IMG/VR virus record: IMGVR_UViG_3300020430_000014 | Span: 1-63,533 of that record | DNA from: a virus | Strand: one strand, 5' to 3' | DNA length: 63,533 bases | Part shown: piece by piece, positions 1 through 63,533 of the stretch | Position numbering within the stretch: position 1 is the first letter of the stretch | Layout of the letters: each line of letters begins with the position of its first letter | Program-made: the position numbers and the translations under genes | Notes under the pieces: model-generated | Database searches by the model: none | What the model was told of the DNA's origin: nothing | Seen by the model: the letters and a program-made list of their open reading frames with translations, nothing else

Positions 1-527
1 ATAAATGCTCATTCTCTGGTTTGAGTCAATCATCTTCGTTCTCTCCACAAGCTTCTGACAATAACTTCTCAATGAAAGGTATTTTGAAGTTGTCGGGTTA
101 TCAACAACTTATACATAATTGGACGATCACTAATTATTCTTACGATAGAGTTTTGGATGAGTCTTCTGATCGATCCGATGCATTTGTTTATCTTGATCCT
201 CCATATGATATCAAGGATAATCTTTATGGTAAAAAAGGTGAAATGCATAAGGGGTTTGATCACGATAAATTTGCAGAGGACTGCAATAACTCCTCTACAG
301 ATATGATGATCAGTTACAACTCCGATCAACTTGTAAAAGATCGCTTTACTGATACTAAATGGAGAACAGGAGAGTTTGATCTTACATATACTATGAGATC
401 TGTTGGCGATTACATGAGTGATCAAAAAGCACGTAAAGAACTACTTTTAATGAACTATGAAAATACAAGTCTCACTGTACAAAGCGGGCAAACTCTGGAC
501 GGAGGAGTATCACTCTTCGGACTTTGA
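1..527 (+). CDS. dam: DNA adenine methyltransferase (Dam), 3' part only
   Basis: The reading frame is open from the window edge (frame starts at base 3), so the N-terminal AdoMet-binding part lies outside. The visible part carries the catalytic DPPY motif inside LDPPYD, and it keeps the FSG.SQSSSFSPQ segment typical of T4-type Dam. The enzyme transfers a methyl group to N6 of adenine, probably at GATC, which may protect phage DNA. The last ~23 codons overlap the next gene (start 457) in another frame. The family assignment is strong; the target sequence is inferred. Confidence 0.88.
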   Translation, partial: KCSFSGLSQSSSFSPQASDNNFSMKGILKLSGYQQLIHNWTITNYSYDRVLDESSDRSDAFVYLDPPYDIKDNLYGKKGEMHKGFDHDKFAEDCNNSSTDMMISYNSDQLVKDRFTDTKWRTGEFDLTYTMRSVGDYMSDQKARKELLLMNYENTSLTVQSGQTLDGGVSLFGL

Positions 528-639
528 AGATGCTAGAAAAATTGCTTTGGCAAGAAATCCTGGAGCAACTATCACTGGTGTCAGTGCTAATTTAACTGCT
601 GACCAAATAAAGGACGTACCTGATTATTTTAAAAACTGA
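457..639 (+). CDS. small conserved cyanophage protein, unknown function
   Basis: A 60-residue acidic protein beginning MKIQVSLYKAGKLW, with an ARKIALARNP segment. It starts inside the 3' end of dam and ends by overlapping the gp62 start by one base (TGATG-type junction), so it is translationally coupled to the clamp-loader gene. No catalytic motif is visible. It resembles short proteins found beside clamp-loader genes in other cyanophages; its function is not known. Confidence 0.7.
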   Translation: MKIQVSLYKAGKLWTEEYHSSDFEDARKIALARNPGATITGVSANLTADQIKDVPDYFKN

Positions 640-1004
640 TGGAACTGAAGGATTGGTTGAACTCTATTAACCACACAAAAGAGGATTTGTCGGAAGAGAT
701 CAAATCATATCCTCCATTTATTGTTAATCGTTGCTTATCTGGGCACTTAGATTGCGTTTTATTTGCCAATGAGATGAATAAAAACTCTCAAATTGACAAA
801 GACATGCAATATTCTTTTTATCTAAATAGTTTGAGGAAGCGTAAAAGGTTTTCTCCTTGGCTCCGAAAGGATAAGATTACTGATCTTGATATTGTCAAGC
901 AATACTATGGTTATAGTAATGAGAAGGCAATGCAGGCATTGAAGATCTTGTCACAAGATCAAATAGATTTTATTAAGCAAAGACTTGACATTGGTGGAAC
1001 ATGA
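639..1004 (+). CDS. 62: sliding-clamp loader small subunit gp62
   Basis: A 121-residue protein in the expected gp44-gp62-regA-gp43 order of T4-like phages. In T4, gp62 binds the gp44 ATPase ring and helps load the gp45 clamp at primer ends. This version is much shorter than T4 gp62 (187 aa), as is usual for cyanophages. It has the RKRKRFSPWLRK segment that corresponds to the T4 PRGKRYGKWAK region. The stop overlaps the regA start by four bases (ATGA). The assignment rests on order plus this short similarity. Confidence 0.85.
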   Translation: MELKDWLNSINHTKEDLSEEIKSYPPFIVNRCLSGHLDCVLFANEMNKNSQIDKDMQYSFYLNSLRKRKRFSPWLRKDKITDLDIVKQYYGYSNEKAMQALKILSQDQIDFIKQRLDIGGT

Positions 1005-1438
1005 CAAATAGTATTGAACCTCAGGTAAACTGGACACCTGAGATGATGGTTGAAGTGATGTTGAATGAACCTGATGATTTCCTTAAGGTTCGTGAAACTT
1101 TAACTCGTATCGGAGTTGCTTCGCGCAAAGAGAAAAAACTTTACCAATCTTGCCACATTCTCCACAAGCAGGGCAGATACTACATTACACATTTCAAGGA
1201 GTTGTTTGCTTTAGATGGCAAGCATGCAAACCTTACCGTAAATGATGTTCAGAGAAGGAATAGAATCGCGAGACTTCTCTCTGATTGGGGTTTAATTAGC
1301 GTAGTAGATGGCGATTCCATTATGGATATCGCACCTTTAAACCAAATTAAGGTTTTATCCTACAAAGATAAAAACGACTGGATCCTAGAACAAAAATATA
1401 ATATTGGATCTAAAAAGAAAGTAGAAGTTGCTGAGTGA
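1001..1438 (+). CDS. regA: RegA translational repressor
   Basis: RegA binds the ribosome-binding regions of early mRNAs and represses their translation, including its own and the clamp-loader messages. Similarity to T4 RegA is clear by eye: DDFLKVRETLTRIG, LYQSCHILHKQGRYYI.HFKE and RLLSDWGLI match T4 DFLKVKETLTRMG, LYQSCHILQKKGLYYI and LLEDWGLI. It is 145 residues long against about 122 in T4, because of a short N-terminal and a C-terminal addition. It overlaps gp62 by four bases and sits just before the hsp20-gp43 segment, as in other T4-like phages. Confidence 0.95.
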   Translation: MTNSIEPQVNWTPEMMVEVMLNEPDDFLKVRETLTRIGVASRKEKKLYQSCHILHKQGRYYITHFKELFALDGKHANLTVNDVQRRNRIARLLSDWGLISVVDGDSIMDIAPLNQIKVLSYKDKNDWILEQKYNIGSKKKVEVAE

Positions 1439-1641
1439 TGGAAGAAAACGATCTAGAACAAGACGGATATCAACTATTCTTATCAATAGAAGATGTCCGT
1501 ATGTTCTATGATCATACGTGCTATTCTATCAAGATGTGGCCAGGAGCACCTGCTAGACCATATGAGGAACAAGAGTTTTTGATGCATCTGAAGTCTCAAC
1601 TATTTGCTATGCTTGCTGACCATACGTTTAATAACGGTTAA
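1438..1641 (+). CDS. small acidic protein, unknown
   Basis: A 67-residue protein starting at an ATG that shares its A with the regA stop (TGATG); a GTG three bases upstream is an alternative start. It has IEDVRMFYDHTCYSIKMWPG and a C-terminal helix rich in hydrophobic residues. No known domain was recognised. Tight coupling to regA suggests early expression. Confidence 0.65.
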   Translation: MEENDLEQDGYQLFLSIEDVRMFYDHTCYSIKMWPGAPARPYEEQEFLMHLKSQLFAMLADHTFNNG

Positions 1642-1757
1642 CCCAACAATCATATTCGGTTATCGCGGTTACTCTTTTTTGTAGTTTGTGTTTAAATAGT
1701 ATTGGATGCCGCAAGGGTCCACACAACATAAACTCGCTTAGTAAAGGAGCTAACACC

Positions 1758-2192
1758 ATGGGTAACCTCATGAGATATAATGCTGCAGATATTCCGCAGC
1801 TTCTGGATAGAATCAATCGTAACAGTATTGGAATGGACGAGTATTTTGATCGTCTATTCAACGTACATGAATCATCTACTAACTATCCTCCCTATAATTT
1901 GATCCAGGTTAGCAATGTAGAATCGCGTTTAGAACTCGCGCTTGCTGGATTTAAAAAGGAAGAGGTAAATGTCTACACCGAATACGGAAAACTTTTTGTT
2001 GAAGGGCAAAAAGAGAATAAAGAGACCGATGCGTCATATGTCCACAGAGGAATGGCTCAACGATCTTTCACCAGAGCATGGACGCTCAGTGATGATACGG
2101 AAATTAGATCAGTTACTTTTGAGGATGGGTTACTGAGTATCGCACTCGGTAAGGTAGTTCCAGAACATCATGCTCGTAAAGACTACCTATAA
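1758..2192 (+). CDS. hsp20: small heat-shock protein Hsp20
   Basis: An alpha-crystallin-type chaperone common in marine T4-like cyanophages, where it is thought to stabilise proteins during infection. The 144-residue protein has the alpha-crystallin domain from about residue 45 to 135, with a LALAGFKKEEVNVYTEYGKLFVEG-like strand pattern and a later ARTWTL/FEDGLLSI.L-type end. The ATG at 1758 was chosen because a strong AAAGGAG lies eight bases upstream; a longer frame to 1686 lacks a good site. It lies between regA and gp43, its usual cyanophage place. Confidence 0.92.
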   Translation: MGNLMRYNAADIPQLLDRINRNSIGMDEYFDRLFNVHESSTNYPPYNLIQVSNVESRLELALAGFKKEEVNVYTEYGKLFVEGQKENKETDASYVHRGMAQRSFTRAWTLSDDTEIRSVTFEDGLLSIALGKVVPEHHARKDYL

Positions 2193-2227
2193 ATAATAGC
2201 GGCTACCTTCCAAATATCGTCGCCGCA

Positions 2228-2272
2228 CGGGCGGGGTTGGTCAGAATCAACCCTTGCCCCCTTTTCTTTTTC
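2228..2272 (+). terminator. Rho-independent terminator after hsp20
   Basis: A GC-rich imperfect stem (GGCGGGGTTG ... CAACCCTTGCCCC) is followed by a CT-rich run with many T. It ends the regA-hsp20 unit before the next gene at 2304. Confidence 0.65.
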
Positions 2273-2303
2273 GTGCTAATATAACAGTAAACTTCATTTA
2301 GTT

Positions 2304-2648
2304 ATGGCAATTAAACTAGCTGTCGTGAAGACAGGAGAACAAATAATTACTGATGTTGAAGAGATGCTTCTTGAAGACAAAGTAGTTGGTTATTTTTTCA
2401 ATAAACCTTGTGTAGTAAAAACGGGTGATCCCCAGATTGGTGAAGAAGGAGCATCCTTTGAAATCAAACTGAGTCCTTGGATTGCTCTGGGTAAAGGATA
2501 TAAGTTCCCAGTTCCTCTCGATTGGATTGTGACATTTGTCGATCCTGTAGATGAATTGAACAGAATGTATATGACTGACATCCTCCGCCAAGATGTGGAT
2601 GAGCAAAGTCAATCTATGGTAGTAACTGATAACTGTAAGGATTGTTGA
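2304..2648 (+). CDS. conserved cyanophage protein, possible small beta-barrel
   Basis: A 114-residue protein with alternating hydrophobic strands (IKLAVVKTGEQIITDVEE, VGYFFNKPCVV, FPVPLDWIVTFVDP). The order turn-strand-strand resembles SH3/Sm-like small barrels, but this is inference. The following gene (2650) shows the same overall pattern (KTGEQII versus QTGGTLI; DWIVTFVDP versus DKILTIAEP), so the two are probably old duplicates. It lies directly upstream of gp43 and may be co-expressed with it. No function is known. Confidence 0.7.
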   Translation: MAIKLAVVKTGEQIITDVEEMLLEDKVVGYFFNKPCVVKTGDPQIGEEGASFEIKLSPWIALGKGYKFPVPLDWIVTFVDPVDELNRMYMTDILRQDVDEQSQSMVVTDNCKDC

Positions 2649-2649
2649 T

Positions 2650-2904
2650 ATGGAACCTAAAGTAATTATCTTTCAAACTGGTGGAACTCTAATTGCTAAA
2701 TTAGAAGAAGCACCTTCTGCTGACCTTGGCGAACCAGATTGCATTCTGGTACAACCATTTAACATTATGCCTGATGGAACCCTTCAAAATTGGTTGGGCG
2801 ACATTACCGCAGATACCAAGTTCAAGATTCATTCCGATAAGATCTTGACCATTGCAGAACCAACTGGTAGAATCAAAGAACTGTACAGCAGTTTGACTAA
2901 GTGA
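2650..2904 (+). CDS. conserved cyanophage protein, paralogue of the preceding gene
   Basis: An 84-residue protein with a strand pattern like the 2304 protein: VIIFQTGGTLIAKLEE, a central PFNIMP, and KILTIAEPTGRIKELY at the end. It begins one base after the previous stop and overlaps the GTG start of gp43 by four bases (GTGA). The spacing suggests one translational unit 2304-5396. Function unknown. Confidence 0.7.
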   Translation: MEPKVIIFQTGGTLIAKLEEAPSADLGEPDCILVQPFNIMPDGTLQNWLGDITADTKFKIHSDKILTIAEPTGRIKELYSSLTK

Positions 2905-5396
2905 GATTTTATACGAACGTCCAGATGGTCGGGAACCAGTTCCTCGTCAGAGGTTATGAAGATGGTAAACGCTTCACTACCCGCGAGAAGTGGAACCCGA
3001 CCCTTTTTGTACCATCTCAAAAGAAGACGTTCTATAAAACTCTTAGTGGAGAACAGGTTGAGGCAATCAAACCAGGCACTGTACATGAGTGCCGTGAGTT
3101 CATCAAAAAATATGATGGCGTAGAAGGATTTAAAATCTACGGTAACGAGCGGTTCATCTATCAATATATCTCTGAGAAGTATTCTGAGCAAGAGATCAAG
3201 TTTGACATTGGTAAGATTATGCTATCTACCATTGACATTGAGGTTGCTTCTGAGAATGGATTCCCAGACGTAGAGTCTGCTGCTGAAGAAGTTCTTCTTA
3301 TTACCCTTCAGGATTATGCAACCAAGGAGATCATTACTTGGGGTCAGGGTCCATTCAAACTTAAGCAAGGGAATCATTACTACAAGCAATTCAATAATGA
3401 AGAAGATCTTCTTCATGACTTTATCAGTTGGTGGATTGACAACACTCCCGAAGTTGTCACTGGATGGAATAGCAAACTGTATGATATTCCGTATCTAGTC
3501 CGTCGTATTGATAGGATTCTTGGTGAGAAGTTGATGAAGAGACTCTCTCCGTGGGGTCTTGTAACTGAGCAAGAGGTTTATATTCAAGGCAGAAAGCAAT
3601 TGTCCTATGACATTGGTGGAGTCTCTCAGTTAGATTATCTGGACCTGTATAAGAAGTTTACTTACACAAACCAAGAATCTTACCGACTGGATCATATTGC
3701 AACTGTAGAGTTGGGACAGAAGAAACTAGACCACTCTGAGTTTGATACATTCAAAGACTTCTATACAAACGGTTGGCAAAAGTTTGTAGAATATAACATT
3801 ATTGACGTGGAACTTGTTGACCGATTGGAAGACAAGATGAAGTTGATTGAACTTGCATTGACTATGGCATACGATGCCAAGGTCAATTATGAAGATGTGT
3901 TCTATCAGGTGAGGATGTGGGACACGATCATTTATAACTACTTAAAGGGAAGAGGAATTGTTATTCCTCCTAAAGAGAAGTCCGACAAGAACGAAAAGTA
4001 CGCAGGTGCTTATGTTAAGGAACCGAAACCTGGAAAGTATGATTGGGTTGTGTCTTTTGACCTTAATTCTCTGTACCCTCATCTTATTATGCAATACAAC
4101 ATCTCACCAGAGACGTTACGAGATACTAGACACCCATCGGCTACGGTTGATCGAATCCTTAATGAAGAGATAGACTTTGAGGATTATAAAGATAGTGCGG
4201 TGTGTGCTAACGGGTCCATGTACCGTAAGAATACTCGTGGGTTTTTGCCAGAACTCATGGATAAGATGTATAGTGAGCGAGTGATCTTCAAAAAGAAGAT
4301 GCTCAAAGCAAAGCAAGCATATGAGAAGACACCTACTAAAGATTTGGAGAAGGAAATTGCACGCTGTAACAATATTCAGATGGCTAAGAAGATCGCCCTT
4401 AACTCTGCCTATGGTGCTATTGGCAATCAATATTTTCGTTACTATAAACTTGCTAACGCCGAAGCAATCACCCTATCTGGACAAGTCTCCATCCGCTGGA
4501 TTGAGAACCGAATGAATGCTTATCTAAATAGGATTCTAAAGACGGAAGACAAAGATTATGTTATTGCGTCTGATACTGATTCTATCTACCTACACCTTGG
4601 TCCGCTTGTTGATCGTGTGTTTACTGAGGGATCTGATAATAAAGAAAAGGTAGTTGAGTTCCTTGACAAAGCATGTCAAGATCAAATTGAACCCTTTATT
4701 GATAAGAGTTATCAGCAGTTAGCAGAGTATGTTAACGCTTATGATCAGAAGATGTTCATGAAGCGTGAGAACATTGCTGACCGTGGGATTTGGACGGCTA
4801 AGAAGCGATATATCTTGAATGTATGGAACAGTGAAGGTGTTGCTTATGCTGAACCTAAACTGAAGATCATGGGCATTGAAGCGGTCAAGTCATCAACTCC
4901 TGCCCCTTGTCGAACTATGATTAAGGGTGCTCTAAAACTTATGATGACTGGCACTGAGGAAGATGTGATTGAATTTATTGACAAGAGTAGACAAGAGTTT
5001 AGGCAATTGCCTCCTGAACAGATCTCATTTCCTAGGTCTGTATCCAACGTCAAGAAGTATGAGTGTAGAACTTCCATCTACTCAAAGGGAACACCCATTC
5101 ATGTCAGGGGTGCCCTCCTATTCAACCATCATGTAAAGGACAAAAAACTGACCAATAAATATTCACTCATCAATAATGGTGAGAAGATCAAGTTCTGCTA
5201 TTTGAAGGAACCAAATCCATTACGAGAGAACGTTATCTCGTTTATTCAAGAATTTCCTAAGGAGTTGAACCTTGACAAGTATATTGACTATAACCTACAA
5301 TTCGACAAGAGTTTTGTCGAACCTGTAAAAACCATTCTTGACGCCATCGGATGGAACGTTGAGAAGACTGTAAACCTTGAACTATTTTTTGGATAA
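2901..5396 (+). CDS. 43: DNA polymerase gp43 (family B)
   Basis: Replicative polymerase with 3'-5' proofreading. Visible motifs: Exo I DIE at residues 112-114, motif A DLNSLYPHL with the metal-binding Asp near 387, motif B KKIALNSAYGA, and motif C SDTDSIY with Asp 558 and 560. The order and spacing fit family B. It is 831 residues, somewhat shorter than T4 gp43 (898). The GTG start overlaps the previous stop; the stop overlaps the next ATG (TAATG). No intron, intein or split was seen. Confidence 0.98.
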   Translation: MRFYTNVQMVGNQFLVRGYEDGKRFTTREKWNPTLFVPSQKKTFYKTLSGEQVEAIKPGTVHECREFIKKYDGVEGFKIYGNERFIYQYISEKYSEQEIKFDIGKIMLSTIDIEVASENGFPDVESAAEEVLLITLQDYATKEIITWGQGPFKLKQGNHYYKQFNNEEDLLHDFISWWIDNTPEVVTGWNSKLYDIPYLVRRIDRILGEKLMKRLSPWGLVTEQEVYIQGRKQLSYDIGGVSQLDYLDLYKKFTYTNQESYRLDHIATVELGQKKLDHSEFDTFKDFYTNGWQKFVEYNIIDVELVDRLEDKMKLIELALTMAYDAKVNYEDVFYQVRMWDTIIYNYLKGRGIVIPPKEKSDKNEKYAGAYVKEPKPGKYDWVVSFDLNSLYPHLIMQYNISPETLRDTRHPSATVDRILNEEIDFEDYKDSAVCANGSMYRKNTRGFLPELMDKMYSERVIFKKKMLKAKQAYEKTPTKDLEKEIARCNNIQMAKKIALNSAYGAIGNQYFRYYKLANAEAITLSGQVSIRWIENRMNAYLNRILKTEDKDYVIASDTDSIYLHLGPLVDRVFTEGSDNKEKVVEFLDKACQDQIEPFIDKSYQQLAEYVNAYDQKMFMKRENIADRGIWTAKKRYILNVWNSEGVAYAEPKLKIMGIEAVKSSTPAPCRTMIKGALKLMMTGTEEDVIEFIDKSRQEFRQLPPEQISFPRSVSNVKKYECRTSIYSKGTPIHVRGALLFNHHVKDKKLTNKYSLINNGEKIKFCYLKEPNPLRENVISFIQEFPKELNLDKYIDYNLQFDKSFVEPVKTILDAIGWNVEKTVNLELFFG

Positions 5397-5566
5397 TGGA
5401 ACTGCCTATCAACGATAAAGAACTTGCTACTATTGTAAGCGCATTGCGACTGGGCGGTGATGCAGCACTTTATCAAAAACTGAATATTATTAAAGAGATC
5501 CGTGATGCTAACCCAGGCGGACCTTATAAGAAAATTGCTCGTGAACAGTTTGGTTTTGCACTGTAA
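5396..5566 (+). CDS. small protein between gp43 and a 2OG oxygenase
   Basis: A 56-residue frame with clean ends: TAATG overlap with gp43 and TAATG overlap with the next gene. The sequence starts MELPINDKELATIVSALRLGG and contains ALYQKLNIIKEIRDANPGG, apparently two helices. Such a short protein behind gp43 is common in cyanophages. Function unknown. Confidence 0.7.
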   Translation: MELPINDKELATIVSALRLGGDAALYQKLNIIKEIRDANPGGPYKKIAREQFGFAL

Positions 5567-6195
5567 TGGAGATCGTTACATTATTCCCCACAACAGTTTA
5601 TAAAAACAATATAATCAACGATTTTACTGAAGATTGTATTGACAATTTAAAGGGTGAGGAATATATAAGAACGCCTCTAGATAATGGATGGATAACTAAA
5701 AAGTTAGATCTTCATAAAGATGATAAGTATAATGATCTTTTTGGTGCCATTGATTACCATGTAAATTATTTTGCAAAAGAAATTTTAAAAATAAAAGATG
5801 ACATTGATTTGGTCTGCATGTCTTCTTGGGTAACTATGAATATTGGATCTGATTATGCTCAAGATCATATTCACGCATCGTCTATGATCAGCGGTGTTCT
5901 TTATCTGGATGCTCCACCAGGTTCTGCTCCAATAAATTTTCATGGAGATATTAATAAAAATAATACCTTTGGAACTTTCTTTCCAATACAATATTCTGAA
6001 TTTAATCAGTTAAACTCAAACACCTACCGAGTTGACGTAGAGAGTGGTATAATGGTGTTGTTTCCATCAAGCCTCAGACACTCTGTGAGACCCAATTCAG
6101 ATTCAAGTATAAAGAGGTATGTACTATCTTTTGACTACATACCCGTAGGAGTTTTGAATGCGGGACCAACTAAAATTTCATTAAATGTTTTGTGA
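5566..6195 (+). CDS. 2-oxoglutarate/Fe(II)-dependent oxygenase-like protein
   Basis: A 209-residue double-stranded beta-helix oxygenase of the type often listed as TIGR02466. It shows the LFPTTVY start, the iron-binding segment DHIHASSMISGVLYLD (residues about 100-115), and the distal VLFPSSLRHSVRPN with the second His, followed by basic residues for 2-oxoglutarate and a YVLSFD strand. These enzymes hydroxylate peptides, sugars or small molecules; the substrate here is unknown. It sits in the replication block and is one of about ten such genes in the window. Confidence 0.82.
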   Translation: MEIVTLFPTTVYKNNIINDFTEDCIDNLKGEEYIRTPLDNGWITKKLDLHKDDKYNDLFGAIDYHVNYFAKEILKIKDDIDLVCMSSWVTMNIGSDYAQDHIHASSMISGVLYLDAPPGSAPINFHGDINKNNTFGTFFPIQYSEFNQLNSNTYRVDVESGIMVLFPSSLRHSVRPNSDSSIKRYVLSFDYIPVGVLNAGPTKISLNVL

Positions 6196-6197
6196 CT

Positions 6198-6317
6198 ATG
6201 ATTAAAGTAAAGTATCAACTTAAAGAACATCCAAACACAACGCTTTTTAAGTTCTTTAAAACTGAAGAACATGTAGAGATGTTTAAATCTCAAAACCCAC
6301 ATTATATTTTTGAGTGA
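6198..6317 (+). CDS. very small basic/aromatic protein upstream of uvsX
   Basis: A 39-residue frame starting two bases after the previous stop and ending three bases before uvsX. The sequence has FKFFKTEEHVEMF, suggesting one helix. Its tight fit between two genes supports translation. Function unknown. Confidence 0.55.
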   Translation: MIKVKYQLKEHPNTTLFKFFKTEEHVEMFKSQNPHYIFE

Positions 6318-6320
6318 CCT

Positions 6321-7337
6321 ATGGATTTTTTGAAGGACATTGTAAAAGAGATTGGCGATGAATACACACAACTCGCCGCAGATATTGACGACTCTGAGAC
6401 TTATGTGGACACGGGTTCGTACATCTTTAACGGACTTTGCTCAGGTAGTATATTTGGTGGTGTATCTGGGAATAAGATTACTGCCATTGCTGGCGAGTCT
6501 AGCACTGGTAAAACTTTCTTCTCACTTGCTATGGTTAAGAATTTCCTCGATTCTAACCCTGACAGTTACTGCCTCTATTTTGACACTGAAGCCGCAGTTA
6601 ATAAATCACTCCTCACAAGCCGTGGTATTGACCTTGCTAGGGTTGTCGTTGTTAATGTCGTTACCATCGAAGACTTCCGTAGTAAAGCACTGAAGGCAGT
6701 GGATATGTACCTCAAAGCGCCTGAGGGTGAGCGCAAACCATGTATGTTTGTGCTAGACTCTCTTGGAATGCTATCCACAGAGAAGGAGATTACTGACGCT
6801 CTCAACGAGAAGCAGGTTAGAGACATGACCAAATCTCAACTTGTCAAAGGTGCGTTCAGGATGCTCACACTTAAGTTGGGTCAAGCAAACATCCCCATGA
6901 TCGTAACTAATCACACTTATGACGTTATCGGTGCCTATGTTCCCACAAAGGAAATGGGTGGTGGTTCTGGTCTTAAGTACGCTGCTTCCACTATCATCTA
7001 TCTTAGTAAAAAGAAAGAGAAGGATGGAACAGAGATCGTTGGAAATCTTATCAAGGCAAAGACCGCTAAGTCACGTTTGAGCAAGGAGAACAAAGATGTT
7101 ACGGTGCGTCTTTATTACGATGAGCGTGGTCTTGATCGATATTACGGTCTTCTTGAACTTGGTGAACTCGGTGGACTTTGGAAGAACGTTGCAGGTCGTT
7201 ATGAGATGACTGTTGATGGTGAGACTAAAAAGGTCTATGCCAAGGCAATCCTTAAAGACCCTGAAACCTATTTTACTCCTGAAGTGATGGAGAAGTTGGA
7301 TTCCATTGCTAGAGAGGAGTTTAGTTATGGGAATTGA
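6321..7337 (+). CDS. uvsX: RecA-like recombinase UvsX
   Basis: The strand-exchange ATPase of T4-like phages, which forms filaments on single-stranded DNA for recombination-dependent replication and repair. Walker A is GESSTGKT at residues 58-65, the Walker B-like strand is CMFVLDSLG, and a VTNHTYD segment matches the L1/L2 region context. At 338 residues it is shorter than T4 UvsX (391), normal for cyanophages. The next gene starts inside its last codons at 7327. Confidence 0.96.
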   Translation: MDFLKDIVKEIGDEYTQLAADIDDSETYVDTGSYIFNGLCSGSIFGGVSGNKITAIAGESSTGKTFFSLAMVKNFLDSNPDSYCLYFDTEAAVNKSLLTSRGIDLARVVVVNVVTIEDFRSKALKAVDMYLKAPEGERKPCMFVLDSLGMLSTEKEITDALNEKQVRDMTKSQLVKGAFRMLTLKLGQANIPMIVTNHTYDVIGAYVPTKEMGGGSGLKYAASTIIYLSKKKEKDGTEIVGNLIKAKTAKSRLSKENKDVTVRLYYDERGLDRYYGLLELGELGGLWKNVAGRYEMTVDGETKKVYAKAILKDPETYFTPEVMEKLDSIAREEFSYGN

Positions 7338-7992
7338 CAAACTCTTCCCATGTTTTCCAATTCCAATTGAAGTGCATAACTTTCAAAAGGAAACTCATGA
7401 TTTGAACGTTCAGTTAATGAATGACATCTATTATGAGTTGGAGAATAGTGGAGGAGTTGTTGCAAGCAACGTTGGTGGGTGGCATAGTGAGAGTGATTTG
7501 CACACAAGATTTCCTTCCTTTCAATCTTTAATGAATATTATCAACAATGCTTTAAACCAGTATTGTGATAAGCATGGATATGAAAGTGGACTTGTGTGTA
7601 AAAGGATCTGGGCAAATTTGAATCGTGAGAACGAATACAATATGCCACATCATCACGGTAACAATGCGATGACTGGGGTTTACTATCCAGTAAAGCAAGT
7701 TATTGGAGATCTGTATGAGTTTAATTACAGTGAAAATGTTTCTCTTCAATTAGGAACTTATGATGGTGAACAGGGTGGATGTCTAACAATTCAAGATCCT
7801 TCTTACGGTTTGAAGACAAAGTTGAGGAAGAAAAAACAATATAAAGCTTTTACAGCAGATCACTATCATTACTATCCTGTTGCGGGCACTCTAGTATTAA
7901 TGCCCTCATATTTGGTACATAGCGTTTTGCCTTTTCAGGGCGAAGGTGAACGAGTAAGTATTTCTTTTTCTTGTGATTATGGAGACTATTGA
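7327..7992 (+). CDS. 2OG-Fe(II) oxygenase-like protein (TIGR02466 type)
   Basis: A 221-residue protein with the family signature LFPCFPIPIE at the start, an iron-binding segment YNMPHHHGNNAMTGVYYP, and the distal TLVLMPSYLVHSVLPFQGEGERVSISF with His and Arg. The start at ATG 7327 overlaps uvsX by 11 bases. It sits between uvsX and gp41, so it is expected to be expressed early with the replisome. The substrate is unknown. Confidence 0.83.
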   Translation: MGIDKLFPCFPIPIEVHNFQKETHDLNVQLMNDIYYELENSGGVVASNVGGWHSESDLHTRFPSFQSLMNIINNALNQYCDKHGYESGLVCKRIWANLNRENEYNMPHHHGNNAMTGVYYPVKQVIGDLYEFNYSENVSLQLGTYDGEQGGCLTIQDPSYGLKTKLRKKKQYKAFTADHYHYYPVAGTLVLMPSYLVHSVLPFQGEGERVSISFSCDYGDY

Positions 7993-9364
7993 GCACACGA
8001 TTCTAAAGAATCTTTTATATAATGAAGAATACTCCCGTAAGGTAATTCCCTTCATAAAACCTGAATACTTCCAAGAAGTATCTCAGAAGATTATGTTTGA
8101 AGAGATTGTTTCCTTCATCACAAAATACAATACACAGGTTACTGTCGAAGCACTTCTAATTGAGATTTCTGATAGGAAGGATCTCAATGAAGGCATGCTT
8201 AAAGAATTGCAGATCCTGGTTACTAATTTGCAAGATAGTCCTGCAGATCTTCAGTGGTTGTATGATACCACTGAGAAGTGGTGTCGTGATAGAGCAATCT
8301 ATCTTGCTCTAATGGACTCCATCAATATTGCTGATGGCAATGATGAGAAAAAGAATAGGGATGCTATTCCATCTATCCTTAGTGAAGCACTAGCAGTCTC
8401 TTTTGACAATAACATTGGTCACGATTACTTTGCAAATGCCGACGAACGATTCGACTACTATCATCAGAAGCAGGACAAGATCCCCTTCGACTTGGAATAC
8501 TTTAACAAGATTACAAAGGGAGGTCTTGTTAATAAGAGTCTTAATGTCGCTCTTGCTGGTACAGGCGTCGGTAAGTCTTTGTTCATGTGCCATATGGCTA
8601 GCTCCTGTTTGCTTAACGGACATAGCGTCCTATACATTACAATGGAGATGGCAGAAGAGAAAATTGCTGAGCGTATTGATGCAAACTTACTCAATGTTCC
8701 CATACAGGAGATTAGTGAACTTCCTAAGGTGATGTTTGACAGCAAAGTCACAAAATTGTCGCAAAAAACTCAAGGTTCTCTTATAATTAAGGAGTATCCC
8801 ACCGCAAGCGCACATAGTGGACATTTTAAAGCACTTCTTAATGAGCTTGCACTTAAGAAGTCATTTAGACCTGATATTATTTTCATTGATTACCTTAATA
8901 TATGCGCTTCCTCAAGATATCGCGCAAATGGCAATGTCAATTCATATTCGTATATTAAGTCTATTGCAGAGGAGCTTAGAGGATTGGCTGTTGAAGCAAA
9001 CGTCCCTATCGTATCTGCCACGCAGACCACTCGTTCTGGTTACGGTAGCTCTGATGTTGACCTTACTGACACTTCTGAGTCCTTTGGTCTCCCTGCTACT
9101 GCTGATCTTATGTTTGCCCTTATTAGCACAGATGAATTGGAGGAACTCGGGCAGATTATGGTGAAGCAGTTGAAGAATAGATACAATGATTTGTCTGTCA
9201 ATAAGAGATTTATTGTTGGTATTGATCGTGCTAAAATGAGACTGTATGATTGTGAGCAATCAGCACAGAATGATGTTCTTGACAGTGGTCAAGACGAAGA
9301 GTATGAGAATGAAGATAGAAAATCTTCCCGCAAAGAAAAGTTTGGAACCTTCAAGTTTGATTGA
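7979..9364 (+). CDS. 41: replicative helicase gp41 (DnaB-like)
   Basis: The 5'-3' hexameric helicase that unwinds the fork and works with gp61 primase. The N-terminal helical domain (METIEHTILKNLL... like T4 gp41) is followed by a RecA-type motor: Walker A AGTGVGKS at about residues 193-200, Walker B IIFIDYLNIC, and an ATQTTRSG motif. It is 461 residues, close to T4 gp41 (475). The ATG at 7979 is preferred over a GTG two codons upstream. It overlaps the preceding oxygenase gene by 14 bases. Confidence 0.95.
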   Translation: METIEHTILKNLLYNEEYSRKVIPFIKPEYFQEVSQKIMFEEIVSFITKYNTQVTVEALLIEISDRKDLNEGMLKELQILVTNLQDSPADLQWLYDTTEKWCRDRAIYLALMDSINIADGNDEKKNRDAIPSILSEALAVSFDNNIGHDYFANADERFDYYHQKQDKIPFDLEYFNKITKGGLVNKSLNVALAGTGVGKSLFMCHMASSCLLNGHSVLYITMEMAEEKIAERIDANLLNVPIQEISELPKVMFDSKVTKLSQKTQGSLIIKEYPTASAHSGHFKALLNELALKKSFRPDIIFIDYLNICASSRYRANGNVNSYSYIKSIAEELRGLAVEANVPIVSATQTTRSGYGSSDVDLTDTSESFGLPATADLMFALISTDELEELGQIMVKQLKNRYNDLSVNKRFIVGIDRAKMRLYDCEQSAQNDVLDSGQDEEYENEDRKSSRKEKFGTFKFD

Positions 9365-9366
9365 TT

Positions 9367-9897
9367 ATGAAAAGCATTAACCCTGAATTGATTGGTGATT
9401 TTAAATCCATTGAGTATCCTGCAAGGAGGCAGTTCCCTAGTGATGAGATCGTAGAGCGTTGGAAGAGTCGTGGACATCTTTATGTCAATTACACTGGACT
9501 TCTTCGTGAAGAGTATCGTGGAGTTCCTGAATGGACACATGATATTGTAGACTCGCTTAAGAAAAAATATATTACTGTTGATGATAAGTGGTACTTCATG
9601 AAAGAGACTTCTCTATCTCTTTATAATATGCCACCAGGAACTATCATGCCTGAGCATGAAGATACTTATCCTAGGTTTAGAGAGATCTATAATGAACCTG
9701 ATATTAACAAGATTTGTAGGGTTTTGATCTTCCTTGAAGATTGGAAGACAGGACATTATTTTGAGTTAGATCAACAACCATATGTCAAATGGAAGAAAGG
9801 TGATTATCTCTGGTGGACTGGAGATACTACACACTTGGCAGCAAACCTTGGACTTGAGAATAGATATACTATGCAAATTACAGCGACTTTGGCATGA
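9367..9897 (+). CDS. 2OG-Fe(II) oxygenase-like protein
   Basis: A 176-residue protein with an HxD iron motif in TIMPEHEDTYPRF and a distal GDTTHLAANLGLENRYTMQIT that supplies His and Arg. The intervening strands (VLIFLEDW..GHYFELD) fit a jelly-roll oxygenase. It begins two bases after gp41 and its stop overlaps the next ATG (ATGA). It is a separate lineage from the TIGR02466-type genes nearby, judging by its HED rather than HxH/HH motif. Substrate unknown. Confidence 0.78.
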   Translation: MKSINPELIGDFKSIEYPARRQFPSDEIVERWKSRGHLYVNYTGLLREEYRGVPEWTHDIVDSLKKKYITVDDKWYFMKETSLSLYNMPPGTIMPEHEDTYPRFREIYNEPDINKICRVLIFLEDWKTGHYFELDQQPYVKWKKGDYLWWTGDTTHLAANLGLENRYTMQITATLA

Positions 9898-10607
9898 GGA
9901 AGAGGAGAGCAGTAATAGATGATCTTGTAGAGCAGTATGGTGATTACTGCTCTACTTTTACTTTTAAGTTGAGGTCTGGATTAGAAGGACAAATTCACAA
10001 AGAGGGATTTATTAATTGCTTCTGGAATAAGACTAGTAAATTAGTTTACATGCACATTGATAAGTGTGGAAGTACATCTGTATCCTCTGCACTAAAACTG
10101 CATTGTCCTAGGTTTATATCTCTTGATCTATTAAAGACGGATAAAGATCCAGATTATCTTGCAAAATATTTTGTTGAAAGTGGTCATACATTTTTTGCTG
10201 TAACAAGAGATCCTGCACAAAGATGGATCTCTGGACTCAATGAGTTTATGTGTAGATATAAACCACCTCTTGAATGGGTTGTTGGTCAGGTTGAGAAGGG
10301 CAAGTTTATTTTTGATGAACACACTGGTCCTCAAACAACATTCCTAAGATTGTGTCTTGAGAATCAAGGTAAAATTAAACTGATTAGGATGGAAGGGGAT
10401 CTCTCTGTAAAAGTAAACTTGTTTATGAAAAATAATACAGAAGATTATAAACCATTTCCAGTTCCTCACCTTAGGGATTCTAAGTATTTTACTCCCAATT
10501 ACAAACCGTTGTGTGCTAAGATATATAATGAGTATGTAGAACCAAACAACAAAGAGTTTTTGGATCTTTATGAATCGGATTATGAATTGTACGCAAAAGG
10601 TATCTGA
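9894..10607 (+). CDS. sulfotransferase-like protein
   Basis: A 237-residue protein with both PAPS-binding signatures: a 5'-phosphosulfate loop MHIDKCGSTSVSSAL near residues 50-63 and a 3'-phosphate strand VTRDPAQRWISG near 105-115. The family moves sulfate from PAPS to carbohydrate or protein acceptors. It opens the first glycan island, next to a DegT-like aminotransferase that overlaps its 3' end. Sulfated glycans on the virion or host surface are a plausible product, but this is inference. Phage genes of this type are uncommon. Confidence 0.82.
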   Translation: MRKRRAVIDDLVEQYGDYCSTFTFKLRSGLEGQIHKEGFINCFWNKTSKLVYMHIDKCGSTSVSSALKLHCPRFISLDLLKTDKDPDYLAKYFVESGHTFFAVTRDPAQRWISGLNEFMCRYKPPLEWVVGQVEKGKFIFDEHTGPQTTFLRLCLENQGKIKLIRMEGDLSVKVNLFMKNNTEDYKPFPVPHLRDSKYFTPNYKPLCAKIYNEYVEPNNKEFLDLYESDYELYAKGI

Positions 10608-11196
10608 CCCCTTCCATTCTGTCGAGAGGTTTGAAGATACGATAGCGAATTTTTATGGTGCCAAGTATGGTATTGCCACTGACTGCTGTACTCATGCAAT
10701 TGAATTGTGTTTAAGATATGAAGGATACGACAGAATAACATTACCAGAGCATACTTATATTTCTATTCCAATGACCTGCAAGAAACTTGGTCTTGATTGG
10801 AGATTTGATAATATTCAGTGGTATGATCAATACCATCTTGGCGGTACTAATATTATTGACGGTGCAGTTTTGTGGAGACCAAATTCATATGTCTCTGGAA
10901 CTTATTTGTGTTTGAGTTTTCAATATAGGAAGCATCTATCTTTGGGTAGAGGTGGAATGATTCTGACAGATGATGATTATGCTGCGGAACAGTTGCGGAT
11001 GATGACCTATGATGGACGTAAGAAGTATGTTCCTTGGGGTGATCAAAATATTAGTGTTATGGGGTATCACTACTATATGACTCCAGAGACTGCAGAGAGA
11101 GGACTTGAGGCATTTGACGAAGTAAAAGATTCATTCCCTCTTGCAATGAGTTATAAAGATTATCCATATCTTCCTGACATGAGTATTTTTAAATGA
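10570..11196 (+). CDS. short DegT/DnrJ/EryC1-type aminotransferase
   Basis: A PLP-dependent sugar aminotransferase fold, but only 208 residues against the usual 360-400. Kept features are the FYGAKYGIATDCCTHAIELCL cofactor-pocket segment, TYISIPM, the acidic residue in NIIDGAVLW, and the Schiff-base lysine in SFQYRKHLSLGRGGM (Lys about 121). The C-terminal small domain is missing, and the frame ends cleanly into the next gene's ATG, so it is compact rather than freshly broken. It might be a minimal enzyme or a binding-only relative. An internal ATG at 10582 is an alternative start. Confidence 0.75.
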   Translation: MNRIMNCTQKVSDPFHSVERFEDTIANFYGAKYGIATDCCTHAIELCLRYEGYDRITLPEHTYISIPMTCKKLGLDWRFDNIQWYDQYHLGGTNIIDGAVLWRPNSYVSGTYLCLSFQYRKHLSLGRGGMILTDDDYAAEQLRMMTYDGRKKYVPWGDQNISVMGYHYYMTPETAERGLEAFDEVKDSFPLAMSYKDYPYLPDMSIFK

Positions 11197-12056
11197 ATAA
11201 ACTGAAGGGACTTCCTCCCATCATGTACTTGAATTTGGATCATAGGACTGATAGGAAGGAACACATTGAAGGTCAATTTAAAAAGTGGGGCATTACTGAT
11301 TTTACTCGGTGGTCTGCTTCCAGATTTTCCACTAAAAAAATTGATGAGTGGGGTCATAAGTTAGACTTGATGCTCCTTGCTCCATCTGACGCATCAATTG
11401 TAATGAATGAATTTACAATGATGATTGAGTGGTATGAATCTGGTATATCTGAGAACCTGCTCATCATTCAGGATGATTTGTGTTTTGATCTTGTTGAGTA
11501 TTGGCCATTTGACTGGGAGACAATAATGAAGAGTCTTCCATACAATTGGGAGATTGTTCAGTTTTACCACTGCCATGATTATCAAATCAAGATGCATCTT
11601 CATCCTAGACAGTGGCATAGTTCTTCCGCTGCTATCTTTATGGTCAACAGATCTTTTGTTGAGAAGTTGATGAAGATACACCTTCAACCTGATGGATCTT
11701 TTAAGTTGGATCAAAGTCTTAGAGATCTTCAGGTTCCTAGAGAGTCTTATAGTAGTGATGACTTTTTGATTTATCAGGTCGGTAAATCTTATTCTCTTCC
11801 TCTTTTAACTTTGGATCCTAAGTTAGCAGTAGCACAAGACAATAAACAACAGTCAGATTCAGATTACGATCCGATCATTGCTGTTTATCATAATAAAATA
11901 TATGATATTCTTGCCACTTCTTGTATTAAAAAATGGTGGGAAGAAAAGAGTTCTGGATATTCGGCGGAAGATATTTTATCTTGGGGTGATGCAATTCACG
12001 AAACTATGTTGATTCAATTACCTCGATATGATTACGTAGATCAGAACCATGAGTAA
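11193..12056 (+). CDS. GT25-type glycosyltransferase, copy A
   Basis: First of five tandem paralogues. GT25 enzymes transfer sugars to LPS cores in bacteria and to hydroxylysine in collagen-type systems. The start YLNLDHRTDRKEHIEGQF matches the family N-terminal signature. The acidic motif is changed to QDD (LLIIQDDLCFD) instead of EDD, followed by the shared FDWETIMKSLPYNW block. It is 287 residues. It overlaps its neighbours by 4-8 bases, so the array is one translational unit. Activity is uncertain because of the E-to-Q change. Confidence 0.78.
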   Translation: MNKLKGLPPIMYLNLDHRTDRKEHIEGQFKKWGITDFTRWSASRFSTKKIDEWGHKLDLMLLAPSDASIVMNEFTMMIEWYESGISENLLIIQDDLCFDLVEYWPFDWETIMKSLPYNWEIVQFYHCHDYQIKMHLHPRQWHSSSAAIFMVNRSFVEKLMKIHLQPDGSFKLDQSLRDLQVPRESYSSDDFLIYQVGKSYSLPLLTLDPKLAVAQDNKQQSDSDYDPIIAVYHNKIYDILATSCIKKWWEEKSSGYSAEDILSWGDAIHETMLIQLPRYDYVDQNHE

Positions 12057-12909
12057 TAATTCTAATACAGATGCCTCTTTAAAACTGAGGGGAATTCCTA
12101 AGATCATCTACAGGAATCATGACAGTGATGTAGAGAATAAAAAAGAAATTGAGAGTCAGTTCTTATCTAGGAATATTGTCGATTATCAGAGACACTCCAA
12201 TAAATATCATGAAGTCGATTATGCCGATTGGTCTGGCATGATTCTTGATAAGGGTTTGGTTAGAACTCCTGATGAGTATGCAGAGTCTCTCAATATTATT
12301 GACGCTATTGTTCAGTGGTATGATTCCGAATCCTCTGAGGTTTGTATATTTACAGATGATTATATAGACTTATCTTTATGTGATTCGTGGATGTTTGATT
12401 GGCAGTTTTTATATCATCATCTTCCATACAATTGGGATTGTATTCAGTTAGGAGTCTCATCCACTAGATTTATTAAGATGCATCTCCATCCTTGGATTCC
12501 AAGTAATAAGTCCATGCATTGTTTTATGATCAGTAGAACTTTTGCAAAGAGGTTGAAGAAGTTTCATTTTATTGATGGTAAATATAGATTATCGTATCCC
12601 TCACCAAATCGATCCTTACTGTTTACTGATTATGGATTGCTAGATGCATTTTTTTATGATATTGGGATAACTTACACACTTCCTGTATTTGCTCCTAGAG
12701 TGGTGGATAAGCATAGTCTTGCATATCAAATATCATCTGATGCAATAAAATATTGGTGGAAGCATAAATCTGCTAAGTTTTCTAATTTTGAATTCTTCCA
12801 TTATAATAAAGGTGATAAAGAATGGAAGATGGAAGTTTTATTTGATACTCAAGGTAGTAGACCAGAAGTATACATGGATCCTATGGAGGGGGTATTGTTA
12901 TGGATTTAG
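12049..12909 (+). CDS. GT25-type glycosyltransferase paralogue, copy B (degenerate)
   Basis: A 286-residue paralogue of its neighbours, recognisable by FDWQFLYHHLPYNWDCIQLG and by IKMHLHPW. The N-terminal sugar-binding signature is eroded (YRNHDSDVENKKEIESQF instead of NLDxRTDR), and the acidic motif is TDD instead of EDD. The reading frame is nevertheless intact. It may be a non-catalytic subunit, an altered-specificity enzyme or a decaying copy. Confidence 0.72.
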   Translation: MSNNSNTDASLKLRGIPKIIYRNHDSDVENKKEIESQFLSRNIVDYQRHSNKYHEVDYADWSGMILDKGLVRTPDEYAESLNIIDAIVQWYDSESSEVCIFTDDYIDLSLCDSWMFDWQFLYHHLPYNWDCIQLGVSSTRFIKMHLHPWIPSNKSMHCFMISRTFAKRLKKFHFIDGKYRLSYPSPNRSLLFTDYGLLDAFFYDIGITYTLPVFAPRVVDKHSLAYQISSDAIKYWWKHKSAKFSNFEFFHYNKGDKEWKMEVLFDTQGSRPEVYMDPMEGVLLWI

Positions 12910-13805
12910 ATAACAAACTAAAGGGATTTCCAAAAGTTCATTTCTTCAATCTTGATAATAGAACTGATCGAAGGGACTGGATGGTGGGTCAATTTGAACA
13001 CTATGGTATTGAATATGAACGTGTATCAGGAACAAAGTTTCTTGCTTCGGAGAGTAAGAAGTGGAAGCATCTTATAAAAGATATTGCAGATTACAAACTC
13101 CTAGTTCCCATAGCTGCAAATGCAGTAAGTCATCTTGACTTTCTAAAGAATTGGTATGCTACTTCTAAAGATCCATATGTTCTTCTAATGGAAGATGATT
13201 ATGATATTAGATTAATTGACTACTGGCATTTTGATTGGCAAACTCTATTGGATAGATTGCCTTATGACTGGGACTGTCTTCAAATGGGATTTGAGAACCC
13301 AGATGGAATGAGATTTCATTTACATCCTATTGAATCTGCACATGATTTTGGACCAGTTCTTTTAAAGCGTTCTTTTGTTGAGAAGTTGCTCGATCTTCAT
13401 TGTGTTGGAGATAAGTACAAATTAGTAAATACTGTTGCTAATGCTGCGTGGAATAGACAAACAGACGTTGCTGGTTCTGGAACCGTTGATTACTTTATGG
13501 TTCATACTGGTAGAACGTATTGTCTACCTTTAATTACCATCAATGCTAACTTTGGTAGTTTTGAAAACAATAGTATCATTCAAAAATTCTATAGAAGTGA
13601 AGGTGATATTCTTGCTAGGAATACTCAGTATTATTGGTGGCAGCATGAGAGAGATCGATATACTCTGGATGAGTTCTTTACCTATGGAACTTTTAGACAC
13701 GAATCGATGCGTTTAATGCCCAACGGATTCCGCACATATGACATCACTGGAAAGTCATATAAATTATATGGGGAATCATACCTTGAATTTTTTAGAGGAT
13801 CATGA
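12900..13805 (+). CDS. GT25-type glycosyltransferase, copy C (motifs intact)
   Basis: A 301-residue member with full family motifs: FFNLDNRTDRRDWMVGQF at the start, LLMEDDYDIRL for metal/nucleotide-sugar binding, and FDWQTLLDRLPYDWDCLQMGF. It also has a downstream DYFMVHTGRTYCLPL block shared by the array. By motif content this is one of the copies most likely to be active. It overlaps the previous gene by 10 bases and the next by 4. Confidence 0.85.
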   Translation: MDLDNKLKGFPKVHFFNLDNRTDRRDWMVGQFEHYGIEYERVSGTKFLASESKKWKHLIKDIADYKLLVPIAANAVSHLDFLKNWYATSKDPYVLLMEDDYDIRLIDYWHFDWQTLLDRLPYDWDCLQMGFENPDGMRFHLHPIESAHDFGPVLLKRSFVEKLLDLHCVGDKYKLVNTVANAAWNRQTDVAGSGTVDYFMVHTGRTYCLPLITINANFGSFENNSIIQKFYRSEGDILARNTQYYWWQHERDRYTLDEFFTYGTFRHESMRLMPNGFRTYDITGKSYKLYGESYLEFFRGS

Positions 13806-14608
13806 ATTTACACGATAAGTTTGCTGGGGTTCCTACCTTTTATTATTTTAATTCCGATACAAGTGCTCCATTGCATAAGCACATGGAACGGAATTTGATC
13901 AATTTGAAGGTAAAGAATTATCAGAGGGTATCTACTTCCAAGTATACCAATTCCAATGTCAATGATTGGAAGGATTTGCTTGTTAATAGACCTAAGTATA
14001 AACTTCCAATTGCCACAGCAGGGTATTCAATATCAATTCTTGAATTCTTAAAAGATTGGTTCGATAATACTGAAGAGGATACATTAATCATTAGTAGAGA
14101 TACTATAGATTTTGGAATTGTAGAGCACCTGCATTTTGATTGGAGTTATTTAATGAGTAGACTCCCATATGATTGGGACTGTCTCATGCTGGGATTTGAG
14201 AATTTAAATTATATTCCATTCTATCTTCATCAAATTTTGCCAGCACATACATTTGGCACGGCACTTCTTAATCGGAGGTATGTAAAGAAGTTAATTAAAA
14301 TACATTGTGAGGGAGACAAATATAATCTGTCAAACTTCAGCGCCAATAAAAACTTTGGACTAGCTTCGGGAACACCAGATTATTTTATTGGACATTGTGG
14401 CAAAACTTACTGTGTACCAATATTTCCAAACCACACAGATTTCTTTGCTAAAGAGACTAAAAAATATCAACTTGTCAAAGCTTGTAGATTAGCTTACTAT
14501 GACTGGTGGAGGGGAGATAAAAAGAGATATCAGATAGATGAATTCTTTACTTACGGTAAGGCAAATGATAAGGGAATGTTGAAAAAACTCTCAACGTATG
14601 CACGATGA
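13802..14608 (+). CDS. GT25-type glycosyltransferase paralogue, copy D (degenerate)
   Basis: A 268-residue paralogue close to copies C and E in the FDWSYLMSRLPYDWDCLMLGF block and DYFIGHCGKTYCVP. The N-terminal signature is replaced by YFNSDTSAPLHKHMERNL, and the EDD motif is lost (IISRDTIDFG). The frame is intact between two apparently active copies, so a structural or regulatory partner role is possible. No catalytic activity is predicted. Confidence 0.74.
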   Translation: MNLHDKFAGVPTFYYFNSDTSAPLHKHMERNLINLKVKNYQRVSTSKYTNSNVNDWKDLLVNRPKYKLPIATAGYSISILEFLKDWFDNTEEDTLIISRDTIDFGIVEHLHFDWSYLMSRLPYDWDCLMLGFENLNYIPFYLHQILPAHTFGTALLNRRYVKKLIKIHCEGDKYNLSNFSANKNFGLASGTPDYFIGHCGKTYCVPIFPNHTDFFAKETKKYQLVKACRLAYYDWWRGDKKRYQIDEFFTYGKANDKGMLKKLSTYAR

Positions 14609-15405
14609 ATTTTAATAATAGATTGAAGGGATTCCCTCATGTTCATTATGTAAATCTTGATAATCGAACTGACCGTAGAGATTACATGGAAGAGCAGTTT
14701 GATTATTGGAAGTTACCATCAACAAGAATATCAGGATCAAAATTCTTAGCATCAAATATTACGGACTGGATATCTGATTATATTGTTGGAACTGTAACTG
14801 GAGTGCCTGCATATGCGATTGGTAATGCAGTAACTCATCTTGAGTTTATGAAGAAGTGGATCAATACTAGTGATGATGAGTATCTTCTTTTGATGGAAGA
14901 TGATTATGATCTTAATTTATTTGAGTATTGGAACTTTGATTGGGAATATTTAATGTCTCGACTCCCATATGATTGGGACTGTGTGCAGTTGGGATTTGAA
15001 TCTACAGAATTCATACCATTTTTTCTACATCCAAAATTGAGACATTCGTACTTTGGTCCTGTTCTTTTACAGAGACATTATGTTGAAAAAATATTATCCT
15101 TGCATTGTTACAAAGATAAGTATAGACTGAATTGTCAGACTTCAATTCAGGGATTCAGTGGTAATGCAACTACTGTAGATTATTTTGTGGGTCACACTGG
15201 TAAGACATATTGTATTCCATTGATAACAACAAATACAAAACTACCTAGTGCAGAAAATAGTATTCAGATAAACAGACCACACCATGACAATTCTAGATAT
15301 GCTTACTATTATTGGTGGATGAAGAAGCATCTGAAATTCTCTCTAGATGAATTTTTTACGTTTGGAAAACCAAACGATCATAAAATGGTAATTTTAACAA
15401 CATGA
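14605..15405 (+). CDS. GT25-type glycosyltransferase, copy E (motifs intact)
   Basis: A 266-residue member with intact signatures: YVNLDNRTDRRDYMEEQF, LLMEDDYDLNLFEYW and FDWEYLMSRLPYDWDCVQLGF. It is very close to copies C and D in the C-terminal half, which suggests recent duplication. Its stop overlaps the ATG of the amidinotransferase gene (ATGA), tying the array to that pathway. Confidence 0.85.
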   Translation: MNFNNRLKGFPHVHYVNLDNRTDRRDYMEEQFDYWKLPSTRISGSKFLASNITDWISDYIVGTVTGVPAYAIGNAVTHLEFMKKWINTSDDEYLLLMEDDYDLNLFEYWNFDWEYLMSRLPYDWDCVQLGFESTEFIPFFLHPKLRHSYFGPVLLQRHYVEKILSLHCYKDKYRLNCQTSIQGFSGNATTVDYFVGHTGKTYCIPLITTNTKLPSAENSIQINRPHHDNSRYAYYYWWMKKHLKFSLDEFFTFGKPNDHKMVILTT

Positions 15406-16367
15406 CTTCAACAAATGAATGGGATCAACTTAAAAAAGTAATTGTTGGTGTCGCTGACTTTGCAAGAATACCTGAGATGGATAAAAGTCTTAGGACAATT
15501 AACTATGCTGATAGAGATCAAGTTGATTCAGTAAAAACTGGACCATATCCTCAGAAAGTTATCGATGAAGCTAATGAAGACCTTGAGACCTTCTGTGAAT
15601 TCTTGCGTGGGGAGAGTGTAGAAGTCCTGAGACCAAATAGAGAACCAACTGATTACTATAATTATTGTCCTAGGGATTCAGTATTCATTCATGGAGATCT
15701 TGTTGTAGCAACTCCACAACCATTAAGATCGAGAGTAGGTAATTGGAGGTCATTCAAGCACCATCTCAAAAATGTTGTGGAGATGCCATGCTCATATCAT
15801 GATGGATTATATAATGAACGATGTATTGGTAATCCAGATATACTTGCTCTTACTGAACTGACACCTGCATTTGATGCAGCTAATGCAATTAGGGCAAATG
15901 AAGATGTTCTGTATTTACAGTCTAATAGTGGTAACGCTGCAGGAGCACATCTACTTCAAAGTCTTTTGAATTCTGATGCACATGTATCTATAGTTAAAGA
16001 TATCTATACATATGTTCACATAGATACTACCATTGCATTCTTGAGAGAGGGATTGATGATGGTTAATCCCACTAGAGTTACTGATCCTAGGAAGCAGTTA
16101 CCTCATCCTTTTAATATGTGGGAGATTATTGCAGCACCTGATCCAATTGACATAGGATATTATCCTGGGTATAATAATGCTTCGGAGTGGTGCAACATGA
16201 ATTTATTCAGCGTGTCACCTAATCTGGTTGCTCTTGAAGAACATCAGCATCCAACTAGACGAATATTGGAAACATATGGAATTGAGTGTGCTATGCTGCC
16301 TATGAGGCATCAAAGAACTCTTAGTGGAGGATTCCACTGCGTAACATTAGACTTGGAGAGAGAATGA
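15402..16367 (+). CDS. amidinotransferase (glycine/inosamine amidinotransferase family)
   Basis: Moves an amidino group from arginine to an amine acceptor. The 321-residue protein has the start NEWDQLKKVIVGVAD, CPRDSVF with Asp 92, YVHIDTTI with His 206 and the nucleophile Cys 313 in SGGFHCVTLDL, matching the Cys-His-Asp triad of the family. Genes on either side act on sugars, so the acceptor may be an amino sugar (as in inosamine transferases), perhaps made by the DegT-like protein. The acceptor is inference. Confidence 0.85.
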   Translation: MTSTNEWDQLKKVIVGVADFARIPEMDKSLRTINYADRDQVDSVKTGPYPQKVIDEANEDLETFCEFLRGESVEVLRPNREPTDYYNYCPRDSVFIHGDLVVATPQPLRSRVGNWRSFKHHLKNVVEMPCSYHDGLYNERCIGNPDILALTELTPAFDAANAIRANEDVLYLQSNSGNAAGAHLLQSLLNSDAHVSIVKDIYTYVHIDTTIAFLREGLMMVNPTRVTDPRKQLPHPFNMWEIIAAPDPIDIGYYPGYNNASEWCNMNLFSVSPNLVALEEHQHPTRRILETYGIECAMLPMRHQRTLSGGFHCVTLDLERE

Positions 16368-17725
16368 ACATAGGATTTATTGGCACAGGGAAACTTGGGG
16401 GACCAGTATCAGAAGCAATGGCCGAATCTGGCAATCAAATATATGCTTATGATCCTGCTGGTGGAGAGAATCTTACTGCAACTAAACTCAAAAGTGGTGG
16501 ATCTAGAAAGTATTACAAATCCATCAAGAGTGTTGTTCAAAAGTCTACTATAGTTTTTGTTGCCGTTCCTACACCTCATAGTGAAGAGTATGATGGTAGT
16601 CTTCCATGCATGGATTTAGAACCAAAGGATTTTGATTACACTATACTCAAAGAAGTTCTTACCGAAGTTAACAAATATGCGTCATTACAGCAGCAGGTAG
16701 TTTTGATCTCTACTGTTCTTCCTGGAACTATTAGAGAACAACTTCTTCCCTTGGTGCCAAATTGTACTCTCATTTACAATCCATATCTTATTGCTATGGG
16801 TACAGTAAAGGATGACTTTAAAAATCCAGAGATGATAATGATTGGAACTGAGAATGGTTTATCTACAGATAACATTTTGTTCAGGTCATTACTTAAATTG
16901 TATTTGGGTTGCACAGAAATTATACCTAGAGGTAAAGCAAGAATAGAGGATTGCGAGAGAAATGTAACGGAAAAAGACCCAGAGTTTTTAAGTAAGTTTG
17001 TTACAGGAACTTATGAAGAGATGGAATGCGTTAAAGTCTTTTATAACACATTCATTAGTAGTAAAATCTCTTTTGTAAATATGATTCAAGACGTTGCAGA
17101 ACGTCAAGGGAACATTGATGTTGATGTTGTAACTAACGCTCTCACTAGTGCATCTACTAGGATTATTAGTCCTGCATATATGAAGGCGGGAATGGGTGAT
17201 GGTGGAGCATGTCACCCTAGAGATAATATTGCCCTAAGGTATCTGTCTCAAAAATTAGATTTGGGATATGATATTTTTGAGTCTGTAATGCGATCTAGAG
17301 AACAACAGGCAAAAAATCTTGCCGAGTTCCTGGTCAAACTTGCAGAGACTTGTAGAAGTCCCATTGTCATTCATGGTAAAGCATACAAACCAAAAGTGCC
17401 TTATGTTGATGGTAGTTACAGTCTCTTGGTTGGACATTACATTGAACAGCTTGGTGAGAGGGTTCGATATGTTGATCCATATACTGGCGACAAGTGGAGT
17501 GGTCCAGCAGTCTTCTTACTTGCTCATAGCGTGAGTACAACTTATAGGTATTGGGATAAACAGAATACTGGAGATGAAGTCTATTGTGACTTCCCATTTG
17601 GTAGTGTTATTGTTGATCCTTGGAGGAAGTTCAAGGCACCAGATGATGAACCATTGGAAGTAATTTATTACGGGAATACTAGAGGTAAAGCAGATCATGA
17701 CTCTCAGCAAAATAACACTATTTGA
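16364..17725 (+). CDS. UDP-glucose/nucleotide-sugar 6-dehydrogenase family protein
   Basis: A 453-residue NAD-dependent enzyme that oxidises the C6 alcohol of a nucleotide sugar to a carboxylate. It has an N-terminal Rossmann loop GFIGTGKLGGP, STVLPGT, and the catalytic Cys about 283 in GDGGACHPRDN, followed by a C-terminal domain with a GKAYKPKVPYVDGS segment. It supplies uronic-acid donors, fitting the neighbouring transferases. It overlaps the amidinotransferase by four bases and the next gene by 29. Confidence 0.88.
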   Translation: MNIGFIGTGKLGGPVSEAMAESGNQIYAYDPAGGENLTATKLKSGGSRKYYKSIKSVVQKSTIVFVAVPTPHSEEYDGSLPCMDLEPKDFDYTILKEVLTEVNKYASLQQQVVLISTVLPGTIREQLLPLVPNCTLIYNPYLIAMGTVKDDFKNPEMIMIGTENGLSTDNILFRSLLKLYLGCTEIIPRGKARIEDCERNVTEKDPEFLSKFVTGTYEEMECVKVFYNTFISSKISFVNMIQDVAERQGNIDVDVVTNALTSASTRIISPAYMKAGMGDGGACHPRDNIALRYLSQKLDLGYDIFESVMRSREQQAKNLAEFLVKLAETCRSPIVIHGKAYKPKVPYVDGSYSLLVGHYIEQLGERVRYVDPYTGDKWSGPAVFLLAHSVSTTYRYWDKQNTGDEVYCDFPFGSVIVDPWRKFKAPDDEPLEVIYYGNTRGKADHDSQQNNTI

Positions 17726-18251
17726 GATATCTTCATTTAGATATTCTATTCCAAATTGGGAAGAGAAGAAAGCAAAACTGGTAAAAATGTTGGATAGTGT
17801 GGAGTATGAATGGCATATGTGCTCCACAGATTTTTATACATCTGATGGTAGAGCACCCTATTTTGATGAGTGGTATTCAATCATGAAAAATGATCTGGAT
17901 AATGTTCTTCCGCACCTTGGACTACATTATCATCCAAAAGAATTTTGGCATTTGTGGTCACAAGAGTATAGAGGAAATGAATTCCATGGTCCTCACAATC
18001 ATGGAAATGCTGTCTTGTCTGCAGTTTTATACTTGGATCTTCATCCAATGGAACATGGTGGAACAACATTCTATGCTCCTTTTGTGGAACCACTTATTGG
18101 AACAGTTGCTGACGTAACAGCACAAGTTAATGAAGGAGATATTTTGTTCTTCCCTGGAACCCTTCTTCATGAAGCTAGAGCAACCCTCTCTGAAAAAAAG
18201 AGGAAGATTATATCTTTTAATATTCCAATTAAACTGTTTAACCCATGCTAG
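17697..18251 (+). CDS. 2OG-Fe(II) oxygenase-like protein, tandem copy 1
   Basis: A 184-residue TIGR02466-type oxygenase. Iron-binding FHGPHNHGNAVLSAVLYLD and distal GDILFFPGTLLHEARATLSEKKRKIISFN with His and basic 2OG-binding residues are present. It overlaps the dehydrogenase gene by 29 bases and the next gene, its duplicate, by 7. Its position at the end of the sugar island hints at a glycan or glycoprotein substrate. Confidence 0.82.
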   Translation: MTLSKITLFEISSFRYSIPNWEEKKAKLVKMLDSVEYEWHMCSTDFYTSDGRAPYFDEWYSIMKNDLDNVLPHLGLHYHPKEFWHLWSQEYRGNEFHGPHNHGNAVLSAVLYLDLHPMEHGGTTFYAPFVEPLIGTVADVTAQVNEGDILFFPGTLLHEARATLSEKKRKIISFNIPIKLFNPC

Positions 18252-18784
18252 GAGTCAAAGATTTATTTTCGATTAAGATTATAAAGTATTCTATATTAGA
18301 TTGGGAAAGTAAAAAACCAAAACTTCTTGAGATGATTGATAAATCTCATAGTGCATGGAATGAATGTGATACAGATTACTTTACTAGTAATGGAAGAGCA
18401 CCTTACTTTGATGAGTGGTACTCTCTTTTAGAGGAAGATTTAAATGAAATAAGATCTAAAGTTCCATTACCATTTAAAGGACCAGAAGAGTGGCAACTTT
18501 GGTCACAGACATATAATAAAGGTGATTATCACTCTCTTCATAATCATGGATTGGGTAATATGTCCGCTGTGCTACATGTTGAATTTGATCCAGAGGAACA
18601 TATGTCAACGACTTTTTGTTCTCCATTCCCAGATCCATTTTTTGGTAGAATAGAGACTTTGGGTTTGACTGATGTTCAGGAAGGTGATATTGTACTGTTC
18701 CCTGCGATGCTTGGTCATGAGTGTAGGGTTCAGCAATCCAGCAAACCAAGAAAAATAATGTCATTCAATATTCCTATTGGATAG
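18245..18784 (+). CDS. 2OG-Fe(II) oxygenase-like protein, tandem copy 2
   Basis: A 179-residue duplicate of the preceding gene. Shared stretches include NGRAPYFDEWYS, the iron-binding YHSLHNHGLGNMSAVLHVE, and GDIVLFPAMLGHECRVQQSSKPRKIMSFN. Both copies retain the iron ligands, so both may be active with different substrates, or as a heterodimer. It ends the first modification island. Confidence 0.82.
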   Translation: MLGVKDLFSIKIIKYSILDWESKKPKLLEMIDKSHSAWNECDTDYFTSNGRAPYFDEWYSLLEEDLNEIRSKVPLPFKGPEEWQLWSQTYNKGDYHSLHNHGLGNMSAVLHVEFDPEEHMSTTFCSPFPDPFFGRIETLGLTDVQEGDIVLFPAMLGHECRVQQSSKPRKIMSFNIPIG

Positions 18785-18789
18785 ACAAT

Positions 18790-18818
18790 TTGTCAGTTTT
18801 AGAGTAAACTACTAGTAA
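18790..18818 (+). promoter_or_regulatory. possible early promoter before mazG
   Basis: TTGTCA, 17 bases, then TAGTAA, in an AT-rich gap just upstream of mazG. The match is imperfect, but the site falls at a natural break between islands. Confidence 0.35.
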
Positions 18819-18832
18819 ATTAAATTAAAATT

Positions 18833-19237
18833 ATGACTGTTGATACTGAAAAGTATGTCGAGTTCGTCAAGCAAACCACCAGTGCTCCTAGTCTGGACTA
18901 TCCTGTAATGTCTGCTCGTCTTAGTGAACTTGAGGCGAATGGTGCTAATGTGACTCAAATGATGACCGCTGCTTTTGGTCTGTCTGCTGAAGCAGGTGAG
19001 TTTACTGAAGTTGTCAAGAAAATTGTCTTCCAGGGCAAACCTTACAATGAAGAAAATGTATTTCACATGAAGCGTGAACTTGGAGATATTATGTGGTATG
19101 TGTCTCAGGCATGTATGGCACTAGATATCAGTATCGAAGAGGTCATTCAAATGAACTTTGAAAAACTTAGTGCTCGTTATCCTGAGGGTGCGTTCAGTAT
19201 TGATCGCTCTGAGAATCGTGTGGAGGGAGATCTATGA
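18833..19237 (+). CDS. mazG: MazG-like nucleotide pyrophosphohydrolase
   Basis: A 134-residue all-alpha NTP pyrophosphohydrolase. The metal-binding helices are visible: LSAEAGEFTEVVKK and RELGDIMWYVSQ. Cyanophage MazG is a common auxiliary gene; it was proposed to lower ppGpp, though nucleotide recycling from host DNA is also argued. It stands beside DNA metabolism genes. The stop overlaps the next ATG by four bases. Confidence 0.9.
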   Translation: MTVDTEKYVEFVKQTTSAPSLDYPVMSARLSELEANGANVTQMMTAAFGLSAEAGEFTEVVKKIVFQGKPYNEENVFHMKRELGDIMWYVSQACMALDISIEEVIQMNFEKLSARYPEGAFSIDRSENRVEGDL

Positions 19238-19473
19238 AGGATCTTAAAATTCCATTCGCCATTGTATCCTTCCTGTTGGTTCAGGGAGCGGGTGCAGTAT
19301 GGTGGGCATCTCAAGTTGACGGAAGAGTCAGAACTCTTGAATCTGAGAGTTTAAATATTGCTAGAGAAAACCGTAGGTACATCGAACAAGTAATTCAACC
19401 ATCCTACGGGATCAGTAAAAATTGGAACAATCAATACCACAATGAGTGGGTACTAAAAGGAGGATGGAAATGA
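19234..19473 (+). CDS. small membrane-anchored protein
   Basis: A 79-residue protein with an N-terminal membrane segment (IPFAIVSFLLVQGAGAVWW, about residues 6-24) and a charged, helical rest that probably faces the cytoplasm or periplasm. It is coupled to mazG (ATGA). Function unknown. Confidence 0.65.
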   Translation: MKDLKIPFAIVSFLLVQGAGAVWWASQVDGRVRTLESESLNIARENRRYIEQVIQPSYGISKNWNNQYHNEWVLKGGWK

Positions 19474-19640
19474 TTAACATTGAATTGGATGTAGTTACAG
19501 CAGCAACAGTTCGGGATGCTTTGTTCCGTTCTACGGCACAAGATAGTTATGAGTTCCCCTCTCAGAGAACTGCTGCAATTCGTGAGGCAATCGTGGCTTT
19601 GGATAAGGAAATTGAAAAGGTAGTTAGTGCTGAATCATAA
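19470..19640 (+). CDS. small protein, unknown
   Basis: A 56-residue protein. The ATG at 19470 was chosen because AAAAGGAGG lies six to seven bases upstream; an in-frame ATG at 19464 overlaps that site. It contains a SQRTAAIREAIVALDKEIEKV helix. It overlaps the previous stop by four bases. Function unknown. Confidence 0.62.
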   Translation: MINIELDVVTAATVRDALFRSTAQDSYEFPSQRTAAIREAIVALDKEIEKVVSAES

Positions 19641-19643
19641 ATA
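19636..19643 (+). promoter_or_regulatory. late-promoter motif CATAAATA
   Basis: A T4-type late -10 box (NATAAATA), 22 bases before the small gene at 19665. It overlaps the end of the preceding gene. Confidence 0.5.
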
Positions 19644-19664
19644 TAGAGAGTCTGGCATATTGTA

Positions 19665-19805
19665 ATGGCAAAAGAGTATAAAGTTAGTGTATCTCTTCCA
19701 CTATCAAAAGACTTGGTAACTAGAGTTCTTAAGAGAACTAAGTTCAAAAATCTTGATGAGTATCTAAATGCAAAACTCCAGGAAGATCTGGAAAGATTAA
19801 CTTGA
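19665..19805 (+). CDS. tiny protein resembling a ribbon-helix-helix DNA-binding protein
   Basis: A 46-residue protein: a short basic strand (KEYKVSVSLP), a helix (LSKDLVTRVLKRT), a turn and a second helix (NLDEYLNAKLQEDLERL). That order and length match Arc/MetJ-type ribbon-helix-helix repressors, which bind DNA as dimers. A late-promoter motif lies just upstream. The fold is predicted from pattern only; no target is known. Confidence 0.55.
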   Translation: MAKEYKVSVSLPLSKDLVTRVLKRTKFKNLDEYLNAKLQEDLERLT

Positions 19806-19811
19806 TACACT

Positions 19812-19819
19812 TATAAATA
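19812..19819 (+). promoter_or_regulatory. late promoter TATAAATA
   Basis: A perfect T4-type late promoter box, 20 bases before the internal-protein gene at 19839. Confidence 0.7.
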
Positions 19820-19838
19820 TTATTATATCCTGACAGAT

Positions 19839-20453
19839 ATGAAAAAGTTTTCGCAATTTATTGACGAAGCAAAGTCTCTTGCCTCAATTCAAGGTAAGAG
19901 ACTTGGTTTGGTGCCTGATGGGCATGGGTCTTTTCATGACAAAAAAACTGGTGAATTTATTGCGAAAAACGTTGGCGGTAAATTAAAGTTTTATAACCAA
20001 AACCAAGTTCTTGGTGCAACCGATCCACCACAAAAAAGAACTTCAAACAATCAAAGACCAGTAGCAGCACAAACTTCTAAAATTAAGAAGACAAAAAACA
20101 GTGTAACTACTGAAGTTCCCGAACAACTTACTCGCGAACAAGAGCAAGAACTTAGAGAAAAGTATATTGCTGGTGAGATTTTTTGTGAAGGATCTTTTGT
20201 CCATAACATCAAGACAGACCAGATTGGAAAGATTGTCCGTAGAGGTACAAATCATCTCATCTGTGTAACATCTGAAGATGATATGTTCAAGTCTTGGATT
20301 AGAGATGTTCGTGAATGGACTGAAGTATCGGGGGTTCCTGCCGATCAAAGGTTAGTCGGAACGGATGCTCATAGAGAGTATGCCATGATGATGACGGGCA
20401 CCAAGAAAATTAAGAATTTCATAAATAAATACAAGGCAAAAAAGAAGCACTAG
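19839..20453 (+). CDS. putative packaged internal virion protein with capsid-targeting N-terminus
   Basis: A 204-residue basic protein. Its N-terminus MKKFSQFIDEA has the same spacing as the T4 capsid-targeting sequence MKTYQEFIAEA shared by internal proteins IPI-III and Alt, with F7, I8, E10 and A11 aligned; T4 prohead protease cuts after E10. A second block is GKRLGLVPDGHGSFHDKKTGEF. The C-terminus is Lys-rich (KNFINKYKAKKKH). A late promoter lies upstream. Packaging in the head is inferred, supported by the two other basic proteins that follow. Confidence 0.72.
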   Translation: MKKFSQFIDEAKSLASIQGKRLGLVPDGHGSFHDKKTGEFIAKNVGGKLKFYNQNQVLGATDPPQKRTSNNQRPVAAQTSKIKKTKNSVTTEVPEQLTREQEQELREKYIAGEIFCEGSFVHNIKTDQIGKIVRRGTNHLICVTSEDDMFKSWIRDVREWTEVSGVPADQRLVGTDAHREYAMMMTGTKKIKNFINKYKAKKKH

Positions 20454-20457
20454 AGTA

Positions 20458-21810
20458 ATGGCAAACCTTAAGCATGTTGTCTCTGATCTTCATCAGGTAT
20501 ATCTGGCGGAGATGGAAGCAAAGATTAAACCTCAGTTAGATAAGTCTTCTGCATCTTCCAGCGGATCAGATGGCGGTGAGAAGAAAGATAATTCTGCTGG
20601 TGGTGGCGGGGACAATGTTCAGAAGGCAGCAAGACAACTTGCCTATGACACCAGATATAAAGCAAGAAGAGAAGGTATTCCTCTAGAGAGAGCATTTACT
20701 CAATCTGTTCAAAACTCTAGCGCACCTGCTCCTGTTAAGGATGCGGCAAAGAGTCTTCTTTTTTCAGGCGAGAAGAAGGAGTCTGTTGAGATTGATGGAT
20801 CTATTGAAGAAGCAAGAAAGGGTGATAAAGAAAAGGTTCGTGTTACTCCTAAGAAAGGATATGGCGATACCAAAGGATATGTAAGATTTGCTGATGCTAA
20901 GAAGAAGCATGAACTGAGATCAAATCCCCAGATTCAGTCTGTAACTCCTACGGATCATGGCGATGCTTATGAGGGTGAAGGTGATAAAGGTAAGAAGGAC
21001 GATAAGAAAACGTCTGGCAAACTTGATCCTGTCGGCAAGGAAGACGGTGATGTCAACAACGACGGTAAGAAGGATAAGACCGATAAGTATCTGATGAAGC
21101 GCCGTAAGGCAATTGGTAAGGCAATCTCTAAGACCAAAAAAGAAGAGTTCTCTAACTGGAAGGCAGATCTTGGTATCGAAGAAGAGACCATGGTCGAAGT
21201 TGCTGGAGAAGAGAAGCCAAAAAAGATCACTGGTAAAGGTGTAAAGAACAAGATTGAGATTCATCCTGATCTCAAAGAAGGCATCGGTAAACTCGGTGGC
21301 GAAGTTCTTGAGGTTGAAGAAGTTGAAGTAGATGAGGTCTACAAGGGCAAGCACGGTCAGTCCGATAAAGAGTATGCTGCTTCTCGTTCTCAGGGCGGTA
21401 AAATGATCTCTGGCGATGACAAGAGATCTGGTGCTGAATACACCCATGGACGCAGAGTCAAGGCAGCAAACCCTGGTATGCAACCTGATGTGGGTGGCAA
21501 GACCAAACCCAAGTCCCAAGGTAAAATGGACAAGGGCACCAGGGCAGACCTGATGTATCGCAAGGCAAACCTCAAGAAGGAAGAGACTATTCATGAGGAG
21601 AAGCCTTATGAGAGACTTGATCGCTTGAATAAGGAGAGAATCGCTAAGCAGAAGGCAGCAAAAGATGCTGAGACTGCAAAGAGAGACAAGCGTATTTCTG
21701 ACTTCAAAAAGTTCAGAGAAGGTGAGCGTGCTGCGGGAACTCGTCATGATAAGATTCTTGACAAGTGGCAACAGAAAAAAATTGCTGCTGATAAAGCAAA
21801 AAAGCAGTAG
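20458..21810 (+). CDS. large charged, probably virion-associated protein (0-frame product)
   Basis: A 450-residue, Lys/Glu/Gly-rich, low-complexity protein with no membrane segment. An EF-hand/dockerin-like calcium loop (DGDVNNDGKKDKTDKYL) lies near residues 195-211, followed by RRKAIGKAI. An Ala-rich, basic C-terminus resembles DNA-condensing proteins. Its last codons contain A AAA AAG immediately before the stop, so part of translation probably continues in the -1 frame to 22310 (617 residues in total). It sits directly after the capsid-targeted protein. Confidence 0.72.
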   Translation: MANLKHVVSDLHQVYLAEMEAKIKPQLDKSSASSSGSDGGEKKDNSAGGGGDNVQKAARQLAYDTRYKARREGIPLERAFTQSVQNSSAPAPVKDAAKSLLFSGEKKESVEIDGSIEEARKGDKEKVRVTPKKGYGDTKGYVRFADAKKKHELRSNPQIQSVTPTDHGDAYEGEGDKGKKDDKKTSGKLDPVGKEDGDVNNDGKKDKTDKYLMKRRKAIGKAISKTKKEEFSNWKADLGIEEETMVEVAGEEKPKKITGKGVKNKIEIHPDLKEGIGKLGGEVLEVEEVEVDEVYKGKHGQSDKEYAASRSQGGKMISGDDKRSGAEYTHGRRVKAANPGMQPDVGGKTKPKSQGKMDKGTRADLMYRKANLKKEETIHEEKPYERLDRLNKERIAKQKAAKDAETAKRDKRISDFKKFREGERAAGTRHDKILDKWQQKKIAADKAKKQ

Positions 21811-21840
21811 GCGAGGCAGCACAACCTAGTGCTTCCTCGC
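21798..21840 (+). promoter_or_regulatory. programmed -1 ribosomal frameshift signal
   Basis: The slippery heptamer A AAA AAG (21798-21804), in phase with the upstream frame, is the same heptamer used by E. coli dnaX. A six-base spacer (CAGTAG, containing the 0-frame stop) follows. Then comes a strong hairpin at 21811-21840: GCGAGG/CCTCGC and AGCAC/GTGCT separated by one C-T mismatch, with a six-base loop. All three elements have canonical order and spacing. Confidence 0.85.
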
Positions 21841-22310
21841 TCAGAGCAAAGCAGCAAGACACTGAGCGTCAGCAAATGCAGAATGCGAGAGCTGAGATGG
21901 AGAAATCCAGATCAGCTGCAGGTCAATCTAAGATCAAAGCAAGAAAAGATGCTGAAGATCTTAATGCCAGAATTCGTTCTGTTGCTAGTGAAGAGGCTGG
22001 TTTAGATGAGCGTACTCGTTACGCTAAAGAAACTGGTAAAGACTTCAAGACTGGTAATCCTTCTGAGAAGGGTGGAACCCGTGACGGCAAGAGTGCGTTT
22101 GATAAGGTCTCTCGTGAGATGAGAAAGACTGGTGGCATGATGTCTTCTAGAAAGAATGCCATTCAACCACAAGGTAAGAAGAAGGAAAAGGGTAAGAAGG
22201 GTTATCAAGGTGTAACACCTGTTGATAGAATCAAGAACAAACTTGCCCAAAAGAGAAAGCCTAAACCAGATCCATATGGATATGGTCAAGGTCGCTATCA
22301 GGGTGACTGA
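21804..22310 (+). CDS. -1 frame extension of the 20458 gene
   Basis: After slippage the frame runs open for 168 codons, giving a 617-residue fusion. The junction reads AVGEAAQPSASSLRAK in the -1 frame, with the same Lys/Arg/Gln/Ala-rich composition as both sides. The first internal ATG (21876) has no ribosome-binding site, which argues against separate translation. The C-terminal part is basic (KKKEKGKKGY, NKLAQKRKPKP) and looks DNA- or RNA-binding. It has no recognised domain. Confidence 0.75.
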   Translation, partial: AVGEAAQPSASSLRAKQQDTERQQMQNARAEMEKSRSAAGQSKIKARKDAEDLNARIRSVASEEAGLDERTRYAKETGKDFKTGNPSEKGGTRDGKSAFDKVSREMRKTGGMMSSRKNAIQPQGKKKEKGKKGYQGVTPVDRIKNKLAQKRKPKPDPYGYGQGRYQGD

Positions 22311-22363
22311 TTAAAAAATCATTAAGTCTGCTATATAGTCTGTATAGTAGACTGAGGTTCATC

Positions 22364-22576
22364 ATGTTAGCATTCTTGCTCCCATTAGCATCAAAAATTA
22401 TTACTGATGCTGTATCAAAGATTCCTGAGAACGAGGAATTGGGCGAAAAATTAATCGAAATTTGTCTGATGATTCTTGGCAAAGCAGTCAAGTTGACCAA
22501 AACAGACATGGATGATCAACTGCTTGAGGCGGTATCGGCAGCGATCAGAGCACGTTCAGAAGAATCCGCTGAGTGA
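22364..22576 (+). CDS. small membrane-associated protein
   Basis: A 70-residue protein with a hydrophobic start (MLAFLLPLASKIITDAV) and a second hydrophobic helix (LIEICLMILGKAVKL), then a polar tail. It could be a small holin-like or scaffold protein; nothing decides between these. It is followed immediately by a strong terminator and stands as a single-gene unit. Confidence 0.62.
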   Translation: MLAFLLPLASKIITDAVSKIPENEELGEKLIEICLMILGKAVKLTKTDMDDQLLEAVSAAIRARSEESAE

Positions 22577-22581
22577 TCCCA

Positions 22582-22605
22582 GGGGAGCATTGCTCCCCTC
22601 TTTTG
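22582..22605 (+). terminator. Rho-independent terminator
   Basis: A perfect stem GGGGAGC/GCTCCCC with a short ATT loop (22582-22599), then CTTTT. It ends the unit containing 22364-22576. Confidence 0.85.
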
Positions 22606-22619
22606 TACGGGATGGTTTT

Positions 22620-22627
22620 TATAAATA
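22620..22627 (+). promoter_or_regulatory. late promoter TATAAATA
   Basis: A perfect late box placed after the terminator and 35 bases upstream of the virion-protein gene at 22662. Confidence 0.75.
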
Positions 22628-22661
22628 AAAAAAGGTAACTGAATTTTACGGACAGTAAGAC

Positions 22662-23189
22662 ATGGCACTCTGGGGAAATAGTGATAACGTAACCTCTGCA
22701 GGAACAGTAACCCTGAACTACGCGACTGGTATTTGCACTGGAGGCGGTACAGCCTTTGGCGCAGCGGGTAGTGCTCAGGAAGGTGATGTGATCAGATTCG
22801 GTGATCGCAGCGGTACTTATTTTGGTGATGCTGTAATTGTCAGCATTGCAAGCGCAACTCAATTAACAATTGGTTCTACTGCAGGACTTAGTGGTGCAGC
22901 GATTGCTGCTACCTCGTTCACCGTCTCGCAGTGCCCTGTCAGTTCTATTGGTGATGTCACCTATAGTGAAGGTGCTTCTGGTACAGAAGACAAAGCAATC
23001 TATGGCGTTGCTGCTGCAGGTTTGACTAATACCGCAGGTTCCAAGTATGAACTTGATCATGGTGGTTGGGTTGGTGTTACAACCTATGTTGACCAGCATG
23101 GAGAGTTGAGAGTCAAGAAGGAAGTTCTTGTTGCGATGTCTGGCATCACAACTGGTAACGCTCCTGTATATGACACCAACCCATTCTGA
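22662..23189 (+). CDS. probable virion structural protein
   Basis: A 175-residue Gly/Ala/Thr-rich, beta-strand-rich protein (MALWGNSDNVTSAGTVTLNYATG...) with a repeating small-residue strand pattern, as seen in capsid decoration or fibre proteins. It is alone behind a perfect late promoter and a terminator, consistent with high late expression. It resembles virion proteins of other cyanophages as far as memory allows. Location in the particle is unknown. Confidence 0.65.
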   Translation: MALWGNSDNVTSAGTVTLNYATGICTGGGTAFGAAGSAQEGDVIRFGDRSGTYFGDAVIVSIASATQLTIGSTAGLSGAAIAATSFTVSQCPVSSIGDVTYSEGASGTEDKAIYGVAAAGLTNTAGSKYELDHGGWVGVTTYVDQHGELRVKKEVLVAMSGITTGNAPVYDTNPF

Positions 23190-23208
23190 TAGTTAGATAT
23201 AATATGGT

Positions 23209-23598
23209 ATGCAGTTTAATGAGTTGAATGAAGATAACTTCCTTCTTTTTGCAATAAAAAATTATGAGAATCCTCAGGCGGTAACAAAAGAGGACTTTGA
23301 TAAAGACTTAAATCACTTTAAGTACATAAAGAGATTGCTAAAGAGATATAGGAATACTGGTCAGTTGAAGACCCATCTTCTAATAAATCATTTTATAGTT
23401 CTTTATAATATTTTTGGAGAAGCAGCAACCCCAATGCTCTTCTACAAAATTGAGAGAGACCTATGGGATGTTATGAAGACATTTATTATTTTTTTAAATC
23501 GTCTTCCAGAGTACCCTAAGACATATATTCATGACATCCCAGTTGACATTTCTTGTCTGTCCGAATTAAGGAAGGTTTATAAAAATGAATCCTCTTGA
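23209..23598 (+). CDS. conserved phage protein, unknown
   Basis: A 129-residue mostly helical protein (KYIKRLLKRYRNTGQLKTHLLINH, IFLNRLPEYPKTYIHDIP). The pattern is that of a widespread short protein of T4-like marine phages with no assigned role. It overlaps the next gene by 14 bases. Confidence 0.68.
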   Translation: MQFNELNEDNFLLFAIKNYENPQAVTKEDFDKDLNHFKYIKRLLKRYRNTGQLKTHLLINHFIVLYNIFGEAATPMLFYKIERDLWDVMKTFIIFLNRLPEYPKTYIHDIPVDISCLSELRKVYKNESS

Positions 23599-23776
23599 TA
23601 AGATAATTGGAATTGTTAGAACCCTAAAGGAAGAGGGTGGACCTACCATGGCAATGGGCAACGGTCAGATTGCTGGATCTTCTGAAGCAGGTGATAATCC
23701 TCCTGTAAGAAAGAAAAAAAGATATATCTTCCAAAGAAATACTCGAAAGAACTGGACACCTAAAAAAGGGCAGTAG
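23585..23776 (+). CDS. small basic protein, unknown
   Basis: A 63-residue protein: an N-terminal helix (NPLDKIIGIVRTLKEEG), a Gly-rich linker and a basic tail (RKKKRYIFQRNTRK). The basic tail suggests nucleic-acid or membrane contact. It is encoded one base before the next ATG. Function unknown. Confidence 0.62.
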   Translation: MNPLDKIIGIVRTLKEEGGPTMAMGNGQIAGSSEAGDNPPVRKKKRYIFQRNTRKNWTPKKGQ

Positions 23777-23777
23777 G

Positions 23778-24185
23778 ATGGCATTTGGACTTGGCAAGTT
23801 AGCAGTTCTGGAGTCAAAATTAGATATCTATGAAGACTTATCCAAAGAGATGCTGGATAAGTTAGAACGTGCTGTAGGTACAATCTCAGAGAATAGTAAT
23901 AAGATTGCTGTTATTTTAGAACGTCATGAGAATAGATTGGATGAAGGCGATAAGTCCAATCAATTGATTGTCAAAATGATTGAAGAGATGAAGGAAACTC
24001 ATGACAAGAGTAATGGCATCCTTCATGACAGAATATCTCAATTGCAGAAGAAGGTAGATCAGAATGCCAAGTTTGTTGTGGGAGCAGCAGCAGTAATTGC
24101 AACCTTTGTGACAGTTCTGCAAGTGGTTCCACCAGTGATAGAAGTATTAACATCAGCTCCAACTCAAGTTAGCGTTCAAAAATAA
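23778..24185 (+). CDS. coiled-coil protein with C-terminal membrane segment
   Basis: A 135-residue protein: a long heptad-like helix (about residues 10-95) and a C-terminal hydrophobic segment FVVGAAAVIATFVTVLQVVPPV. This layout resembles XhlA-type hemolysin/lysis accessory proteins. It could anchor a lysis regulator, but there is no lysin nearby, so the role is open. Confidence 0.6.
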   Translation: MAFGLGKLAVLESKLDIYEDLSKEMLDKLERAVGTISENSNKIAVILERHENRLDEGDKSNQLIVKMIEEMKETHDKSNGILHDRISQLQKKVDQNAKFVVGAAAVIATFVTVLQVVPPVIEVLTSAPTQVSVQK

Positions 24186-24190
24186 ATAAT

Positions 24191-24212
24191 CATGGTTTAA
24201 CCACGAACCATG
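24191..24212. repeat. inverted repeat CATGGTT...AACCATG
   Basis: A perfect seven-base inverted repeat with an eight-base loop that ends on the start codon of the small frame at 24210. Folding could hide that start. It belongs to the 174-base gap before the primase gene. Confidence 0.45.
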
Positions 24213-24335
24213 AAACGAAATAAGAACTCGCTGTACTACTTCCAAAAACTATCAAACTCTGTCTATATGTGGACAAGCATTATGACGGTTTGCTTACTGG
24301 ATTTGGATGTTGACAGTAGGTTTTGGGAGTGTTAA
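24210..24335 (+). CDS. possible 41-residue ORF upstream of primase
   Basis: A short frame (MKRNKNSLYYFQKLSNSVYMW...) in the gap before gp61. It lacks a clear ribosome-binding site. A distant pairing, TGTCTATATGTGG with CCCACATAGACA (24340-24353 region), suggests the gap may instead be a structured leader. Low support either way. Confidence 0.3.
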   Translation: MKRNKNSLYYFQKLSNSVYMWTSIMTVCLLDLDVDSRFWEC

Positions 24336-24359
24336 GATCCCCACATAGACACCTAAAAT

Positions 24360-25334
24360 ATGGACTTTGTTGACGTTAGGTTCATCAACCTGATATCTAG
24401 TCGCCTGTCAAAATTTAAGAGAGTCAAACCCGACCTCTACAATTTCAGGTGCCCTATCTGTGGTGACTCTGAGAAGACTAAGAATAAAGCTCGTGGTTAT
24501 CTTTATAGGATAAAAAATAATACCAACTACAAGTGTCACAACTGTGGTATTAGTTTGTCCTTCAATAATTTTTTAAAGCAAGTCGAACCTGCTCTTCACA
24601 AGGAATATACACTTGAGAAGTTTAAGGAGGGACACGCTGGTAAAAGTTTTGTCACTAAGGAACCTAAGTTTGAATTTGAGAAACCAAAATTTAAGAAGAA
24701 ATCTAAGATAGGTTTACCAAAAGCATCTGCAAATGTGGATGCCAAGAAATATCTTGAAGATAGAAAACTCGATCCAGATAAATTTTATTATACTGATAGA
24801 TTCAAAGCGTGGACCAATACAAAGGTCAAGACTTTTGATGACGTTACTTATGATGAACCTAGGATTATTATTCCTTTAATTTATCAGGATGAATTGATTG
24901 GATACCAAGGAAGATCACTTGGTCCCAGCAAGGTTAAATACATTACCGTGATGCTTGATGATGACGCACCAAAGATCTACGGATTGGATAACATCAGAAG
25001 AGATGCTCCAGTCTATGTTACAGAAGGACCATTCGACAGCACGTTTATTCGCAACGCGATTGCTATGTGCGGAGCTGATGCTAATATCGATAGTATCGGG
25101 ATTGGCAGTTGCGTGTGGGTTTATGATAACGAACCCCGTAATAGAGAAATCGTCAATCGAATATCCAAGGCAATCGATTCTGGTAAGTCGGTAGTCATTT
25201 GGCCAGATAGCGTAGATGTCAAGGACATAAATGACATGGTAATGTCTGGACTTGACGTTCAAAATCTGGTAGAATCAAACACATACAGTGGCTTACAAGC
25301 AAAGTTAAAGTTTACAAACTGGAAAAAAATATGA
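24360..25334 (+). CDS. 61: DNA primase gp61
   Basis: Synthesises RNA primers with gp41 helicase. The N-terminal zinc ribbon has Cys 31, 34, 59 and 62 (CPICGDSEKTKNKARGY...KCHNCG). The TOPRIM-type core has VTEGPFDSTF and VVIWPDS with the acidic residues. At 324 residues it is close to T4 gp61 (342). The stop overlaps the nrdA start by four bases. Confidence 0.94.
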   Translation: MDFVDVRFINLISSRLSKFKRVKPDLYNFRCPICGDSEKTKNKARGYLYRIKNNTNYKCHNCGISLSFNNFLKQVEPALHKEYTLEKFKEGHAGKSFVTKEPKFEFEKPKFKKKSKIGLPKASANVDAKKYLEDRKLDPDKFYYTDRFKAWTNTKVKTFDDVTYDEPRIIIPLIYQDELIGYQGRSLGPSKVKYITVMLDDDAPKIYGLDNIRRDAPVYVTEGPFDSTFIRNAIAMCGADANIDSIGIGSCVWVYDNEPRNREIVNRISKAIDSGKSVVIWPDSVDVKDINDMVMSGLDVQNLVESNTYSGLQAKLKFTNWKKI

Positions 25335-27628
25335 GCAACGGCATTAAGGTAGTTAAGCGTTCAGGGCAAATTGAACCCATTGACCTAGAGAAGATGCACA
25401 AGATGGTTGACGCCGCTTGTGAGGGTCTTGCAGGTGTCTCTGCGAGTCAGGTTGAGATCCAGTCTGGTATTCAGTTTTATGATGGCATCACAACGGGTGA
25501 GATCCAAGAGATTTTGATTCGCTCTGCAAGTGATCTCATTGATTTGGATCATCCCAATTATCAGTTTGTAGCAGCACGTCTCCTGCTCTTTTCTGTAAGG
25601 AAATCTGTCTATGGGAAGATGCGAGATCTCCCAGATCTTCTTTCCCACATCAAAGAGTGTGTAAAGAGGGGTATCTACGATCCAGAAGTGCTAGATAGGT
25701 ATAGTTGCGATGAACTTGAAAAAGTTAATAGTTATATTGATCATCACCGTGACTTCTTGTTCACTTATGCGGGTTTACGTCAGGTCGTTGACAAGTACCT
25801 TGTGCAAGATAGAAGCACTGGAAAAGTTTACGAGTCACCACAGTTTATGTACGTGATGATCGCTCTAACAATCTTTCAAGATTACCCTAAAGAGACGAGA
25901 CTCAACTATGTACGAAGATACTACGACGCAATCAGCAAGCACAAAATCAACATTCCCACACCTATCATGGCGGGAGTGCGAACTCCACTTCGACAATTTG
26001 CTAGCTGTGTTCTTGTTGATGTTGATGACACCCTCGATAGCATCTTTAGTTCTGATATGGCTATCGGCAGATATGTTGCACAAAGGGCGGGAATCGGTAT
26101 CAACGCGGGCAGAATCCGTGGGATCAACGCTAAGATCCGAGGCGGAGAAGTTCAACACACAGGTGTTGTACCATTCCTCAAAAAATTTGAGAGCACTGTC
26201 AGATGCTGCACTCAAAATGGCATTCGAGGTGGAAGCGCGACTGTCCACTTCCCAATCTGGCACCAAGAAATCGAAGACATCATAGTCCTAAAAAATAACA
26301 AAGGAACAGAAGATAACCGAGTTCGCAAACTAGACTACAGTATTCAAATTAGCAAACTGTTCTATGAGCGGTTCATCAAAGATGGAGACATCTCCCTATT
26401 CTCACCTCACGATGTGCCAGGTCTTTACGATGCTTTTGGCACTGACGAGTTTGATGATCTCTATACAAGTTATGAATCTGATGGATCTATTCCGCGCAAA
26501 ACTATCGGCGCTCAAAAACTTGTTATGGATCTCCTGAAGGAGAGAGCAGAGACAGGTCGCATCTACATCATGAATATCGACCACTGCAACACTCACTCCT
26601 CCTTCAAAGACAAGGTGAACATGAGTAACCTGTGTCAAGAGATTACTCTTCCTACAGATCCACTTCAGCATATTGATGGTCAAGGTGAGATTGCTTTGTG
26701 CATCTTGTCCGCAGTTAATGTTGGCAAGGTCAAGTCCGATCATGAACTTGAAGAACTTTGTGATCTGTCTGTCCGTGGACTTGAGGAATTGATTGACTAT
26801 CAGAAGTATCCTATCCTTGCGGCAGAACTCGCTACAAAGGCGCGTAGATCCCTTGGAGTAGGTTTTATCGGTCTTGCTCACTACCTTGCTAAGCTGGGAT
26901 TTAATTATGCAGATCAAGCGGCATGGGATGCGGTCCATGGTCTTTCAGAATCCTTCCAGTATTACTTGCTGAAGTCTTCTAATCAGATTGCAAAAGAGAA
27001 GGGTGCGTGTAGTGCATTCCCACGAACAAAATATGCTGATGGAATTCTTCCCATTGATACATACAAGAGTGATGTAGACGAAATCTCTAGTCAGGAGTAC
27101 GAACGTGATTGGGAATCTCTTAGGGTATCTATCTTGGAGCACGGACTCAGACACAGCACACTGTCCGCACAAATGCCTTCAGAGAGCAGTTCCGTTGTGT
27201 CAAACGCAACCAATGGAATCGAACCGCCTAGAGGATACTTGTCCATTAAAAAATCGAAGAAAGGACCCCTTAAGCAGATTGTTCCACAATACACCACACT
27301 AAAGAATAACTATACCCTTCTTTGGGATATGCCAGACAACACTGGTTATATCAATGTTGTATCAGTGATGCAGAAATTCTTCGACCAAGCAATTAGTGGT
27401 AATTGGAGTTATAATCCAGAGCATTATACCGATAGTGAGATTCCAGTCTCTGTAATGGCAGGAGATCTTCTCAAGACTTACAAGTATGGTTGGAAGACAT
27501 CTTACTATCAAAATACTTATGATTTGAAGACAGATGAGGTCTCTGATGATAAGATGGATAAGTTGGAGTCACTGCTATCTGAACTAGACACTGCTGACGA
27601 AGAGGACTGCGAGTCCTGTAAAATTTAA
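25331..27628 (+). CDS. nrdA: ribonucleotide reductase class I large subunit NrdA
   Basis: Reduces ribonucleotides to deoxyribonucleotides together with NrdB. An N-terminal ATP-cone region (KVVKRSGQIEPIDLEKM) is followed by the barrel with the CVLVDVDD cysteine and SNLCQEITLP active-site cysteine/glutamate. The C-terminal redox pair is CESC, four residues from the end. It is 765 residues, normal size (T4 754). It overlaps the primase gene and precedes nrdB by 34 bases. Confidence 0.97.
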   Translation: MSNGIKVVKRSGQIEPIDLEKMHKMVDAACEGLAGVSASQVEIQSGIQFYDGITTGEIQEILIRSASDLIDLDHPNYQFVAARLLLFSVRKSVYGKMRDLPDLLSHIKECVKRGIYDPEVLDRYSCDELEKVNSYIDHHRDFLFTYAGLRQVVDKYLVQDRSTGKVYESPQFMYVMIALTIFQDYPKETRLNYVRRYYDAISKHKINIPTPIMAGVRTPLRQFASCVLVDVDDTLDSIFSSDMAIGRYVAQRAGIGINAGRIRGINAKIRGGEVQHTGVVPFLKKFESTVRCCTQNGIRGGSATVHFPIWHQEIEDIIVLKNNKGTEDNRVRKLDYSIQISKLFYERFIKDGDISLFSPHDVPGLYDAFGTDEFDDLYTSYESDGSIPRKTIGAQKLVMDLLKERAETGRIYIMNIDHCNTHSSFKDKVNMSNLCQEITLPTDPLQHIDGQGEIALCILSAVNVGKVKSDHELEELCDLSVRGLEELIDYQKYPILAAELATKARRSLGVGFIGLAHYLAKLGFNYADQAAWDAVHGLSESFQYYLLKSSNQIAKEKGACSAFPRTKYADGILPIDTYKSDVDEISSQEYERDWESLRVSILEHGLRHSTLSAQMPSESSSVVSNATNGIEPPRGYLSIKKSKKGPLKQIVPQYTTLKNNYTLLWDMPDNTGYINVVSVMQKFFDQAISGNWSYNPEHYTDSEIPVSVMAGDLLKTYKYGWKTSYYQNTYDLKTDEVSDDKMDKLESLLSELDTADEEDCESCKI

Positions 27629-27662
27629 AACTTATAAATTACTTTACTGGAGCGCGAACGAA

Positions 27663-28862
27663 ATGCATCAATACGACTTTGTTGAATCTAAATCAATGAA
27701 CTCTTCAACTACACCAAAACAACTTGAAGGCATGACAGTCTTCAATACTGAACAAGTTAATATTAAAAAGCAACCGATGTTCTTCGGTAAACCACTGGGG
27801 GTTCAAAGATACGATTCATACAAATATCCCGTATTTGACAAACTGACAACTCAACAACTTGGATACTTCTGGAGACCAGAAGAAGTTTCTTTGCAGAAAG
27901 ACCGTGGAGATTATCAAACACTTCGCCCAGAACAAAAGCATATCTATACCTCTAACCTCAAGTACCAGATTATGCTTGACTCCATTCAAGGGCGTGGTCC
28001 TGGGATGGCTTTTATACCTTACTGCAGTCTACCCGAACTAGAAGCATGCATGGAGGTTTGGGGATTCATGGAGATGATTCATAGTCGCTCCTATACATAT
28101 ATCATCAAGAATGTCTATGCAGACCCTTCAGAGGTCTTTGATAAGATTGTTACCGATAAGCGTATCTTAGAACGTGCTAGTAGCGTTACTCAGTCTTATG
28201 ATGACTTCATTAATTGTGCTCATCAGTACGATACTGGTAACATGTGGAAGGGTGACTTTAAAGATTCTCCTACCGCCCAGTGGGAGCGTCGTGAATTGAA
28301 GCGTAAACTTTATAGAGCAGTTGCTAATGTCAATATCCTGGAAGGAATACGGTTTTATGTTTCTTTTGCTTGCAGCTTTGCTTTTGGTGAACTTAAACTC
28401 ATGGAAGGTTCAGCAAAAATTATCTCCCTTATTGCTAGAGATGAAAATCAACATCTCGCCATCACCCAAAACATTCTGAACAAGTGGAAGCAAGGTGACG
28501 ATAAAGAAATGCAAGAGATTGCAAGGGAAGAACAGGAATACGTTTATGCAATGTTTGACCGTGCTGTCAATGAAGAGAAGCGTTGGGCAGACTATCTGTT
28601 TAAGGATGGATCTATGATTGGTCTCAACGACAAACTTCTTCAACAGTATGTTGAGTGGGTTGCTAATCGTCGCATGAAGGCACTTGGCATGAAACCAGTT
28701 TATGATATTGCTGCTAAGAACAATCCTCTCCCCTGGACACAGCACTGGATCTCCTCTAAGGGTCTGCAGGTCGCTCCTCAGGAGACTGAAGTAGAATCTT
28801 ATGTTGTAAGTGGAATTAAGCAAGATGTCAAAAAAGATACATTCTCAGGATTCCAACTCTAA
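27663..28862 (+). CDS. nrdB: ribonucleotide reductase class I small subunit NrdB
   Basis: Holds the di-iron tyrosyl radical cofactor. The 399-residue protein has the helix-bundle iron ligands in PELEACMEVWGFMEMIHSRSY and LIARDENQHLAITQ, plus the FACSFAFGELKLMEG segment. A weak GGAGCG site precedes the ATG. The C-terminus overlaps the following small gene by 38 bases. Confidence 0.96.
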   Translation: MHQYDFVESKSMNSSTTPKQLEGMTVFNTEQVNIKKQPMFFGKPLGVQRYDSYKYPVFDKLTTQQLGYFWRPEEVSLQKDRGDYQTLRPEQKHIYTSNLKYQIMLDSIQGRGPGMAFIPYCSLPELEACMEVWGFMEMIHSRSYTYIIKNVYADPSEVFDKIVTDKRILERASSVTQSYDDFINCAHQYDTGNMWKGDFKDSPTAQWERRELKRKLYRAVANVNILEGIRFYVSFACSFAFGELKLMEGSAKIISLIARDENQHLAITQNILNKWKQGDDKEMQEIAREEQEYVYAMFDRAVNEEKRWADYLFKDGSMIGLNDKLLQQYVEWVANRRMKALGMKPVYDIAAKNNPLPWTQHWISSKGLQVAPQETEVESYVVSGIKQDVKKDTFSGFQL

Positions 28863-29001
28863 TTGGAGGGAAGAGTATAAGAATACTCATCGTGTCACTA
28901 AGAGGCAGTTAGAACTACTGGAGAATGGTCCAGATAGTCTAGCTGCCTCTTGGGCTTTGAATGCCATGTATCAGCAGTGGAGACGGGAAAACAATAAATA
29001 A
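28825..29001 (+). CDS. small protein after nrdB
   Basis: A 58-residue protein beginning MSKKIHSQDSNSNWREEYKN, with one helix RVTKRQLELLENGPDSLAASWALNAMYQQWRRE. It starts inside nrdB in another frame. A GTG at 28810 is a poorer alternative. Function unknown. Confidence 0.65.
   Translation: MSKKIHSQDSNSNWREEYKNTHRVTKRQLELLENGPDSLAASWALNAMYQQWRRENNK
28993..29000 (+). promoter_or_regulatory. late promoter AATAAATA
   Basis: A T4-type late box 27 bases before the H1-like protein gene; it overlaps the last codons of the small gene upstream. Confidence 0.65.
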
Positions 29002-29027
29002 TACTATCAAAGTAAGTATTTCCCGTC

Positions 29028-30110
29028 ATGGATTTTAGAACGATCAAAGAGGAATATAAAAGCATCTATACCTCTGCACCTCAGAACCTGTCTGAAGAGA
29101 CCGAGGTTGTTGAGCAAGAGATTGTTGAAGACTACTCTGCTGATTTTGAAGAGTTGACTGAAGAAGTCATCGATGAGATCGTCGTTGATATGTTGGACGA
29201 AGGTTATACTGGTGAAGAGATCCTTGATGGATTTGATGATCTTCTTGAGGCAATGACTCCTAAGCAAAAGGAGATGCGTGCTAAATTTAAGGCACAGCAA
29301 GCAAAAGATGATGCTGCCACTAGTCAGAGCAAGAGAGCAAACCTTCGCGCTAAGGCAGTCTCTGATGCCAAGGCAAAGGTAAAAGGTACTGTCAAGAAGG
29401 GTATTGAGAAGGCAGGTGCTGCTGCTAAGAAGGCAGGTGATGACGCTAAGACTGCTGCATCTAATAAAATCAATAAGGCAAAGTCTAAGATCGCTATGGG
29501 CGCTCTGAAGGCGACTGGAACCAAACTGAAGGGTAAGAAGGGTCAAGACCTGTCATACTCTCAGACCATGACTGGTCACAAGTCCGTAAGAGACAAGGCG
29601 AAGGCAGCAATTAAAGCAAAGGCAAAAGCAAAGGCAGCAGAAGCAGGTGACAAGGCAAAGGCAGCTGCTAAGAAGGCAGGTGGTGCTGCTAAGACCGCAG
29701 GATATGCTGCTGTAGGTGCTGGTATGGCAGCAGGAAAGGCAGCAAAGGATGCTGCAAGTTCTGCTAAGAAAGCAGTCAAGAAGAAGGCAGCATCTGCTGC
29801 AGTCTCTGGATACGCTGCTGCCAAGGCTGTTAAGGATAAGGCAACTGATGCCAAGAACAGAGTGAAGCAGGGCATCAAGAACAGAATCGCTCAAGCGAAG
29901 CGTAATGTTAAGGGTGCAGTCGGTAAGGCAGCACGTAAGGTTGCTGACAAGGCAGGCGGAGTCGCTTCTAGAATGGGTGAAGAGACCAACTATGATCTCG
30001 TTCTTAAGTACCTCTACGTGGAGGGTCATGTAGAGACACTAGAAGAAGCAGAAGTACTGATGGTCAACCTCACTACTGAGGATGTCCAGGCGATCCTAGA
30101 AGACTGCTGA
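29028..30110 (+). CDS. Lys/Ala-rich histone H1-like protein with acidic ends
   Basis: A 360-residue protein in three parts: an acidic N-terminus (about 1-85; DEIVVDMLDEGYTGEEIL), a very Lys/Ala-rich core (about 90-315; KAKAAAKKAGGAAKTAGY-type repeats as in histone H1 tails), and an acidic C-terminal helix (YDLVLKYLYVEGHVETLEEAE). The core should bind DNA non-specifically. A late promoter and a terminator make it a single-gene late unit. A packaged DNA-compacting or prohead-core protein is likely, but not proved. Confidence 0.75.
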   Translation: MDFRTIKEEYKSIYTSAPQNLSEETEVVEQEIVEDYSADFEELTEEVIDEIVVDMLDEGYTGEEILDGFDDLLEAMTPKQKEMRAKFKAQQAKDDAATSQSKRANLRAKAVSDAKAKVKGTVKKGIEKAGAAAKKAGDDAKTAASNKINKAKSKIAMGALKATGTKLKGKKGQDLSYSQTMTGHKSVRDKAKAAIKAKAKAKAAEAGDKAKAAAKKAGGAAKTAGYAAVGAGMAAGKAAKDAASSAKKAVKKKAASAAVSGYAAAKAVKDKATDAKNRVKQGIKNRIAQAKRNVKGAVGKAARKVADKAGGVASRMGEETNYDLVLKYLYVEGHVETLEEAEVLMVNLTTEDVQAILEDC

Positions 30111-30127
30111 ACTGAATAGAATGTTAA

Positions 30128-30154
30128 GAGACCTCCGCAAGGGGGTCTTTTTTT
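30128..30154 (+). terminator. Rho-independent terminator
   Basis: Stem GACCTCC/GGGGGTC with a GCAA tetraloop, followed by a run of seven T. It ends the H1-like gene. Confidence 0.85.
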
Positions 30155-30183
30155 ATCTAAATACGGTAAACTAGGATATATGA

Positions 30184-30621
30184 ATGGTCGATTATGAAAA
30201 TCCTTGGATTTACATGGAACGAGCTTTTGATAGTTGCGATGTTGGCGACTACTTTGGTTTTGTTTATGAAATTACCAATCTCACCAACGGCAGACGCTAC
30301 ATTGGAAGAAAGTATTTTTGGTCGTTTAGAACACCAAAAGGAAAAAAACGCAAAGTAAAACAAGAATCTGATTGGAAAAAGTATTATGGGTCCTGTCCTG
30401 AACTTAAGGAAGACATTATCAAATTGGGTAAGCAGAATTTTAGCAGAGCTATTATCAGCCTTCATAAGACGAAGGGCAAAACTAATTTTGAAGAAACCAG
30501 ACAATTATTTGGGCACAACGTCCTCACCGAAGCCCTTGACGACGGGACTCCACTCTTCTACAATAGCAACATTCTCAGCAGGTACTACCGAAAAGATTAT
30601 TATGGCAGAGAAGACGACTGA
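30184..30621 (+). CDS. GIY-YIG-like endonuclease
   Basis: A 145-residue protein with the GIY-YIG pattern as GFVYEITNLTNGRRYIGRKYF (first motif FVY, second YIG). It has conserved basic residues and a Glu later (NFEETRQL). The size fits a stand-alone nuclease of the Seg or phage DNA-degrading type. It could be a homing endonuclease or a host-DNA nuclease. An upstream ATG at 30180 is in another frame. Confidence 0.78.
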   Translation: MVDYENPWIYMERAFDSCDVGDYFGFVYEITNLTNGRRYIGRKYFWSFRTPKGKKRKVKQESDWKKYYGSCPELKEDIIKLGKQNFSRAIISLHKTKGKTNFEETRQLFGHNVLTEALDDGTPLFYNSNILSRYYRKDYYGREDD

Positions 30622-30799
30622 AGAACTTGTGAAGATGATTAACGATTGGGCAGTTGATCGTATCGAAGGCATGGTTAAGAGTAGTGATACTACTCAACGT
30701 CAGGTTCAAGATGCTCTTGCTCTTGCCGATGAGTTCAAAGAATGGTTTGAAGATGATGGGTCACCTGACATTGAAATTATGTCCATAGAGGAGTATTGA
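30602..30799 (+). CDS. small acidic protein, unknown
   Basis: A 65-residue protein (MAEKTTEELVKMINDWAVDRIEG...) with one long helix and an acidic tail. It overlaps the endonuclease gene by 20 bases in another frame. Function unknown. Confidence 0.62.
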   Translation: MAEKTTEELVKMINDWAVDRIEGMVKSSDTTQRQVQDALALADEFKEWFEDDGSPDIEIMSIEEY

Positions 30800-30833
30800 C
30801 ACCTAAATAATAAAATCCACCCAAGAGCAACCC

Positions 30834-30862
30834 TTGACAGTTTTACTTACTGCTATTAATAT
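30834..30862 (+). promoter_or_regulatory. early sigma70-like promoter
   Basis: TTGACA, exactly 17 bases, then TAATAT. The -35 is perfect. It would start the 30896-31087 gene and perhaps the lysis-like genes beyond. Confidence 0.7.
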
Positions 30863-30895
30863 TCTGGTTTGCTTGTTGGATACCTAGCATTTTAA

Positions 30896-31087
30896 ATGAC
30901 TAACTTAACTAGGGACGCTTTAATCAAAGCAGTTGTCGCAGATGAAATGAGAAGCGTCAACGGCAATGTTTATACGGAGCAACTCAAAACCACATATCAC
31001 AAGTGGGAACACGCTTCAAGTCATGATCTCTGCATTAAGTACAATCAAATCAACAAAACAAGTGTCACTGTTGATGCGTTGAAGTAA
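30896..31087 (+). CDS. small protein, unknown
   Basis: A 63-residue protein (MTNLTRDALIKAVVADEMRSVNG...) behind a good early promoter. No motif was recognised. It may be an early host-takeover factor, by position only. Confidence 0.65.
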   Translation: MTNLTRDALIKAVVADEMRSVNGNVYTEQLKTTYHKWEHASSHDLCIKYNQINKTSVTVDALK

Positions 31088-31093
31088 TAAATA
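31086..31093 (+). promoter_or_regulatory. late promoter AATAAATA
   Basis: A late box overlapping the previous stop, 22 bases before the membrane protein gene at 31115. Confidence 0.6.
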
Positions 31094-31114
31094 TAATTAC
31101 CTTGCAATCTACCT

Positions 31115-31426
31115 ATGGCAGATACAAAGCCCAAAGTAGATGAGAAGGAACAGGATGAAGATAAAAGTGAAGTTCTTGGTAATCTGGTGAAAGTTGTAGT
31201 CCTTATTTGGTCTGCATCCCTTCTCACATTCTCATACGTTAGACTTCCCAACGGTCAAAAGATTTTAGATTTCGATCCCACGTTCATCGCCTCGGTGTTT
31301 TCTGGATCGTTAGCTGCCTTCGGACTCTCTCCTGCTAAATCGGGTGGTAGTAACGGAACGGTTAAGAAAAAGAGAGATGAGGAACCACCAGTAGTCTCAG
31401 CTATTGACAAACCCAGGCAATCTTGA
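31115..31426 (+). CDS. two-segment membrane protein, holin candidate
   Basis: A 103-residue protein with an acidic N-tail, two hydrophobic segments (VKVVVLIWSASLLTFSYV near 25-43; FIASVFSGSLAAFGLSPA near 58-75) and a charged tail. Size and layout fit a class II holin. The next gene encodes a secreted lysozyme-like protein, and a late promoter lies upstream. The lysis role is inferred from context. Confidence 0.55.
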   Translation: MADTKPKVDEKEQDEDKSEVLGNLVKVVVLIWSASLLTFSYVRLPNGQKILDFDPTFIASVFSGSLAAFGLSPAKSGGSNGTVKKKRDEEPPVVSAIDKPRQS

Positions 31427-31456
31427 TACACTCGTGGGGTCGTTTTGAATAACGCT

Positions 31457-32026
31457 ATGAAATTCTTTGCCATTGCTGCACTAACTGCAATTGCGGGAAG
31501 CTCCGCGCTGAGTTCTGCCCCTCCTAAGGAAGAGGTCATTATTCCTGTAGTTGAATTTGAACCTGTTTCTTGGAAGTGTCCCGACTGCACTCCTGAAGAG
31601 AAGTATGTCTTGGAGGAACTCCAAGAACACACAAGAATTACTGATCGTAATGCCCTTGCAACTATCATGGGCAACATCAAACAGGAATCAAAGTTCATTC
31701 CTAACATCTGTGAAGGTGGTGCTCGCGTAAAATATGAAGACTGCCATGCGGGTGGTTATGGTTTGATTCAGTGGACTTCAATAAACCGCTACAATAATCT
31801 CGGTAAGTTTTGTAATAAATACGGATGTGACCCCAGCAGTTTGGAAGGACAGACTCGTTACATGATTAACGAGAACGTCTTCCAACGTAATCTTCCCATG
31901 TTTGAAGGCAGTGGTCAAACTGTCCATCAATATATGGTTCCTGCTTTTTATTGGTTAGGATGGGGCATCAAAGGTCATAGAGAGACCTATTCCTACGAAT
32001 ACACTAAGAAACTGGTTTTGTCATGA
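31457..32026 (+). CDS. phage-tail-lysozyme-like protein with signal peptide
   Basis: A 189-residue protein with an N-terminal signal (MKFFAIAALTAIAGSSALSSA). It has a lysozyme-like core, ATIMGNIKQESKFIPNICEGG with the likely catalytic Glu, and YGLIQWTSINRYN. This resembles the phage tail lysozyme family that cuts peptidoglycan. The signal suggests export by Sec rather than assembly in the tail, so a secreted endolysin is a fair alternative. The ATG at 31457 was chosen over a TTG at 31445 because it begins the signal peptide. Confidence 0.75.
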   Translation: MKFFAIAALTAIAGSSALSSAPPKEEVIIPVVEFEPVSWKCPDCTPEEKYVLEELQEHTRITDRNALATIMGNIKQESKFIPNICEGGARVKYEDCHAGGYGLIQWTSINRYNNLGKFCNKYGCDPSSLEGQTRYMINENVFQRNLPMFEGSGQTVHQYMVPAFYWLGWGIKGHRETYSYEYTKKLVLS

Positions 32027-32466
32027 TTAAAAAAGCACTCAAGTCTATTAAAGATATCTTCATCCCAGTGAGGTCAATCGCTGCTGATATTACACTGGGT
32101 ACAGAGGTTGAGTGTGACATTGACGGGGAAAAAATTCCCTGTCAAGAATTGCAAGAACCAGAGTATTCGTACACGGGTGTTCCTGCTCCCGCATACCTTA
32201 CAGATGACCCTTGGTTTGGTCCTGCACCAGATCTCTCTGATAAGCAGAAGGATTATATGGCAATTGAAGCAGAATACAAAATGCAGGAAGCATCATCTCC
32301 TAGTGTAGAGTCTGAGGACATTCATGAGTTGATGTATCAAATTGCCACACAAACTGGAAGTCCAACAACTGTTCAATTGGATCCTCCTGGTGGTTCTGAG
32401 AACTTTCATGAGGGACCTGGCGGATGGAATTCTGGTATCGGTTATAATCAATTTAGGAGCAATTAA
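32023..32466 (+). CDS. acidic protein, unknown
   Basis: A 147-residue protein with a short basic/hydrophobic start (MIKKALKSIKDIFIPV) and a Pro/Glu-rich rest (EPEYSYTGVPAPAYL). It is coupled to the lysozyme-like gene by a four-base overlap, so it may be part of the same lysis or tail unit. No domain seen. Confidence 0.65.
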   Translation: MIKKALKSIKDIFIPVRSIAADITLGTEVECDIDGEKIPCQELQEPEYSYTGVPAPAYLTDDPWFGPAPDLSDKQKDYMAIEAEYKMQEASSPSVESEDIHELMYQIATQTGSPTTVQLDPPGGSENFHEGPGGWNSGIGYNQFRSN

Positions 32467-32468
32467 AA

Positions 32469-32642
32469 ATGAGTGGAGTACCTACAGACGCACTTAATGA
32501 CTGGGGTCATAACGACCTTGAGGGATTCGCTAACTATATCGGATCCCCTGTACAGCACGTTAAGGAAATTGCCAAAAGGAATCAAAAAGAAATTGATAAG
32601 GCATCTGGCAAAGAAGTAGTTGACGAGAAAGAAGAGGACTGA
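32469..32642 (+). CDS. small protein before the tRNA genes
   Basis: A 57-residue protein (MSGVPTDALNDWGHNDLEGF...) that ends in an acidic/basic tail. It starts two bases after the previous stop. Its 3' end carries the promoter for the next tRNA pair. Function unknown. Confidence 0.62.
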   Translation: MSGVPTDALNDWGHNDLEGFANYIGSPVQHVKEIAKRNQKEIDKASGKEVVDEKEED

Positions 32643-32648
32643 TATAAT
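32620..32648 (+). promoter_or_regulatory. early promoter for the tRNA-Arg/tRNA-Ala pair
   Basis: TTGACG, 17 bases, then a perfect TATAAT at 32643-32648. The predicted start lies about three bases before tRNA-Arg. Confidence 0.75.
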
Positions 32649-32657
32649 AAAAACATT

Positions 32658-32731
<74 letters not shown>

Positions 32732-32733
32732 CT

Positions 32734-32806
32734 GGGGAATTAGCTCATTTGGTAGAGCGCCTGCTTTGCAAGCAGGAGGCGAGCGGTTCGATCCCGCTAT
32801 TCTCCA
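32734..32806 (+). tRNA. tRNA-Ala (TGC)
   Basis: Cloverleaf of 73 bases: acceptor GGGGAAT/ATTCTCC, anticodon stem CCTGC/GCAGG with anticodon TGC at 32767-32769, and T-arm with GTTCGATCC. It is two bases after tRNA-Arg and three bases before the next start codon. Confidence 0.95.
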
Positions 32807-32808
32807 TT

Positions 32809-33462
32809 ATGTACTACTTCCCAGATATTGATTCCATTTACTCAAGTCTTATGGGTGGATTTTTTACAAAGGATGAGATAAACCCTAATCTTAATTTACT
32901 CAATATCAACTACGAAAAATGTAGGGATGAGTATGAATCTGCTAGGCATCGACTAGTATTCAATGAGGGTAAAGAAGCATACCAAGATTGCAAGATTGCA
33001 ACACTGTTTGGTAGGTATCATCCTTCTATGGATCTTGCAGAACTCGAAAGGGTTTATGATCAGGGTGTTTATGTTGATCCAGAGCGGGAGATCTTCTACA
33101 CGCAGAATACAGTGTACGTGCCAACTCTGTTTAATCTCTGCTTAGAAGTGGGTATTCGCCAACGATGTTCAATTAATCTTCTGGAACCTGGTAAAGTAAT
33201 TGATTGGCATACTGACCTCGATCCTCAGGGAGACGATGACCTTATTATCAGAGGACTGTGGGGTCTCAGTGTCAACCCTCAAAATCAAGAAACCTGTCAA
33301 CTTCTAGTTGATAGTAAGGAAGGAGTTCAAAACCAAATATTGTCGAACAATAGTATGCACTTCTTCTGGGGAAGGACCAAGCATCATGTGTTCAATAATT
33401 TAACTACTCCTAGAGCATGCCTATCATTTGGTAATGTTGTTCCTCAGGAAAGAATACTCTAA
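32809..33462 (+). CDS. 2OG-Fe(II) oxygenase-like (Asp/Asn beta-hydroxylase-type)
   Basis: A 217-residue protein with an HxD motif in VIDWHTDLDPQGDDD, a strand GLWGLSV, and a distal His/Arg segment FFWGRTKHHVFNNLTTPRACLSFG. It resembles aspartyl/asparaginyl hydroxylases. Its ATG lies three bases beyond tRNA-Ala, an unusually close join. Substrate unknown. Confidence 0.75.
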   Translation: MYYFPDIDSIYSSLMGGFFTKDEINPNLNLLNINYEKCRDEYESARHRLVFNEGKEAYQDCKIATLFGRYHPSMDLAELERVYDQGVYVDPEREIFYTQNTVYVPTLFNLCLEVGIRQRCSINLLEPGKVIDWHTDLDPQGDDDLIIRGLWGLSVNPQNQETCQLLVDSKEGVQNQILSNNSMHFFWGRTKHHVFNNLTTPRACLSFGNVVPQERIL

Positions 33463-33486
33463 ATAGTAAAAAAGTAAAAGGTGTAT

Positions 33487-33699
33487 ATGAGACAGTCACT
33501 AGTATTAGCGGCATGTTTAGCACCACTTGGATTAATTTTTATCATAATGAAGCTTGCTGTTTGGGTGTCTGCTGTAAAATCTGAATCTTCTTATGTCGGA
33601 AAAGAACCCTTTAGAAAACGAGGACCGTATGTGGCAGACGCATATGCAGACGTTGACGAGGAGGAAGAGGAGTATGGAGATCGCACAGATTATCGATAA
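33487..33699 (+). CDS. small membrane protein with acidic tail
   Basis: A 70-residue protein: N-terminal membrane helix (LVLAACLAPLGLIFIIMKLAVW) and an acidic C-terminus (DVDEEEEEYGD). A GTG at 33481 is an alternative start. It overlaps the next gene by 26 bases. Function unknown. Confidence 0.6.
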   Translation: MRQSLVLAACLAPLGLIFIIMKLAVWVSAVKSESSYVGKEPFRKRGPYVADAYADVDEEEEEYGDRTDYR

Positions 33700-33820
33700 T
33701 GCTTTAGAAGAGTACTACTCAGAAAAGGGTCTTCCTGTCCCTAATTGGAAGTGTAAGAAGGATCCCGACTGGTGGATTGACTATCTAAAGGAATTGGGAA
33801 TTGACAAGGATAATCCCTAG
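33674..33820 (+). CDS. small protein, unknown
   Basis: A 48-residue protein (MEIAQIIDNALEEYYSEKGLP...). The ATG at 33674 was chosen because GAGGAAGAGGAG sits directly upstream; a longer frame to 33593 overlaps the neighbour more. Its end carries the consensus promoter described next. Confidence 0.6.
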   Translation: MEIAQIIDNALEEYYSEKGLPVPNWKCKKDPDWWIDYLKELGIDKDNP

Positions 33821-33829
33821 TGGTATAAT
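33801..33829 (+). promoter_or_regulatory. perfect consensus sigma70 promoter
   Basis: TTGACA, 17 bases, TATAAT with no mismatch. It lies in the 3' end of the 33674 gene and points into a 180-base stretch with no frame, then tRNA-Val. Confidence 0.85.
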
Positions 33830-33835
33830 TTATCC

Positions 33836-34012
33836 AGAGAGGACTTGAGACGTTCCGACCAAAGGTGCCAAGCGGCGCGGATATACCGTTGCCCTGTAGT
33901 TTGGAATCAACCCCCTTTGGATGTTAGCGGTGGTACTGCTTCCTACTCCGTTACAAACTGTCAGTATTCTGGGTGTAGCGCCCACATAGCATACGGATAA
34001 GTGTAATGTTAC
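33836..34012 (+). ncRNA. candidate structured noncoding RNA upstream of tRNA-Val
   Basis: No reading frame of note occupies these 177 bases, yet a perfect promoter starts them. CCAAAGG (33859-33865) pairs exactly with CCTTTGG (33914-33920), enclosing GC-rich elements with local stems such as CGG/CCG; another small stem is TGGGT/GCCCA near 33970-33985. It could be a separate small RNA, or a long tRNA leader. It is not itself a tRNA: no T-loop sequence is present. Confidence 0.5.
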
Positions 34013-34084
34013 GCTTGATTAGCTCAGCGGTAGAGCATCTCGTTTACACCGAGGCGGTCGGCGGTTCGATCCCGTCATCAAGCA
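34013..34084 (+). tRNA. tRNA-Val (TAC)
   Basis: Cloverleaf of 72 bases: acceptor GCTTGAT/ATCAAGC, D-arm GCTC...GAGC, anticodon TAC at 34045-34047 in the loop TTTACAC, and T-loop GTTCGATCC. No encoded CCA. Confidence 0.95.
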
Positions 34085-34101
34085 TTCTAAGTTACCAGGT
34101 T

Positions 34102-34347
34102 ATGTTAGTAAGATGTAAAGAGTGCAACAGAGAGTTGCATAGTACCAATAAAGTGCAGTGTTGTGGATGTCCAAACATGATGAAAGTCGTGGATGACACT
34201 GTAGGTGCTATGGACTTATCCCAAGTTGTTATTGTGGAGGGAGTTGCAGACAATAAAAAATCAGATACTCTCTCAAGAGAAGATAGAGCTTGGCAAGAGA
34301 ACCGACGCAAACGTAAGGTTCGTAGGTTAGATTTTGAAATTAAGTAA
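34102..34347 (+). CDS. small zinc-ribbon-like protein
   Basis: An 81-residue protein with a Cys pattern CKEC ... CCGC near residues 5-28, as in zinc ribbons, and a basic tail (RRKRKVRRLDFEIK). The real start is the ATG at 34102, after tRNA-Val. It may bind nucleic acid; target unknown. Confidence 0.65.
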   Translation: MLVRCKECNRELHSTNKVQCCGCPNMMKVVDDTVGAMDLSQVVIVEGVADNKKSDTLSREDRAWQENRRKRKVRRLDFEIK

Positions 34348-34408
34348 TTAATTTAATAATTTTTACTGATTGTTGCCAAACTTAGTATAGAATTGAACAC
34401 ATAACTTG

Positions 34409-34437
34409 TTGACATAGTACAATTCCATATATAGAAT
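34409..34437 (+). promoter_or_regulatory. early promoter
   Basis: TTGACA, 17 bases, TAGAAT in the 118-base gap before 34466. It probably drives the small genes 34466-35349. Confidence 0.7.
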
Positions 34438-34465
34438 TTATAAGTAAACGTAGCACTGTGCCTTT

Positions 34466-34717
34466 ATGGATCCATCTACTTCATATTCAGCATCTCTTGT
34501 TGGAGTTTATACACTCCTGGTTATCGTTCTGTTAATGATTGCCTATAGTGGAGTAGAGGGAACTCTGAGAGTATTTGCATATTTAGATTTAACTTTTAGA
34601 TATGCAATAATTAGATCTCGTATGTTCTTCATTGAACGTAAATTGAGGAAAAGATTACTCAAGGATACGGAAGTCTACACTAAACTCATCAAGGAGATTC
34701 AAGATGACCAACGATAG
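34466..34717 (+). CDS. small membrane protein
   Basis: An 83-residue protein with a hydrophobic helix (SLVGVYTLLVIVLLMIAYSG, residues about 9-29) and a basic, helical C-terminus (FFIERKLRKRLLKD). Probably an early inner-membrane protein. Function unknown. Confidence 0.62.
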   Translation: MDPSTSYSASLVGVYTLLVIVLLMIAYSGVEGTLRVFAYLDLTFRYAIIRSRMFFIERKLRKRLLKDTEVYTKLIKEIQDDQR

Positions 34718-34964
34718 GGAATTCTCCGACCTCAAACTTGAGAGGAAGGAATGTCCTAAATGTGGTGCAATTTGGATGAATGGTAATCACACCTGGGCAA
34801 CAGGTGCAAAAGGAAATGAAAGAGACCTTGCAGGATTGGTCTGTAACAAGTTAGGGGATAGTCGTTGTATAAATCCCCAAAGAGGATTTGAGGGTGGAGA
34901 TACTTGGGAAAAACGCTTAGACGATTTATCAAAAATGAGTGATGAGAAAGATGTCAATTTTTAA
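34704..34964 (+). CDS. small Cys-containing protein
   Basis: An 86-residue protein with CPKCGAIW, an HTWATG segment and later Cys (VCNKLGDSRC), which may hold a zinc ion. It overlaps both neighbours by 14 bases. No function recognised. Confidence 0.6.
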   Translation: MTNDREFSDLKLERKECPKCGAIWMNGNHTWATGAKGNERDLAGLVCNKLGDSRCINPQRGFEGGDTWEKRLDDLSKMSDEKDVNF

Positions 34965-35166
34965 AAAACCACCACCGCCAGCACATCATCCTACCAAACA
35001 AGAAGTTCAGGAGATGATAGACGATGCAATACGCCAACATAATCGTAACGCTGGAATTATCAGTATGTTTGTTGGTTTTTTTGTTCTTGCACTTTTTAGT
35101 GAGGGTCTTCTTAGACTCATTGGAGTAGTACCTCCATTATTCCCCTGGCTCAAGATCACTTTATAG
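34951..35166 (+). CDS. small C-terminally anchored membrane protein
   Basis: A 71-residue protein: Pro-rich start (FKKPPPPAHH), an acidic helix (VQEMIDDAIRQH) and a hydrophobic end (IISMFVGFFVLALFSEGLL). The ATG at 34951 is preferred to one at 34939 because it follows GAGAAAG. Function unknown. Confidence 0.6.
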   Translation: MSIFKKPPPPAHHPTKQEVQEMIDDAIRQHNRNAGIISMFVGFFVLALFSEGLLRLIGVVPPLFPWLKITL

Positions 35167-35181
35167 ACAAAAAAGTAGAAA

Positions 35182-35349
35182 ATGAATCCAAACGAGAAGA
35201 GAGAATTTTATAAAGGACTAAGAGAGCGTATCAATCAACTTAGAATGGGGCATTTGTTTGAAGAACCTTGCCCCTTGTATGAACCAGAATGGGAAGAGGA
35301 TCATGCGTGGGACTGTAGATTGACTTACGACCACGACGAAGAAGACTAA
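35182..35349 (+). CDS. small acidic protein, unknown
   Basis: A 55-residue protein (MNPNEKREFYKGLRERINQL...) with two Cys and an acidic tail. It ends just before the tRNA-Pro promoter. Its coding nature rests on spacing and composition only. Confidence 0.55.
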   Translation: MNPNEKREFYKGLRERINQLRMGHLFEEPCPLYEPEWEEDHAWDCRLTYDHDEED

Positions 35350-35353
35350 ATAA

Positions 35354-35382
35354 TTGACAAAATTAGGTTGATTCGATAGAAT
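35354..35382 (+). promoter_or_regulatory. early promoter for tRNA-Pro
   Basis: TTGACA, 17 bases, TAGAAT, ten bases before the tRNA-Pro gene. Confidence 0.75.
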
Positions 35383-35391
35383 GTGCAATGT

Positions 35392-35465
35392 CGGGATGTA
35401 GCGCAGTTTGGTAGCGCATTCGCTTTGGGAGCGAAGGGCCGCAGGTTCAAATCCTGTCATCCCGA
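35392..35465 (+). tRNA. tRNA-Pro (TGG)
   Basis: Cloverleaf of 74 bases: acceptor CGGGATG/CATCCCG (first base C as usual for tRNA-Pro), anticodon stem TTCGC/GCGAA with anticodon TGG at 35426-35428, and T-loop GTTCAAATC. Confidence 0.95.
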
Positions 35466-35488
35466 TTCCATATAATTTTTTTAACAGC

Positions 35489-36121
35489 ATGTACGTAAGT
35501 AAATCTATAAATCAAACTGAAGAACCTGTTGTTCAAGGAACACATAGAATCGCTCAAAACCCTCTTGTTTACTATAGAGAAGTAATTCCTGAAAAAATTG
35601 TCAATGTGATGGCAGAAGAACTCACTGAAATGGAGGAGTTCGGTTCAACTAGATGGCATGACGCTGAAGTAGGTGGTGAAGCATCGGGTAGATTAGATAC
35701 TTCTGTCAGAAATTCAAAGTTGACCTGGTGGTATGAAGAACACTGGGCATGTAGTATTATCTCTCATTACATTGGTCTTGCTAATCGTAAGTATTGGGAA
35801 TATGACTTAAATGTTCTTGAAAGTATTCAAGTATCTTTGTATGGGAAGAGTGGTCACTATGGTTGGCACAGTGATTATGGAACTTCTGAAGATGGAAAGT
35901 TTACTAGAAAGTTAAGTGCTAGTGTGCTAATTACTGACCCTACAGAATACATGGGCGGTGACTTAGAATTTATTGATTATCATGGGAATGTTGTAAAGGC
36001 ACCCAAAGAAAAAGGATCTGTTATTGTTTTTGATTCTAGAATTCCTCATAGAGTTACTCCAGTAACACATGGAAAAAGAATCTCTCTCGTAACCTGGATG
36101 TACGGACCAAAATTAAGATGA
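35489..36121 (+). CDS. 2OG-Fe(II) oxygenase (PKHD/prolyl-hydroxylase-type)
   Basis: A 210-residue protein with HxD in YGWHSDYGTSEDG, then KLSASVLITDP, YMGGDLEF, and the distal KGSVIVFDSRIPHRVTPVTHGKRISLVTW with His and Arg. This is the clearest prolyl-4-hydroxylase-type oxygenase of the window. It starts after tRNA-Pro and overlaps the next oxygenase by four bases (ATGA). Confidence 0.87.
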   Translation: MYVSKSINQTEEPVVQGTHRIAQNPLVYYREVIPEKIVNVMAEELTEMEEFGSTRWHDAEVGGEASGRLDTSVRNSKLTWWYEEHWACSIISHYIGLANRKYWEYDLNVLESIQVSLYGKSGHYGWHSDYGTSEDGKFTRKLSASVLITDPTEYMGGDLEFIDYHGNVVKAPKEKGSVIVFDSRIPHRVTPVTHGKRISLVTWMYGPKLR

Positions 36122-36768
36122 GTATTACCAATCCTTGGCCAAGATTTACAAAGGAAGGATTTAAAAAAGAAAGGATCCCTGATGATCTTTACTTTGATAT
36201 GATGCTTGAATATAATAAGGCAAGATTTACGGACATACAACAAGATCCTTATTTTGAGCCACATTATGATCAGGTAGTTTCTGGTGGTGCAATAGCAATG
36301 CTGGACACTGATGAACCATTCTACCTAAGAGCAAATATTTCGGATCAAGCATTTGATCGTTGGGCAAAAAAACTTCAACCTCTTATGGAAAAGTGGTGTG
36401 GAGAAAAACTTAATTTTATTCAAGGGTATGGGATAAGATCTTATCACAAAGATTCAATGCTATGTGTACATAGAGATGAGATATCAACACATATTATTAG
36501 TCTCATTGTTCATGTGGATGAACATCCAGAAGTAAAGTGGCCTTTAGAGTTCATCGATCATGATGGAAAACTTCATAAAGTTACTTTTGATAAAGGAGAC
36601 ATGTTAATGTATGAAAGTCTCTGTGTTCATGCAAGAGAGACTCCATTTACTGGTGAGTATTATAGAAATATGTACTTCCATTGGTGCCCAGTAGACTGGG
36701 ATCCAACTCCATATCAAAACAACTGGGTAAGGTATCGTAGTATTCAGGAGGCATTAAATGAAGATTGA
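36118..36768 (+). CDS. 2OG-Fe(II) oxygenase-like protein
   Basis: A 216-residue protein with HxD in CVHRDEISTHIISLIVHVDE, a WPLEFIDHDGKLH strand and the distal KGDMLMYESLCVHARETPF. The partner gene upstream is of the same broad fold, so the two may act on related substrates. It overlaps the next gene by 11 bases. Confidence 0.8.
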   Translation: MSITNPWPRFTKEGFKKERIPDDLYFDMMLEYNKARFTDIQQDPYFEPHYDQVVSGGAIAMLDTDEPFYLRANISDQAFDRWAKKLQPLMEKWCGEKLNFIQGYGIRSYHKDSMLCVHRDEISTHIISLIVHVDEHPEVKWPLEFIDHDGKLHKVTFDKGDMLMYESLCVHARETPFTGEYYRNMYFHWCPVDWDPTPYQNNWVRYRSIQEALNED

Positions 36769-36934
36769 AATGTTTACTGTGAAAGAGTGGCAAGATAATT
36801 GGGAAACTCTTTTTGAAAGAGTGGAGAACGGGGAGACTATAGGTGTTGTCGCTGAGGACGGTCAGACAGCTGTCATGACCCCAGCGGATGATGAACTCAT
36901 ACGCATGTATACTGAACACAATGAGGCACCTTAA
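36758..36934 (+). CDS. Phd/YefM-like antitoxin-type small protein
   Basis: A 58-residue protein: MKIEMFTVKEWQDNWETLFERVENGETIGVV...DGQTAVMTP. This strand-helix-strand pattern (VENGE..., then G.x.AVM.P) resembles Phd/YefM antitoxins. No toxin gene is adjacent; its stop codon touches the tRNA-Ile gene. It could neutralise a host toxin, or serve as a DNA-binding repressor. Confidence 0.55.
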   Translation: MKIEMFTVKEWQDNWETLFERVENGETIGVVAEDGQTAVMTPADDELIRMYTEHNEAP

Positions 36935-37006
36935 GGGACTGTCGCATATTGGTTAATGCGCTCTGCTTATAACGGAGTCAATCGGGTTCAATTCCCGACA
37001 GTCCTA
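36935..37006 (+). tRNA. tRNA-Ile (TAT)
   Basis: Cloverleaf of 72 bases: acceptor GGGACTG/CAGTCCT with a G-T first pair, D-arm GCAT...ATGC, anticodon stem CTCTG/CGGAG with anticodon TAT at 36968-36970, T-arm TCGGG/CCCGA. It begins directly after a stop codon. UAU-anticodon tRNA-Ile is unusual in bacteria, where AUA is normally read by a modified CAU tRNA. Confidence 0.88.
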
Positions 37007-37009
37007 CCA

Positions 37010-37082
37010 GGGGGATTAGCAATCTGGTGAATGCAGCGAACTCATAATTCGCCTAAGGCGAGTTCGATCCTCGCATCCCCCA
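37010..37082 (+). tRNA. tRNA with CAT anticodon (Met, or Ile2)
   Basis: Cloverleaf of 73 bases: acceptor GGGGGAT/ATCCCCC, anticodon stem GCGAA/TTCGC with anticodon CAT at 37043-37045, and T-arm GCGAG/CTCGC with loop TTCGATC. The sequence does not tell whether it is elongator Met or a lysidine-modified Ile2. It lies four bases after tRNA-Ile(TAT). Confidence 0.88.
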
Positions 37083-37083
37083 C

Positions 37084-37112
37084 TTGACGTTTTTACGTCA
37101 TCCTTGTAAAAT
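37084..37112 (+). promoter_or_regulatory. early promoter overlapped by a palindrome
   Basis: TTGACG, 17 bases, TAAAAT. A perfect inverted repeat TGACGT-TTTT-ACGTCA (37085-37100) covers the -35 box, as expected for an operator or for a hairpin that ends upstream transcription. Confidence 0.65.
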
Positions 37113-37136
37113 ACTATTGTCAACACTCACAGGACA

Positions 37137-37346
37137 ATGACAATCACCGTTAAGTTCAAGAAGGACATTCAGACTCTTAAGTCTGCTGCCAATGGAGATC
37201 TCTTTTTGGACGTAAAAAATCCAAAACTCTTCAAAAAAGTCCGTCGTTACTATGAGAACACTGGTGTTGTATTCTCTGGCGATCCTCTAGATGACTATGA
37301 TATCCTTATGGAATCTCTGTCAGCTGATCTTGAATCCGTTGTATAA
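37137..37346 (+). CDS. small conserved cyanophage protein
   Basis: A 69-residue protein (MTITVKFKKDIQTLKSAANGD...) behind an early promoter. No motif was recognised. A hairpin with a seven-base stem follows it. Confidence 0.65.
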   Translation: MTITVKFKKDIQTLKSAANGDLFLDVKNPKLFKKVRRYYENTGVVFSGDPLDDYDILMESLSADLESVV

Positions 37347-37350
37347 GTTT

Positions 37351-37369
37351 CCTAGTTCTTAAAACTAGG
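37351..37369 (+). repeat. inverted repeat after the 37137 gene
   Basis: CCTAGTT-CTTAA-AACTAGG, a perfect seven-base stem without a following T-run. It could be an RNA-processing or weak termination site, or hold translation of the next gene. Confidence 0.45.
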
Positions 37370-37395
37370 TGGTGGAGTCACATACCCTTTTAAAA

Positions 37396-38019
37396 ATGCC
37401 AGACCAAGAATTCGTAGATCCTAAAGAACAAATCCAATCTAAAGTTGCAATGCATCAAGACTTTATTATGGTCTGGGATGATGTTGTAGAGCAGGGATTT
37501 TGTGATTGGTTGATCGAATACTTGGAACAAACTGAATATCTCTCACCTCGACGCCAAAATTATCTCTCTGATAAACAAGTCGAGATGCACAACTTCTCTC
37601 CTGGTGAGGCAGACTACCTGTCCTCACTCGTTGGGCAGTGTGCTTTGAATTACATTGATAACTACCCATACCTTAGGTCTTTTCCTTACATGAGCAGTTG
37701 TGTAATGTTGCAAAAGACTGGTCCAAAAGAAGGATATCATGCTTTTCATGCAGAAGATTCTACTTGGAATGCTCAAATGAGAGTTCTAACTTGGATGGTC
37801 TATCTTAATGATGTTGATGAAGGTGGTGAAACAGAATACCTGTATCAACAACTTAAAGTTAAACCTAAAAGAGGTAGAGTAGTTATTTGGCCAGGATCAT
37901 TTACTCATATTCATAGAGGTAATCCTCCTATGAGTGATAAGTATATCGCTACTGGTTGGTTTGCTGGATGCGTAGGACATGAGCAAAAAATATTCTCTCC
38001 TCTCGGTTCCCCATCTTGA
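37396..38019 (+). CDS. 2OG-Fe(II) oxygenase-like (prolyl-4-hydroxylase type)
   Basis: A 207-residue protein with the iron motif region YHAFHAEDSTWNAQMRVLTWMVYLNDV, EGGETEYLYQQ, and distal KRGRVVIWPGSFTHIHRGNPP with His, then KYIATGWF. This matches the P4H pattern (HxD; GG.T.F; G....F.......H). It overlaps the radical SAM gene by 41 bases. Confidence 0.82.
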   Translation: MPDQEFVDPKEQIQSKVAMHQDFIMVWDDVVEQGFCDWLIEYLEQTEYLSPRRQNYLSDKQVEMHNFSPGEADYLSSLVGQCALNYIDNYPYLRSFPYMSSCVMLQKTGPKEGYHAFHAEDSTWNAQMRVLTWMVYLNDVDEGGETEYLYQQLKVKPKRGRVVIWPGSFTHIHRGNPPMSDKYIATGWFAGCVGHEQKIFSPLGSPS

Positions 38020-38794
38020 GTGGCATGTGACACACTCATGCAATTTTATGTGTGATGGGTGTGGTCACTATGCTAATGATAGATACAAACAAAATATAAC
38101 TCTAGAAACTCTCAGAGAATGGTATCTCCTTTGGAACAGGAGAATTCGTCCTCGGGAGTTATGCTTATTGGGAGGAGAACCATTTCTCAACAAAGAGATT
38201 ATAGATATAATCTATATGACAAAAGAGGTTTGGGATATACAGGATGATCAAGAATATGAGTTAGTATCTAATGGACTCCTTTTTGATAGAATACCTGGAG
38301 TTGCTAAAGCTTTATTAGATACAAATTGTGTTCTCACTATTACAAAGCACTCTGAAGATGAGAGTTATTTGAAATTATTTGACAAAGCAATAGATAAGAT
38401 AACTTCTTCTGGGGTAAATTTTAGAATTCATGATGCAACTTCTAATTGGTTAAGGTTTTACCATGGATATGGTAGTTCTATAGAACCAATAGATAGTATC
38501 TCATATCAAGACTCATGGGACAATTGTCCAACAGGACAAGAAAACTTTCAATTATTGGACGGTAAAATATATAAATGTGCTCCTTTAGCATATTTACCCT
38601 TACAAAAGCAAAAGTATGGGGATCTTTTATCAGAGAAGTGGGATCCATATTTAAAATATAGACCATTACTACCAACAGATTCTGATCTAGAAGTCTTAGA
38701 GTTTTTTACCAGATCTGCGGAACCTGTTTGCTCTCTCTGCCCCAATAAAAAAATAGAATTCAAAAAAAGCAATCCACTGCATCCACCAAGATGA
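37979..38794 (+). CDS. radical SAM enzyme
   Basis: A 271-residue protein with the iron-sulfur motif CNFMCDGC (CxxxCxxC) near residues 22-29, LCLLGGEPFLNKE (GGEP AdoMet motif) and a C-terminal cysteine pair (CSLCPNKK). A further Cys lies in YKCAPL, so an auxiliary cluster is possible. Such enzymes modify peptides, sugars or RNA. It overlaps an oxygenase gene at its start and touches the next gene with ATGA. Confidence 0.87.
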   Translation: MSKKYSLLSVPHLEWHVTHSCNFMCDGCGHYANDRYKQNITLETLREWYLLWNRRIRPRELCLLGGEPFLNKEIIDIIYMTKEVWDIQDDQEYELVSNGLLFDRIPGVAKALLDTNCVLTITKHSEDESYLKLFDKAIDKITSSGVNFRIHDATSNWLRFYHGYGSSIEPIDSISYQDSWDNCPTGQENFQLLDGKIYKCAPLAYLPLQKQKYGDLLSEKWDPYLKYRPLLPTDSDLEVLEFFTRSAEPVCSLCPNKKIEFKKSNPLHPPR

Positions 38795-39372
38795 AAATTA
38801 TTGATAACTTATTTGAGAGTAAGACTATAAATGATCTGTCTAAAAGTGTGGATGAGCATGTCAAGAATAATTTATTGTTTGATGATCAGATTAAAGTAAC
38901 CAAATCTATAATTGATTGTCATGGACTTGCTTTATCTAGATCAAAATATTTTCCATACTCTCAAAACTGTTGGAACATATTTTGTTTAAAGGTAAAAAAG
39001 CATGTTGTTGATTATTGCATGGAATATGATGTTGATCCTTTCAATGTAATACCGTACTCATGTTGGTCTGAGAGATCTGTATACAGTCCTGGGGATAATA
39101 CTGTTATGGATGATCCTGACTATGCATATGATTACGATGGTCAAGTTAAAAAGACTTTTATCCGTTCTGTGTATAAATTAAAAGGATCTTTGGGTGTCAA
39201 AGTTGGTGAAGAATGTATACAGTTGAAGCAGAATTCTTTACTTGTTTATAATGGCACTGAAAATAAAAGCTCTAACATATATCCACGCAAAGATGGGGAG
39301 GATAATTTGATATTTGATTGGTATATAAATGATCCTTTTGACGTACCTGATTGGATACTTCCGCTCACGTAA
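38791..39372 (+). CDS. diverged oxygenase-related protein lacking iron ligands
   Basis: A 193-residue protein. The block NCWNIFCLKVKKHVVDYC..DVDPFNVIPYSCWSERS lines up with the 39365 oxygenase (SLWKMFYSEVRRHIAKYC...MDPETIKLHSTWITRV), but the HxH/HxD iron segment is missing. It may be a catalytically dead partner. It converges on the minus-strand gene and overlaps its 3' end by eight bases. Confidence 0.6.
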   Translation: MKIIDNLFESKTINDLSKSVDEHVKNNLLFDDQIKVTKSIIDCHGLALSRSKYFPYSQNCWNIFCLKVKKHVVDYCMEYDVDPFNVIPYSCWSERSVYSPGDNTVMDDPDYAYDYDGQVKKTFIRSVYKLKGSLGVKVGEECIQLKQNSLLVYNGTENKSSNIYPRKDGEDNLIFDWYINDPFDVPDWILPLT

Positions 39373-39991
39373 AGCAGCAATCAACTACGATAGTTATTCT
39401 TGGATAAGTTTCTACTATATCTAAAGTCGGATATAGTGCAGTATGATATAGTTCTGGATTGAATATCATCATACTGTTCTCTTCACCATTATTATTAAAA
39501 ACTTTTTTATCTGTCAACTGTACGATTGTTCCATACTTTGGATCTGGATTTTTTAAGTAATACACAACTCCGATTGGATTATCGGTATGTGAGTGCATAT
39601 TGCCAAAGGTACTGTGGTTGTTTAATCTTGCCCTTAATTGGTTTTTAGTATGAGTTCCTTCAAACTCTATGTCTGCAACTCTTGTGATCCAAGTCGAATG
39701 TAATTTTATTGTCTCTGGGTCCATACCCACAACTTGACAATATTTTGCAATGTGCCTTCTGACTTCAGAATAGAACATTTTCCATAGACTATCCGAAGTA
39801 AACTCTTCATACGAGAAGAGAGAACTTGTTGATTCTGGTGGATATACCTCTTGCGTAACTGGTTTTCTAGTTTTCTCTAACCATCTTACGGCAGAAGAAT
39901 ATAGTTCTGGAAGAGCCGCGTCAGGAACTACATCAAATGCTTTATAGAAATAATGATCCTCGTGCTTTTTGACTTGAATCTTCCTATTCAT
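39365..39991 (-). CDS. 2OG-Fe(II) oxygenase-like protein on the minus strand
   Basis: A 208-residue protein with FGNMHSHTDNPIGVVYYLKNP (HxH-type iron site) and the distal MMIFNPELYHTALYPT...YPRITIVVD with His and Arg. It is the only minus-strand gene between 1 and 53658, lying head-to-head with gmd across a 72-base promoter region. Convergence with the 38791 paralogue suggests an inverted duplication. Confidence 0.8.
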   Translation of the reverse strand: MNRKIQVKKHEDHYFYKAFDVVPDAALPELYSSAVRWLEKTRKPVTQEVYPPESTSSLFSYEEFTSDSLWKMFYSEVRRHIAKYCQVVGMDPETIKLHSTWITRVADIEFEGTHTKNQLRARLNNHSTFGNMHSHTDNPIGVVYYLKNPDPKYGTIVQLTDKKVFNNNGEENSMMIFNPELYHTALYPTLDIVETYPRITIVVDCCFT

Positions 39992-40063
39992 TTCACTGGT
40001 TGCATGCTGTGGTAGTATTTATTAGGTGTTCGTGCTATACTGAAAACCTATAATACCCAACTT

Positions 40064-41071
40064 ATGAAGACCGCACTTATAACGGGCATTACTGGACAAG
40101 ATGGATCGTATCTTGCAGAACTGCTCATCGAGAAAGGATATATGGTACATGGGATTGTCCGACGATCATCCCTAATTAATACCCATCGTATTGATCATAT
40201 TTTTGATCACCCTCAGATGAAACTTCATTATGGTGATCTCACTGATGCTGGCAATCTGATTCATGTAATTCAGAAATGTAAACCAGATGAGATCTATAAC
40301 CTTGCTGCTCAGAGTCATGTGAAGGTGTCGTTTGAACTTCCTGAGTACACTGGTAATGTTGATGGACTGGGAACTCTCCGCATTCTTGAAGCAGTTCGTA
40401 TCTTGGAGATGGAAGACAAGGTTCGTATCTATCAGGCATCTACTTCAGAACTATACGGACTTGTTCAAGAAGTCCCTCAGAAGGAGACTACTCCCTTCTA
40501 TCCACGCTCTCCTTACGGTGTAGCAAAACTCTATGCATACTGGATCACAAAAAACTATCGTGAATCCTATGGTATGTTTGCTTGTACAGGTATCCTGTTT
40601 AACCATGAATCTCCTCGTAGAGGGGAGACTTTTGTGACCAGGAAGATTACTAGGGGTCTATCTAAGATTAGTTGTGGTCTTCAGGATGTTTTGTATCTGG
40701 GCAACTTGAATGCAAAACGTGATTGGGGTCATGCTAAAGACTATGCTGAAGCGATGTGGTTGATGCTTCAGCAAGAAACTCCAGAGGACTATGTTATTGC
40801 AACGGGTCAACAGTATTCTGTCAGAGCTTTTGTAGAGAAGTCTGCTCAATACTTTGGTATGGATATCGAATGGCAAGGAGAGGGATTAGAAGAGGTTGGA
40901 ATTGATAAGAATACTGGAAGGGTGGTCATTAGGGTGAGTGATAAATACTTCCGCCCAGCAGAAGTTGAGTCTCTTTTGGGAGATGCAACAAAAGCAAAAG
41001 AGCAACTAGGTTGGGAACCTAAAATTTCGTTTGATGAACTCGTTGAGGACATGTGTATCTATGGACAGTGA
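40064..41071 (+). CDS. gmd: GDP-mannose 4,6-dehydratase
   Basis: First enzyme of GDP-fucose synthesis: GDP-mannose to GDP-4-keto-6-deoxymannose. The 335-residue SDR protein has the [13 protein letters not shown] nucleotide loop, the catalytic YGVAK motif ([12 protein letters not shown]), and NHESPRRGE. Size and motifs are normal. The next enzyme of the path follows with an 11-base overlap. Confidence 0.96.
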
Positions 41072-41996
41072 TTCTAGAATCTTGGTTGCTGGTGCCAACG
41101 GTTTAGTTGGATCAGCAATAGTGAGGTGTCTGAAGGATAAAGGACACTCATTTGTTATTGAAGCAACTCGTAGACAAGTTGATTTTACAGATCAAGTTCA
41201 AACTGAATCGTATTTTGGTTCTGTAAGACCTGAATATGTTTTTGTTGCAGCTGCCAAAGTTGGCGGCATTATGGCAAACAAAACATTACCAGCAGATTTT
41301 ATTTACAAGAACTTGATGATTCAAACCAACATCATCAATTGTGCTCATGGATATGGAACTAAAAAATTAGTATTCCTTGGGTCTTCTTGCATTTATCCAA
41401 AGCACGCTAACATTCCTATTACGGAAGATCAGTTGATGACTGGTCCATTAGAACCCACTAATGATGCGTATGCCGTTGCAAAGATTGCTGGCATCAAGAT
41501 GTGTCAAGCATATCGCCATCAACATGGGTTTGATGCTATCTCTCTTCAACCAACTAATCTGTATGGTGTTGGAGATAACTTTGATCCTCTGTCGAGTCAT
41601 GTTATTCCTGGAATTATGCGTAGGATGCATGAAGCAAAACTAAATGGTGATGAACAGTTCTGGTGTTGGGGTGATGGATCTCCTTTGAGAGAGTTCCTTT
41701 ACATTGATGATATGGCAGAAGCGTGCTATGCTTGTATGCAGAATTATAGTGATTCTGAAATCATTAACATTGGCACTGGATATGACATCTCAATTAAAGA
41801 GTTGACAGAAGTTATTGCTGAGGTTATTGGATATAGTGGTGAAATTTATTGGGATACTTCCAAACCAAATGGAACCCCTAGGAAGGTTATGAATGTAGAT
41901 AAACTACTTGGTCTTGGGTGGAAACCTAAAGTTGATATTGTAGAGGGATTGACTAAAACTTACGAATGGTTTAAAGAGAATTATGATCGGATTTAA
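41061..41996 (+). CDS. fcl: GDP-L-fucose synthase
   Basis: Epimerises and reduces the Gmd product to GDP-L-fucose. The 311-residue SDR has [12 protein letters not shown], the [10 protein letters not shown] segment with catalytic Ser/Cys, and [12 protein letters not shown] with Tyr/Lys. The start at ATG 41061 overlaps the gmd end. It hands its product to the fucosyltransferase that follows directly. Confidence 0.95.
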
Positions 41997-42786
41997 TGCG
42001 TTAGGGCAACTAGGTAGACTTGGTAATCAAATGTTCCAGTATGCATCTCTTCGTGGGATTGCTGCAAAGAATGGATACAACTTTATGATTCCTCCTCCAG
42101 CAGAGTCATACGAGAAGATGGATGAGTGGAGAGACCACCAAATCTTCTATCCCTTTACTATGGAGACAATTAACAATCTGAATGTTCAACATACTGATGG
42201 TGAACGCCCAGTTGTAAGTGAGAAGAGTTTTGGATTCGATGAAGATCTGTATAATAATTGCCCTAAGTGGGTAGATGTTAGGGGTTATCTTCAATCAGAG
42301 AAGTACTTCAAAGAAATTGAAGATGTCATTCGTAAAGACTTTACATTTAAACCACAGTTCCTTAGACCTAGTAGATCCATGATTGGATCTTTTGAAGATC
42401 CTGTATCCCTTCATATTAGACGGACAGATTATCTCACTCTGTCACACCATCACAATAATCTTGGATTGGATTACTATGAGGAGGCACTGACTCACTTTGA
42501 TGAAGATAGAAATGTTGTCATCTTTAGTGATGATCCTGAGTGGTGTAAAGAGCAGAGTCTGTTTGAGAGTGATAGATTCTTGGTTGCTGAAGGTAATATA
42601 AATTATACTGATCTGTGCTTGATGAGTCTCTGTAAAGCACATATCATTGCTAACTCTTCATTCTCTTGGTGGGGTGCATGGTTAGCAGAGAGCGAGAAGG
42701 TTATCGCTCCTAGTAAGTGGTTTGGTCCAGATAATAAGCATCTGGATACTACTGATCTTTATTGTGAAGGATGGATTGTGATCTGA
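41983..42786 (+). CDS. alpha-1,2-fucosyltransferase-like (GT11)
   Basis: A 267-residue enzyme that moves L-fucose from GDP-fucose onto a glycan. It has the start GRLGNQMFQYASLRG, the GDP-binding HIRRTDYL motif (residues about 146-153), VVIFSDDPEW, and IIANSSFSWWGAWL near the end. All are typical GT11 blocks. Encoded right behind the GDP-fucose enzymes. Confidence 0.92.
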   Translation: MIGFNALGQLGRLGNQMFQYASLRGIAAKNGYNFMIPPPAESYEKMDEWRDHQIFYPFTMETINNLNVQHTDGERPVVSEKSFGFDEDLYNNCPKWVDVRGYLQSEKYFKEIEDVIRKDFTFKPQFLRPSRSMIGSFEDPVSLHIRRTDYLTLSHHHNNLGLDYYEEALTHFDEDRNVVIFSDDPEWCKEQSLFESDRFLVAEGNINYTDLCLMSLCKAHIIANSSFSWWGAWLAESEKVIAPSKWFGPDNKHLDTTDLYCEGWIVI

Positions 42787-43505
42787 TGAAAGTTGCTGTA
42801 ATTTTTATTGGCACTGAGAAGTACCTAAACTTCCTGCCAAGTTGGTATGAGAGTTGTGAGAAGTTCCTTCTTCCTGGAGTTGAGAAGAAGTATGCCATCT
42901 TTACTGATGGTGAGATTCCTGAAGCACCTGACAATGCTGTCATCTATAAGCAAGAGCATCTGGAATGGCCATACATTACTTTGTATCGCTTCAAGATGAT
43001 TCGTAGATGCTTTGAAGATATTAAAGATTGTGATTGGTTACTCTTCCTTGACGCTGATATGCGTGTGGTTGATACAGTAATTCCAGAAGATCTGTTTGAT
43101 GATACTAAGAAGTACATTGGTGTTCATCATCCATGTCATTATCTTGACTTCCCTCCTCATAATAATGTTCCAGGTGCGTTTGATGTCACACCTCTCTCTA
43201 GAGCATGTGTAGCAGAAGATGATGATCTGTCTATTTACGTGCAGGGTTGCCTTTGGGGTGGTAAAATGCCATATGTTATGGAGATGATTGAAGAACTCGA
43301 TAACAGAACCACTGAAGATGAATCAAACAATGTCATTGCTACCTGGCATGACGAGAGTCATCTCAATAAGTTCTACTTGGAGCGTAGAGATGAAGTATTC
43401 GTTGCTTCTCCTTCTCTTGCGTTCCCTGAATTGTTTGAACAGCAGTGTACGTTCGACGCAAAAATTGTTCACCTAGCAAAGGATAATAGTAAGTATCATG
43501 TCTAA
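42786..43505 (+). CDS. GT6-like glycosyltransferase
   Basis: A 239-residue GT-A enzyme resembling the ABO/alpha-1,3-galactosyltransferase family: YAIFTDG, FKMIRRCF, FLDADMRV in the metal-binding slot, VQGCLWGG, and WHDESHLNKFY toward the end. These blocks match GT6, which adds Gal or GalNAc to fucosylated acceptors. It sits after the fucosyltransferase. The motif in this protein is DAD, not the mammalian DVD. Confidence 0.85.
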   Translation: MKVAVIFIGTEKYLNFLPSWYESCEKFLLPGVEKKYAIFTDGEIPEAPDNAVIYKQEHLEWPYITLYRFKMIRRCFEDIKDCDWLLFLDADMRVVDTVIPEDLFDDTKKYIGVHHPCHYLDFPPHNNVPGAFDVTPLSRACVAEDDDLSIYVQGCLWGGKMPYVMEMIEELDNRTTEDESNNVIATWHDESHLNKFYLERRDEVFVASPSLAFPELFEQQCTFDAKIVHLAKDNSKYHV

Positions 43506-44202
43506 GGTCGCTATGATCTATTCAGGTCAACCCAGGCACCTGAAAGAATGTTTTGAGAATCATCGGTCCATGTTTTGGGATGCAAATCCTGATACAGAGA
43601 TCGATGTATTCGCACATATATGGTATGATGAAGCATGGGTAGGATCATACTTTTGGGATCAGTATAAAGATCGTGGACGCTGGGAAGCAGATCTTAAAGA
43701 CTTTATGGTCGATAAGTGGCAACCTAAGGGTCTTGTTTTTGAAGAACCCAAACAGTTTGATGCTGAGGATATTCATCCTGATCCTAGATTCCCTCATCCT
43801 GTGAACAATATTATCTCTATGTTCTACAGTGTGAGTGAAGCAAACAACCTCAAGAAAAAATACGAGGAAGAAAATGGTTTTAAGTATGATTGTGTTGTTC
43901 GACTACGAACTGATGAATACTTTTATACACCAATTGGGTCACTTGACAACTACGATTTAAACACCGTAAATGTCCTTAATGAGTGGGCGCATGTAGAGCA
44001 TGGTATTAATGACCACTTTGCATTCGGGTCCTCTGAACTTATGGATAAATATCTCGACGTATTTGAAAACTTCGTTGAGATTTGTGAGATGGGTGCAGAG
44101 ATTAACCCTGAGTGTATCATTGGGTTCAATGCTCAAAAGAGACACAAACTTCCCATCACTAAGAATCCCTGGCACTATGTTCTTTGGAGAGACAAAAAAT
44201 AA
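43498..44202 (+). CDS. glycosyltransferase-like protein (SGQPR family), copy 1
   Basis: A 234-residue protein with IYSGQPRHLKECF at the start, FAHIWYD, a central YDCVVRLRTDEYF (possible DxD-like site) and conserved FNAQ. It is a paralogue of the 45578 gene, sharing GQPR, F[AG]H[IM]W and the acidic motif. The family is usually annotated only as surface-glycan-related. Exact donor unknown. Confidence 0.68.
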   Translation: MSKVAMIYSGQPRHLKECFENHRSMFWDANPDTEIDVFAHIWYDEAWVGSYFWDQYKDRGRWEADLKDFMVDKWQPKGLVFEEPKQFDAEDIHPDPRFPHPVNNIISMFYSVSEANNLKKKYEEENGFKYDCVVRLRTDEYFYTPIGSLDNYDLNTVNVLNEWAHVEHGINDHFAFGSSELMDKYLDVFENFVEICEMGAEINPECIIGFNAQKRHKLPITKNPWHYVLWRDKK

Positions 44203-45578
44203 TGACAACTAAACTTGTTATCTTTGATTTGGATGGCGTCCTTATCGACAGTAAAGATTATCATTACGATGCCCTGAACCAAGCACTTGGTTCTGAATAT
44301 GCAATCAGTAGGGAGGATCATGTCAGTATCTATGATGGTCTTCCTACCAAAGCTAAGTTAGAACTTCTCACTAAGAATAAAGGTCTTCCTGTAGATCAGT
44401 ACGAAAAGATCTGGAGAGACAAGCAAGAAGCAACCCTCAAGATCTTTAATGAGTGTGTTGCTAAGGATTATGAACTGATGGGATACTTCCAACAGTTGGT
44501 AGACAGTGGATATAAGATTGCTGTTGCTTCAAACAGTATTCGTAACACGGTCAAGATCATTCTTCTTCGTCTGGGACTTCTTGAGTTTGTGGACATGTAC
44601 GTCTCTAATGAAGACGTTGTTCGCAACAAACCCTTCCCAGCAATGTATTGGAAGTGTATGACTGCACTAGGTGCTCTTCCTAATGATACTGTCATCATTG
44701 AAGATAGTCATATTGGTCGTCAGGGTGCCCTGGACAGCAAATGTCATCTTGTTCCTGTAGAGGATCGTAAGGATCTTAATCAGAGTAAGATTGATCGAAT
44801 TAAAAAAATTCTAAATGGAGTTAAGAAAAAAGTGGCGTGGGAGAGCAAGACTATGAATGTACTTATTCCTATGGCAGGTCGCGGTAGTCGATTTGCAACT
44901 CAAGGATATACCTTCCCCAAACCTCTGATTGAGGTTAAGGGTAAACCAATGATTCAAGTGGTTACTGAGAATCTGAATATTAAAGCTAACTATACTTTTA
45001 TTGTACAGAAGGAGCACTATGAGCAGTATAATCTTAATTACCTACTTCCTCTTATTGCTCCTGGATGTAACATTGTTCAGGTGGACGGAATCACTGAGGG
45101 TGCCTGCTGTACAACCCTCCTTGCAAAGGAGTTCATCAACAACGATGAACCGCTCGTGATGGCAAACTCTGACCAGTTTGTTGAGTGGGACTCTAACGAG
45201 ACTCTTTATGCCTTCCAGAATGGCGATGCTGATGGTGGTATTGTTACCTTCCCTGCAACTCACCCTAAGTGGTCTTATGCCAAACTGGGAGAGGATGGAT
45301 ACGTTGCTGAGGTTGCTGAGAAGAAACCTATCTCTGAGCACGCTACTGTTGGTATCTACTACTGGAAGAAGGGATCTGACTATGTGAAGTATGCAGAGCA
45401 GATGATTGAGAAAGATATTCGTGTCAATAACGAATACTATGTCTGCCCTGTATTCAATGAAGCAATTGGTGATGGTAAAAAAATCCGTATCAAAGAGATT
45501 GACAAAGCAGGTATGTGGGGTATCGGAACTCCTGAGGACCTGAACTACTTCCTTGAGCATTACGAAGGTGAGGTCTGA
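44202..45578 (+). CDS. HAD phosphatase fused to sugar nucleotidyltransferase
   Basis: A 458-residue two-domain protein. Residues 1-210 form a HAD hydrolase (IFDLDGVLIDS, VASNSIRNT, IIEDSHIG). From about 218 a nucleotidyltransferase begins (VLIPMAGRGSRFATQGYTFPKPL) with the Mg-binding NSDQF. Together they could dephosphorylate a sugar bisphosphate and then activate the sugar phosphate, as separate GmhB/HldE-type enzymes do. The fusion is read straight through without a stop. Confidence 0.85.
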   Translation: MTTKLVIFDLDGVLIDSKDYHYDALNQALGSEYAISREDHVSIYDGLPTKAKLELLTKNKGLPVDQYEKIWRDKQEATLKIFNECVAKDYELMGYFQQLVDSGYKIAVASNSIRNTVKIILLRLGLLEFVDMYVSNEDVVRNKPFPAMYWKCMTALGALPNDTVIIEDSHIGRQGALDSKCHLVPVEDRKDLNQSKIDRIKKILNGVKKKVAWESKTMNVLIPMAGRGSRFATQGYTFPKPLIEVKGKPMIQVVTENLNIKANYTFIVQKEHYEQYNLNYLLPLIAPGCNIVQVDGITEGACCTTLLAKEFINNDEPLVMANSDQFVEWDSNETLYAFQNGDADGGIVTFPATHPKWSYAKLGEDGYVAEVAEKKPISEHATVGIYYWKKGSDYVKYAEQMIEKDIRVNNEYYVCPVFNEAIGDGKKIRIKEIDKAGMWGIGTPEDLNYFLEHYEGEV

Positions 45579-46306
45579 TGAAAGTAGCACTAGCATTTTT
45601 TGGTCAACCTAGATTTGTTGACAATCAACAGATCATTGACACTTATAAGCAAGTCATCCTTGATAGGTATGACACTGATGTCTTCGGGCATATGTGGTGG
45701 CAAGAAGAGACAGAAGGGGAGTATGATTACTCTTCTTGGTCAAAGATTGCAAAGTGTCCTATTCCAAAGGATGCTCCTAAGATCATTGCGGATAACTATT
45801 CCCCAATCATTATGGGTATAGAAGATCCAAAAACTTTTGAATTACCTCCCAACGCACTTAAGTACGTTGACGAGAGATACACTGGTAAGCATCCTGATGG
45901 TCCACATTGGAATCACAAGAATTACAGTAATGTGATGTCCCAGTTGTTTTCTATCAAGTCTGTTGCTAATATTGTAAAGTCTTATGCGGAAGAGACTAAT
46001 ACTAGTTACGACTTTATTGTCCTTGCTAGGTATGATACTGTCCTGATGAGATTCCCTGATCTCAATACTTGTGACAAGTATAAGTTCTATCTCCCTGGAC
46101 ATCACCCCAGATTCCCTGATACTATTCAGTTCTTTGGACCTAAGTATCTCACATGGGCACTAAATGCCTTTGATGATGTTGATCATGTCTACGAGGGGAT
46201 CTGGGAACCTTCCCCAGAAGCATTCAAAATGGGTGCATTCTTGCGTAGGTTTAGTCAATCTGACCTCGCCCCCTGTCCTATGGATGCCGCTTGCATCAGA
46301 AGCTAA
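45578..46306 (+). CDS. glycosyltransferase-like protein (SGQPR family), copy 2
   Basis: A 242-residue paralogue of the 43498 protein: LAFFGQPRFVDN, FGHMWWQ, then LFSIKSVANIVK and FIVLARYDTVLMRF with the acidic site. The two copies flank the HAD-nucleotidyltransferase gene. Both probably use the activated sugar made there, but this is inference. Confidence 0.67.
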   Translation: MKVALAFFGQPRFVDNQQIIDTYKQVILDRYDTDVFGHMWWQEETEGEYDYSSWSKIAKCPIPKDAPKIIADNYSPIIMGIEDPKTFELPPNALKYVDERYTGKHPDGPHWNHKNYSNVMSQLFSIKSVANIVKSYAEETNTSYDFIVLARYDTVLMRFPDLNTCDKYKFYLPGHHPRFPDTIQFFGPKYLTWALNAFDDVDHVYEGIWEPSPEAFKMGAFLRRFSQSDLAPCPMDAACIRS

Positions 46307-46764
46307 TGAAACTAATCGCACATCGTGCCAATATTGACGGTCCAGATGAATCTACCGCAAACGAACCAAAACAAATTGACAAATGTATCGAAGAAGGGTA
46401 TGATGTCGAAATTGATGTTCGTTATGATCCAAAAACAGAACGTCTTTGGTTAGGTCATGATGAACCTAAGCACGCTGTAACCTGGTGGTGGTTAGCAGGT
46501 AGAGCTCCTCACCTGTGGATTCATTGTAAAGATATCACTACCATGTTCGCTTTTTCTGATGGAACAAGTGGATATAATTATTTTTGGCATCAAGAGGATG
46601 ATTTTACTTTAACCAGTAAGCATTTTATCTGGACGTATCCAGGTAAACCATATACAAGTAAGAGTGTTATTGTTATGCCAGAGTGGAACAAACCAAACTG
46701 GGATGAACTTAGAGTCACTAATTGTTATGGTATTTGTACAGATTTCCCAGCAAAATTAAAATGA
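46306..46764 (+). CDS. glycerophosphodiester-phosphodiesterase-like protein
   Basis: A 152-residue protein with the GDPD start IAHRANIDGP, a GYDVEIDVRYD segment and LGHDEP, which supply the His, Glu and Asp of the active site. It is shorter than a normal GDPD (about 240 aa), so the barrel is incomplete or a variant. In a glycan locus it could act on phosphodiester-linked substituents. Confidence 0.75.
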   Translation: MKLIAHRANIDGPDESTANEPKQIDKCIEEGYDVEIDVRYDPKTERLWLGHDEPKHAVTWWWLAGRAPHLWIHCKDITTMFAFSDGTSGYNYFWHQEDDFTLTSKHFIWTYPGKPYTSKSVIVMPEWNKPNWDELRVTNCYGICTDFPAKLK

Positions 46765-47711
46765 AGATTACATTAGTAGGACCTGGAATCATGCCGATTC
46801 CCCCAACTGCATGGGGTGCTGTAGAGATTCTTGTATGGGACACGAAGAATGCTCTCGAAGAGTTGGGACATGAAGTCCAGATCATTAACACCAAAGATTA
46901 TCGTAGGATAATCAATGGCATTAATGCTTTTGTCCCTGACTTTGTGCATGTGCATTATGATGAGTTTATTCCCATCATGCCATTCATTCAGTATCCAGCA
47001 GCGATTACAAGTCACTTTGGATATTTGGAACGCAGAGAGATGTTCAATGGTTATATTAATGTTGCCAATGAATTTCAAAAACTGAAACCAAATGTCTTCT
47101 GTTTATCTGAAGGTATTCAAAAAGTTTATAACGTCATGTTTGACGTTCCTAGAGAGAATACTTATGTCACTCCTAATGGGGTGAATCTAGATCGCTTTAG
47201 GAGATCTATGGATCCTGAACATCCAGATCGTAGCCTGTATCTTGCAAAGATTGATTATCGTAAGCGTCAGCATTTGTTCCAAAGCATTGATAGTCTTTGG
47301 TATGCTGGTAACCTTGCAGATAATAGATTCGATACTGATAAGAACTATCTCGGTGAGTGGTCTAAGGAGACTCTCTACGAGGAGTTAACTGACTATGGTA
47401 ACCTTGTTCTCTTGTCTGATGGTGAGGCACATCCTCTGGTTTGTATGGAGGCACTAGCAGCGGGTCTGGGTGTAGTTGTTTGCCAGTGGGGAGCAGCAAA
47501 CCTTGATCTAGATAAAGATTTTATTACTGTCATTCCTGAAGATAAGATCAATGATCTTGAGTTTGTAGAGAATGCTATAATTAAGAACAGAGAATACTCT
47601 GTTAAAAATAGAGAAGAAATCATTCAATATTCCAAGCAGTTTGAATGGAAGGAAGTTATCCGCAATCATTACATCCCTAGCGTAGAGAAGGTAATTGAAC
47701 GTCATGCATAG
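46761..47711 (+). CDS. GT4-like glycosyltransferase
   Basis: A 316-residue GT-B protein. The N-terminus has MKITLVGPGIMPIPPTAWGAVEI (acceptor domain with the Gly-rich loop). The C-terminal donor domain has GEAHPLVCMEALAAGLGVVV (the EX7E-like motif of GT4). It overlaps its neighbours and continues the glycan operon. Confidence 0.85.
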   Translation: MKITLVGPGIMPIPPTAWGAVEILVWDTKNALEELGHEVQIINTKDYRRIINGINAFVPDFVHVHYDEFIPIMPFIQYPAAITSHFGYLERREMFNGYINVANEFQKLKPNVFCLSEGIQKVYNVMFDVPRENTYVTPNGVNLDRFRRSMDPEHPDRSLYLAKIDYRKRQHLFQSIDSLWYAGNLADNRFDTDKNYLGEWSKETLYEELTDYGNLVLLSDGEAHPLVCMEALAAGLGVVVCQWGAANLDLDKDFITVIPEDKINDLEFVENAIIKNREYSVKNREEIIQYSKQFEWKEVIRNHYIPSVEKVIERHA

Positions 47712-48513
47712 TCCTGCTGTAGTAGATAAAAACAAGTCTGCATATAAACTGGCTAACTTTGGACCAGTTTATTATCTGAACATGGATGCAGATGAGAATC
47801 GTAAGGGTTACATGGAAGAGCAGTTTGCTCATTGGGGTGTAACCAATTATGAACGTGTGTCTGCTTATGATGGTCGTGACGATGATCTGAGTGACATTCT
47901 TAAGGGACGCTATCCTGATCAGATGTCTTCTGGTGAAGTGGGATGTATCACGTCCCATCTAAAAGCAATCAAGCACTGGTACGAGACATCTGATAGTCCC
48001 TATGCTATAATCATGGAAGATGATTGCAATCTAGACACTGCTCACTTCTGGAACTTCTCTTGGAGTGACTTTGTTGCTCATCTCCCATATGACTGGGATG
48101 TTGTACAGGTTGCTATTATCCAAACTGGCGATGTACATATCAAGTTGCATCGTAGGTTTGTAAATGACTTCTCAACCGCCTGCTATATGATTACCAGGCA
48201 TCATGCTGAGAAGTTGATCAAACACCATGTCAAAGGTCCAGACAAATATCGTTTGGATAATGGTGTCAAACCTCGCCCTGTTGCAGATGATCTCATCTAC
48301 AATTCGGGTAACACTTATTCTATCCCTCTGCTTCTTTATCGACTTCAACTGGGATCTTCTATTCATCCCGAACACGTTGATGCCTTCCATAAAGTCAATC
48401 ATGATGGTATAATGAACTGGTGGACTCAGATGGGTGCCTCGATGGATGTCAAAGCATTGACAGACTTCGATCCTTATCTGGGTAAGGTAAGTAACCCTTC
48501 TCAACCGCAGTAG
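47704..48513 (+). CDS. GT25-type glycosyltransferase, copy F (distant from the array)
   Basis: A 269-residue paralogue of the 11193-15405 array, 32 kb away: YLNMDADENRKGYMEEQF, ALL-intact IIMEDDCNLD, and SWSDFVAHLPYDWDVVQVA. The EDD motif is intact, the N-terminal RTDR is changed to DENR. It contains SGEVGCITSHL, a canonical GT25 stretch that the array copies largely lack, so it may be the least-derived copy. Confidence 0.82.
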   Translation: MHSPAVVDKNKSAYKLANFGPVYYLNMDADENRKGYMEEQFAHWGVTNYERVSAYDGRDDDLSDILKGRYPDQMSSGEVGCITSHLKAIKHWYETSDSPYAIIMEDDCNLDTAHFWNFSWSDFVAHLPYDWDVVQVAIIQTGDVHIKLHRRFVNDFSTACYMITRHHAEKLIKHHVKGPDKYRLDNGVKPRPVADDLIYNSGNTYSIPLLLYRLQLGSSIHPEHVDAFHKVNHDGIMNWWTQMGASMDVKALTDFDPYLGKVSNPSQPQ

Positions 48514-48529
48514 GGTTTACCCCACATAC

Positions 48530-48563
48530 TTGACAAACTCCTAAGAGTCGAGTAGTATAAATA
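48530..48563 (+). promoter_or_regulatory. overlapping early and late promoters
   Basis: TTGACA (48530-48535), 17 bases, TAGTAT (48553-48558) forms an early-type promoter. A perfect late box TATAAATA lies at 48556-48563. The two share bases, so the gene at 48596 may be expressed in both phases. Confidence 0.65.
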
Positions 48564-48595
48564 CTTAACCTTTTTATTACAAAAGGTAACGGGAT

Positions 48596-49030
48596 ATGTC
48601 GAATCCCTACACATCTGCGGGTAACCATTCCGCAAGCAACTCAAAGGTATTAAACAAAATGATCAAATCTGTATTCGCAGCAACTGCTGCTCTGTCTGTC
48701 TCCGCTGGTGCTGCTGTTGCAGGACCCTACGTGAACGTGGAAACCAATGCTGGTTTCGTTGGCTCAAATTACAGCGGAGCGACGACAGATCTCCACGTAG
48801 GCTACGAGGGTGCTCTGGGTGATGCTGCATCCTACTACGTCCAGGCGGGTGCTTCGGTTGTCTCTCCTGATGGCGCTGCAAGCGATACTGTTCCCTCTGG
48901 CAAAGCAGGTCTTGGACTTGCTGTGACTGATGATCTGGGGGCATATGGTGAGGTCTCCTTCATCGGATCTGGTGACGACTCCATCGACCGTGGATATGGA
49001 GCTAAGCTGGGTCTGAAGTACAACTTCTGA
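48596..49030 (+). CDS. porin-like outer-membrane protein
   Basis: A 144-residue protein with a signal peptide (MIKSVFAATAALSVSAGAAVA, starting from a second ATG at 48659) and a beta-strand-rich barrel-like remainder ending YGAKLGLKYNF with a terminal Phe, as in outer-membrane proteins. The first ATG (48596) has an AAAAGG site; the second gives a better signal. Similar small porin-like genes occur in cyanophages. Role unknown, perhaps altering the host envelope. Confidence 0.75.
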   Translation: MSNPYTSAGNHSASNSKVLNKMIKSVFAATAALSVSAGAAVAGPYVNVETNAGFVGSNYSGATTDLHVGYEGALGDAASYYVQAGASVVSPDGAASDTVPSGKAGLGLAVTDDLGAYGEVSFIGSGDDSIDRGYGAKLGLKYNF

Positions 49031-49050
49031 TCTAATTCTCTGCTATACTG

Positions 49051-49077
49051 GAGGGGTCTTGAGACCCCTCTTTTTTT
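49051..49077 (+). terminator. Rho-independent terminator after porin-like gene
   Basis: Stem GAGGGGTC/GACCCCTC with a TTGA loop, then seven T. The T-run ends directly at the start codon of the next frame. Confidence 0.88.
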
Positions 49078-49257
49078 ATGCGCTTCCTTTGGCATCCACT
49101 CACACTATTCAATCTGGCGCTTGTAGGAACATTGGGATTCATTGAACTCCTCCATATCCAGGCTCACCGTACTTATGAACTAGATGTTCATGGTCATGCT
49201 CGTCAGTTTTGCAGAGCAAACCCAGATGAATGTAAGAGTTTCCTGTCAGACTATTGA
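49078..49257 (+). CDS. small membrane protein
   Basis: A 59-residue protein with one hydrophobic segment (LTLFNLALVGTLGFIELL) and a polar tail with two Cys. Its ATG follows the terminator T-run without a gap. Composition and end points look genuine, but its expression is unclear. Confidence 0.55.
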   Translation: MRFLWHPLTLFNLALVGTLGFIELLHIQAHRTYELDVHGHARQFCRANPDECKSFLSDY

Positions 49258-49279
49258 TCTAAGTATAATTCACTACATG

Positions 49280-49314
49280 GGACCTCTTGACGGAGGTCCT
49301 TTTTTACTATATAA
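49280..49314 (+). terminator. terminator with an embedded promoter
   Basis: Stem GGACCTC/GAGGTCC (49280-49299) with a loop that is exactly TTGACG, followed by T-run 49300-49305. TATAAT at 49309-49314 lies 16 bases after TTGACG, so the loop doubles as a -35 box for the hli gene. Confidence 0.7.
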
Positions 49315-49342
49315 TATATGAAGATTTGTTACTGGAGGTAAC

Positions 49343-49579
49343 ATGACTGTAACACGCTCAAGCACCATCACAACTGAAGAAGGTGGACGCACAAATCTGT
49401 GGGCTACTGAACCACGTATGTATGTTGATAAAACCTCAGCAGAACGCTATGGTTACGAGACCTATGCAGAACGTGCAGAAAAACTGAATAGTCGCGTTGC
49501 GATGCTTGGTTTTGTTGCTGCTGTTATCTCTTATGCAACAACTGGTAGTCTCTTCTTCTTCGGAGCATTCGGTATCTGA
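49343..49579 (+). CDS. hli: high-light-inducible protein 1
   Basis: A 78-residue protein with one transmembrane chlorophyll-binding helix (AEKLNSRVAMLGFVAAVISYATTG), carrying the Hli ExxNxRxAMxGF pattern. Hli proteins protect photosystems from excess light; phages carry them to keep host photosynthesis going. A TACTGGAGG site precedes the ATG. Confidence 0.9.
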   Translation: MTVTRSSTITTEEGGRTNLWATEPRMYVDKTSAERYGYETYAERAEKLNSRVAMLGFVAAVISYATTGSLFFFGAFGI

Positions 49580-49581
49580 TC

Positions 49582-49812
49582 ATGATTGAACTTTTGACGC
49601 AGACTGAGTTTTCTTGGGCTGCCAACCACACTATTGCAGAATTCCTTGCGGGTTATGTGTTTGGTGCGGCACTTATTATTGGAGCACCTGGTGTGTTTTT
49701 CTTTATTGCCTTCATGGCAGCACTGCAAAACACTAAGGGTCGCATGGTTGGTTATAAAGACCACAAGACCTATGGCGATTCCACTATCTACGAAGTAAAT
49801 CGAACAACTTGA
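49582..49812 (+). CDS. small membrane protein between two hli genes
   Basis: A 76-residue protein with a long hydrophobic segment (AEFLAGYVFGAALIIGAPGVFFFIAFMAAL, possibly two helices) and a basic C-tail. Its place between two hli genes hints at a thylakoid or inner-membrane role. It was not recognised as any photosystem subunit. Confidence 0.65.
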   Translation: MIELLTQTEFSWAANHTIAEFLAGYVFGAALIIGAPGVFFFIAFMAALQNTKGRMVGYKDHKTYGDSTIYEVNRTT

Positions 49813-49838
49813 TTCAGACCGATACACCTTATAAATTA

Positions 49839-49853
49839 GCGGAGATAATCCGC
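49839..49853 (+). repeat. small inverted repeat before the second hli
   Basis: GCGGA-GATAA-TCCGC, a perfect five-base stem near a TATAAATT motif at 49829. Possible regulatory hairpin. Confidence 0.3.
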
Positions 49854-49897
49854 AATACTTGGCCACAACTATTTTATTTAAAAAGGAGCAAAGAACA

Positions 49898-50005
49898 ATG
49901 TCAGAACGCGCAGAAAGAATCAACGGATGGGCAGCAATGCTCGGAGTGATTGCAGCGATTGGTAGCTACGCAACCACAGGACAAATTATCCCAGGTATCT
50001 GGTGA
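49898..50005 (+). CDS. hli: high-light-inducible protein 2 (short)
   Basis: A 35-residue single-helix protein (ERAERINGWAAMLGVIAAI..., ending TTGQIIPGIW), a minimal Hli with the chlorophyll-binding helix only. A clear AAAAGGAG lies before the ATG. It is among the shortest Hli forms. It overlaps the next frame at its stop. Confidence 0.88.
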   Translation: MSERAERINGWAAMLGVIAAIGSYATTGQIIPGIW

Positions 50006-50142
50006 TATATAATTGGACGCTACTACAAACGTTGATCTTCATCATCACCCCATTCTTCTTAATGCTTGCATTGACTAGTGGGGAAGATGATGATGACAAT
50101 GGACCAGATAGTGGTATAATGACACCAGTATTTGACTACTAA
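50002..50142 (+). CDS. tiny membrane protein after hli
   Basis: A 46-residue frame from a GTG that overlaps the hli stop (GTGA). It has a hydrophobic segment (LLQTLIFIITPFFLMLALTS) and an acidic run (GEDDDDDNG). Such tails are typical of small cyanophage membrane proteins. The GTG start lowers certainty. Confidence 0.55.
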   Translation: MIYNWTLLQTLIFIITPFFLMLALTSGEDDDDNGPDSGIMTPVFDY

Positions 50143-50143
50143 T

Positions 50144-50689
50144 ATGCAAATGGAATTGAGAGTTCCACAAGTTAATATAACCTTCCGTAAAGAAGGACCT
50201 TGCTTGACTTGCGGAGAGTTTGAAACTGTTAACACTGTTGACTTGTTCCAGGGCAAAAGAGTTCTTGCATTTGCTCTTCCTGGAGCATTCACTCCTACGT
50301 GTACAACTCAACAACTTCCTGGATATGAATCCTTCTATGATCAATTCCAGGAATTGGGTATTGATGAAATTTACTGCATCTCTGTAAACGATGCCTTTGT
50401 CATGAATGCCTGGGCAAAAGAGTTGGGAATTCAAAAAGTAAAAATGATTCCTGACGGAAATGCAGACTTTACCCGTAACATGGGCATGCTTGTCTCAAAG
50501 GGAAATCTTGGTTTTGGTAATCGCTCTTGGCGATATGCAATGGTTGTTGATGATGGACTGGTTGAATGGATGACTGTTGAACCAGGACAAAAATCCAATT
50601 CAAAAGAAGATCCTTATGGCATGACAACACCAGAAGAACTTCTTAAATATCTTGAAAGGTATGCACAGAAGCGACCAGTTAATTTCTAA
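50144..50689 (+). CDS. peroxiredoxin (Prx5-type)
   Basis: A 181-residue thiol peroxidase with the motif PGAFTPTCTTQQLPGYE, giving peroxidatic Cys 53, plus CISVNDAFVMNAW and NFTRNMGM-like blocks of the Prx5/AhpC-TSA family. It would remove H2O2 or organic peroxides during light stress. N-terminal Cys 20 and 23 (CLTC) could be extra redox sites. Peroxiredoxin is a less common phage auxiliary gene. It sits with the hli genes. Confidence 0.88.
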   Translation: MQMELRVPQVNITFRKEGPCLTCGEFETVNTVDLFQGKRVLAFALPGAFTPTCTTQQLPGYESFYDQFQELGIDEIYCISVNDAFVMNAWAKELGIQKVKMIPDGNADFTRNMGMLVSKGNLGFGNRSWRYAMVVDDGLVEWMTVEPGQKSNSKEDPYGMTTPEELLKYLERYAQKRPVNF

Positions 50690-50697
50690 AATTACTA

Positions 50698-50705
50698 AAT
50701 AAATA
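50698..50705 (+). promoter_or_regulatory. late promoter AATAAATA
   Basis: A late box 30 bases before the small gene at 50735. Confidence 0.55.
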
Positions 50706-50734
50706 CATCTAGTAAAGATATTCGGACAACAACA

Positions 50735-50929
50735 ATGGCTCTTAACGAACCCACATTAGCACGACTGAGAAAAATTGCCGCTGCTGTTAAGGCGGGCGAT
50801 ACCGTGTCCGAGATGAATCTCACATGGGCACAGAAGAACGCACTTCATGACGAGACTGCAGCAGCAGATCTCAAGTCAGCAGGCAAGTATATCGAAGCAA
50901 AAGAACAGGAAGACACAACAGAAGTCTGA
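50735..50929 (+). CDS. small protein, unknown
   Basis: A 64-residue Ala-rich, helical protein (LARLRKIAAAVKAGDTVSEMN...). It stands alone between a late promoter and a terminator, so late, possibly virion-related. No motif recognised. Confidence 0.62.
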   Translation: MALNEPTLARLRKIAAAVKAGDTVSEMNLTWAQKNALHDETAAADLKSAGKYIEAKEQEDTTEV

Positions 50930-50966
50930 TTCTTAATTAAAAACTTTATAACTAATACATCATCTA

Positions 50967-50990
50967 AGTCCCTCTATAGGGACTTTTTTT
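50967..50990 (+). terminator. Rho-independent terminator
   Basis: Perfect stem AGTCCCT/AGGGACT with loop CTAT, then a T-run. The start codon at 50991 follows without a gap; the AGGGA of the stem lies nine bases before that ATG and may act as its ribosome-binding site. Confidence 0.85.
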
Positions 50991-51281
50991 ATGAATTTAT
51001 TTTTAAGACCATTGGAAGATCCTAATGGTGTAACGTGGAGCATCATCTGGAGTATAGTCCTTCTCCTTATTGGAGTTGTATATGTTATTGCATATATACT
51101 AAGAATTGATGAGATGGAGGCACAAGAGCATGGGAGCCATGACACCGCCGAGCAGGAAGAGTTGCTACAACTTCAGAGTGATCGAGATCAACAGAGTAGT
51201 GGACGGGGACACGATAGATGTGACGATAGATCTGGGATTCGATCTTCACAAGAAGGAGAGAGTGAGGATAGCGGGAGTTGA
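50991..51281 (+). CDS. small membrane protein overlapping SNase
   Basis: A 96-residue frame. Residues about 15-38 form a membrane helix (TWSIIWSIVLLLIGVVYVIAYIL). The last ~50 residues overlap the nuclease gene in another frame and look unconstrained (many Ser/Arg/Asp). The true product may end functionally near residue 60. Confidence 0.55.
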   Translation: MNLFLRPLEDPNGVTWSIIWSIVLLLIGVVYVIAYILRIDEMEAQEHGSHDTAEQEELLQLQSDRDQQSSGRGHDRCDDRSGIRSSQEGESEDSGS

Positions 51282-51588
51282 TACTCCAGAGAAGAGGACC
51301 AGAGACCTTGATGAGAAGGAACTGGGTATCGATGCTACCAACTGGATGAAGGAGAAACTAGAAGGTGCTATTCATGGGGATGATGATCTCGTCATTAGAA
51401 CTGAACTGGTTGGTGGTATGGGTAAGTACGGTCGCCTTCTTGGTTGGTTATATATTGGAGATTCAGAAGTATCGTTAAATGAGCAAATGATTGACGAAGG
51501 GTACGCTTGGGAGTATGATGGAGGAACCAAGCAAAAAAACTTTGAAGAACTTCGGGAGATCCGCAGGGCACATGGGACACTTGTTTAG
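51130..51588 (+). CDS. Staphylococcal-nuclease-like protein (SNase)
   Basis: A 152-residue OB-fold nuclease: INRVVDGDTIDVTIDLGF, ERVRIAGVDTPEKRTRD with Arg and Glu, and KYGRLLGWLYIG with the second Arg. SNases cut DNA and RNA; in a phage it may degrade host nucleic acid. ATG 51130 (or 51139) is the likely start; a membrane-protein gene overlaps from upstream. Confidence 0.88.
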   Translation: MGAMTPPSRKSCYNFRVIEINRVVDGDTIDVTIDLGFDLHKKERVRIAGVDTPEKRTRDLDEKELGIDATNWMKEKLEGAIHGDDDLVIRTELVGGMGKYGRLLGWLYIGDSEVSLNEQMIDEGYAWEYDGGTKQKNFEELREIRRAHGTLV

Positions 51589-51838
51589 TATTTTATTTGC
51601 AGTAACTCTGTGGGTACAAGTCCCTCAGTGGTCTGATAATTGGTCTACTTGTGCTGTTGATGTTCCCGATACCTCTTGCCATTGGTATATCGTAAATGCT
51701 GATAATACCTTTGGTGAAGGATTTGACTGGGAAACCGCACCTTGGTTTGATGTAAATGGTTTGCAGGACATTGCCAATCTTCATGATGAGGTTGTTAGTG
51801 ATGGTAAACAGTATACTGTTGAACATCTGCAAGGTTAA
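51572..51838 (+). CDS. small exported protein, unknown
   Basis: An 88-residue protein starting with a short signal-like segment (MGHLFSILFAVTLWVQV) and a following mature region with two Cys (ASTCAVDVPDTSCHW-type). It overlaps the SNase end by 17 bases. Export is inferred from the N-terminus. Function unknown. Confidence 0.6.
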   Translation: MGHLFSILFAVTLWVQVPQWSDNWSTCAVDVPDTSCHWYIVNADNTFGEGFDWETAPWFDVNGLQDIANLHDEVVSDGKQYTVEHLQG

Positions 51839-51888
51839 AAAATAATGAAGTCTACTAAATAAAACACAAGCAATTTTTATGGAGGGAC

Positions 51889-52383
51889 ATGAAGAAACTT
51901 CTTCCCTTGGTAATGTTATTGATGACCGCCTCTGCAGCAAATGCTGGCGGATTAGTTCATAAGATGTCTTCCAGTGTTCAATTGACTGTTGATACTGCTA
52001 GATCTACCGCAACAAGGTTAGGATCCCAGTACAGCATTTCTGGATCAAATGTTGGTACTACAGACGGTAGTACAGCAAATACCATTTCTGCTGGAACTAT
52101 TGCTTCTGGTGTTTACTCCCCAGGAACTATCTCTGCAACTCAAGCAACTGCTGGAGAAGCATTCTCCTTTAGCACCTCTTACTTACAAGGAGATGCCGTT
52201 CCTACTTCAGCTCCTTCTGTAGGTGCTGTTGGCAACTTCGGTTCAATTACAAGTTATGCATCAGGAACTGCTGGTGACCTGGCAGGTACAATTGCAACAG
52301 ATGGTGGTATTACTTTGACGGCTGGTGGAGCTGGAACAAGTGCTGTAGGCCAATTTGTTTCTGAAATCACTGTGATCGACTAA
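51889..52383 (+). CDS. secreted Ser/Thr/Gly-rich protein
   Basis: A 164-residue protein with a classical signal peptide (MKKLLPLVMLLMTASAANA, cleavage after ANA) and a low-complexity, beta-type mature part. It begins with GGAGGGAC upstream. It opens a run of three exported proteins (51889, 52399, 52872). Function unknown; surface or periplasmic structural role is possible. Confidence 0.68.
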   Translation: MKKLLPLVMLLMTASAANAGGLVHKMSSSVQLTVDTARSTATRLGSQYSISGSNVGTTDGSTANTISAGTIASGVYSPGTISATQATAGEAFSFSTSYLQGDAVPTSAPSVGAVGNFGSITSYASGTAGDLAGTIATDGGITLTAGGAGTSAVGQFVSEITVID

Positions 52384-52398
52384 TAATGGAGAATCCTC

Positions 52399-52875
52399 GT
52401 GAACATCCGTTTTGGAAAGACAATCACATCTATTGTGACAAGTGCGGCGGTAGTCTTGAGTACTGCTGCCGCTGTCCAGGCGGTCCCCGTGGTCCCGAAC
52501 TTCACTCAGGGCTCGATGACCAGCCACACAGAAACGACCAGTAAGGTCACTGAAACGATAAACTCTATAGATTATTCAACAGGATGGCAATACTCAGTAA
52601 GTGGCACCAACGTGTCAAACAATGGGGCGGCACTTCTACCTCCCACAACGAACAACAGCGTCGTGGTAAATCCTCTGGGAGGAACAGAAGGAACAGTAAC
52701 AAGTTCCGCAACTGGATTGAACTTCAACAACTCCAATTTTACAATCACAAATCCTGGAGCAGCGTTCCAGTTCACCAGCACCTACCAGGGTCCTGGCGTA
52801 ACGAATCAGACTGTGATTCAAAGAGTCACAGAGGTCCAAAGCGTGACCGACACAACAAGTATCTTTACCCAATAA
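52399..52875 (+). CDS. secreted Thr/Asn-rich protein
   Basis: A 158-residue protein from a GTG start, with GGAG seven bases upstream, a signal peptide (TSIVTSAAVVLSTAAAVQA) and a Ser/Thr/Asn-rich mature part with beta character. It resembles the protein before it in layout, though not clearly in sequence. The stop TAA shares bases with the apparent ATA start of the next gene. Confidence 0.65.
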   Translation: MNIRFGKTITSIVTSAAVVLSTAAAVQAVPVVPNFTQGSMTSHTETTSKVTETINSIDYSTGWQYSVSGTNVSNNGAALLPPTTNNSVVVNPLGGTEGTVTSSATGLNFNNSNFTITNPGAAFQFTSTYQGPGVTNQTVIQRVTEVQSVTDTTSIFTQ

Positions 52876-53888
52876 GAATATGTCTATCTGCTCTGACTGT
52901 GGTTGCGAGTGTCCCTGCAAATGCAGCGGATGTTGGGGGTGTGAGTGCAACGGCAAATCCAATTGCAAATAGCTCAGGCTCGGTGACCAACCAGGCAATC
53001 CAGGTTTTACAAGGCCCATATATTACTAATACTTATGGGGGTGGGATCAGTTGCCAAGGTCCCACTATGAATTTTACCCCCTATGTCACTCATGCTAGAA
53101 ATAACAAGGATCCCTTTGAGACGTATTATTTTGAACCTCAATATGACAATAGGGACTTTGAGGGTCGCATGGTGGAAGTTCAAAAGAATGTAAAAAACTT
53201 TCCTTGGGAAACTTGGTATGATGATAGAACTTATACCAACTCAGAAGGTGAGACAGTAAGAGCATATGAAGATGGTGCAGATATGACCATCACAGTTATG
53301 GAGATGCAAGGAGATGGAGTGCCTGATAATCCAGGTAGCAAACTCTGGGATAAACCGATAAGGACTGGTCAGACTAGGAACTACAGCACTAATATTGGAT
53401 TCTCTGCAACGATGTCCTTCCCACTTGATGGTGGGTTGCAGGAGCGTTGTAAGCAAGCAGCAGAGACTCAGATTGCATTGCAAACACAATTAGTTGCTAA
53501 CAAGCGCCTCGACTTTGAGCTAGCCAGACTCAAGAATTGTGGAGATTTGATGAAGCAAGGGATACGATTCCATCCTAGAAGTCCTTATGCAAAAATATGT
53601 GCGGATGTTATGGTTCAAAATGTAACTTACATTAAACCCCATGTTCATTCTATTCCACCTACTTCTTCAAAGGGCGAACAGAGCGCATTGCCTTCACAGC
53701 CTGGTTCCTCTGACGCTGCTCAGCAATCCTCTCAGCAGAGGACTGTGGCGGGATCTTCTTACCCCGTAAGGTCGCAATCTTCTTCATTACCTTCTTCACA
53801 GTCGGCTTCACCACTTTTAACAGAAGGTCAGCAAGAGGTTTTGCGAGCAGTGCCGAGGTCGTTGCCACCACGGCGATTGATGCCGTAG
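52872..53888 (+). CDS. secreted protein with non-standard (ATA) start
   Basis: From 52872 the frame reads RICLSALTVVASVPANA|AD, an exact signal peptide, but no ATG, GTG or TTG precedes it in frame nearby. ATA at 52872 overlaps the upstream TAA; one G-to-A change from an ATGA junction explains it. The mature part of about 320 residues has several Cys (ERCKQAAETQIAL, RLKNCGDLMKQ). The last 75 residues overlap the minus-strand gene and may be unconstrained. Confidence 0.65.
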   Translation: MRICLSALTVVASVPANAADVGGVSATANPIANSSGSVTNQAIQVLQGPYITNTYGGGISCQGPTMNFTPYVTHARNNKDPFETYYFEPQYDNRDFEGRMVEVQKNVKNFPWETWYDDRTYTNSEGETVRAYEDGADMTITVMEMQGDGVPDNPGSKLWDKPIRTGQTRNYSTNIGFSATMSFPLDGGLQERCKQAAETQIALQTQLVANKRLDFELARLKNCGDLMKQGIRFHPRSPYAKICADVMVQNVTYIKPHVHSIPPTSSKGEQSALPSQPGSSDAAQQSSQQRTVAGSSYPVRSQSSSLPSSQSASPLLTEGQQEVLRAVPRSLPPRRLMP

Positions 53889-54447
53889 TTGTTACAGCAC
53901 CAGCGTTAGGAATGTTTCCAATAATCTGATCAGGAATACTAAGTTGTTCTGTAACCATCAAACATTCCTTACCAACCATCTCATAACCAGTAATTTTTTT
54001 ATTACCCTCTAGGATTTTTCCTACGGGGTTTTTTAATTGCTGTTCTCTAGTAGGACACTCTGGTTTTGGTGCTGTTGATTTTGGAACTTCTGGTGTTGCT
54101 GGTGGTTTGGGTTCGGGAGGTTCTGGTGATTTTACTGGTGGAGGTTTTGGTGCCTCTTGATTATTTGTGTATTCTAATTTATTTCTGTCGTAATCTATAG
54201 GATAAAAACTTGGTGTTCCTGCATCACAAAGGGTCATCACTCCATCAGGATCTTCATCCTTGAGTGTTGTATTCTTTCTACTTTCTTTATGTGCTTCCAC
54301 ACATCCAGGAATATTGACAATCGGCGTACCCACCTGAGTTGTTACAGGTGGGTATATTGGTATTGCCATTGGGGGATTTGTTGTCGCCCAATCGGGTGCA
54401 TAAGTTTGGATATCAATATTATTAATACCAATAGGTCTAATTTCCAT
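53659..54447 (-). CDS. Pro-rich protein with C-terminal hydrophobic segment
   Basis: A 262-residue protein on the minus strand. The middle is Pro/Glu/Lys-rich (KPPPVKSPEPPEPKPPATP), followed by a hydrophobic stretch (AVTTTASIAVVATTSALLA) and a basic tail (KVVKPTVKKVMKKI, AEQRQRNQAVKAM). The ATG at 54447 overlaps the upstream stop (TAATG). It could be a virion or membrane-anchored adaptor. It overlaps the + strand gene ending at 53888. Confidence 0.65.
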   Translation of the reverse strand: MEIRPIGINNIDIQTYAPDWATTNPPMAIPIYPPVTTQVGTPIVNIPGCVEAHKESRKNTTLKDEDPDGVMTLCDAGTPSFYPIDYDRNKLEYTNNQEAPKPPPVKSPEPPEPKPPATPEVPKSTAPKPECPTREQQLKNPVGKILEGNKKITGYEMVGKECLMVTEQLSIPDQIIGNIPNAGAVTTTASIAVVATTSALLAKPLADLLLKVVKPTVKKVMKKIATLRGKKIPPQSSAERIAEQRQRNQAVKAMRSVRPLKK

Positions 54448-55070
54448 TAGCAATCATTAAATACACTACCAACTTGTGATCCTAATTCGGATCCTGCTTT
54501 CTGTCCTAGAAGCAATGCCCAACCACCTGCTAACCAACCCACGTAGGGGATGCTAGCAACGGCAGGAACGGCGACTCCAGCAGCGATAGCACTACCTGCC
54601 ATCGCACCTTGTGATCGTGCTCCAGCGTCCGCCGCGATACACTCTGCGCTGGCACCTCCTGTCTTTCCCAACTCTCCTACATCACCTCCCATGTTCCTTA
54701 CACCTTCCATAGTATATTGATCACGACGATACTCAGTTCGCTGCTCAGATCCTCCGCCAAAGAGTCCTCTCTTATCTTTGTCAAGATCTAGAGATCTTTC
54801 GGACTCTAAAATTTTAGGATCATTTGCACGATACTCAATCGTGTATCCATCCTTACCTGCCTGAATTTTGTAAGACGAGTAAGGACCACGGGGAAGATTG
54901 ACTATAGGAGCTGATGGAGGTTCTGCCTTCCTATCAATCAAGTATCCCAGAAGACCTAGGTGTGAGATAGCAAATAAAGCACCAGCAGTGGTGATAATTA
55001 TTTTCCATCCAGATGGTTTCTTTGATTCTGAAGTTGGTGTAGCGTTGCCTTCTTGTTCTTGTGTGCTCAT
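54447..55070 (-). CDS. membrane protein with Gly-zipper C-terminus
   Basis: A 207-residue protein with an N-terminal membrane segment (KIIITTAGALFAISHLGLLGYL), a polar middle and a C-terminal Gly/Ala-rich hydrophobic region (MAGSAIAAGVAVPAVASIPYVGWLAG) with gly-zipper spacing, as in pore- or channel-forming proteins. It ends with Cys. Part of a three-gene minus unit. Function unknown. Confidence 0.65.
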   Translation of the reverse strand: MSTQEQEGNATPTSESKKPSGWKIIITTAGALFAISHLGLLGYLIDRKAEPPSAPIVNLPRGPYSSYKIQAGKDGYTIEYRANDPKILESERSLDLDKDKRGLFGGGSEQRTEYRRDQYTMEGVRNMGGDVGELGKTGGASAECIAADAGARSQGAMAGSAIAAGVAVPAVASIPYVGWLAGGWALLLGQKAGSELGSQVGSVFNDC

Positions 55071-55297
55071 GGTAATTGTGGGATAGCAGGACCAGTTGTG
55101 CTTGGCAGTTCAGGCATTGAACTATCCATCATTGATGGAAGTGCCCCTGCAATTGCTTCAGTCGCTGCTTTAGTTATATTTTCCCTGGCATTCTCTACTA
55201 GAACATCTTTGTTAAGATAGAGATAACCAGCACCAGCAACAACGGAGAGAGATACAAGACCAGACGCAAGCGCGATGACATTGATTATTTTTTGCAT
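55067..55297 (-). CDS. small membrane-anchored protein
   Basis: A 76-residue protein: N-terminal membrane helix (VIALASGLVSLSVVAGAGYLYL) and an Ala/Pro-rich tail. It is the first gene of the minus-strand unit, overlapping the next start by four bases. Its 5' side faces the late promoter of the giant fibre gene across 91 bases. Confidence 0.62.
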   Translation of the reverse strand: MQKIINVIALASGLVSLSVVAGAGYLYLNKDVLVENARENITKAATEAIAGALPSMMDSSMPELPSTTGPAIPQLP

Positions 55298-55353
55298 GGT
55301 ACGAACATAGTATACGCATTTATTTAGATGACATAGTTACGAAATTACGGTAT

Positions 55354-55361
55354 AATAAATA
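55354..55361 (+). promoter_or_regulatory. late promoter AATAAATA
   Basis: A late box 27 bases before the giant virion gene; TATAAT at 55351 overlaps it. Confidence 0.65.
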
Positions 55362-55388
55362 TTACCATAGACGTAATTTGAGATATTA

Positions 55389-58300
55389 ATGGGCACCTTC
55401 AGGAAGTCTCTTAAATTGGGGAAGAAATCCAGACAAATTGAAGAGAATTTAAAGAAGCTGGATAAGGAATTAGAAAAGACAGGTGCTCTCAACGAGACTG
55501 CCAAGACTCCTGCTGCGCCTGTAGAGGAGCAGAATCGGAAGTTTGATTGGCGCAGGGAATTTTTCCCTGAGAAAGATCAGTATGAAATGGTTAATCTTCT
55601 TTATGAAGAGCGCCAGCAGAAGCTGAAAGAAGCAATTGGTGAAGAGAAGATTAAAATTGCAGAAGAAGTTGAGAGTCTTAGAGAGGCAGTAGAGAAGAAG
55701 AGAGAACTTAAGCAACTTCAAAAGGTAGATCAGCACCTTGCAAACATTGATGTCGAGTTCTATAAACTGCGTGACGATCTTGTTGAGAATATCAACGAGA
55801 GCATGTTCCCCAACATCCCTGCTATTGAGGAGAAGTTGGATGAAATCCTCACGGTATATGGCAAGTTAAGTGATAGAATCTCTGAGGGATTCCTTAACGA
55901 ACCAAGTGGATCTGCTCAAGGTGGAGACCCACTTGCCAAAACTGATTTTGTAACTTTTGATCAGTTAAAGCAACACTATTCTCTGTACCTGGATAGGATC
56001 TCTACACAACTTGCTACTCTTGGTGGCGGTGGTGAAGTAGAACTGAAGTATCTTGATGACGTTGTTGGTATTGCAACTAATGCTGCTGCCTATGATGGTA
56101 AGTATCTGAAGTACAACCACGCATCTAAGAAATTTGAGTTCTCTGATGTTGGTCCTATTGGTATCACAACAGAACTTCAGACTCTGAACAATGTAATGGG
56201 TCTGGGTAATACTTCTAACCTCGGAATGAGTGTTGGTGTATCTACCTTCGCTGATAGTGTTACTGTTGGTGGTGCAACCACTGCTCTGGTAGTTGAAGGT
56301 GATGTAAGAGTAGTTGGTGTATTAACTGTTGGTTCTGGTTCTATCACTATCGATGGTGATAATGACACCATTGGGATGGGTACACATGCCCTGACTGTTG
56401 CTAAAGTTGCTCTTCTGGATGATCTGGATGGAGATACTGCAGATTTTGCTGGGGACGTAAAAGTTGTTGGTGTTCTCACAGCACTGTCCTTAGACTCTTC
56501 TAATGTATCTGTTGCAGGTTCTGTCACAGGCACAACCTTCTATGGCACAACATACTATGGTGATGGATCTAATTTAACTGGTATTAATGCTGTTGGTGTT
56601 GGTACAACTACAATTAGCACCGAGTCTATTACAGTAACTGGTGTTGTAACTGCTGGACAATTTAAGAGACCTGATGGTCTTGCTACACAGTTCCTTAAAG
56701 CAGATGGATCTGTTGATGCTAATACTTATCTGACTGCTGAAGCGCAGAATCTTGATGGTATCCTTGCACTTGGTAATACCACAACTCGTGGTATGAGTGT
56801 GGGTGTTCTGACCGCATCATCCTTCGTTGGTGATGGTTCTGGTCTGACTAATCTTGTATTTACTGGTGGTGATATTGTATTCACGGGTATTACTACCTTT
56901 AATACAAATGCTCTCTTTGGTGATAACAGAAAAGCGGTCTTTGGTGCAGGAAATGATCTGCAAATCTTCCATGATGGTGCAGACTCTTACATCTCTGAAC
57001 TTGGAACAGGTAAGTTAATCCTGAATACCAATGGTCCAAATATTGAACTTAAGTACAACAACGCAGAGTTTGCTGCTAAGTTCAATCAAGACGCTGGTGC
57101 TCTGTTCTATTACAACAATCTCAATAAGTTAGAGGTTCTTGGTACAGGTGCAACCACATACGGAACTCATTATGCGACTTCCTTTGTTGGTGGTGGTTCT
57201 GGTATCACAGGTATTACTACTGCACAGATTGTAGACTTTGGTAATGTTGTCTTTGGTATTGGCAGTAGCACAAACGTCAATACTACAGGATCGATTACTG
57301 CTGGTGAATTCTATGGTAATGGTGCAAACTTAGCAGGTATTGCAACTCCTGCATATGTTGATGCTGCTGTCGCTGGCATCGTCTCGTCGGCACCAGAAAC
57401 TTTAAATACACTCAATGAGTTAGCTCAGGCACTCGGGGATGACCCTAATTTTGCAACTACAACCACCAATCTGATTGGAACAAAGGCATCTCTTGCTGGT
57501 GCTGCTTTTACTGGATCTGTTACGGTATCTAATGGATATCTCAGCGTTGGTTCTACAATGCTGTCTCAGTCCAGATTGTATGCAAAAGAGAGAGTTTATA
57601 TTGGTGCGAATGAGAATATTCAACTGTATCAAGTAGAAACTGGTAATCCAGTATTCGCAACTTCTAGTTATCTTGATCTTGCTGCTGGTGGTAGTGCAGG
57701 ATCTAGTGGATTTATCAGGCATGGTAATAGAGATGGGTTTTATGGCGGCGAACTTACAATCTCCAACGCTGGTAATTTAAAGTCTGCTGTATTCAATAGT
57801 GGATGGGGAGGAGTAGATCTTTATCATTGCATTTCTGGTAACTCCCCAACCCTTAGATTCTCTACCACTGCAACTGGTGCTGGTGTTGTTGGTATTCTGA
57901 CAGCAGATCGTATGGTAGGTGCTGCTACAAGCAACCTAATTCCATTCCTTTATGCTGATCCAAGTGCTCTTCCCAATCCTGGGGACTACCATGGTGCATT
58001 TGCTCATGTTCATTCTACTGGTGGAGCATACTTTGCACATGCAGGAGCTTGGATAAGACTTGTTCAATATGATACTACTGAGGGTAATGTCTCTATTGGC
58101 ACTGCTAACTTTACTACTAGTGGTAACATCGGAGCAGGTATTGTAACTGGTACTAGTGCTGAGTTCCGTAATCTTAGAATTGGAACTTTTGGTACGAATA
58201 ATATTTACGGTGTCAGTGGTCCTCTGTACCTTGACTCTGAGCATGGTGAAGTTGATGTTGTAAATAACTTCCATGTCAATGGTGTCAGTACATTCTCTGG

Positions 58301-61025
58301 AAGAGTAATCGCTAATGACATTGTTGGATTGTCTAGTGCAAACTTTACTGGAATCGTAACTGCTCAAACCTTCTATGGTGATGGTTCTAATCTCACCAAC
58401 GTTGCTGCTGGAGCAACTGTTCTTAGTGCTCTTGCTGATGTCAATGCACCAACTCCTTCTCCTGGTCAGGTTCTGAAGTGGTCTGGTAGTGAGTGGCAAG
58501 CAGCAGCAGACCTTACTGGTGCTGGTGGTACTGGTATTGGACTATCTGATCTGTCTGTAACTACTGCATCTGTTGGTGTTGCATCGCTGTCTTACAACAA
58601 CCAGTCTGGTGTATTCACATACACACCACCTGACTTCTCTAGCTACCTCAGTAGCAATATTACAACAAACGTATCTATGAGTAATGGATACGTCTTTACC
58701 TATGATTCCTCTGCTACTGCAAGATTTGGAACTATTGGTAATAATGATTATGGTGATATCTTCTGGGGTACTGACAATAGTGCAACTGGATTCCACATTA
58801 AAAATAGTGACTTTGATGGTGCTCTCTATCTGACCAACACTGGAACAGACGGTGTATACATCAGATCAACTGCAACTGAAGTTGGTGCATCCTTTAAAGC
58901 AAATGCGGAAGTAAATCTATATCATAATAATGTACCTAAGTTCTCTACTTCTGGTTTAGGTGCTAGTGTTTATGGTTATCTTCAGGTTGATAGTGGTCTG
59001 AATGTTAGTGGTGTTGTAACTGCAACAGAATTTAAAGGTACATTTACTGGTACTGTCAACTATGCAACTCTCGCTGGTGTTGCAAGTACTGCATCTTATG
59101 CAAATGAATCCGTAACTGCTGGTTTTGCAAATGTTGCTGGCATTGCTTCTGGAATCTCTGGAACACCAAACATCACTGTTGGTGAACTTACCACTACTGG
59201 TGCATTTGTAGTTGGTGCAGGTCAGACTTCTACCTTCGGTGATCGAGTCACTGTAAGAGATGATCTTGGAATTGAAGGATCTACACCTACACTTAGAATT
59301 CAGGATTCTGATCAAGCTGAGAACTATGCATACCTGCAGTATGACAGTTCTGCTGGTCCTGCTCTGAAGTTTAGAACCAGATGCTTCGCAAATACTCCAC
59401 ACTTCATCTGGCAATCTGAAGCAGGTGGTGGAATTAATGCTAGTCAGTACCTCATGTATATGCAGGGCGGTGCGCCTGGTGCATACAATCATGGATATGT
59501 ATCCTTCGGTAGCACCACTGCTGATGAGAGACTGCATGTTGGTGGTTCTCTGAAGGTTACTGAGAACATCAATGCTGCTGGTATTATCACTGGTAATATC
59601 ATTAAGGCAACTCAAGGCATTGATGCTCCCATCTACATTACTGAATCCTTAGATGATGATAATGACTATAACTTAGTCATGCTCAATGCAACTGGTGCGG
59701 GCGGTAACGCTTATCGCGTCAGCATGGTTGACAATGGTGGAATTACCTTCAACCCATTCCAGAACAGACTGAAGACTAATAATATAGAGGCAGATCAGTT
59801 TGGATTCTTCGGTAATGGTTCAAACCTTACTGGAATTCCAACAGCAATTGTCGCTGGTAGTGGAATCTCTATCGGATCTTCTACTGGTACGGTTGTTATC
59901 AGTGCAACTGGTGGAGGAGGTGTCTCTAGTACTGCAACATATGCAGAAGTCGCAGGCATTGCAACACTTGCAACATTTGCAACTACCGCTGGTTATGCAA
60001 ACACAGCTGGTATTGCAACAATCGCAGCAGTTGCTCAGGGATTGACGGGAACTCCTAACATCATCGCTGGATTTACTACCACCAATGATCTTTATATTCA
60101 GGGTGGAAATCTTGGTATTGGATTAGATCCGAATCCATCATACTCCATTGATGCCCTCGACAACATTAGAATGTTTGGTGGTGAGTTTTGGATGCCAAGA
60201 GGATCCAATGGATCACTTCTCCTTAAAAATGGTGGCAATAATCTCCGAGAAATCAATAGTACTGGATCTGGATCACATATTATTATTCAGCATCCTTCTT
60301 ACAATGGTGGAGTTGGTATTGGTACAACCGTTCTGGATGGTTACAAATTTAGAGTTGATGGCAACACTCAATTTGCTGGTATCATAACTGCTACTTCGGT
60401 CATTGCTGATTCATTTGCTGGTGATGGTTCTCTCCTGACTGGCATTGTTGCTTCTGGAACTGGAATTACTATTCAAGAGGAAGGATCTACCGTTGGTACT
60501 GCAAGTACAATTAACTTTGTTGGTGCTGCTGTAACGGCGACCATAAATTCTGGAACAGCGACAGTCAATATTAGTCCTGCAGTATCCACTGGAAGTGGTG
60601 GTAAATTTGTTGATAATATTGCTGGAATTCATACCACAGATTCTGTTGGTGTTAAGACTGATCAACCTAAGTCTGCCTTCCAGGTTGAGTCATTTGGTAT
60701 AGAGGCAGGAATCGGAACATTTGTTGCGGTTGTTGGCACACCAGTTAACATTGATCAATTCAATGTAAGCACAACTCCATTCAAAACTGCGGAGTACACA
60801 CTTCATATTCATCATGCAAATGGTATGCAATCTCAGAAAGTCTTGGTTATGCAGGATGGATCTAATGCATACTCTAATGAGTTTGCAATCATGCATTCTT
60901 CTGCAGACCCTCTTGTATCCTTCGCATCTACTGTGAGTGGTGGAACATGTAAACTGCAGGCAACACCTCTCACAGGGGTAACTGGTATAACTACATATAG
61001 ATTCTCTAGAGGAACTCTGCTCTGA
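55389..61025 (+). CDS. giant fibre-like virion protein (1878 aa)
   Basis: Residues about 1-180 are coiled coil (KSRQIEENLKKLDKELEK, KIAEEVESLREAVEKKRELK), likely a trimeric stalk or base attachment. The rest is Gly/Thr/Ser-rich and repetitive: at least seven copies of a FxGDGSNLTGI-like element, spaced 60-300 residues apart, mixed with ITGVVTATEF-like strands and Ala-rich helical blocks (NYATLAGVASTASYAN). This architecture fits a long tail fibre or whisker that binds the host. A late promoter precedes it. The gene for a GT11-like transferase follows immediately. Confidence 0.82.
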   Translation: MGTFRKSLKLGKKSRQIEENLKKLDKELEKTGALNETAKTPAAPVEEQNRKFDWRREFFPEKDQYEMVNLLYEERQQKLKEAIGEEKIKIAEEVESLREAVEKKRELKQLQKVDQHLANIDVEFYKLRDDLVENINESMFPNIPAIEEKLDEILTVYGKLSDRISEGFLNEPSGSAQGGDPLAKTDFVTFDQLKQHYSLYLDRISTQLATLGGGGEVELKYLDDVVGIATNAAAYDGKYLKYNHASKKFEFSDVGPIGITTELQTLNNVMGLGNTSNLGMSVGVSTFADSVTVGGATTALVVEGDVRVVGVLTVGSGSITIDGDNDTIGMGTHALTVAKVALLDDLDGDTADFAGDVKVVGVLTALSLDSSNVSVAGSVTGTTFYGTTYYGDGSNLTGINAVGVGTTTISTESITVTGVVTAGQFKRPDGLATQFLKADGSVDANTYLTAEAQNLDGILALGNTTTRGMSVGVLTASSFVGDGSGLTNLVFTGGDIVFTGITTFNTNALFGDNRKAVFGAGNDLQIFHDGADSYISELGTGKLILNTNGPNIELKYNNAEFAAKFNQDAGALFYYNNLNKLEVLGTGATTYGTHYATSFVGGGSGITGITTAQIVDFGNVVFGIGSSTNVNTTGSITAGEFYGNGANLAGIATPAYVDAAVAGIVSSAPETLNTLNELAQALGDDPNFATTTTNLIGTKASLAGAAFTGSVTVSNGYLSVGSTMLSQSRLYAKERVYIGANENIQLYQVETGNPVFATSSYLDLAAGGSAGSSGFIRHGNRDGFYGGELTISNAGNLKSAVFNSGWGGVDLYHCISGNSPTLRFSTTATGAGVVGILTADRMVGAATSNLIPFLYADPSALPNPGDYHGAFAHVHSTGGAYFAHAGAWIRLVQYDTTEGNVSIGTANFTTSGNIGAGIVTGTSAEFRNLRIGTFGTNNIYGVSGPLYLDSEHGEVDVVNNFHVNGVSTFSGRVIANDIVGLSSANFTGIVTAQTFYGDGSNLTNVAAGATVLSALADVNAPTPSPGQVLKWSGSEWQAAADLTGAGGTGIGLSDLSVTTASVGVASLSYNNQSGVFTYTPPDFSSYLSSNITTNVSMSNGYVFTYDSSATARFGTIGNNDYGDIFWGTDNSATGFHIKNSDFDGALYLTNTGTDGVYIRSTATEVGASFKANAEVNLYHNNVPKFSTSGLGASVYGYLQVDSGLNVSGVVTATEFKGTFTGTVNYATLAGVASTASYANESVTAGFANVAGIASGISGTPNITVGELTTTGAFVVGAGQTSTFGDRVTVRDDLGIEGSTPTLRIQDSDQAENYAYLQYDSSAGPALKFRTRCFANTPHFIWQSEAGGGINASQYLMYMQGGAPGAYNHGYVSFGSTTADERLHVGGSLKVTENINAAGIITGNIIKATQGIDAPIYITESLDDDNDYNLVMLNATGAGGNAYRVSMVDNGGITFNPFQNRLKTNNIEADQFGFFGNGSNLTGIPTAIVAGSGISIGSSTGTVVISATGGGGVSSTATYAEVAGIATLATFATTAGYANTAGIATIAAVAQGLTGTPNIIAGFTTTNDLYIQGGNLGIGLDPNPSYSIDALDNIRMFGGEFWMPRGSNGSLLLKNGGNNLREINSTGSGSHIIIQHPSYNGGVGIGTTVLDGYKFRVDGNTQFAGIITATSVIADSFAGDGSLLTGIVASGTGITIQEEGSTVGTASTINFVGAAVTATINSGTATVNISPAVSTGSGGKFVDNIAGIHTTDSVGVKTDQPKSAFQVESFGIEAGIGTFVAVVGTPVNIDQFNVSTTPFKTAEYTLHIHHANGMQSQKVLVMQDGSNAYSNEFAIMHSSADPLVSFASTVSGGTCKLQATPLTGVTGITTYRFSRGTLL
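56550..60450 (+). repeat. dispersed YGDGSNLTGI-type repeats in the fibre gene
   Basis: Seven copies were read: YGDGSNLTGI, VGDGSGLTNL, VGGGSGITGI, YGNGANLAGI, YGDGSNLTNV, FGNGSNLTGI and AGDGSLLTGI. Each follows a T/V-rich strand and likely marks a turn between beta modules. Two longer Ala-rich blocks, near 59050-59170 and 59930-60060, are also related to each other (both end SGTPNI or TGTPNI). Confidence 0.8.
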
Positions 61026-61031
61026 TAGGAT

Positions 61032-62276
61032 ATGCTTAGACTAAACGAAGAACATCAACGCTTTGGTAACGGACTGGGTTATCAGATGACTGCATATGCA
61101 ATTATGCGGACAATATGTGATAAAAAAGGACTTGAGTATTCAGCAAATCTTCATCCTTTGAGGAATACTTTTAGTGGTATCAATATTGAATCGATTGATC
61201 CTCCTGGTATACAGGGGGAAAAATCTGTCGAATTTTCTCTTGATGATTCTTTTGATAGTATTTGTGATAAAGCTGATGATAATGTAACTCTTTATGGGTA
61301 TCCCACACCAGCGATACTGAATACCATGGATTCTTCTGACTTTGATAAAGTCAAGAAACATTTTGAATTTAGGAAAGAAGTATATGATAGATGTTTAGCA
61401 TGGAAGAATGAAAATTTTGGAGACTGTGAAGTAATCTCCATGCATGTTCGTAGATTTGCCGAACCAGATATGGAACAAGACCTGAGTGGTCAGTTCTTTA
61501 TTGGCAATGATTACTATGAGAAGGCATTAGAGTTATTGCCTAAAGATCTCCCAGTTCTTATTTTTACTAATGATAAGAGTTATGTTTTAGAGCAACCAAA
61601 TTGGGATGGTAATAGATTCATTGTAGTGCCAGACATGATGACTGGTAGAGGATCTAATAAAACTGATTGGCATCATTTGAATAGGGTGTTGGGTGATAGA
61701 AAAATTGGTTTAAGTTTAGACTTATCTCCAGAGATCAATTCTTTATATTTGAATTACATGGTTGATCGCCATGGAGATAATGAGTTTGTGTATTCTCATG
61801 CTATTCAAGAGTTGAAGTCTCATGGTTACCCAAAACCTCCACAGTGTGGGCAAAAATGTTTTGAGACTAGGAAGGATTGCTACAGAGATAAACCAGATAG
61901 AGAATTTACAAAAGAAACTAGATATAAAATTGAACATAATTTATATGACTACTCATTTGAAATGTGTCTAATGAGTATGTGTGATTATCATATTGCTGCA
62001 AATAGTCTTTATGGTTTATGGGGAATAGAACTCTCAAATACTAAGAAGGTCATTTACCCTAAGTATTGGATGCAGGGATTGCATGATGATCCTGAAGCCA
62101 TTGTCTGTGATGATCCAGAATCTTGCCGTCCAGGGTTCAAATGCAATCAAGATAATTCTATTGTGAGAGACCTGAGTGGATTTGATCAAACCGCAGAATT
62201 TCTGGGATCTTGGATGGGTGATAATTGGGTTGGATTGGAAAATCCAGATCAACGTGTAAATACTGAGAGGTCTTGA
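61032..62276 (+). CDS. GT11-like fucosyltransferase with insertion
   Basis: A 414-residue protein. GT11 blocks are present: FGNGLGYQMTAYAIMRTIC, VISMHVRRFAEPD, and SMCDYHIAANSLYGLWGIEL...KKVIYPKYW (compare IIANSSFSWWGAWL in the 41983 gene). About 130 residues are inserted between the first and last blocks, and a Cys-rich stretch (PPQCGQKCFETRKDC) is added. Encoded six bases after the fibre gene, so it may glycosylate fibre or receptor-binding proteins. Confidence 0.7.
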   Translation: MLRLNEEHQRFGNGLGYQMTAYAIMRTICDKKGLEYSANLHPLRNTFSGINIESIDPPGIQGEKSVEFSLDDSFDSICDKADDNVTLYGYPTPAILNTMDSSDFDKVKKHFEFRKEVYDRCLAWKNENFGDCEVISMHVRRFAEPDMEQDLSGQFFIGNDYYEKALELLPKDLPVLIFTNDKSYVLEQPNWDGNRFIVVPDMMTGRGSNKTDWHHLNRVLGDRKIGLSLDLSPEINSLYLNYMVDRHGDNEFVYSHAIQELKSHGYPKPPQCGQKCFETRKDCYRDKPDREFTKETRYKIEHNLYDYSFEMCLMSMCDYHIAANSLYGLWGIELSNTKKVIYPKYWMQGLHDDPEAIVCDDPESCRPGFKCNQDNSIVRDLSGFDQTAEFLGSWMGDNWVGLENPDQRVNTERS

Positions 62277-62279
62277 TAA

Positions 62280-63533
62280 ATGTCTGAGAAGAAGCGTTAC
62301 ATTGTTGGATGTACTGCCCCAGCAGACTGGGAGTACATTCACGAACTATTAACTCAGGATGGAACATTAGATGATAATATTCCAACTGAAGCGATCACTA
62401 GTGATGACTTAAAAGAGCATAGTCCAACTAGAGCATCTTATCTTTTAACAGATGAGGAAGCTGCACTTGTTGAGGCACATGAAAAAGTTCTTTATTGTCA
62501 CATAGCACAAGAAGACTTCTCACCACCTCAAGAAGAGTTACATGCAACTCCTCAAGAATTCCGTCAAGTAGGCATCTCATCACACTATCGTCGTTGGGAA
62601 AATTTTAATTTACTTACCACTACTGGTGGTAATACTCAAGATTATGATATGAGTCGTACTGGATTCCAGTTACTCAGACATACACAAGCACAAGATCTTT
62701 GGTATGATGGTACATCTAATGGTGGTAGACAGGTATTTGATAACAGAGTTGCTCGTTACGGTGGTGGCAAGAACGTTGATATAATTGTATGTGATGAAGG
62801 ATTTTGGTTGGGTCACATTGAATTTTATAACCCATCTGATGTAAGGGATATTAGTGATAGCACCACAGATGGTAATGGAGATCCATATGTCTTTGGTCCC
62901 TCTGATATGATTGAGGGTAATGTCCTCAACCGTAATGGAAGATGCTATGCTCTTGATCTGATTGTTGATGCTCCATACTATATTGATCCTGACTTCTTTA
63001 ATGCAAGTCCTGGAACTAGACTTGAAACAAGATGGGATGGAACAACTGTTCCTGTAAGTAGTGTTGCAGTAAACTGGTGGAGAAATAATACAACTACATA
63101 TCGCTCTGTTGGATTTACTACCTTTGGCACAGCGAATGTTAGCACCGCATATAATAGAACAGATTCCAACGGAACAAATACTTCAACCGCATACAATAGT
63201 ACTCATGGAACTCAGTGTGCTGCTGCAGCATTTGGTAGGACACAGGGTTGGGCATACAATGCAAATAAGTGGGTATTGAATCTGTATGGGTCTAGAAGTT
63301 CTGGTATTGAGGCAGGACATGATGCTCAGAAGTTGTTCCACATAATGAAACCTAACAATTCTGAACTCGGAACAAAAGATCCAACAATATCTTCTAATAG
63401 TTGGGGATATCGTGCTATTCCTGATGACACTGGATACTATTTCTATCGTGGCGCTGCTGGATCATCTTACTCATGCACCGCTTCAAGTGCTGGTCGTAGT
63501 CCATATAGTGGAACCAATAACAAACCAGGATTT
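62280..63533 (+). CDS. subtilisin-like (S8) virion protein, 5' part
   Basis: The frame is open to the window end (418 codons). An IVCDEGF segment gives a catalytic-type Asp about 172, a STHGTQCAAAAFGRTQGWAYNAN segment gives the His about 309, and SNSWGY (about 372-376) matches the subtilisin 'SWG' region. The catalytic Ser would lie beyond 63533, so activity cannot be judged. The acidic start and Thr/Ser-rich loops suit a structural virion protein with an embedded protease domain, next to the fibre gene. Confidence 0.7.
   Translation, partial: MSEKKRYIVGCTAPADWEYIHELLTQDGTLDDNIPTEAITSDDLKEHSPTRASYLLTDEEAALVEAHEKVLYCHIAQEDFSPPQEELHATPQEFRQVGISSHYRRWENFNLLTTTGGNTQDYDMSRTGFQLLRHTQAQDLWYDGTSNGGRQVFDNRVARYGGGKNVDIIVCDEGFWLGHIEFYNPSDVRDISDSTTDGNGDPYVFGPSDMIEGNVLNRNGRCYALDLIVDAPYYIDPDFFNASPGTRLETRWDGTTVPVSSVAVNWWRNNTTTYRSVGFTTFGTANVSTAYNRTDSNGTNTSTAYNSTHGTQCAAAAFGRTQGWAYNANKWVLNLYGSRSSGIEAGHDAQKLFHIMKPNNSELGTKDPTISSNSWGYRAIPDDTGYYFYRGAAGSSYSCTASSAGRSPYSGTNNKPGF

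Follow-up and report, generated by a model that had tools for sequence, protein, structure and literature searches.

The window, a viral DNA fragment of 63,533 bases, carries a gene whose product starts with MKKFSQFIDEA. It is preceded by a late-promoter-like element and followed by genes for basic proteins. The features of this region are listed below.

19812..19819, + strand: late-promoter-like octamer TATAAATA, at -27 to -20 relative to the start codon
19839..20453, + strand: gene of the leader-tagged protein, 204 aa, ATG start, pI 9.7; related to T4-GC190, without the nucleotidyltransferase domain
19839..19868, + strand: capsid-targeting leader, residues 1-10 (MKKFSQFIDE), assigned by homolog conservation and comparison with T4
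19868/19869, + strand: predicted cut site after E10, placed by comparison with T4
19896..20018, + strand: DGHG module, residues 20-60, which follows the leader in full-length relatives too
20094..20099, + strand: junction at residues 86/87, the position of the nucleotidyltransferase domain in full-length relatives, located by alignment (PF01467 in relatives, absent here)
20133..20432, + strand: C-terminal module, residues 99-198, a predicted small beta barrel weakly like SH3/KOW/Tudor folds
20458..21810, + strand: gene of a basic protein (450 aa, pI 9.5) homologous to the virion proteins 89 and 92 of S-SCSM1
21876..22310, + strand: gene of a basic protein (144 aa, pI 10.2) homologous to the C-terminal part of S-SCSM1 virion protein 92
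22662..23189, + strand: last gene of the probable virion-gene block, encoding a homolog of S-SCSM1 virion protein 95 (annotated tail fiber); a separate copy of TATAAATA precedes it at 22620

The sequence-only reading had described an open reading frame with a T4-like leader, lying behind a late promoter and directly before two basic proteins, and each of these elements is found. The genes at 20458, 21876 and 22662 encode homologs of S-SCSM1 virion proteins, and 19839-23189 therefore looks like a virion-gene block within the replication cluster. Similarity of the two basic proteins to S-CREM2 gp155/gp160 is not significant; their homologs are found in S-SCSM1 instead. Immediately upstream of mazG, at 16364-18784, a UDP-glucose/GDP-mannose dehydrogenase gene is followed by two tandem 2OG-Fe(II) oxygenase paralogs.

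The promoter octamer itself is not rare, with four copies on the + strand of the window. Its type is conserved in homologs: among 62 distinct homolog upstream regions, 59 contain an ATAAATA-type element, in most cases at -27 to -29. TAAATA is present within 60 nt upstream of 73 of the 118 tagged genes, compared with 234 of 1069 other ORFs on these contigs (P = 2e-18; spurious ORFs in the comparison set make the size of the effect approximate).

Relationship of the protein to T4-GC190

The closest isolate relatives are 'cytidyltransferase'/NMNAT proteins of Synechococcus and Prochlorococcus myoviruses. Full-length relatives have about 400 residues and consist of the leader, the DGHG module, a nucleotidyltransferase domain (PF01467) and the C module. 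The nucleotidyltransferase domain, about 200 residues with the motifs GRFNPPTxGH and SASKxRK, is absent from the window protein, for which a Pfam search returned neither PF01467 nor any other useful match. Sequence searches of solved structures with the protein gave nothing useful, and Foldseek with its predicted model gave SH3/KOW/Tudor matches only, which are weak and of low coverage.

In the relatives the T4-GC190 gene sits between mazG and gp61/nrdA, and the window gene does likewise. With homologous N and C modules and this conserved gene position, the protein is, judged from its sequence, a member of the cyanophage core virion family T4-GC190 / PHROG 395 (NMNAT/cytidylyltransferase-like). 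It has the leader, the DGHG module, the C module, the promoter and the neighbourhood in common with the family's cytidylyltransferase. However, it lacks the nucleotidyltransferase domain and cannot be the family's enzyme; on the same alignments it is a domain-loss descendant of T4-GC190. With the domain gone, the cargo of this member is not an injected enzyme. The earlier proposal of a tagged payload protein was thus right about the tag but missed the NMNAT/cytidylyltransferase family identity and the lost enzymatic domain.

More than 40 metagenomic relatives share the domain-less architecture, conserved and with an open reading frame, and a tree of the shared modules places the domain change in two events inside a well-supported clade. 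Leader, both modules and promoter are kept in these domain-less relatives; the enzyme can thus be lost with the rest retained. At loci L080 and L072, altered active-site motifs replace GRFNPPTxGH. The DGHG module recurs in two S-CREM2 proteins (L175), the Cas9-like nuclease gp12 (7704-10313) and the kinase gp14 (10579-12846).

The leader and its occurrence

The internal proteins IPII and IPIII of T4 both start with MKTYQEFIAEA. Compared with them, the window leader is identical at M1, K2, F7, I8, E10 and A11 (6/11), and position 4 is aromatic in both, F in the window and Y in T4. The four identities named in the sequence-only reading (F7, I8, E10 and A11) all hold; M1 and K2 had been omitted. 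In an alignment of 31 diverse homologs M1, K2, F4 and E10 are invariant, position 7 is F in 30 and Y in one, and position 8 is hydrophobic in all 31. Positions 9 and 11 are variable, and length differences start directly after residue 11. Mutagenesis in T4 has connected residues 4 and 7 with targeting and residues 8 and 10 with processing (PMC9026906). The capsid-targeting reading holds because these T4-critical residues are the ones conserved in the 31 homologs. Residue 11 is A, S, T, F or V among the homologs, unlike in T4 IPII/IPIII, and A11 is thereby ruled out as a required residue of the tag.

The likeness to IPII/IPIII (Mullaney and Black 1996, as reviewed in PMC9026906) comprises the ten-residue N-terminal leader with its key residues, a late-type promoter element and a basic mature protein. 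Beyond the leader there is no similarity, the mature part matching cyanophage T4-GC190 families. In T4 as in cyanophages the leader is borne by otherwise unrelated proteins. However, the cyanophage tagged set is much wider than that of T4 and includes enzymes, and prohead entry and cleavage have been demonstrated in T4 alone.

A DNA pattern for MKx[FY]xx[FY]xxE gave 27 matches in 14 phage records, three of them in T4 (IPII, IPIII and gp61.1), while the backwards pattern gave none. No match was found in S-PM2 or in the T7-like P-SSP7 among these records. In S-PM2, no leader was seen at the N-terminus of the T4-GC190-like ORF, whose context there is ambiguous, and the S-PM2 virion has been reported without the T4-GC190-like protein; given the ambiguous context, S-PM2 is not used as a negative control. 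In six-frame translations of seven phage genomes and the window (1.13 million residues), MK.[FYL]..[FY][ILVMF].E occurs 16 times near ORF starts and twice elsewhere. Shuffled N-termini gave a mean of 0.06 matches and a maximum of one over 500 rounds.

A scan of viral contigs with a stricter pattern returned at least 125 matches, of which 121 start ORFs of at least 35 aa. These 121 ORFs fall into at least 46 clusters without detectable similarity past the leader. In a 52-member alignment of tagged proteins only M1, K2, F4, F7, E10 and A11 are invariant; these positions are imposed by the search pattern, so the alignment shows only the absence of other shared residues. Unrelated tagged proteins also occur within single genomes. 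Coincidence in one gene is ruled out as the origin of the leader by the reversed-pattern, contig-scan and shuffling results. The sequence-only reading had suggested looking for the leader on other proteins of the same genome, and none was found in the 63.5-kb fragment.

The tagged families include CTP_transf_like, GNAT acetyltransferase, AAA_33/zeta-toxin-like P-loop, DPBB_1 and several DUFs. A further leader-tagged family of about 137 aa (L218 3736-4149, L104 229-639 and loci L327-L355) resembles KptA/Tpt1 RNA 2'-phosphotransferases of the ADP-ribosyltransferase superfamily. Its top 12 Foldseek matches are all of KptA/Tpt1 type (E about 0.01, mean model confidence 72), and PHROG 5470 gives weak support for the same likeness. 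T4 Alt is an ADP-ribosyltransferase that is packaged in the head and injected. The processing of its propeptide is covered in PMC9026906. Alt and the tagged cyanophage proteins have in common the idea of a head-packaged enzyme with a propeptide, but Alt is not homologous to the window protein and its propeptide differs.

Cleavage signature and virion proteomes

The cut region of the T4 capsid protein gp23, SFLTE/A, aligns with GLLTE, NFLSE, GILNE, GMIAE, KILTE and GMLNE of cyanophage capsid proteins. A hydrophobic-x-E signature is thus common to the leaders and the cyanophage major capsid proteins, and the next residue is variable in both. In T4 gp61.1 and in S-SM2 SSM2_108 the leader is joined directly to a copy of the capsid protein N-arm. 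Without gaps, leader E10 falls on gp23 E65 in the former and on E57 of the S-SM2 capsid protein in the latter, and 0 of 2000 shuffles were as good. In two distantly related phages, this register brings leader E10 onto the site where the capsid protein is cut. L262 gave no significant match to the capsid N-arm, with 179 of 2000 shuffles aligning as well. By analogy with T4, cleavage after E10 by a gp21-type prohead protease is likely.

T4 gp61.1 (NC_000866 18966-19130, - strand, 54 aa; L326; L091) consists of the leader MKTFKEFIKE and the gp23 N-arm copy. Its F4/F7 fall on F59/F62 of gp23, with E10 in register with the cleavage residue E65. From this sequence, gp61.1 is possibly an internal T4 head protein that has been overlooked. 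Small copies of the capsid N-arm are also present at S-SM2 91376-91804 (L325), in S-CREM2 gp160 (L177) and at S-SCSM1 93121-93306 (L360). Among these N-arm copies, S-CREM2 gp160 and SSCSM1_97 are labelled as virion proteins. The start of SSCSM1_97 probably lies 13 codons further upstream, which gives it the propeptide-like N-terminus MDKTDRVIQLIRE.

Published proteomes allow the leader to be compared with virion content. In S-CREM2, 52 of 219 proteins were detected in the virion (PMC10665884, Table 3). The annotated proteins with the leader pattern are gp6 (SAM hydrolase), gp13, gp14 (kinase), gp136, gp154 (cytidylyltransferase) and gp175. Five of these six are in the virion proteome (P = 0.003), the exception being gp175, a doubtful ORF of 55 aa, which is not labelled as a virion protein. 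The Cas9-like gp12 was detected in the virion as well; its leader-like stretch, LRFASFMAEA, is internal and precedes a DGHG module. Copies of this module are likewise present in gp14. In S-SCSM1 one of two tagged proteins is a virion protein, namely the NMNAT SSCSM1_91 with the leader MKSFLQFLKEA; SSCSM1_30, with MKTFKQFMSES, is not labelled as one (PMC9602691). For both phages jointly, the chance of at least six of eight tagged proteins being in the virion is about 0.002. In addition, the T4-GC190 protein of S-SM1, found in virions (PMC3037559), starts with MKKFSAFLNEA. The proteins detected are relatives that all have the nucleotidyltransferase domain, not the window protein, and in two of the S-SM1, S-CREM2 and S-SCSM1 studies the authors warn that such virion proteins are possibly contaminants. 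Taken from sequence together with the published proteomes of relatives, it is well supported that the leader marks virion proteins.

Proposed role of the leader-tagged protein

Proteins with no other similarity have the tag in common, virion proteomes contain tagged relatives, and homologs keep the late promoter. Targeting of the leader-tagged protein to the capsid is thus well supported. We give a probability of roughly 0.78 to the reading in which the leader is a T4-type capsid-targeting propeptide of a late head protein. The gene would be transcribed late, and the leader, via F4 and F7, would bring the protein into the prohead core during head building. A gp21-type prohead protease would cut after E10, and the basic mature protein of 194 residues (pI 9.8), starting with AKSLAS, would remain in the head beside the DNA. 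Core entry, location in the head and release of the AKSLAS end are modelled on T4. Several observations weigh against this reading: some homologs have F at position 11, a residue that might make cutting by a T4-like protease slower; SSCSM1_30 and S-CREM2 gp175 carry the leader and are not labelled as virion proteins; and the pattern search gave no leader match in S-PM2.

The same targeting step could serve a different purpose. The mature protein may act in the head itself, in core assembly or in binding of the packaged DNA, and would then be no injected effector; we give this nearly an even chance. It fits the loss of the enzyme domain with retention of leader, modules and promoter, the basic character of the mature protein, the adjoining genes homologous to virion proteins, and the predicted small barrel of the C module, weakly like nucleic-acid-binding folds. 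However, that fold match is weak, and the other tagged enzymes (SAM hydrolase, kinase, Cas9-like nuclease and acetyltransferase) would fit the host cell better. For the domain-less window protein, a head-internal role is about as likely as an effector role.

It is also conceivable that common ancestry within a single family has preserved the N-terminus for reasons other than targeting, with the virion detections caused by contamination from abundant proteins. The sequence alone would be compatible with some cyanophage-wide function besides targeting, and the study authors themselves point out that CsCl-purified virions may hold adhering proteins. However, the leader stands on at least 46 otherwise dissimilar clusters, is rare outside ORF starts, and matches the T4 internal-protein leader, and tagged proteins are enriched in a virion proteome, all of which makes this explanation unlikely. 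That the window gene is a decaying NMNAT remnant with a leftover leader, functionless today, would agree with the lost nucleotidyltransferase domain and the altered motifs of L080 and L072, but is highly improbable given a short architecture open and conserved in more than 40 contigs, two domain-change events on the tree within a well-supported clade, and the continued conservation of leader, both modules and promoter.

The capsid-targeting propeptide may have a wider meaning. NMNAT-like enzymes have been found repeatedly in purified cyanophage virions (PMC3037559, PMC10665884, PMC9602691), in one phage together with a SAM hydrolase, a kinase and a Cas9-like protein (PMC10665884), and the authors of the proteomes were undecided between cargo and contaminants. 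A shared leader that matches the mapped T4 targeting signal may provide a mechanism for the presence of such enzymes in the particles. More tentatively, and at somewhat less than even odds, the ten-residue leader, often with the DGHG module, could be a general packaging code of marine T4-like cyanophages. It would load swappable unrelated proteins into the head (NMNAT, SAM hydrolase, kinase, Cas9-like nuclease, acetyltransferase and 2'-phosphotransferase-like proteins), which would be injected with the DNA against host defences or to reset metabolism. The window protein would then be a reduced carrier after loss of its enzyme domain.

The capsid-targeting sequence of T4 is known. Its occurrence in cyanophages with an unusually wide tagged set is apparently unreported: in the open-access papers searched, we found no earlier report of it apart from an incidental mention in one T4 review. 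The leader predicts mature N-termini to the residue, and with it the packaged set of a T4-like cyanophage can be read off the sequence. Tagged proteins also suggest themselves as a place to look for counter-defence factors with which abundant ocean viruses act early in infection.

Leader-type starts are also seen in the freshwater cyanophage S-CRM01 (99847-104000, L201; 139045-139440, L202), where they stand on a cytidyltransferase, a kinase, an acetyltransferase and a protein of 79 aa. Vibrio phage KVP40 has two (39187-39834 and 156073 onwards; L096 and L193). One of these two KVP40 proteins, to which Pfam assigns no family, is methyltransferase-like by eye (LDYGAGKYGRNAEFL).

Follow-up and report, generated by a model that had tools for sequence, protein, structure and literature searches.

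The gp186-like locus and its slippery site

The window, i.e. the whole 63,533-nucleotide stretch of viral DNA analysed here (IMG/VR record IMGVR_UViG_3300020430_000014), has a gene neighbourhood of the T4-like cyanomyovirus (Kyanoviridae) type, with the order partial cytidylyltransferase-like gene, gp186-like gene, GC424- and GC198-type small genes, primase, nrdA and nrdB. On the basis of protein similarity and gene position, the gene under study is assigned to the gp186-like (T4-GC 1222/1139) cyanomyovirus genes, its homologues being S-SM2 gp186 (T4-GC 1222) and GC1139-type genes. The homologue in phage S-SCSM1 (QFG06349.2), a single ORF of 520 aa, is annotated as 'virion protein', and this homology supports the view of the initial annotation that the gene is of virion type, its product being a probable particle protein. 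For S-SCSM1, 45 phage proteins are reported as identified in its virions by mass spectrometry (PMC9602691). The cytidylyltransferase/NMNAT-like gene upstream (19839-20453) encodes 204 aa, with the best match covering profile positions 212-304 of 373, and its homologues in S-SM2 and S-SCSM1 are of about 408 aa; it is possibly split or truncated in this lineage. Elsewhere in the window, six tRNA genes (Arg, Ala, Val, Pro, Ile and Met, with none for Lys) lie within 4.4 kb (32658-37083).

The ORF at 20458-21810 ends with GCA AAA AAG CAG TAG, and the following features are arranged around this end.

20458..21810, + strand: zero-frame ORF of 450 aa, gp186-like (T4-GC 1222 type) by homology and synteny, predicted N-terminal part of the long product
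21798..21804, + strand: in-phase slippery heptamer A_AAA_AAG, shared by every one of the 11 type I contigs
21804..21875, + strand: stretch lacking a start codon, AVGEAAQPSASSLRAKQQDTERQQ, predicted to be read in the -1 frame; among close relatives its variable columns are all -1-frame third positions
21804..22310, + strand: -1 frame of 168 codons plus stop, with the conserved C-terminal domain of the family
21805..21810, + strand: six-nt spacer CAGTAG including the zero-frame stop TAG, kept in length and variable in sequence (TAAATA, GACCTA)
21811..21840, + strand: putative stimulatory hairpin GCGAGG-C-AGCAC-AACCTA-GTGCT-T-CCTCGC, supported by fold and covariation
21876..21878, + strand: first -1-frame ATG, with no Shine-Dalgarno-like sequence upstream

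All elements described in the initial annotation (in-phase heptamer, six-nt spacer with the stop, hairpin at 21811-21840) are present, as are the -1 frame open for 168 codons and the ATG at 21876 as its first start, which lacks a ribosome-binding site inasmuch as no Shine-Dalgarno-like sequence precedes it in the window. The A_AAA_AAG at 21798 conforms to X_XXY_YYZ in phase with the upstream frame, and the hairpin begins 6 nt past it, within the distance of about 5-9 nt downstream expected of a stimulatory structure. Its 11 bp are divided into 6 + 5 bp flanking one C-U mismatch, with a 6-nt loop and a possible closing G-U, and its folding energy is -20.6 kcal/mol (z -4.8; 0 of 200 shuffles equally stable). 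A transcription terminator was ruled out, as no T-run follows the hairpin, and no Rfam families were found in the 20-23 kb part of the window. By eye, no Shine-Dalgarno-like stimulator is present about 10 nt upstream of the heptamer, either in the window or at the other type I sites. The window contains seven in-phase occurrences of A_AAA_AAG in plus-strand ORFs with 100 codons or more; solely that at 21798 is followed by a -1 frame open for more than 13 codons, and the 40 nt downstream fold with -20.6 kcal/mol there versus -0.4 to -7.7 kcal/mol at the other six. The expected shifted product amounts to 449 + 168 = 617 aa, so that the two lengths proposed initially, 450 and 617 residues, agree with the zero frame and the joined frames. 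GCGAAGAAG designates an altered form of the slippery heptamer A_AAA_AAG.

Conservation within the protein family is highest in a domain of about 100 residues, DERTRYAKETGKD..TGKPSEKGGT...RKTGG.MSSR.KAIQPQGKKK...TPVDKI, which in the window is found in the -1 frame only, and single-frame relatives of the gp186-like protein always carry the C-terminal extension. Neither the zero-frame nor the -1-frame part has a Pfam match, the PHROGs matches are to families of unknown function, and a PDB profile search with the C-terminal domain gave nothing significant. AlphaFold2 predicts a long helix plus weakly defined parts for the -1 domain (pTM 0.29). Matches to phrog_1418 occur both in the C-terminal part of the short product (20458-21810) and in the -1-frame domain (21804-22310), suggesting that a terminal module has been duplicated or shuffled.

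Conservation of the cassette and selection in the -1 frame

The same cassette, designated type I, is shared by 11 IMG/VR contigs with protein identities as low as 70%; some contigs of this set are close relatives of one another, and no type I cassette was found in the cultured-phage collection. Seven of these contigs (L002-L008; identity to the -1 domain, start included, of 70% or more) were retrieved by a -1-frame protein search in which the heptamer was not a criterion, and all seven keep the heptamer, spacer length, early stop and hairpin as well as the zero/-1 frame relation of the window. Three more (L113, L115 and L120) came from a pattern scan for A_AAA_AAG followed by a GCGAGG/CCTCGC stem and hence share heptamer and outer stem by construction; they represent the same gene with the same layout and 6-nt spacer. 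Conservation in independent relatives is thus observed in the 11 type I contigs and additionally in the sister types described below. Within type I the spacer reads CAGTAG, TAAATA or GACCTA and is always of 6 nt, and the zero-frame stop lies 0, 1 or 5 codons past the heptamer, therefore the short product is also kept. Such retention bears on the explanation that a sequencing or assembly indel, or a recent breakage, disrupted what is truly one continuous frame. The alignment of homologous loci called for in the initial annotation did reveal single-frame homologues among more distant relatives, the majority of which have one frame, and a comparison of S-ShM2 with S-RIM14 illustrates that such an indel can arise in a gp186-like gene. 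However, the same frame relation in 11 contigs to 70% identity, accompanied by the early stop and a covarying hairpin, leaves this explanation a practically negligible probability, and a sequencing error in the window is ruled out by the relatives with the same cassette (L002-L008).

In the hairpin, the outer stem is constant across type I, as is the C-U mismatch that separates it from the inner stem. The inner stem is found as AGCAC/GUGCU, GGCAC/GUGCU, AGUGG/CCACU and GGUAG/CUAUC, such that all five pairs vary, all five remain standard pairs, and changes on both sides are seen at no fewer than three. These pairs were tabulated directly from the sequences, because the MAFFT alignment of the cassette misplaces the inner 3' arm. 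The run AAAAAA is also invariant in the cassette, as would be the case if RNA polymerase added one A in the A6 run and some mRNAs thereby carried the long frame without any ribosomal slip, an event with an identical protein outcome. Nevertheless, six A residues are short for efficient transcriptional slippage in bacteria, and polymerase slippage leaves unexplained the phase of the heptamer, the conserved 6-nt spacer and the covarying hairpin, while Shine-Dalgarno-like elements upstream of the type II and III sites are a signature of ribosomes. Transcriptional slippage is hence considered very unlikely.

Evidence for translation comes from the 72 nt between the heptamer and the first -1 ATG. 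Between the window and L003, L005 and L006 there are 3-6 changes that are synonymous in the -1 frame and 0 that are nonsynonymous, whereas in the other two frames none of these changes is synonymous; across the seven closest contigs, 8/8 variable columns of the start-less stretch are -1-frame third positions. Coding selection in the -1 frame is thus seen where no start codon could open that frame. Since change there is synonymous only in the -1 frame despite the lack of a start codon, the pattern of substitution indicates that 21804-21875 is translated in the -1 frame. This bears directly on the proposal of two separate genes, with the downstream ORF independently translated by reinitiation at ATG 21876 or from another start. 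Such an organization has precedents in S-SM2, L034 and L041, which have two ORFs with overlapping starts, and in the GenBank annotation of S-BM3 as two CDS. In the window, however, no ATG, GTG or TTG occurs in the -1 frame from the stop to 21876, no Shine-Dalgarno-like sequence is present, and the -1 frame ahead of ATG 21876 changes only synonymously among close relatives and matches an in-frame relative of L008. Reinitiation at ATG 21876 is rejected because the -1-frame selection starts upstream of it, and independent translation of two genes is regarded as extremely unlikely. The peptide AVGEAAQPSASSLR, put forward in the initial annotation for mass spectrometry as spanning the junction, lies wholly within the -1 frame and so does not span it; it is still diagnostic because it is upstream of any -1 start codon.

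A natural in-frame control is provided by a single-ORF relative. L175 reads SAKK-INAEAVDSTSTLSAKQQDTER in one frame from AAA AAG ATT AAT, or in the fuller reading ...SAKK-INAEAVDSTSTLSAKQQDTERVQAQNAR via GCA AAA AAG ATT AAT, and no hairpin is present at the matching site. L008 yields ...NAKK-VNSEAVDPTSSLSAKQQDTERVQAQNAR only through a -1 shift. As deduced from these sequences, the predicted trans-frame peptide is a protein that is also made in frame in nature. Because L175 encodes a near-identical peptide without a hairpin, the hairpin is not forced by the protein sequence, and its origin as a by-product of that sequence is ruled out.

Proposed mechanism and relation to known systems

Cassette anatomy, conservation, covariation, -1-frame selection and natural in-frame equivalents form the basis on which the locus is read, as initially proposed, as a site of programmed -1 frameshifting. 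There is high confidence that a hairpin-stimulated programmed -1 ribosomal frameshift yields the 450-aa and 617-aa proteins, whose ratio probably sets the number of subunits with a C-terminal domain. Ribosomes at GCA_AAA_AAG would meet, about 6 nt ahead, a hairpin resisting unwinding, and some of them would slip, both Lys-tRNAs re-pairing one base upstream (AAA-AAG to AAA-AAA), so that translation would proceed in the -1 frame to give the 617-aa protein with the conserved C-terminal domain. Unshifted ribosomes would terminate at TAG and release the 450-aa protein without this domain. The short/long ratio would probably meter virion-associated subunits bearing the C-terminal helix and basic tail. 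We infer in vivo frameshifting, its efficiency and its stoichiometric role, the latter being suggested by homology and by analogy with other phage proteins that come in a short and an extended version.

Mechanistically, this is an ordinary, textbook frameshift of the dnaX or lambda G-GT kind. E. coli dnaX shares, as pointed out in the initial annotation, the heptamer A_AAA_AAG (PMC5009743), and likewise a short spacer, a hairpin and two products per gene; types IIa, IIb and III additionally resemble it in an AGGAG-like element about 8-11 nt upstream. In contrast to dnaX, the window has no such upstream Shine-Dalgarno-like element, the shifted product is the longer rather than the shorter one, and the gene is of phage particle type rather than for a polymerase clamp loader. 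The lambda G/GT tail chaperone is similar in that -1 shifting extends some copies of a phage morphogenesis protein by a C-terminal domain, but gpG and gpGT are absent from mature virions (PMC5009743), whereas the homologue here is annotated as a virion protein. The present locus also differs from lambda G/GT in that it does not encode a tail chaperone beside a tape-measure gene, in its location between a cytidylyltransferase-like gene and primase/nrdA, in its heptamer and in natural single-frame fusions among its relatives. Capsid or tail proteins with frameshift-made C-terminal extensions are known from T7 (10A/10B) and PSA. The major head protein of phage A2 is attributed such an extension in work cited in PMC10885494. 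Common to these and the present case is a probable virion protein whose short and extended forms are set by -1 frameshifting, although the gp186-like protein is unrelated to them, is highly modular and has single-frame relatives always with the extension.

The initial annotation knew of no described frameshift at this gene in T4-like cyanophages, and none at a gp186-like gene or in cyanomyoviruses was found in a non-exhaustive search of the open literature. The location, the recurrence in one gene family and the proposed metering of a C-terminal domain are new, and the recurrence within one gene family is the surprising part. If the reading is true, a long particle protein is missing from the annotated genomes of abundant ocean phages, S-BM3 having two hypothetical proteins in its place; frameshifted and fused natural variants of one protein would render both the evolution of the cassette and a metered C-terminal extension testable in cultured phage.

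Sister cassettes and recurrence in the gene family

In 9 further contigs of the gp186-like family, A_AAA_AAG is located at different module borders and followed by different stems, and a Shine-Dalgarno-like element (AGGAG-like, about 8-11 nt) precedes the heptamer in each of types IIa, IIb and III. Type IIa (L039, L044 and the cultured Synechococcus phage S-BM3, L140, OQ319121) has the layout AAGGAG-8 nt-A_AAA_AAG-TAG with a long two-part stem; type IIb (L219, L254) has a stem of -33 kcal/mol; and type III (L013, L015, L258, L259) has AGGAG-11 nt-A_AAA_AAG and a 10-bp stem, one pair of which is U-G in L013 and C-G in L015. The cassette of S-BM3 is located at 3527-3595, and the second of its two separate hypothetical CDS in GenBank starts at an ATG inside the stem-loop. 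The trans-frame sequence of type III matches in-frame relatives as EKLNLKK-DSMGSVIKDFYKSDAPQF and, as EKLNLKK-DSMGSVIKDFYKSDAPQFKGRSKEKRREMA, the in-frame L195, L197, L198 and L221. Independent evidence is weaker for types II and III than for type I, because there are fewer contigs and two of them (L254 and L259) were retrieved by exact-pattern scans. L008 has a GTG in the hairpin, and type III an ATG in the spacer, at which internal initiation may occur.

In most of the other family members found, the frame is continuous, so frameshifting is not essential to the family; in S-SM2, L034 and L041 there are two ORFs whose starts overlap in the ordinary way. In a C-terminal domain tree (107 columns, probably recombining), the frameshift members are scattered, with 9 changes, 6 of them forced by starred branches; this scatter agrees with recurrent gain and loss or with shuffling of modules, between which 107 columns cannot decide. 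There is an even chance that -1 cassettes sharing one heptamer but differing in their stems have been gained repeatedly at the module borders of a single mosaic virion gene family of marine cyanomyoviruses; frameshifting would then be a standing means of joining modules and metering the C-terminal domain, and relatives would alternate between a frameshifted, a fused and a split form. At about locus 1900, a 2-nt difference with no slippery site, probably an indel or sequencing error, divides the gp186-like gene of S-ShM2 (L133) into two annotated CDS, versus one ORF of 687 aa in S-RIM14 (L139).
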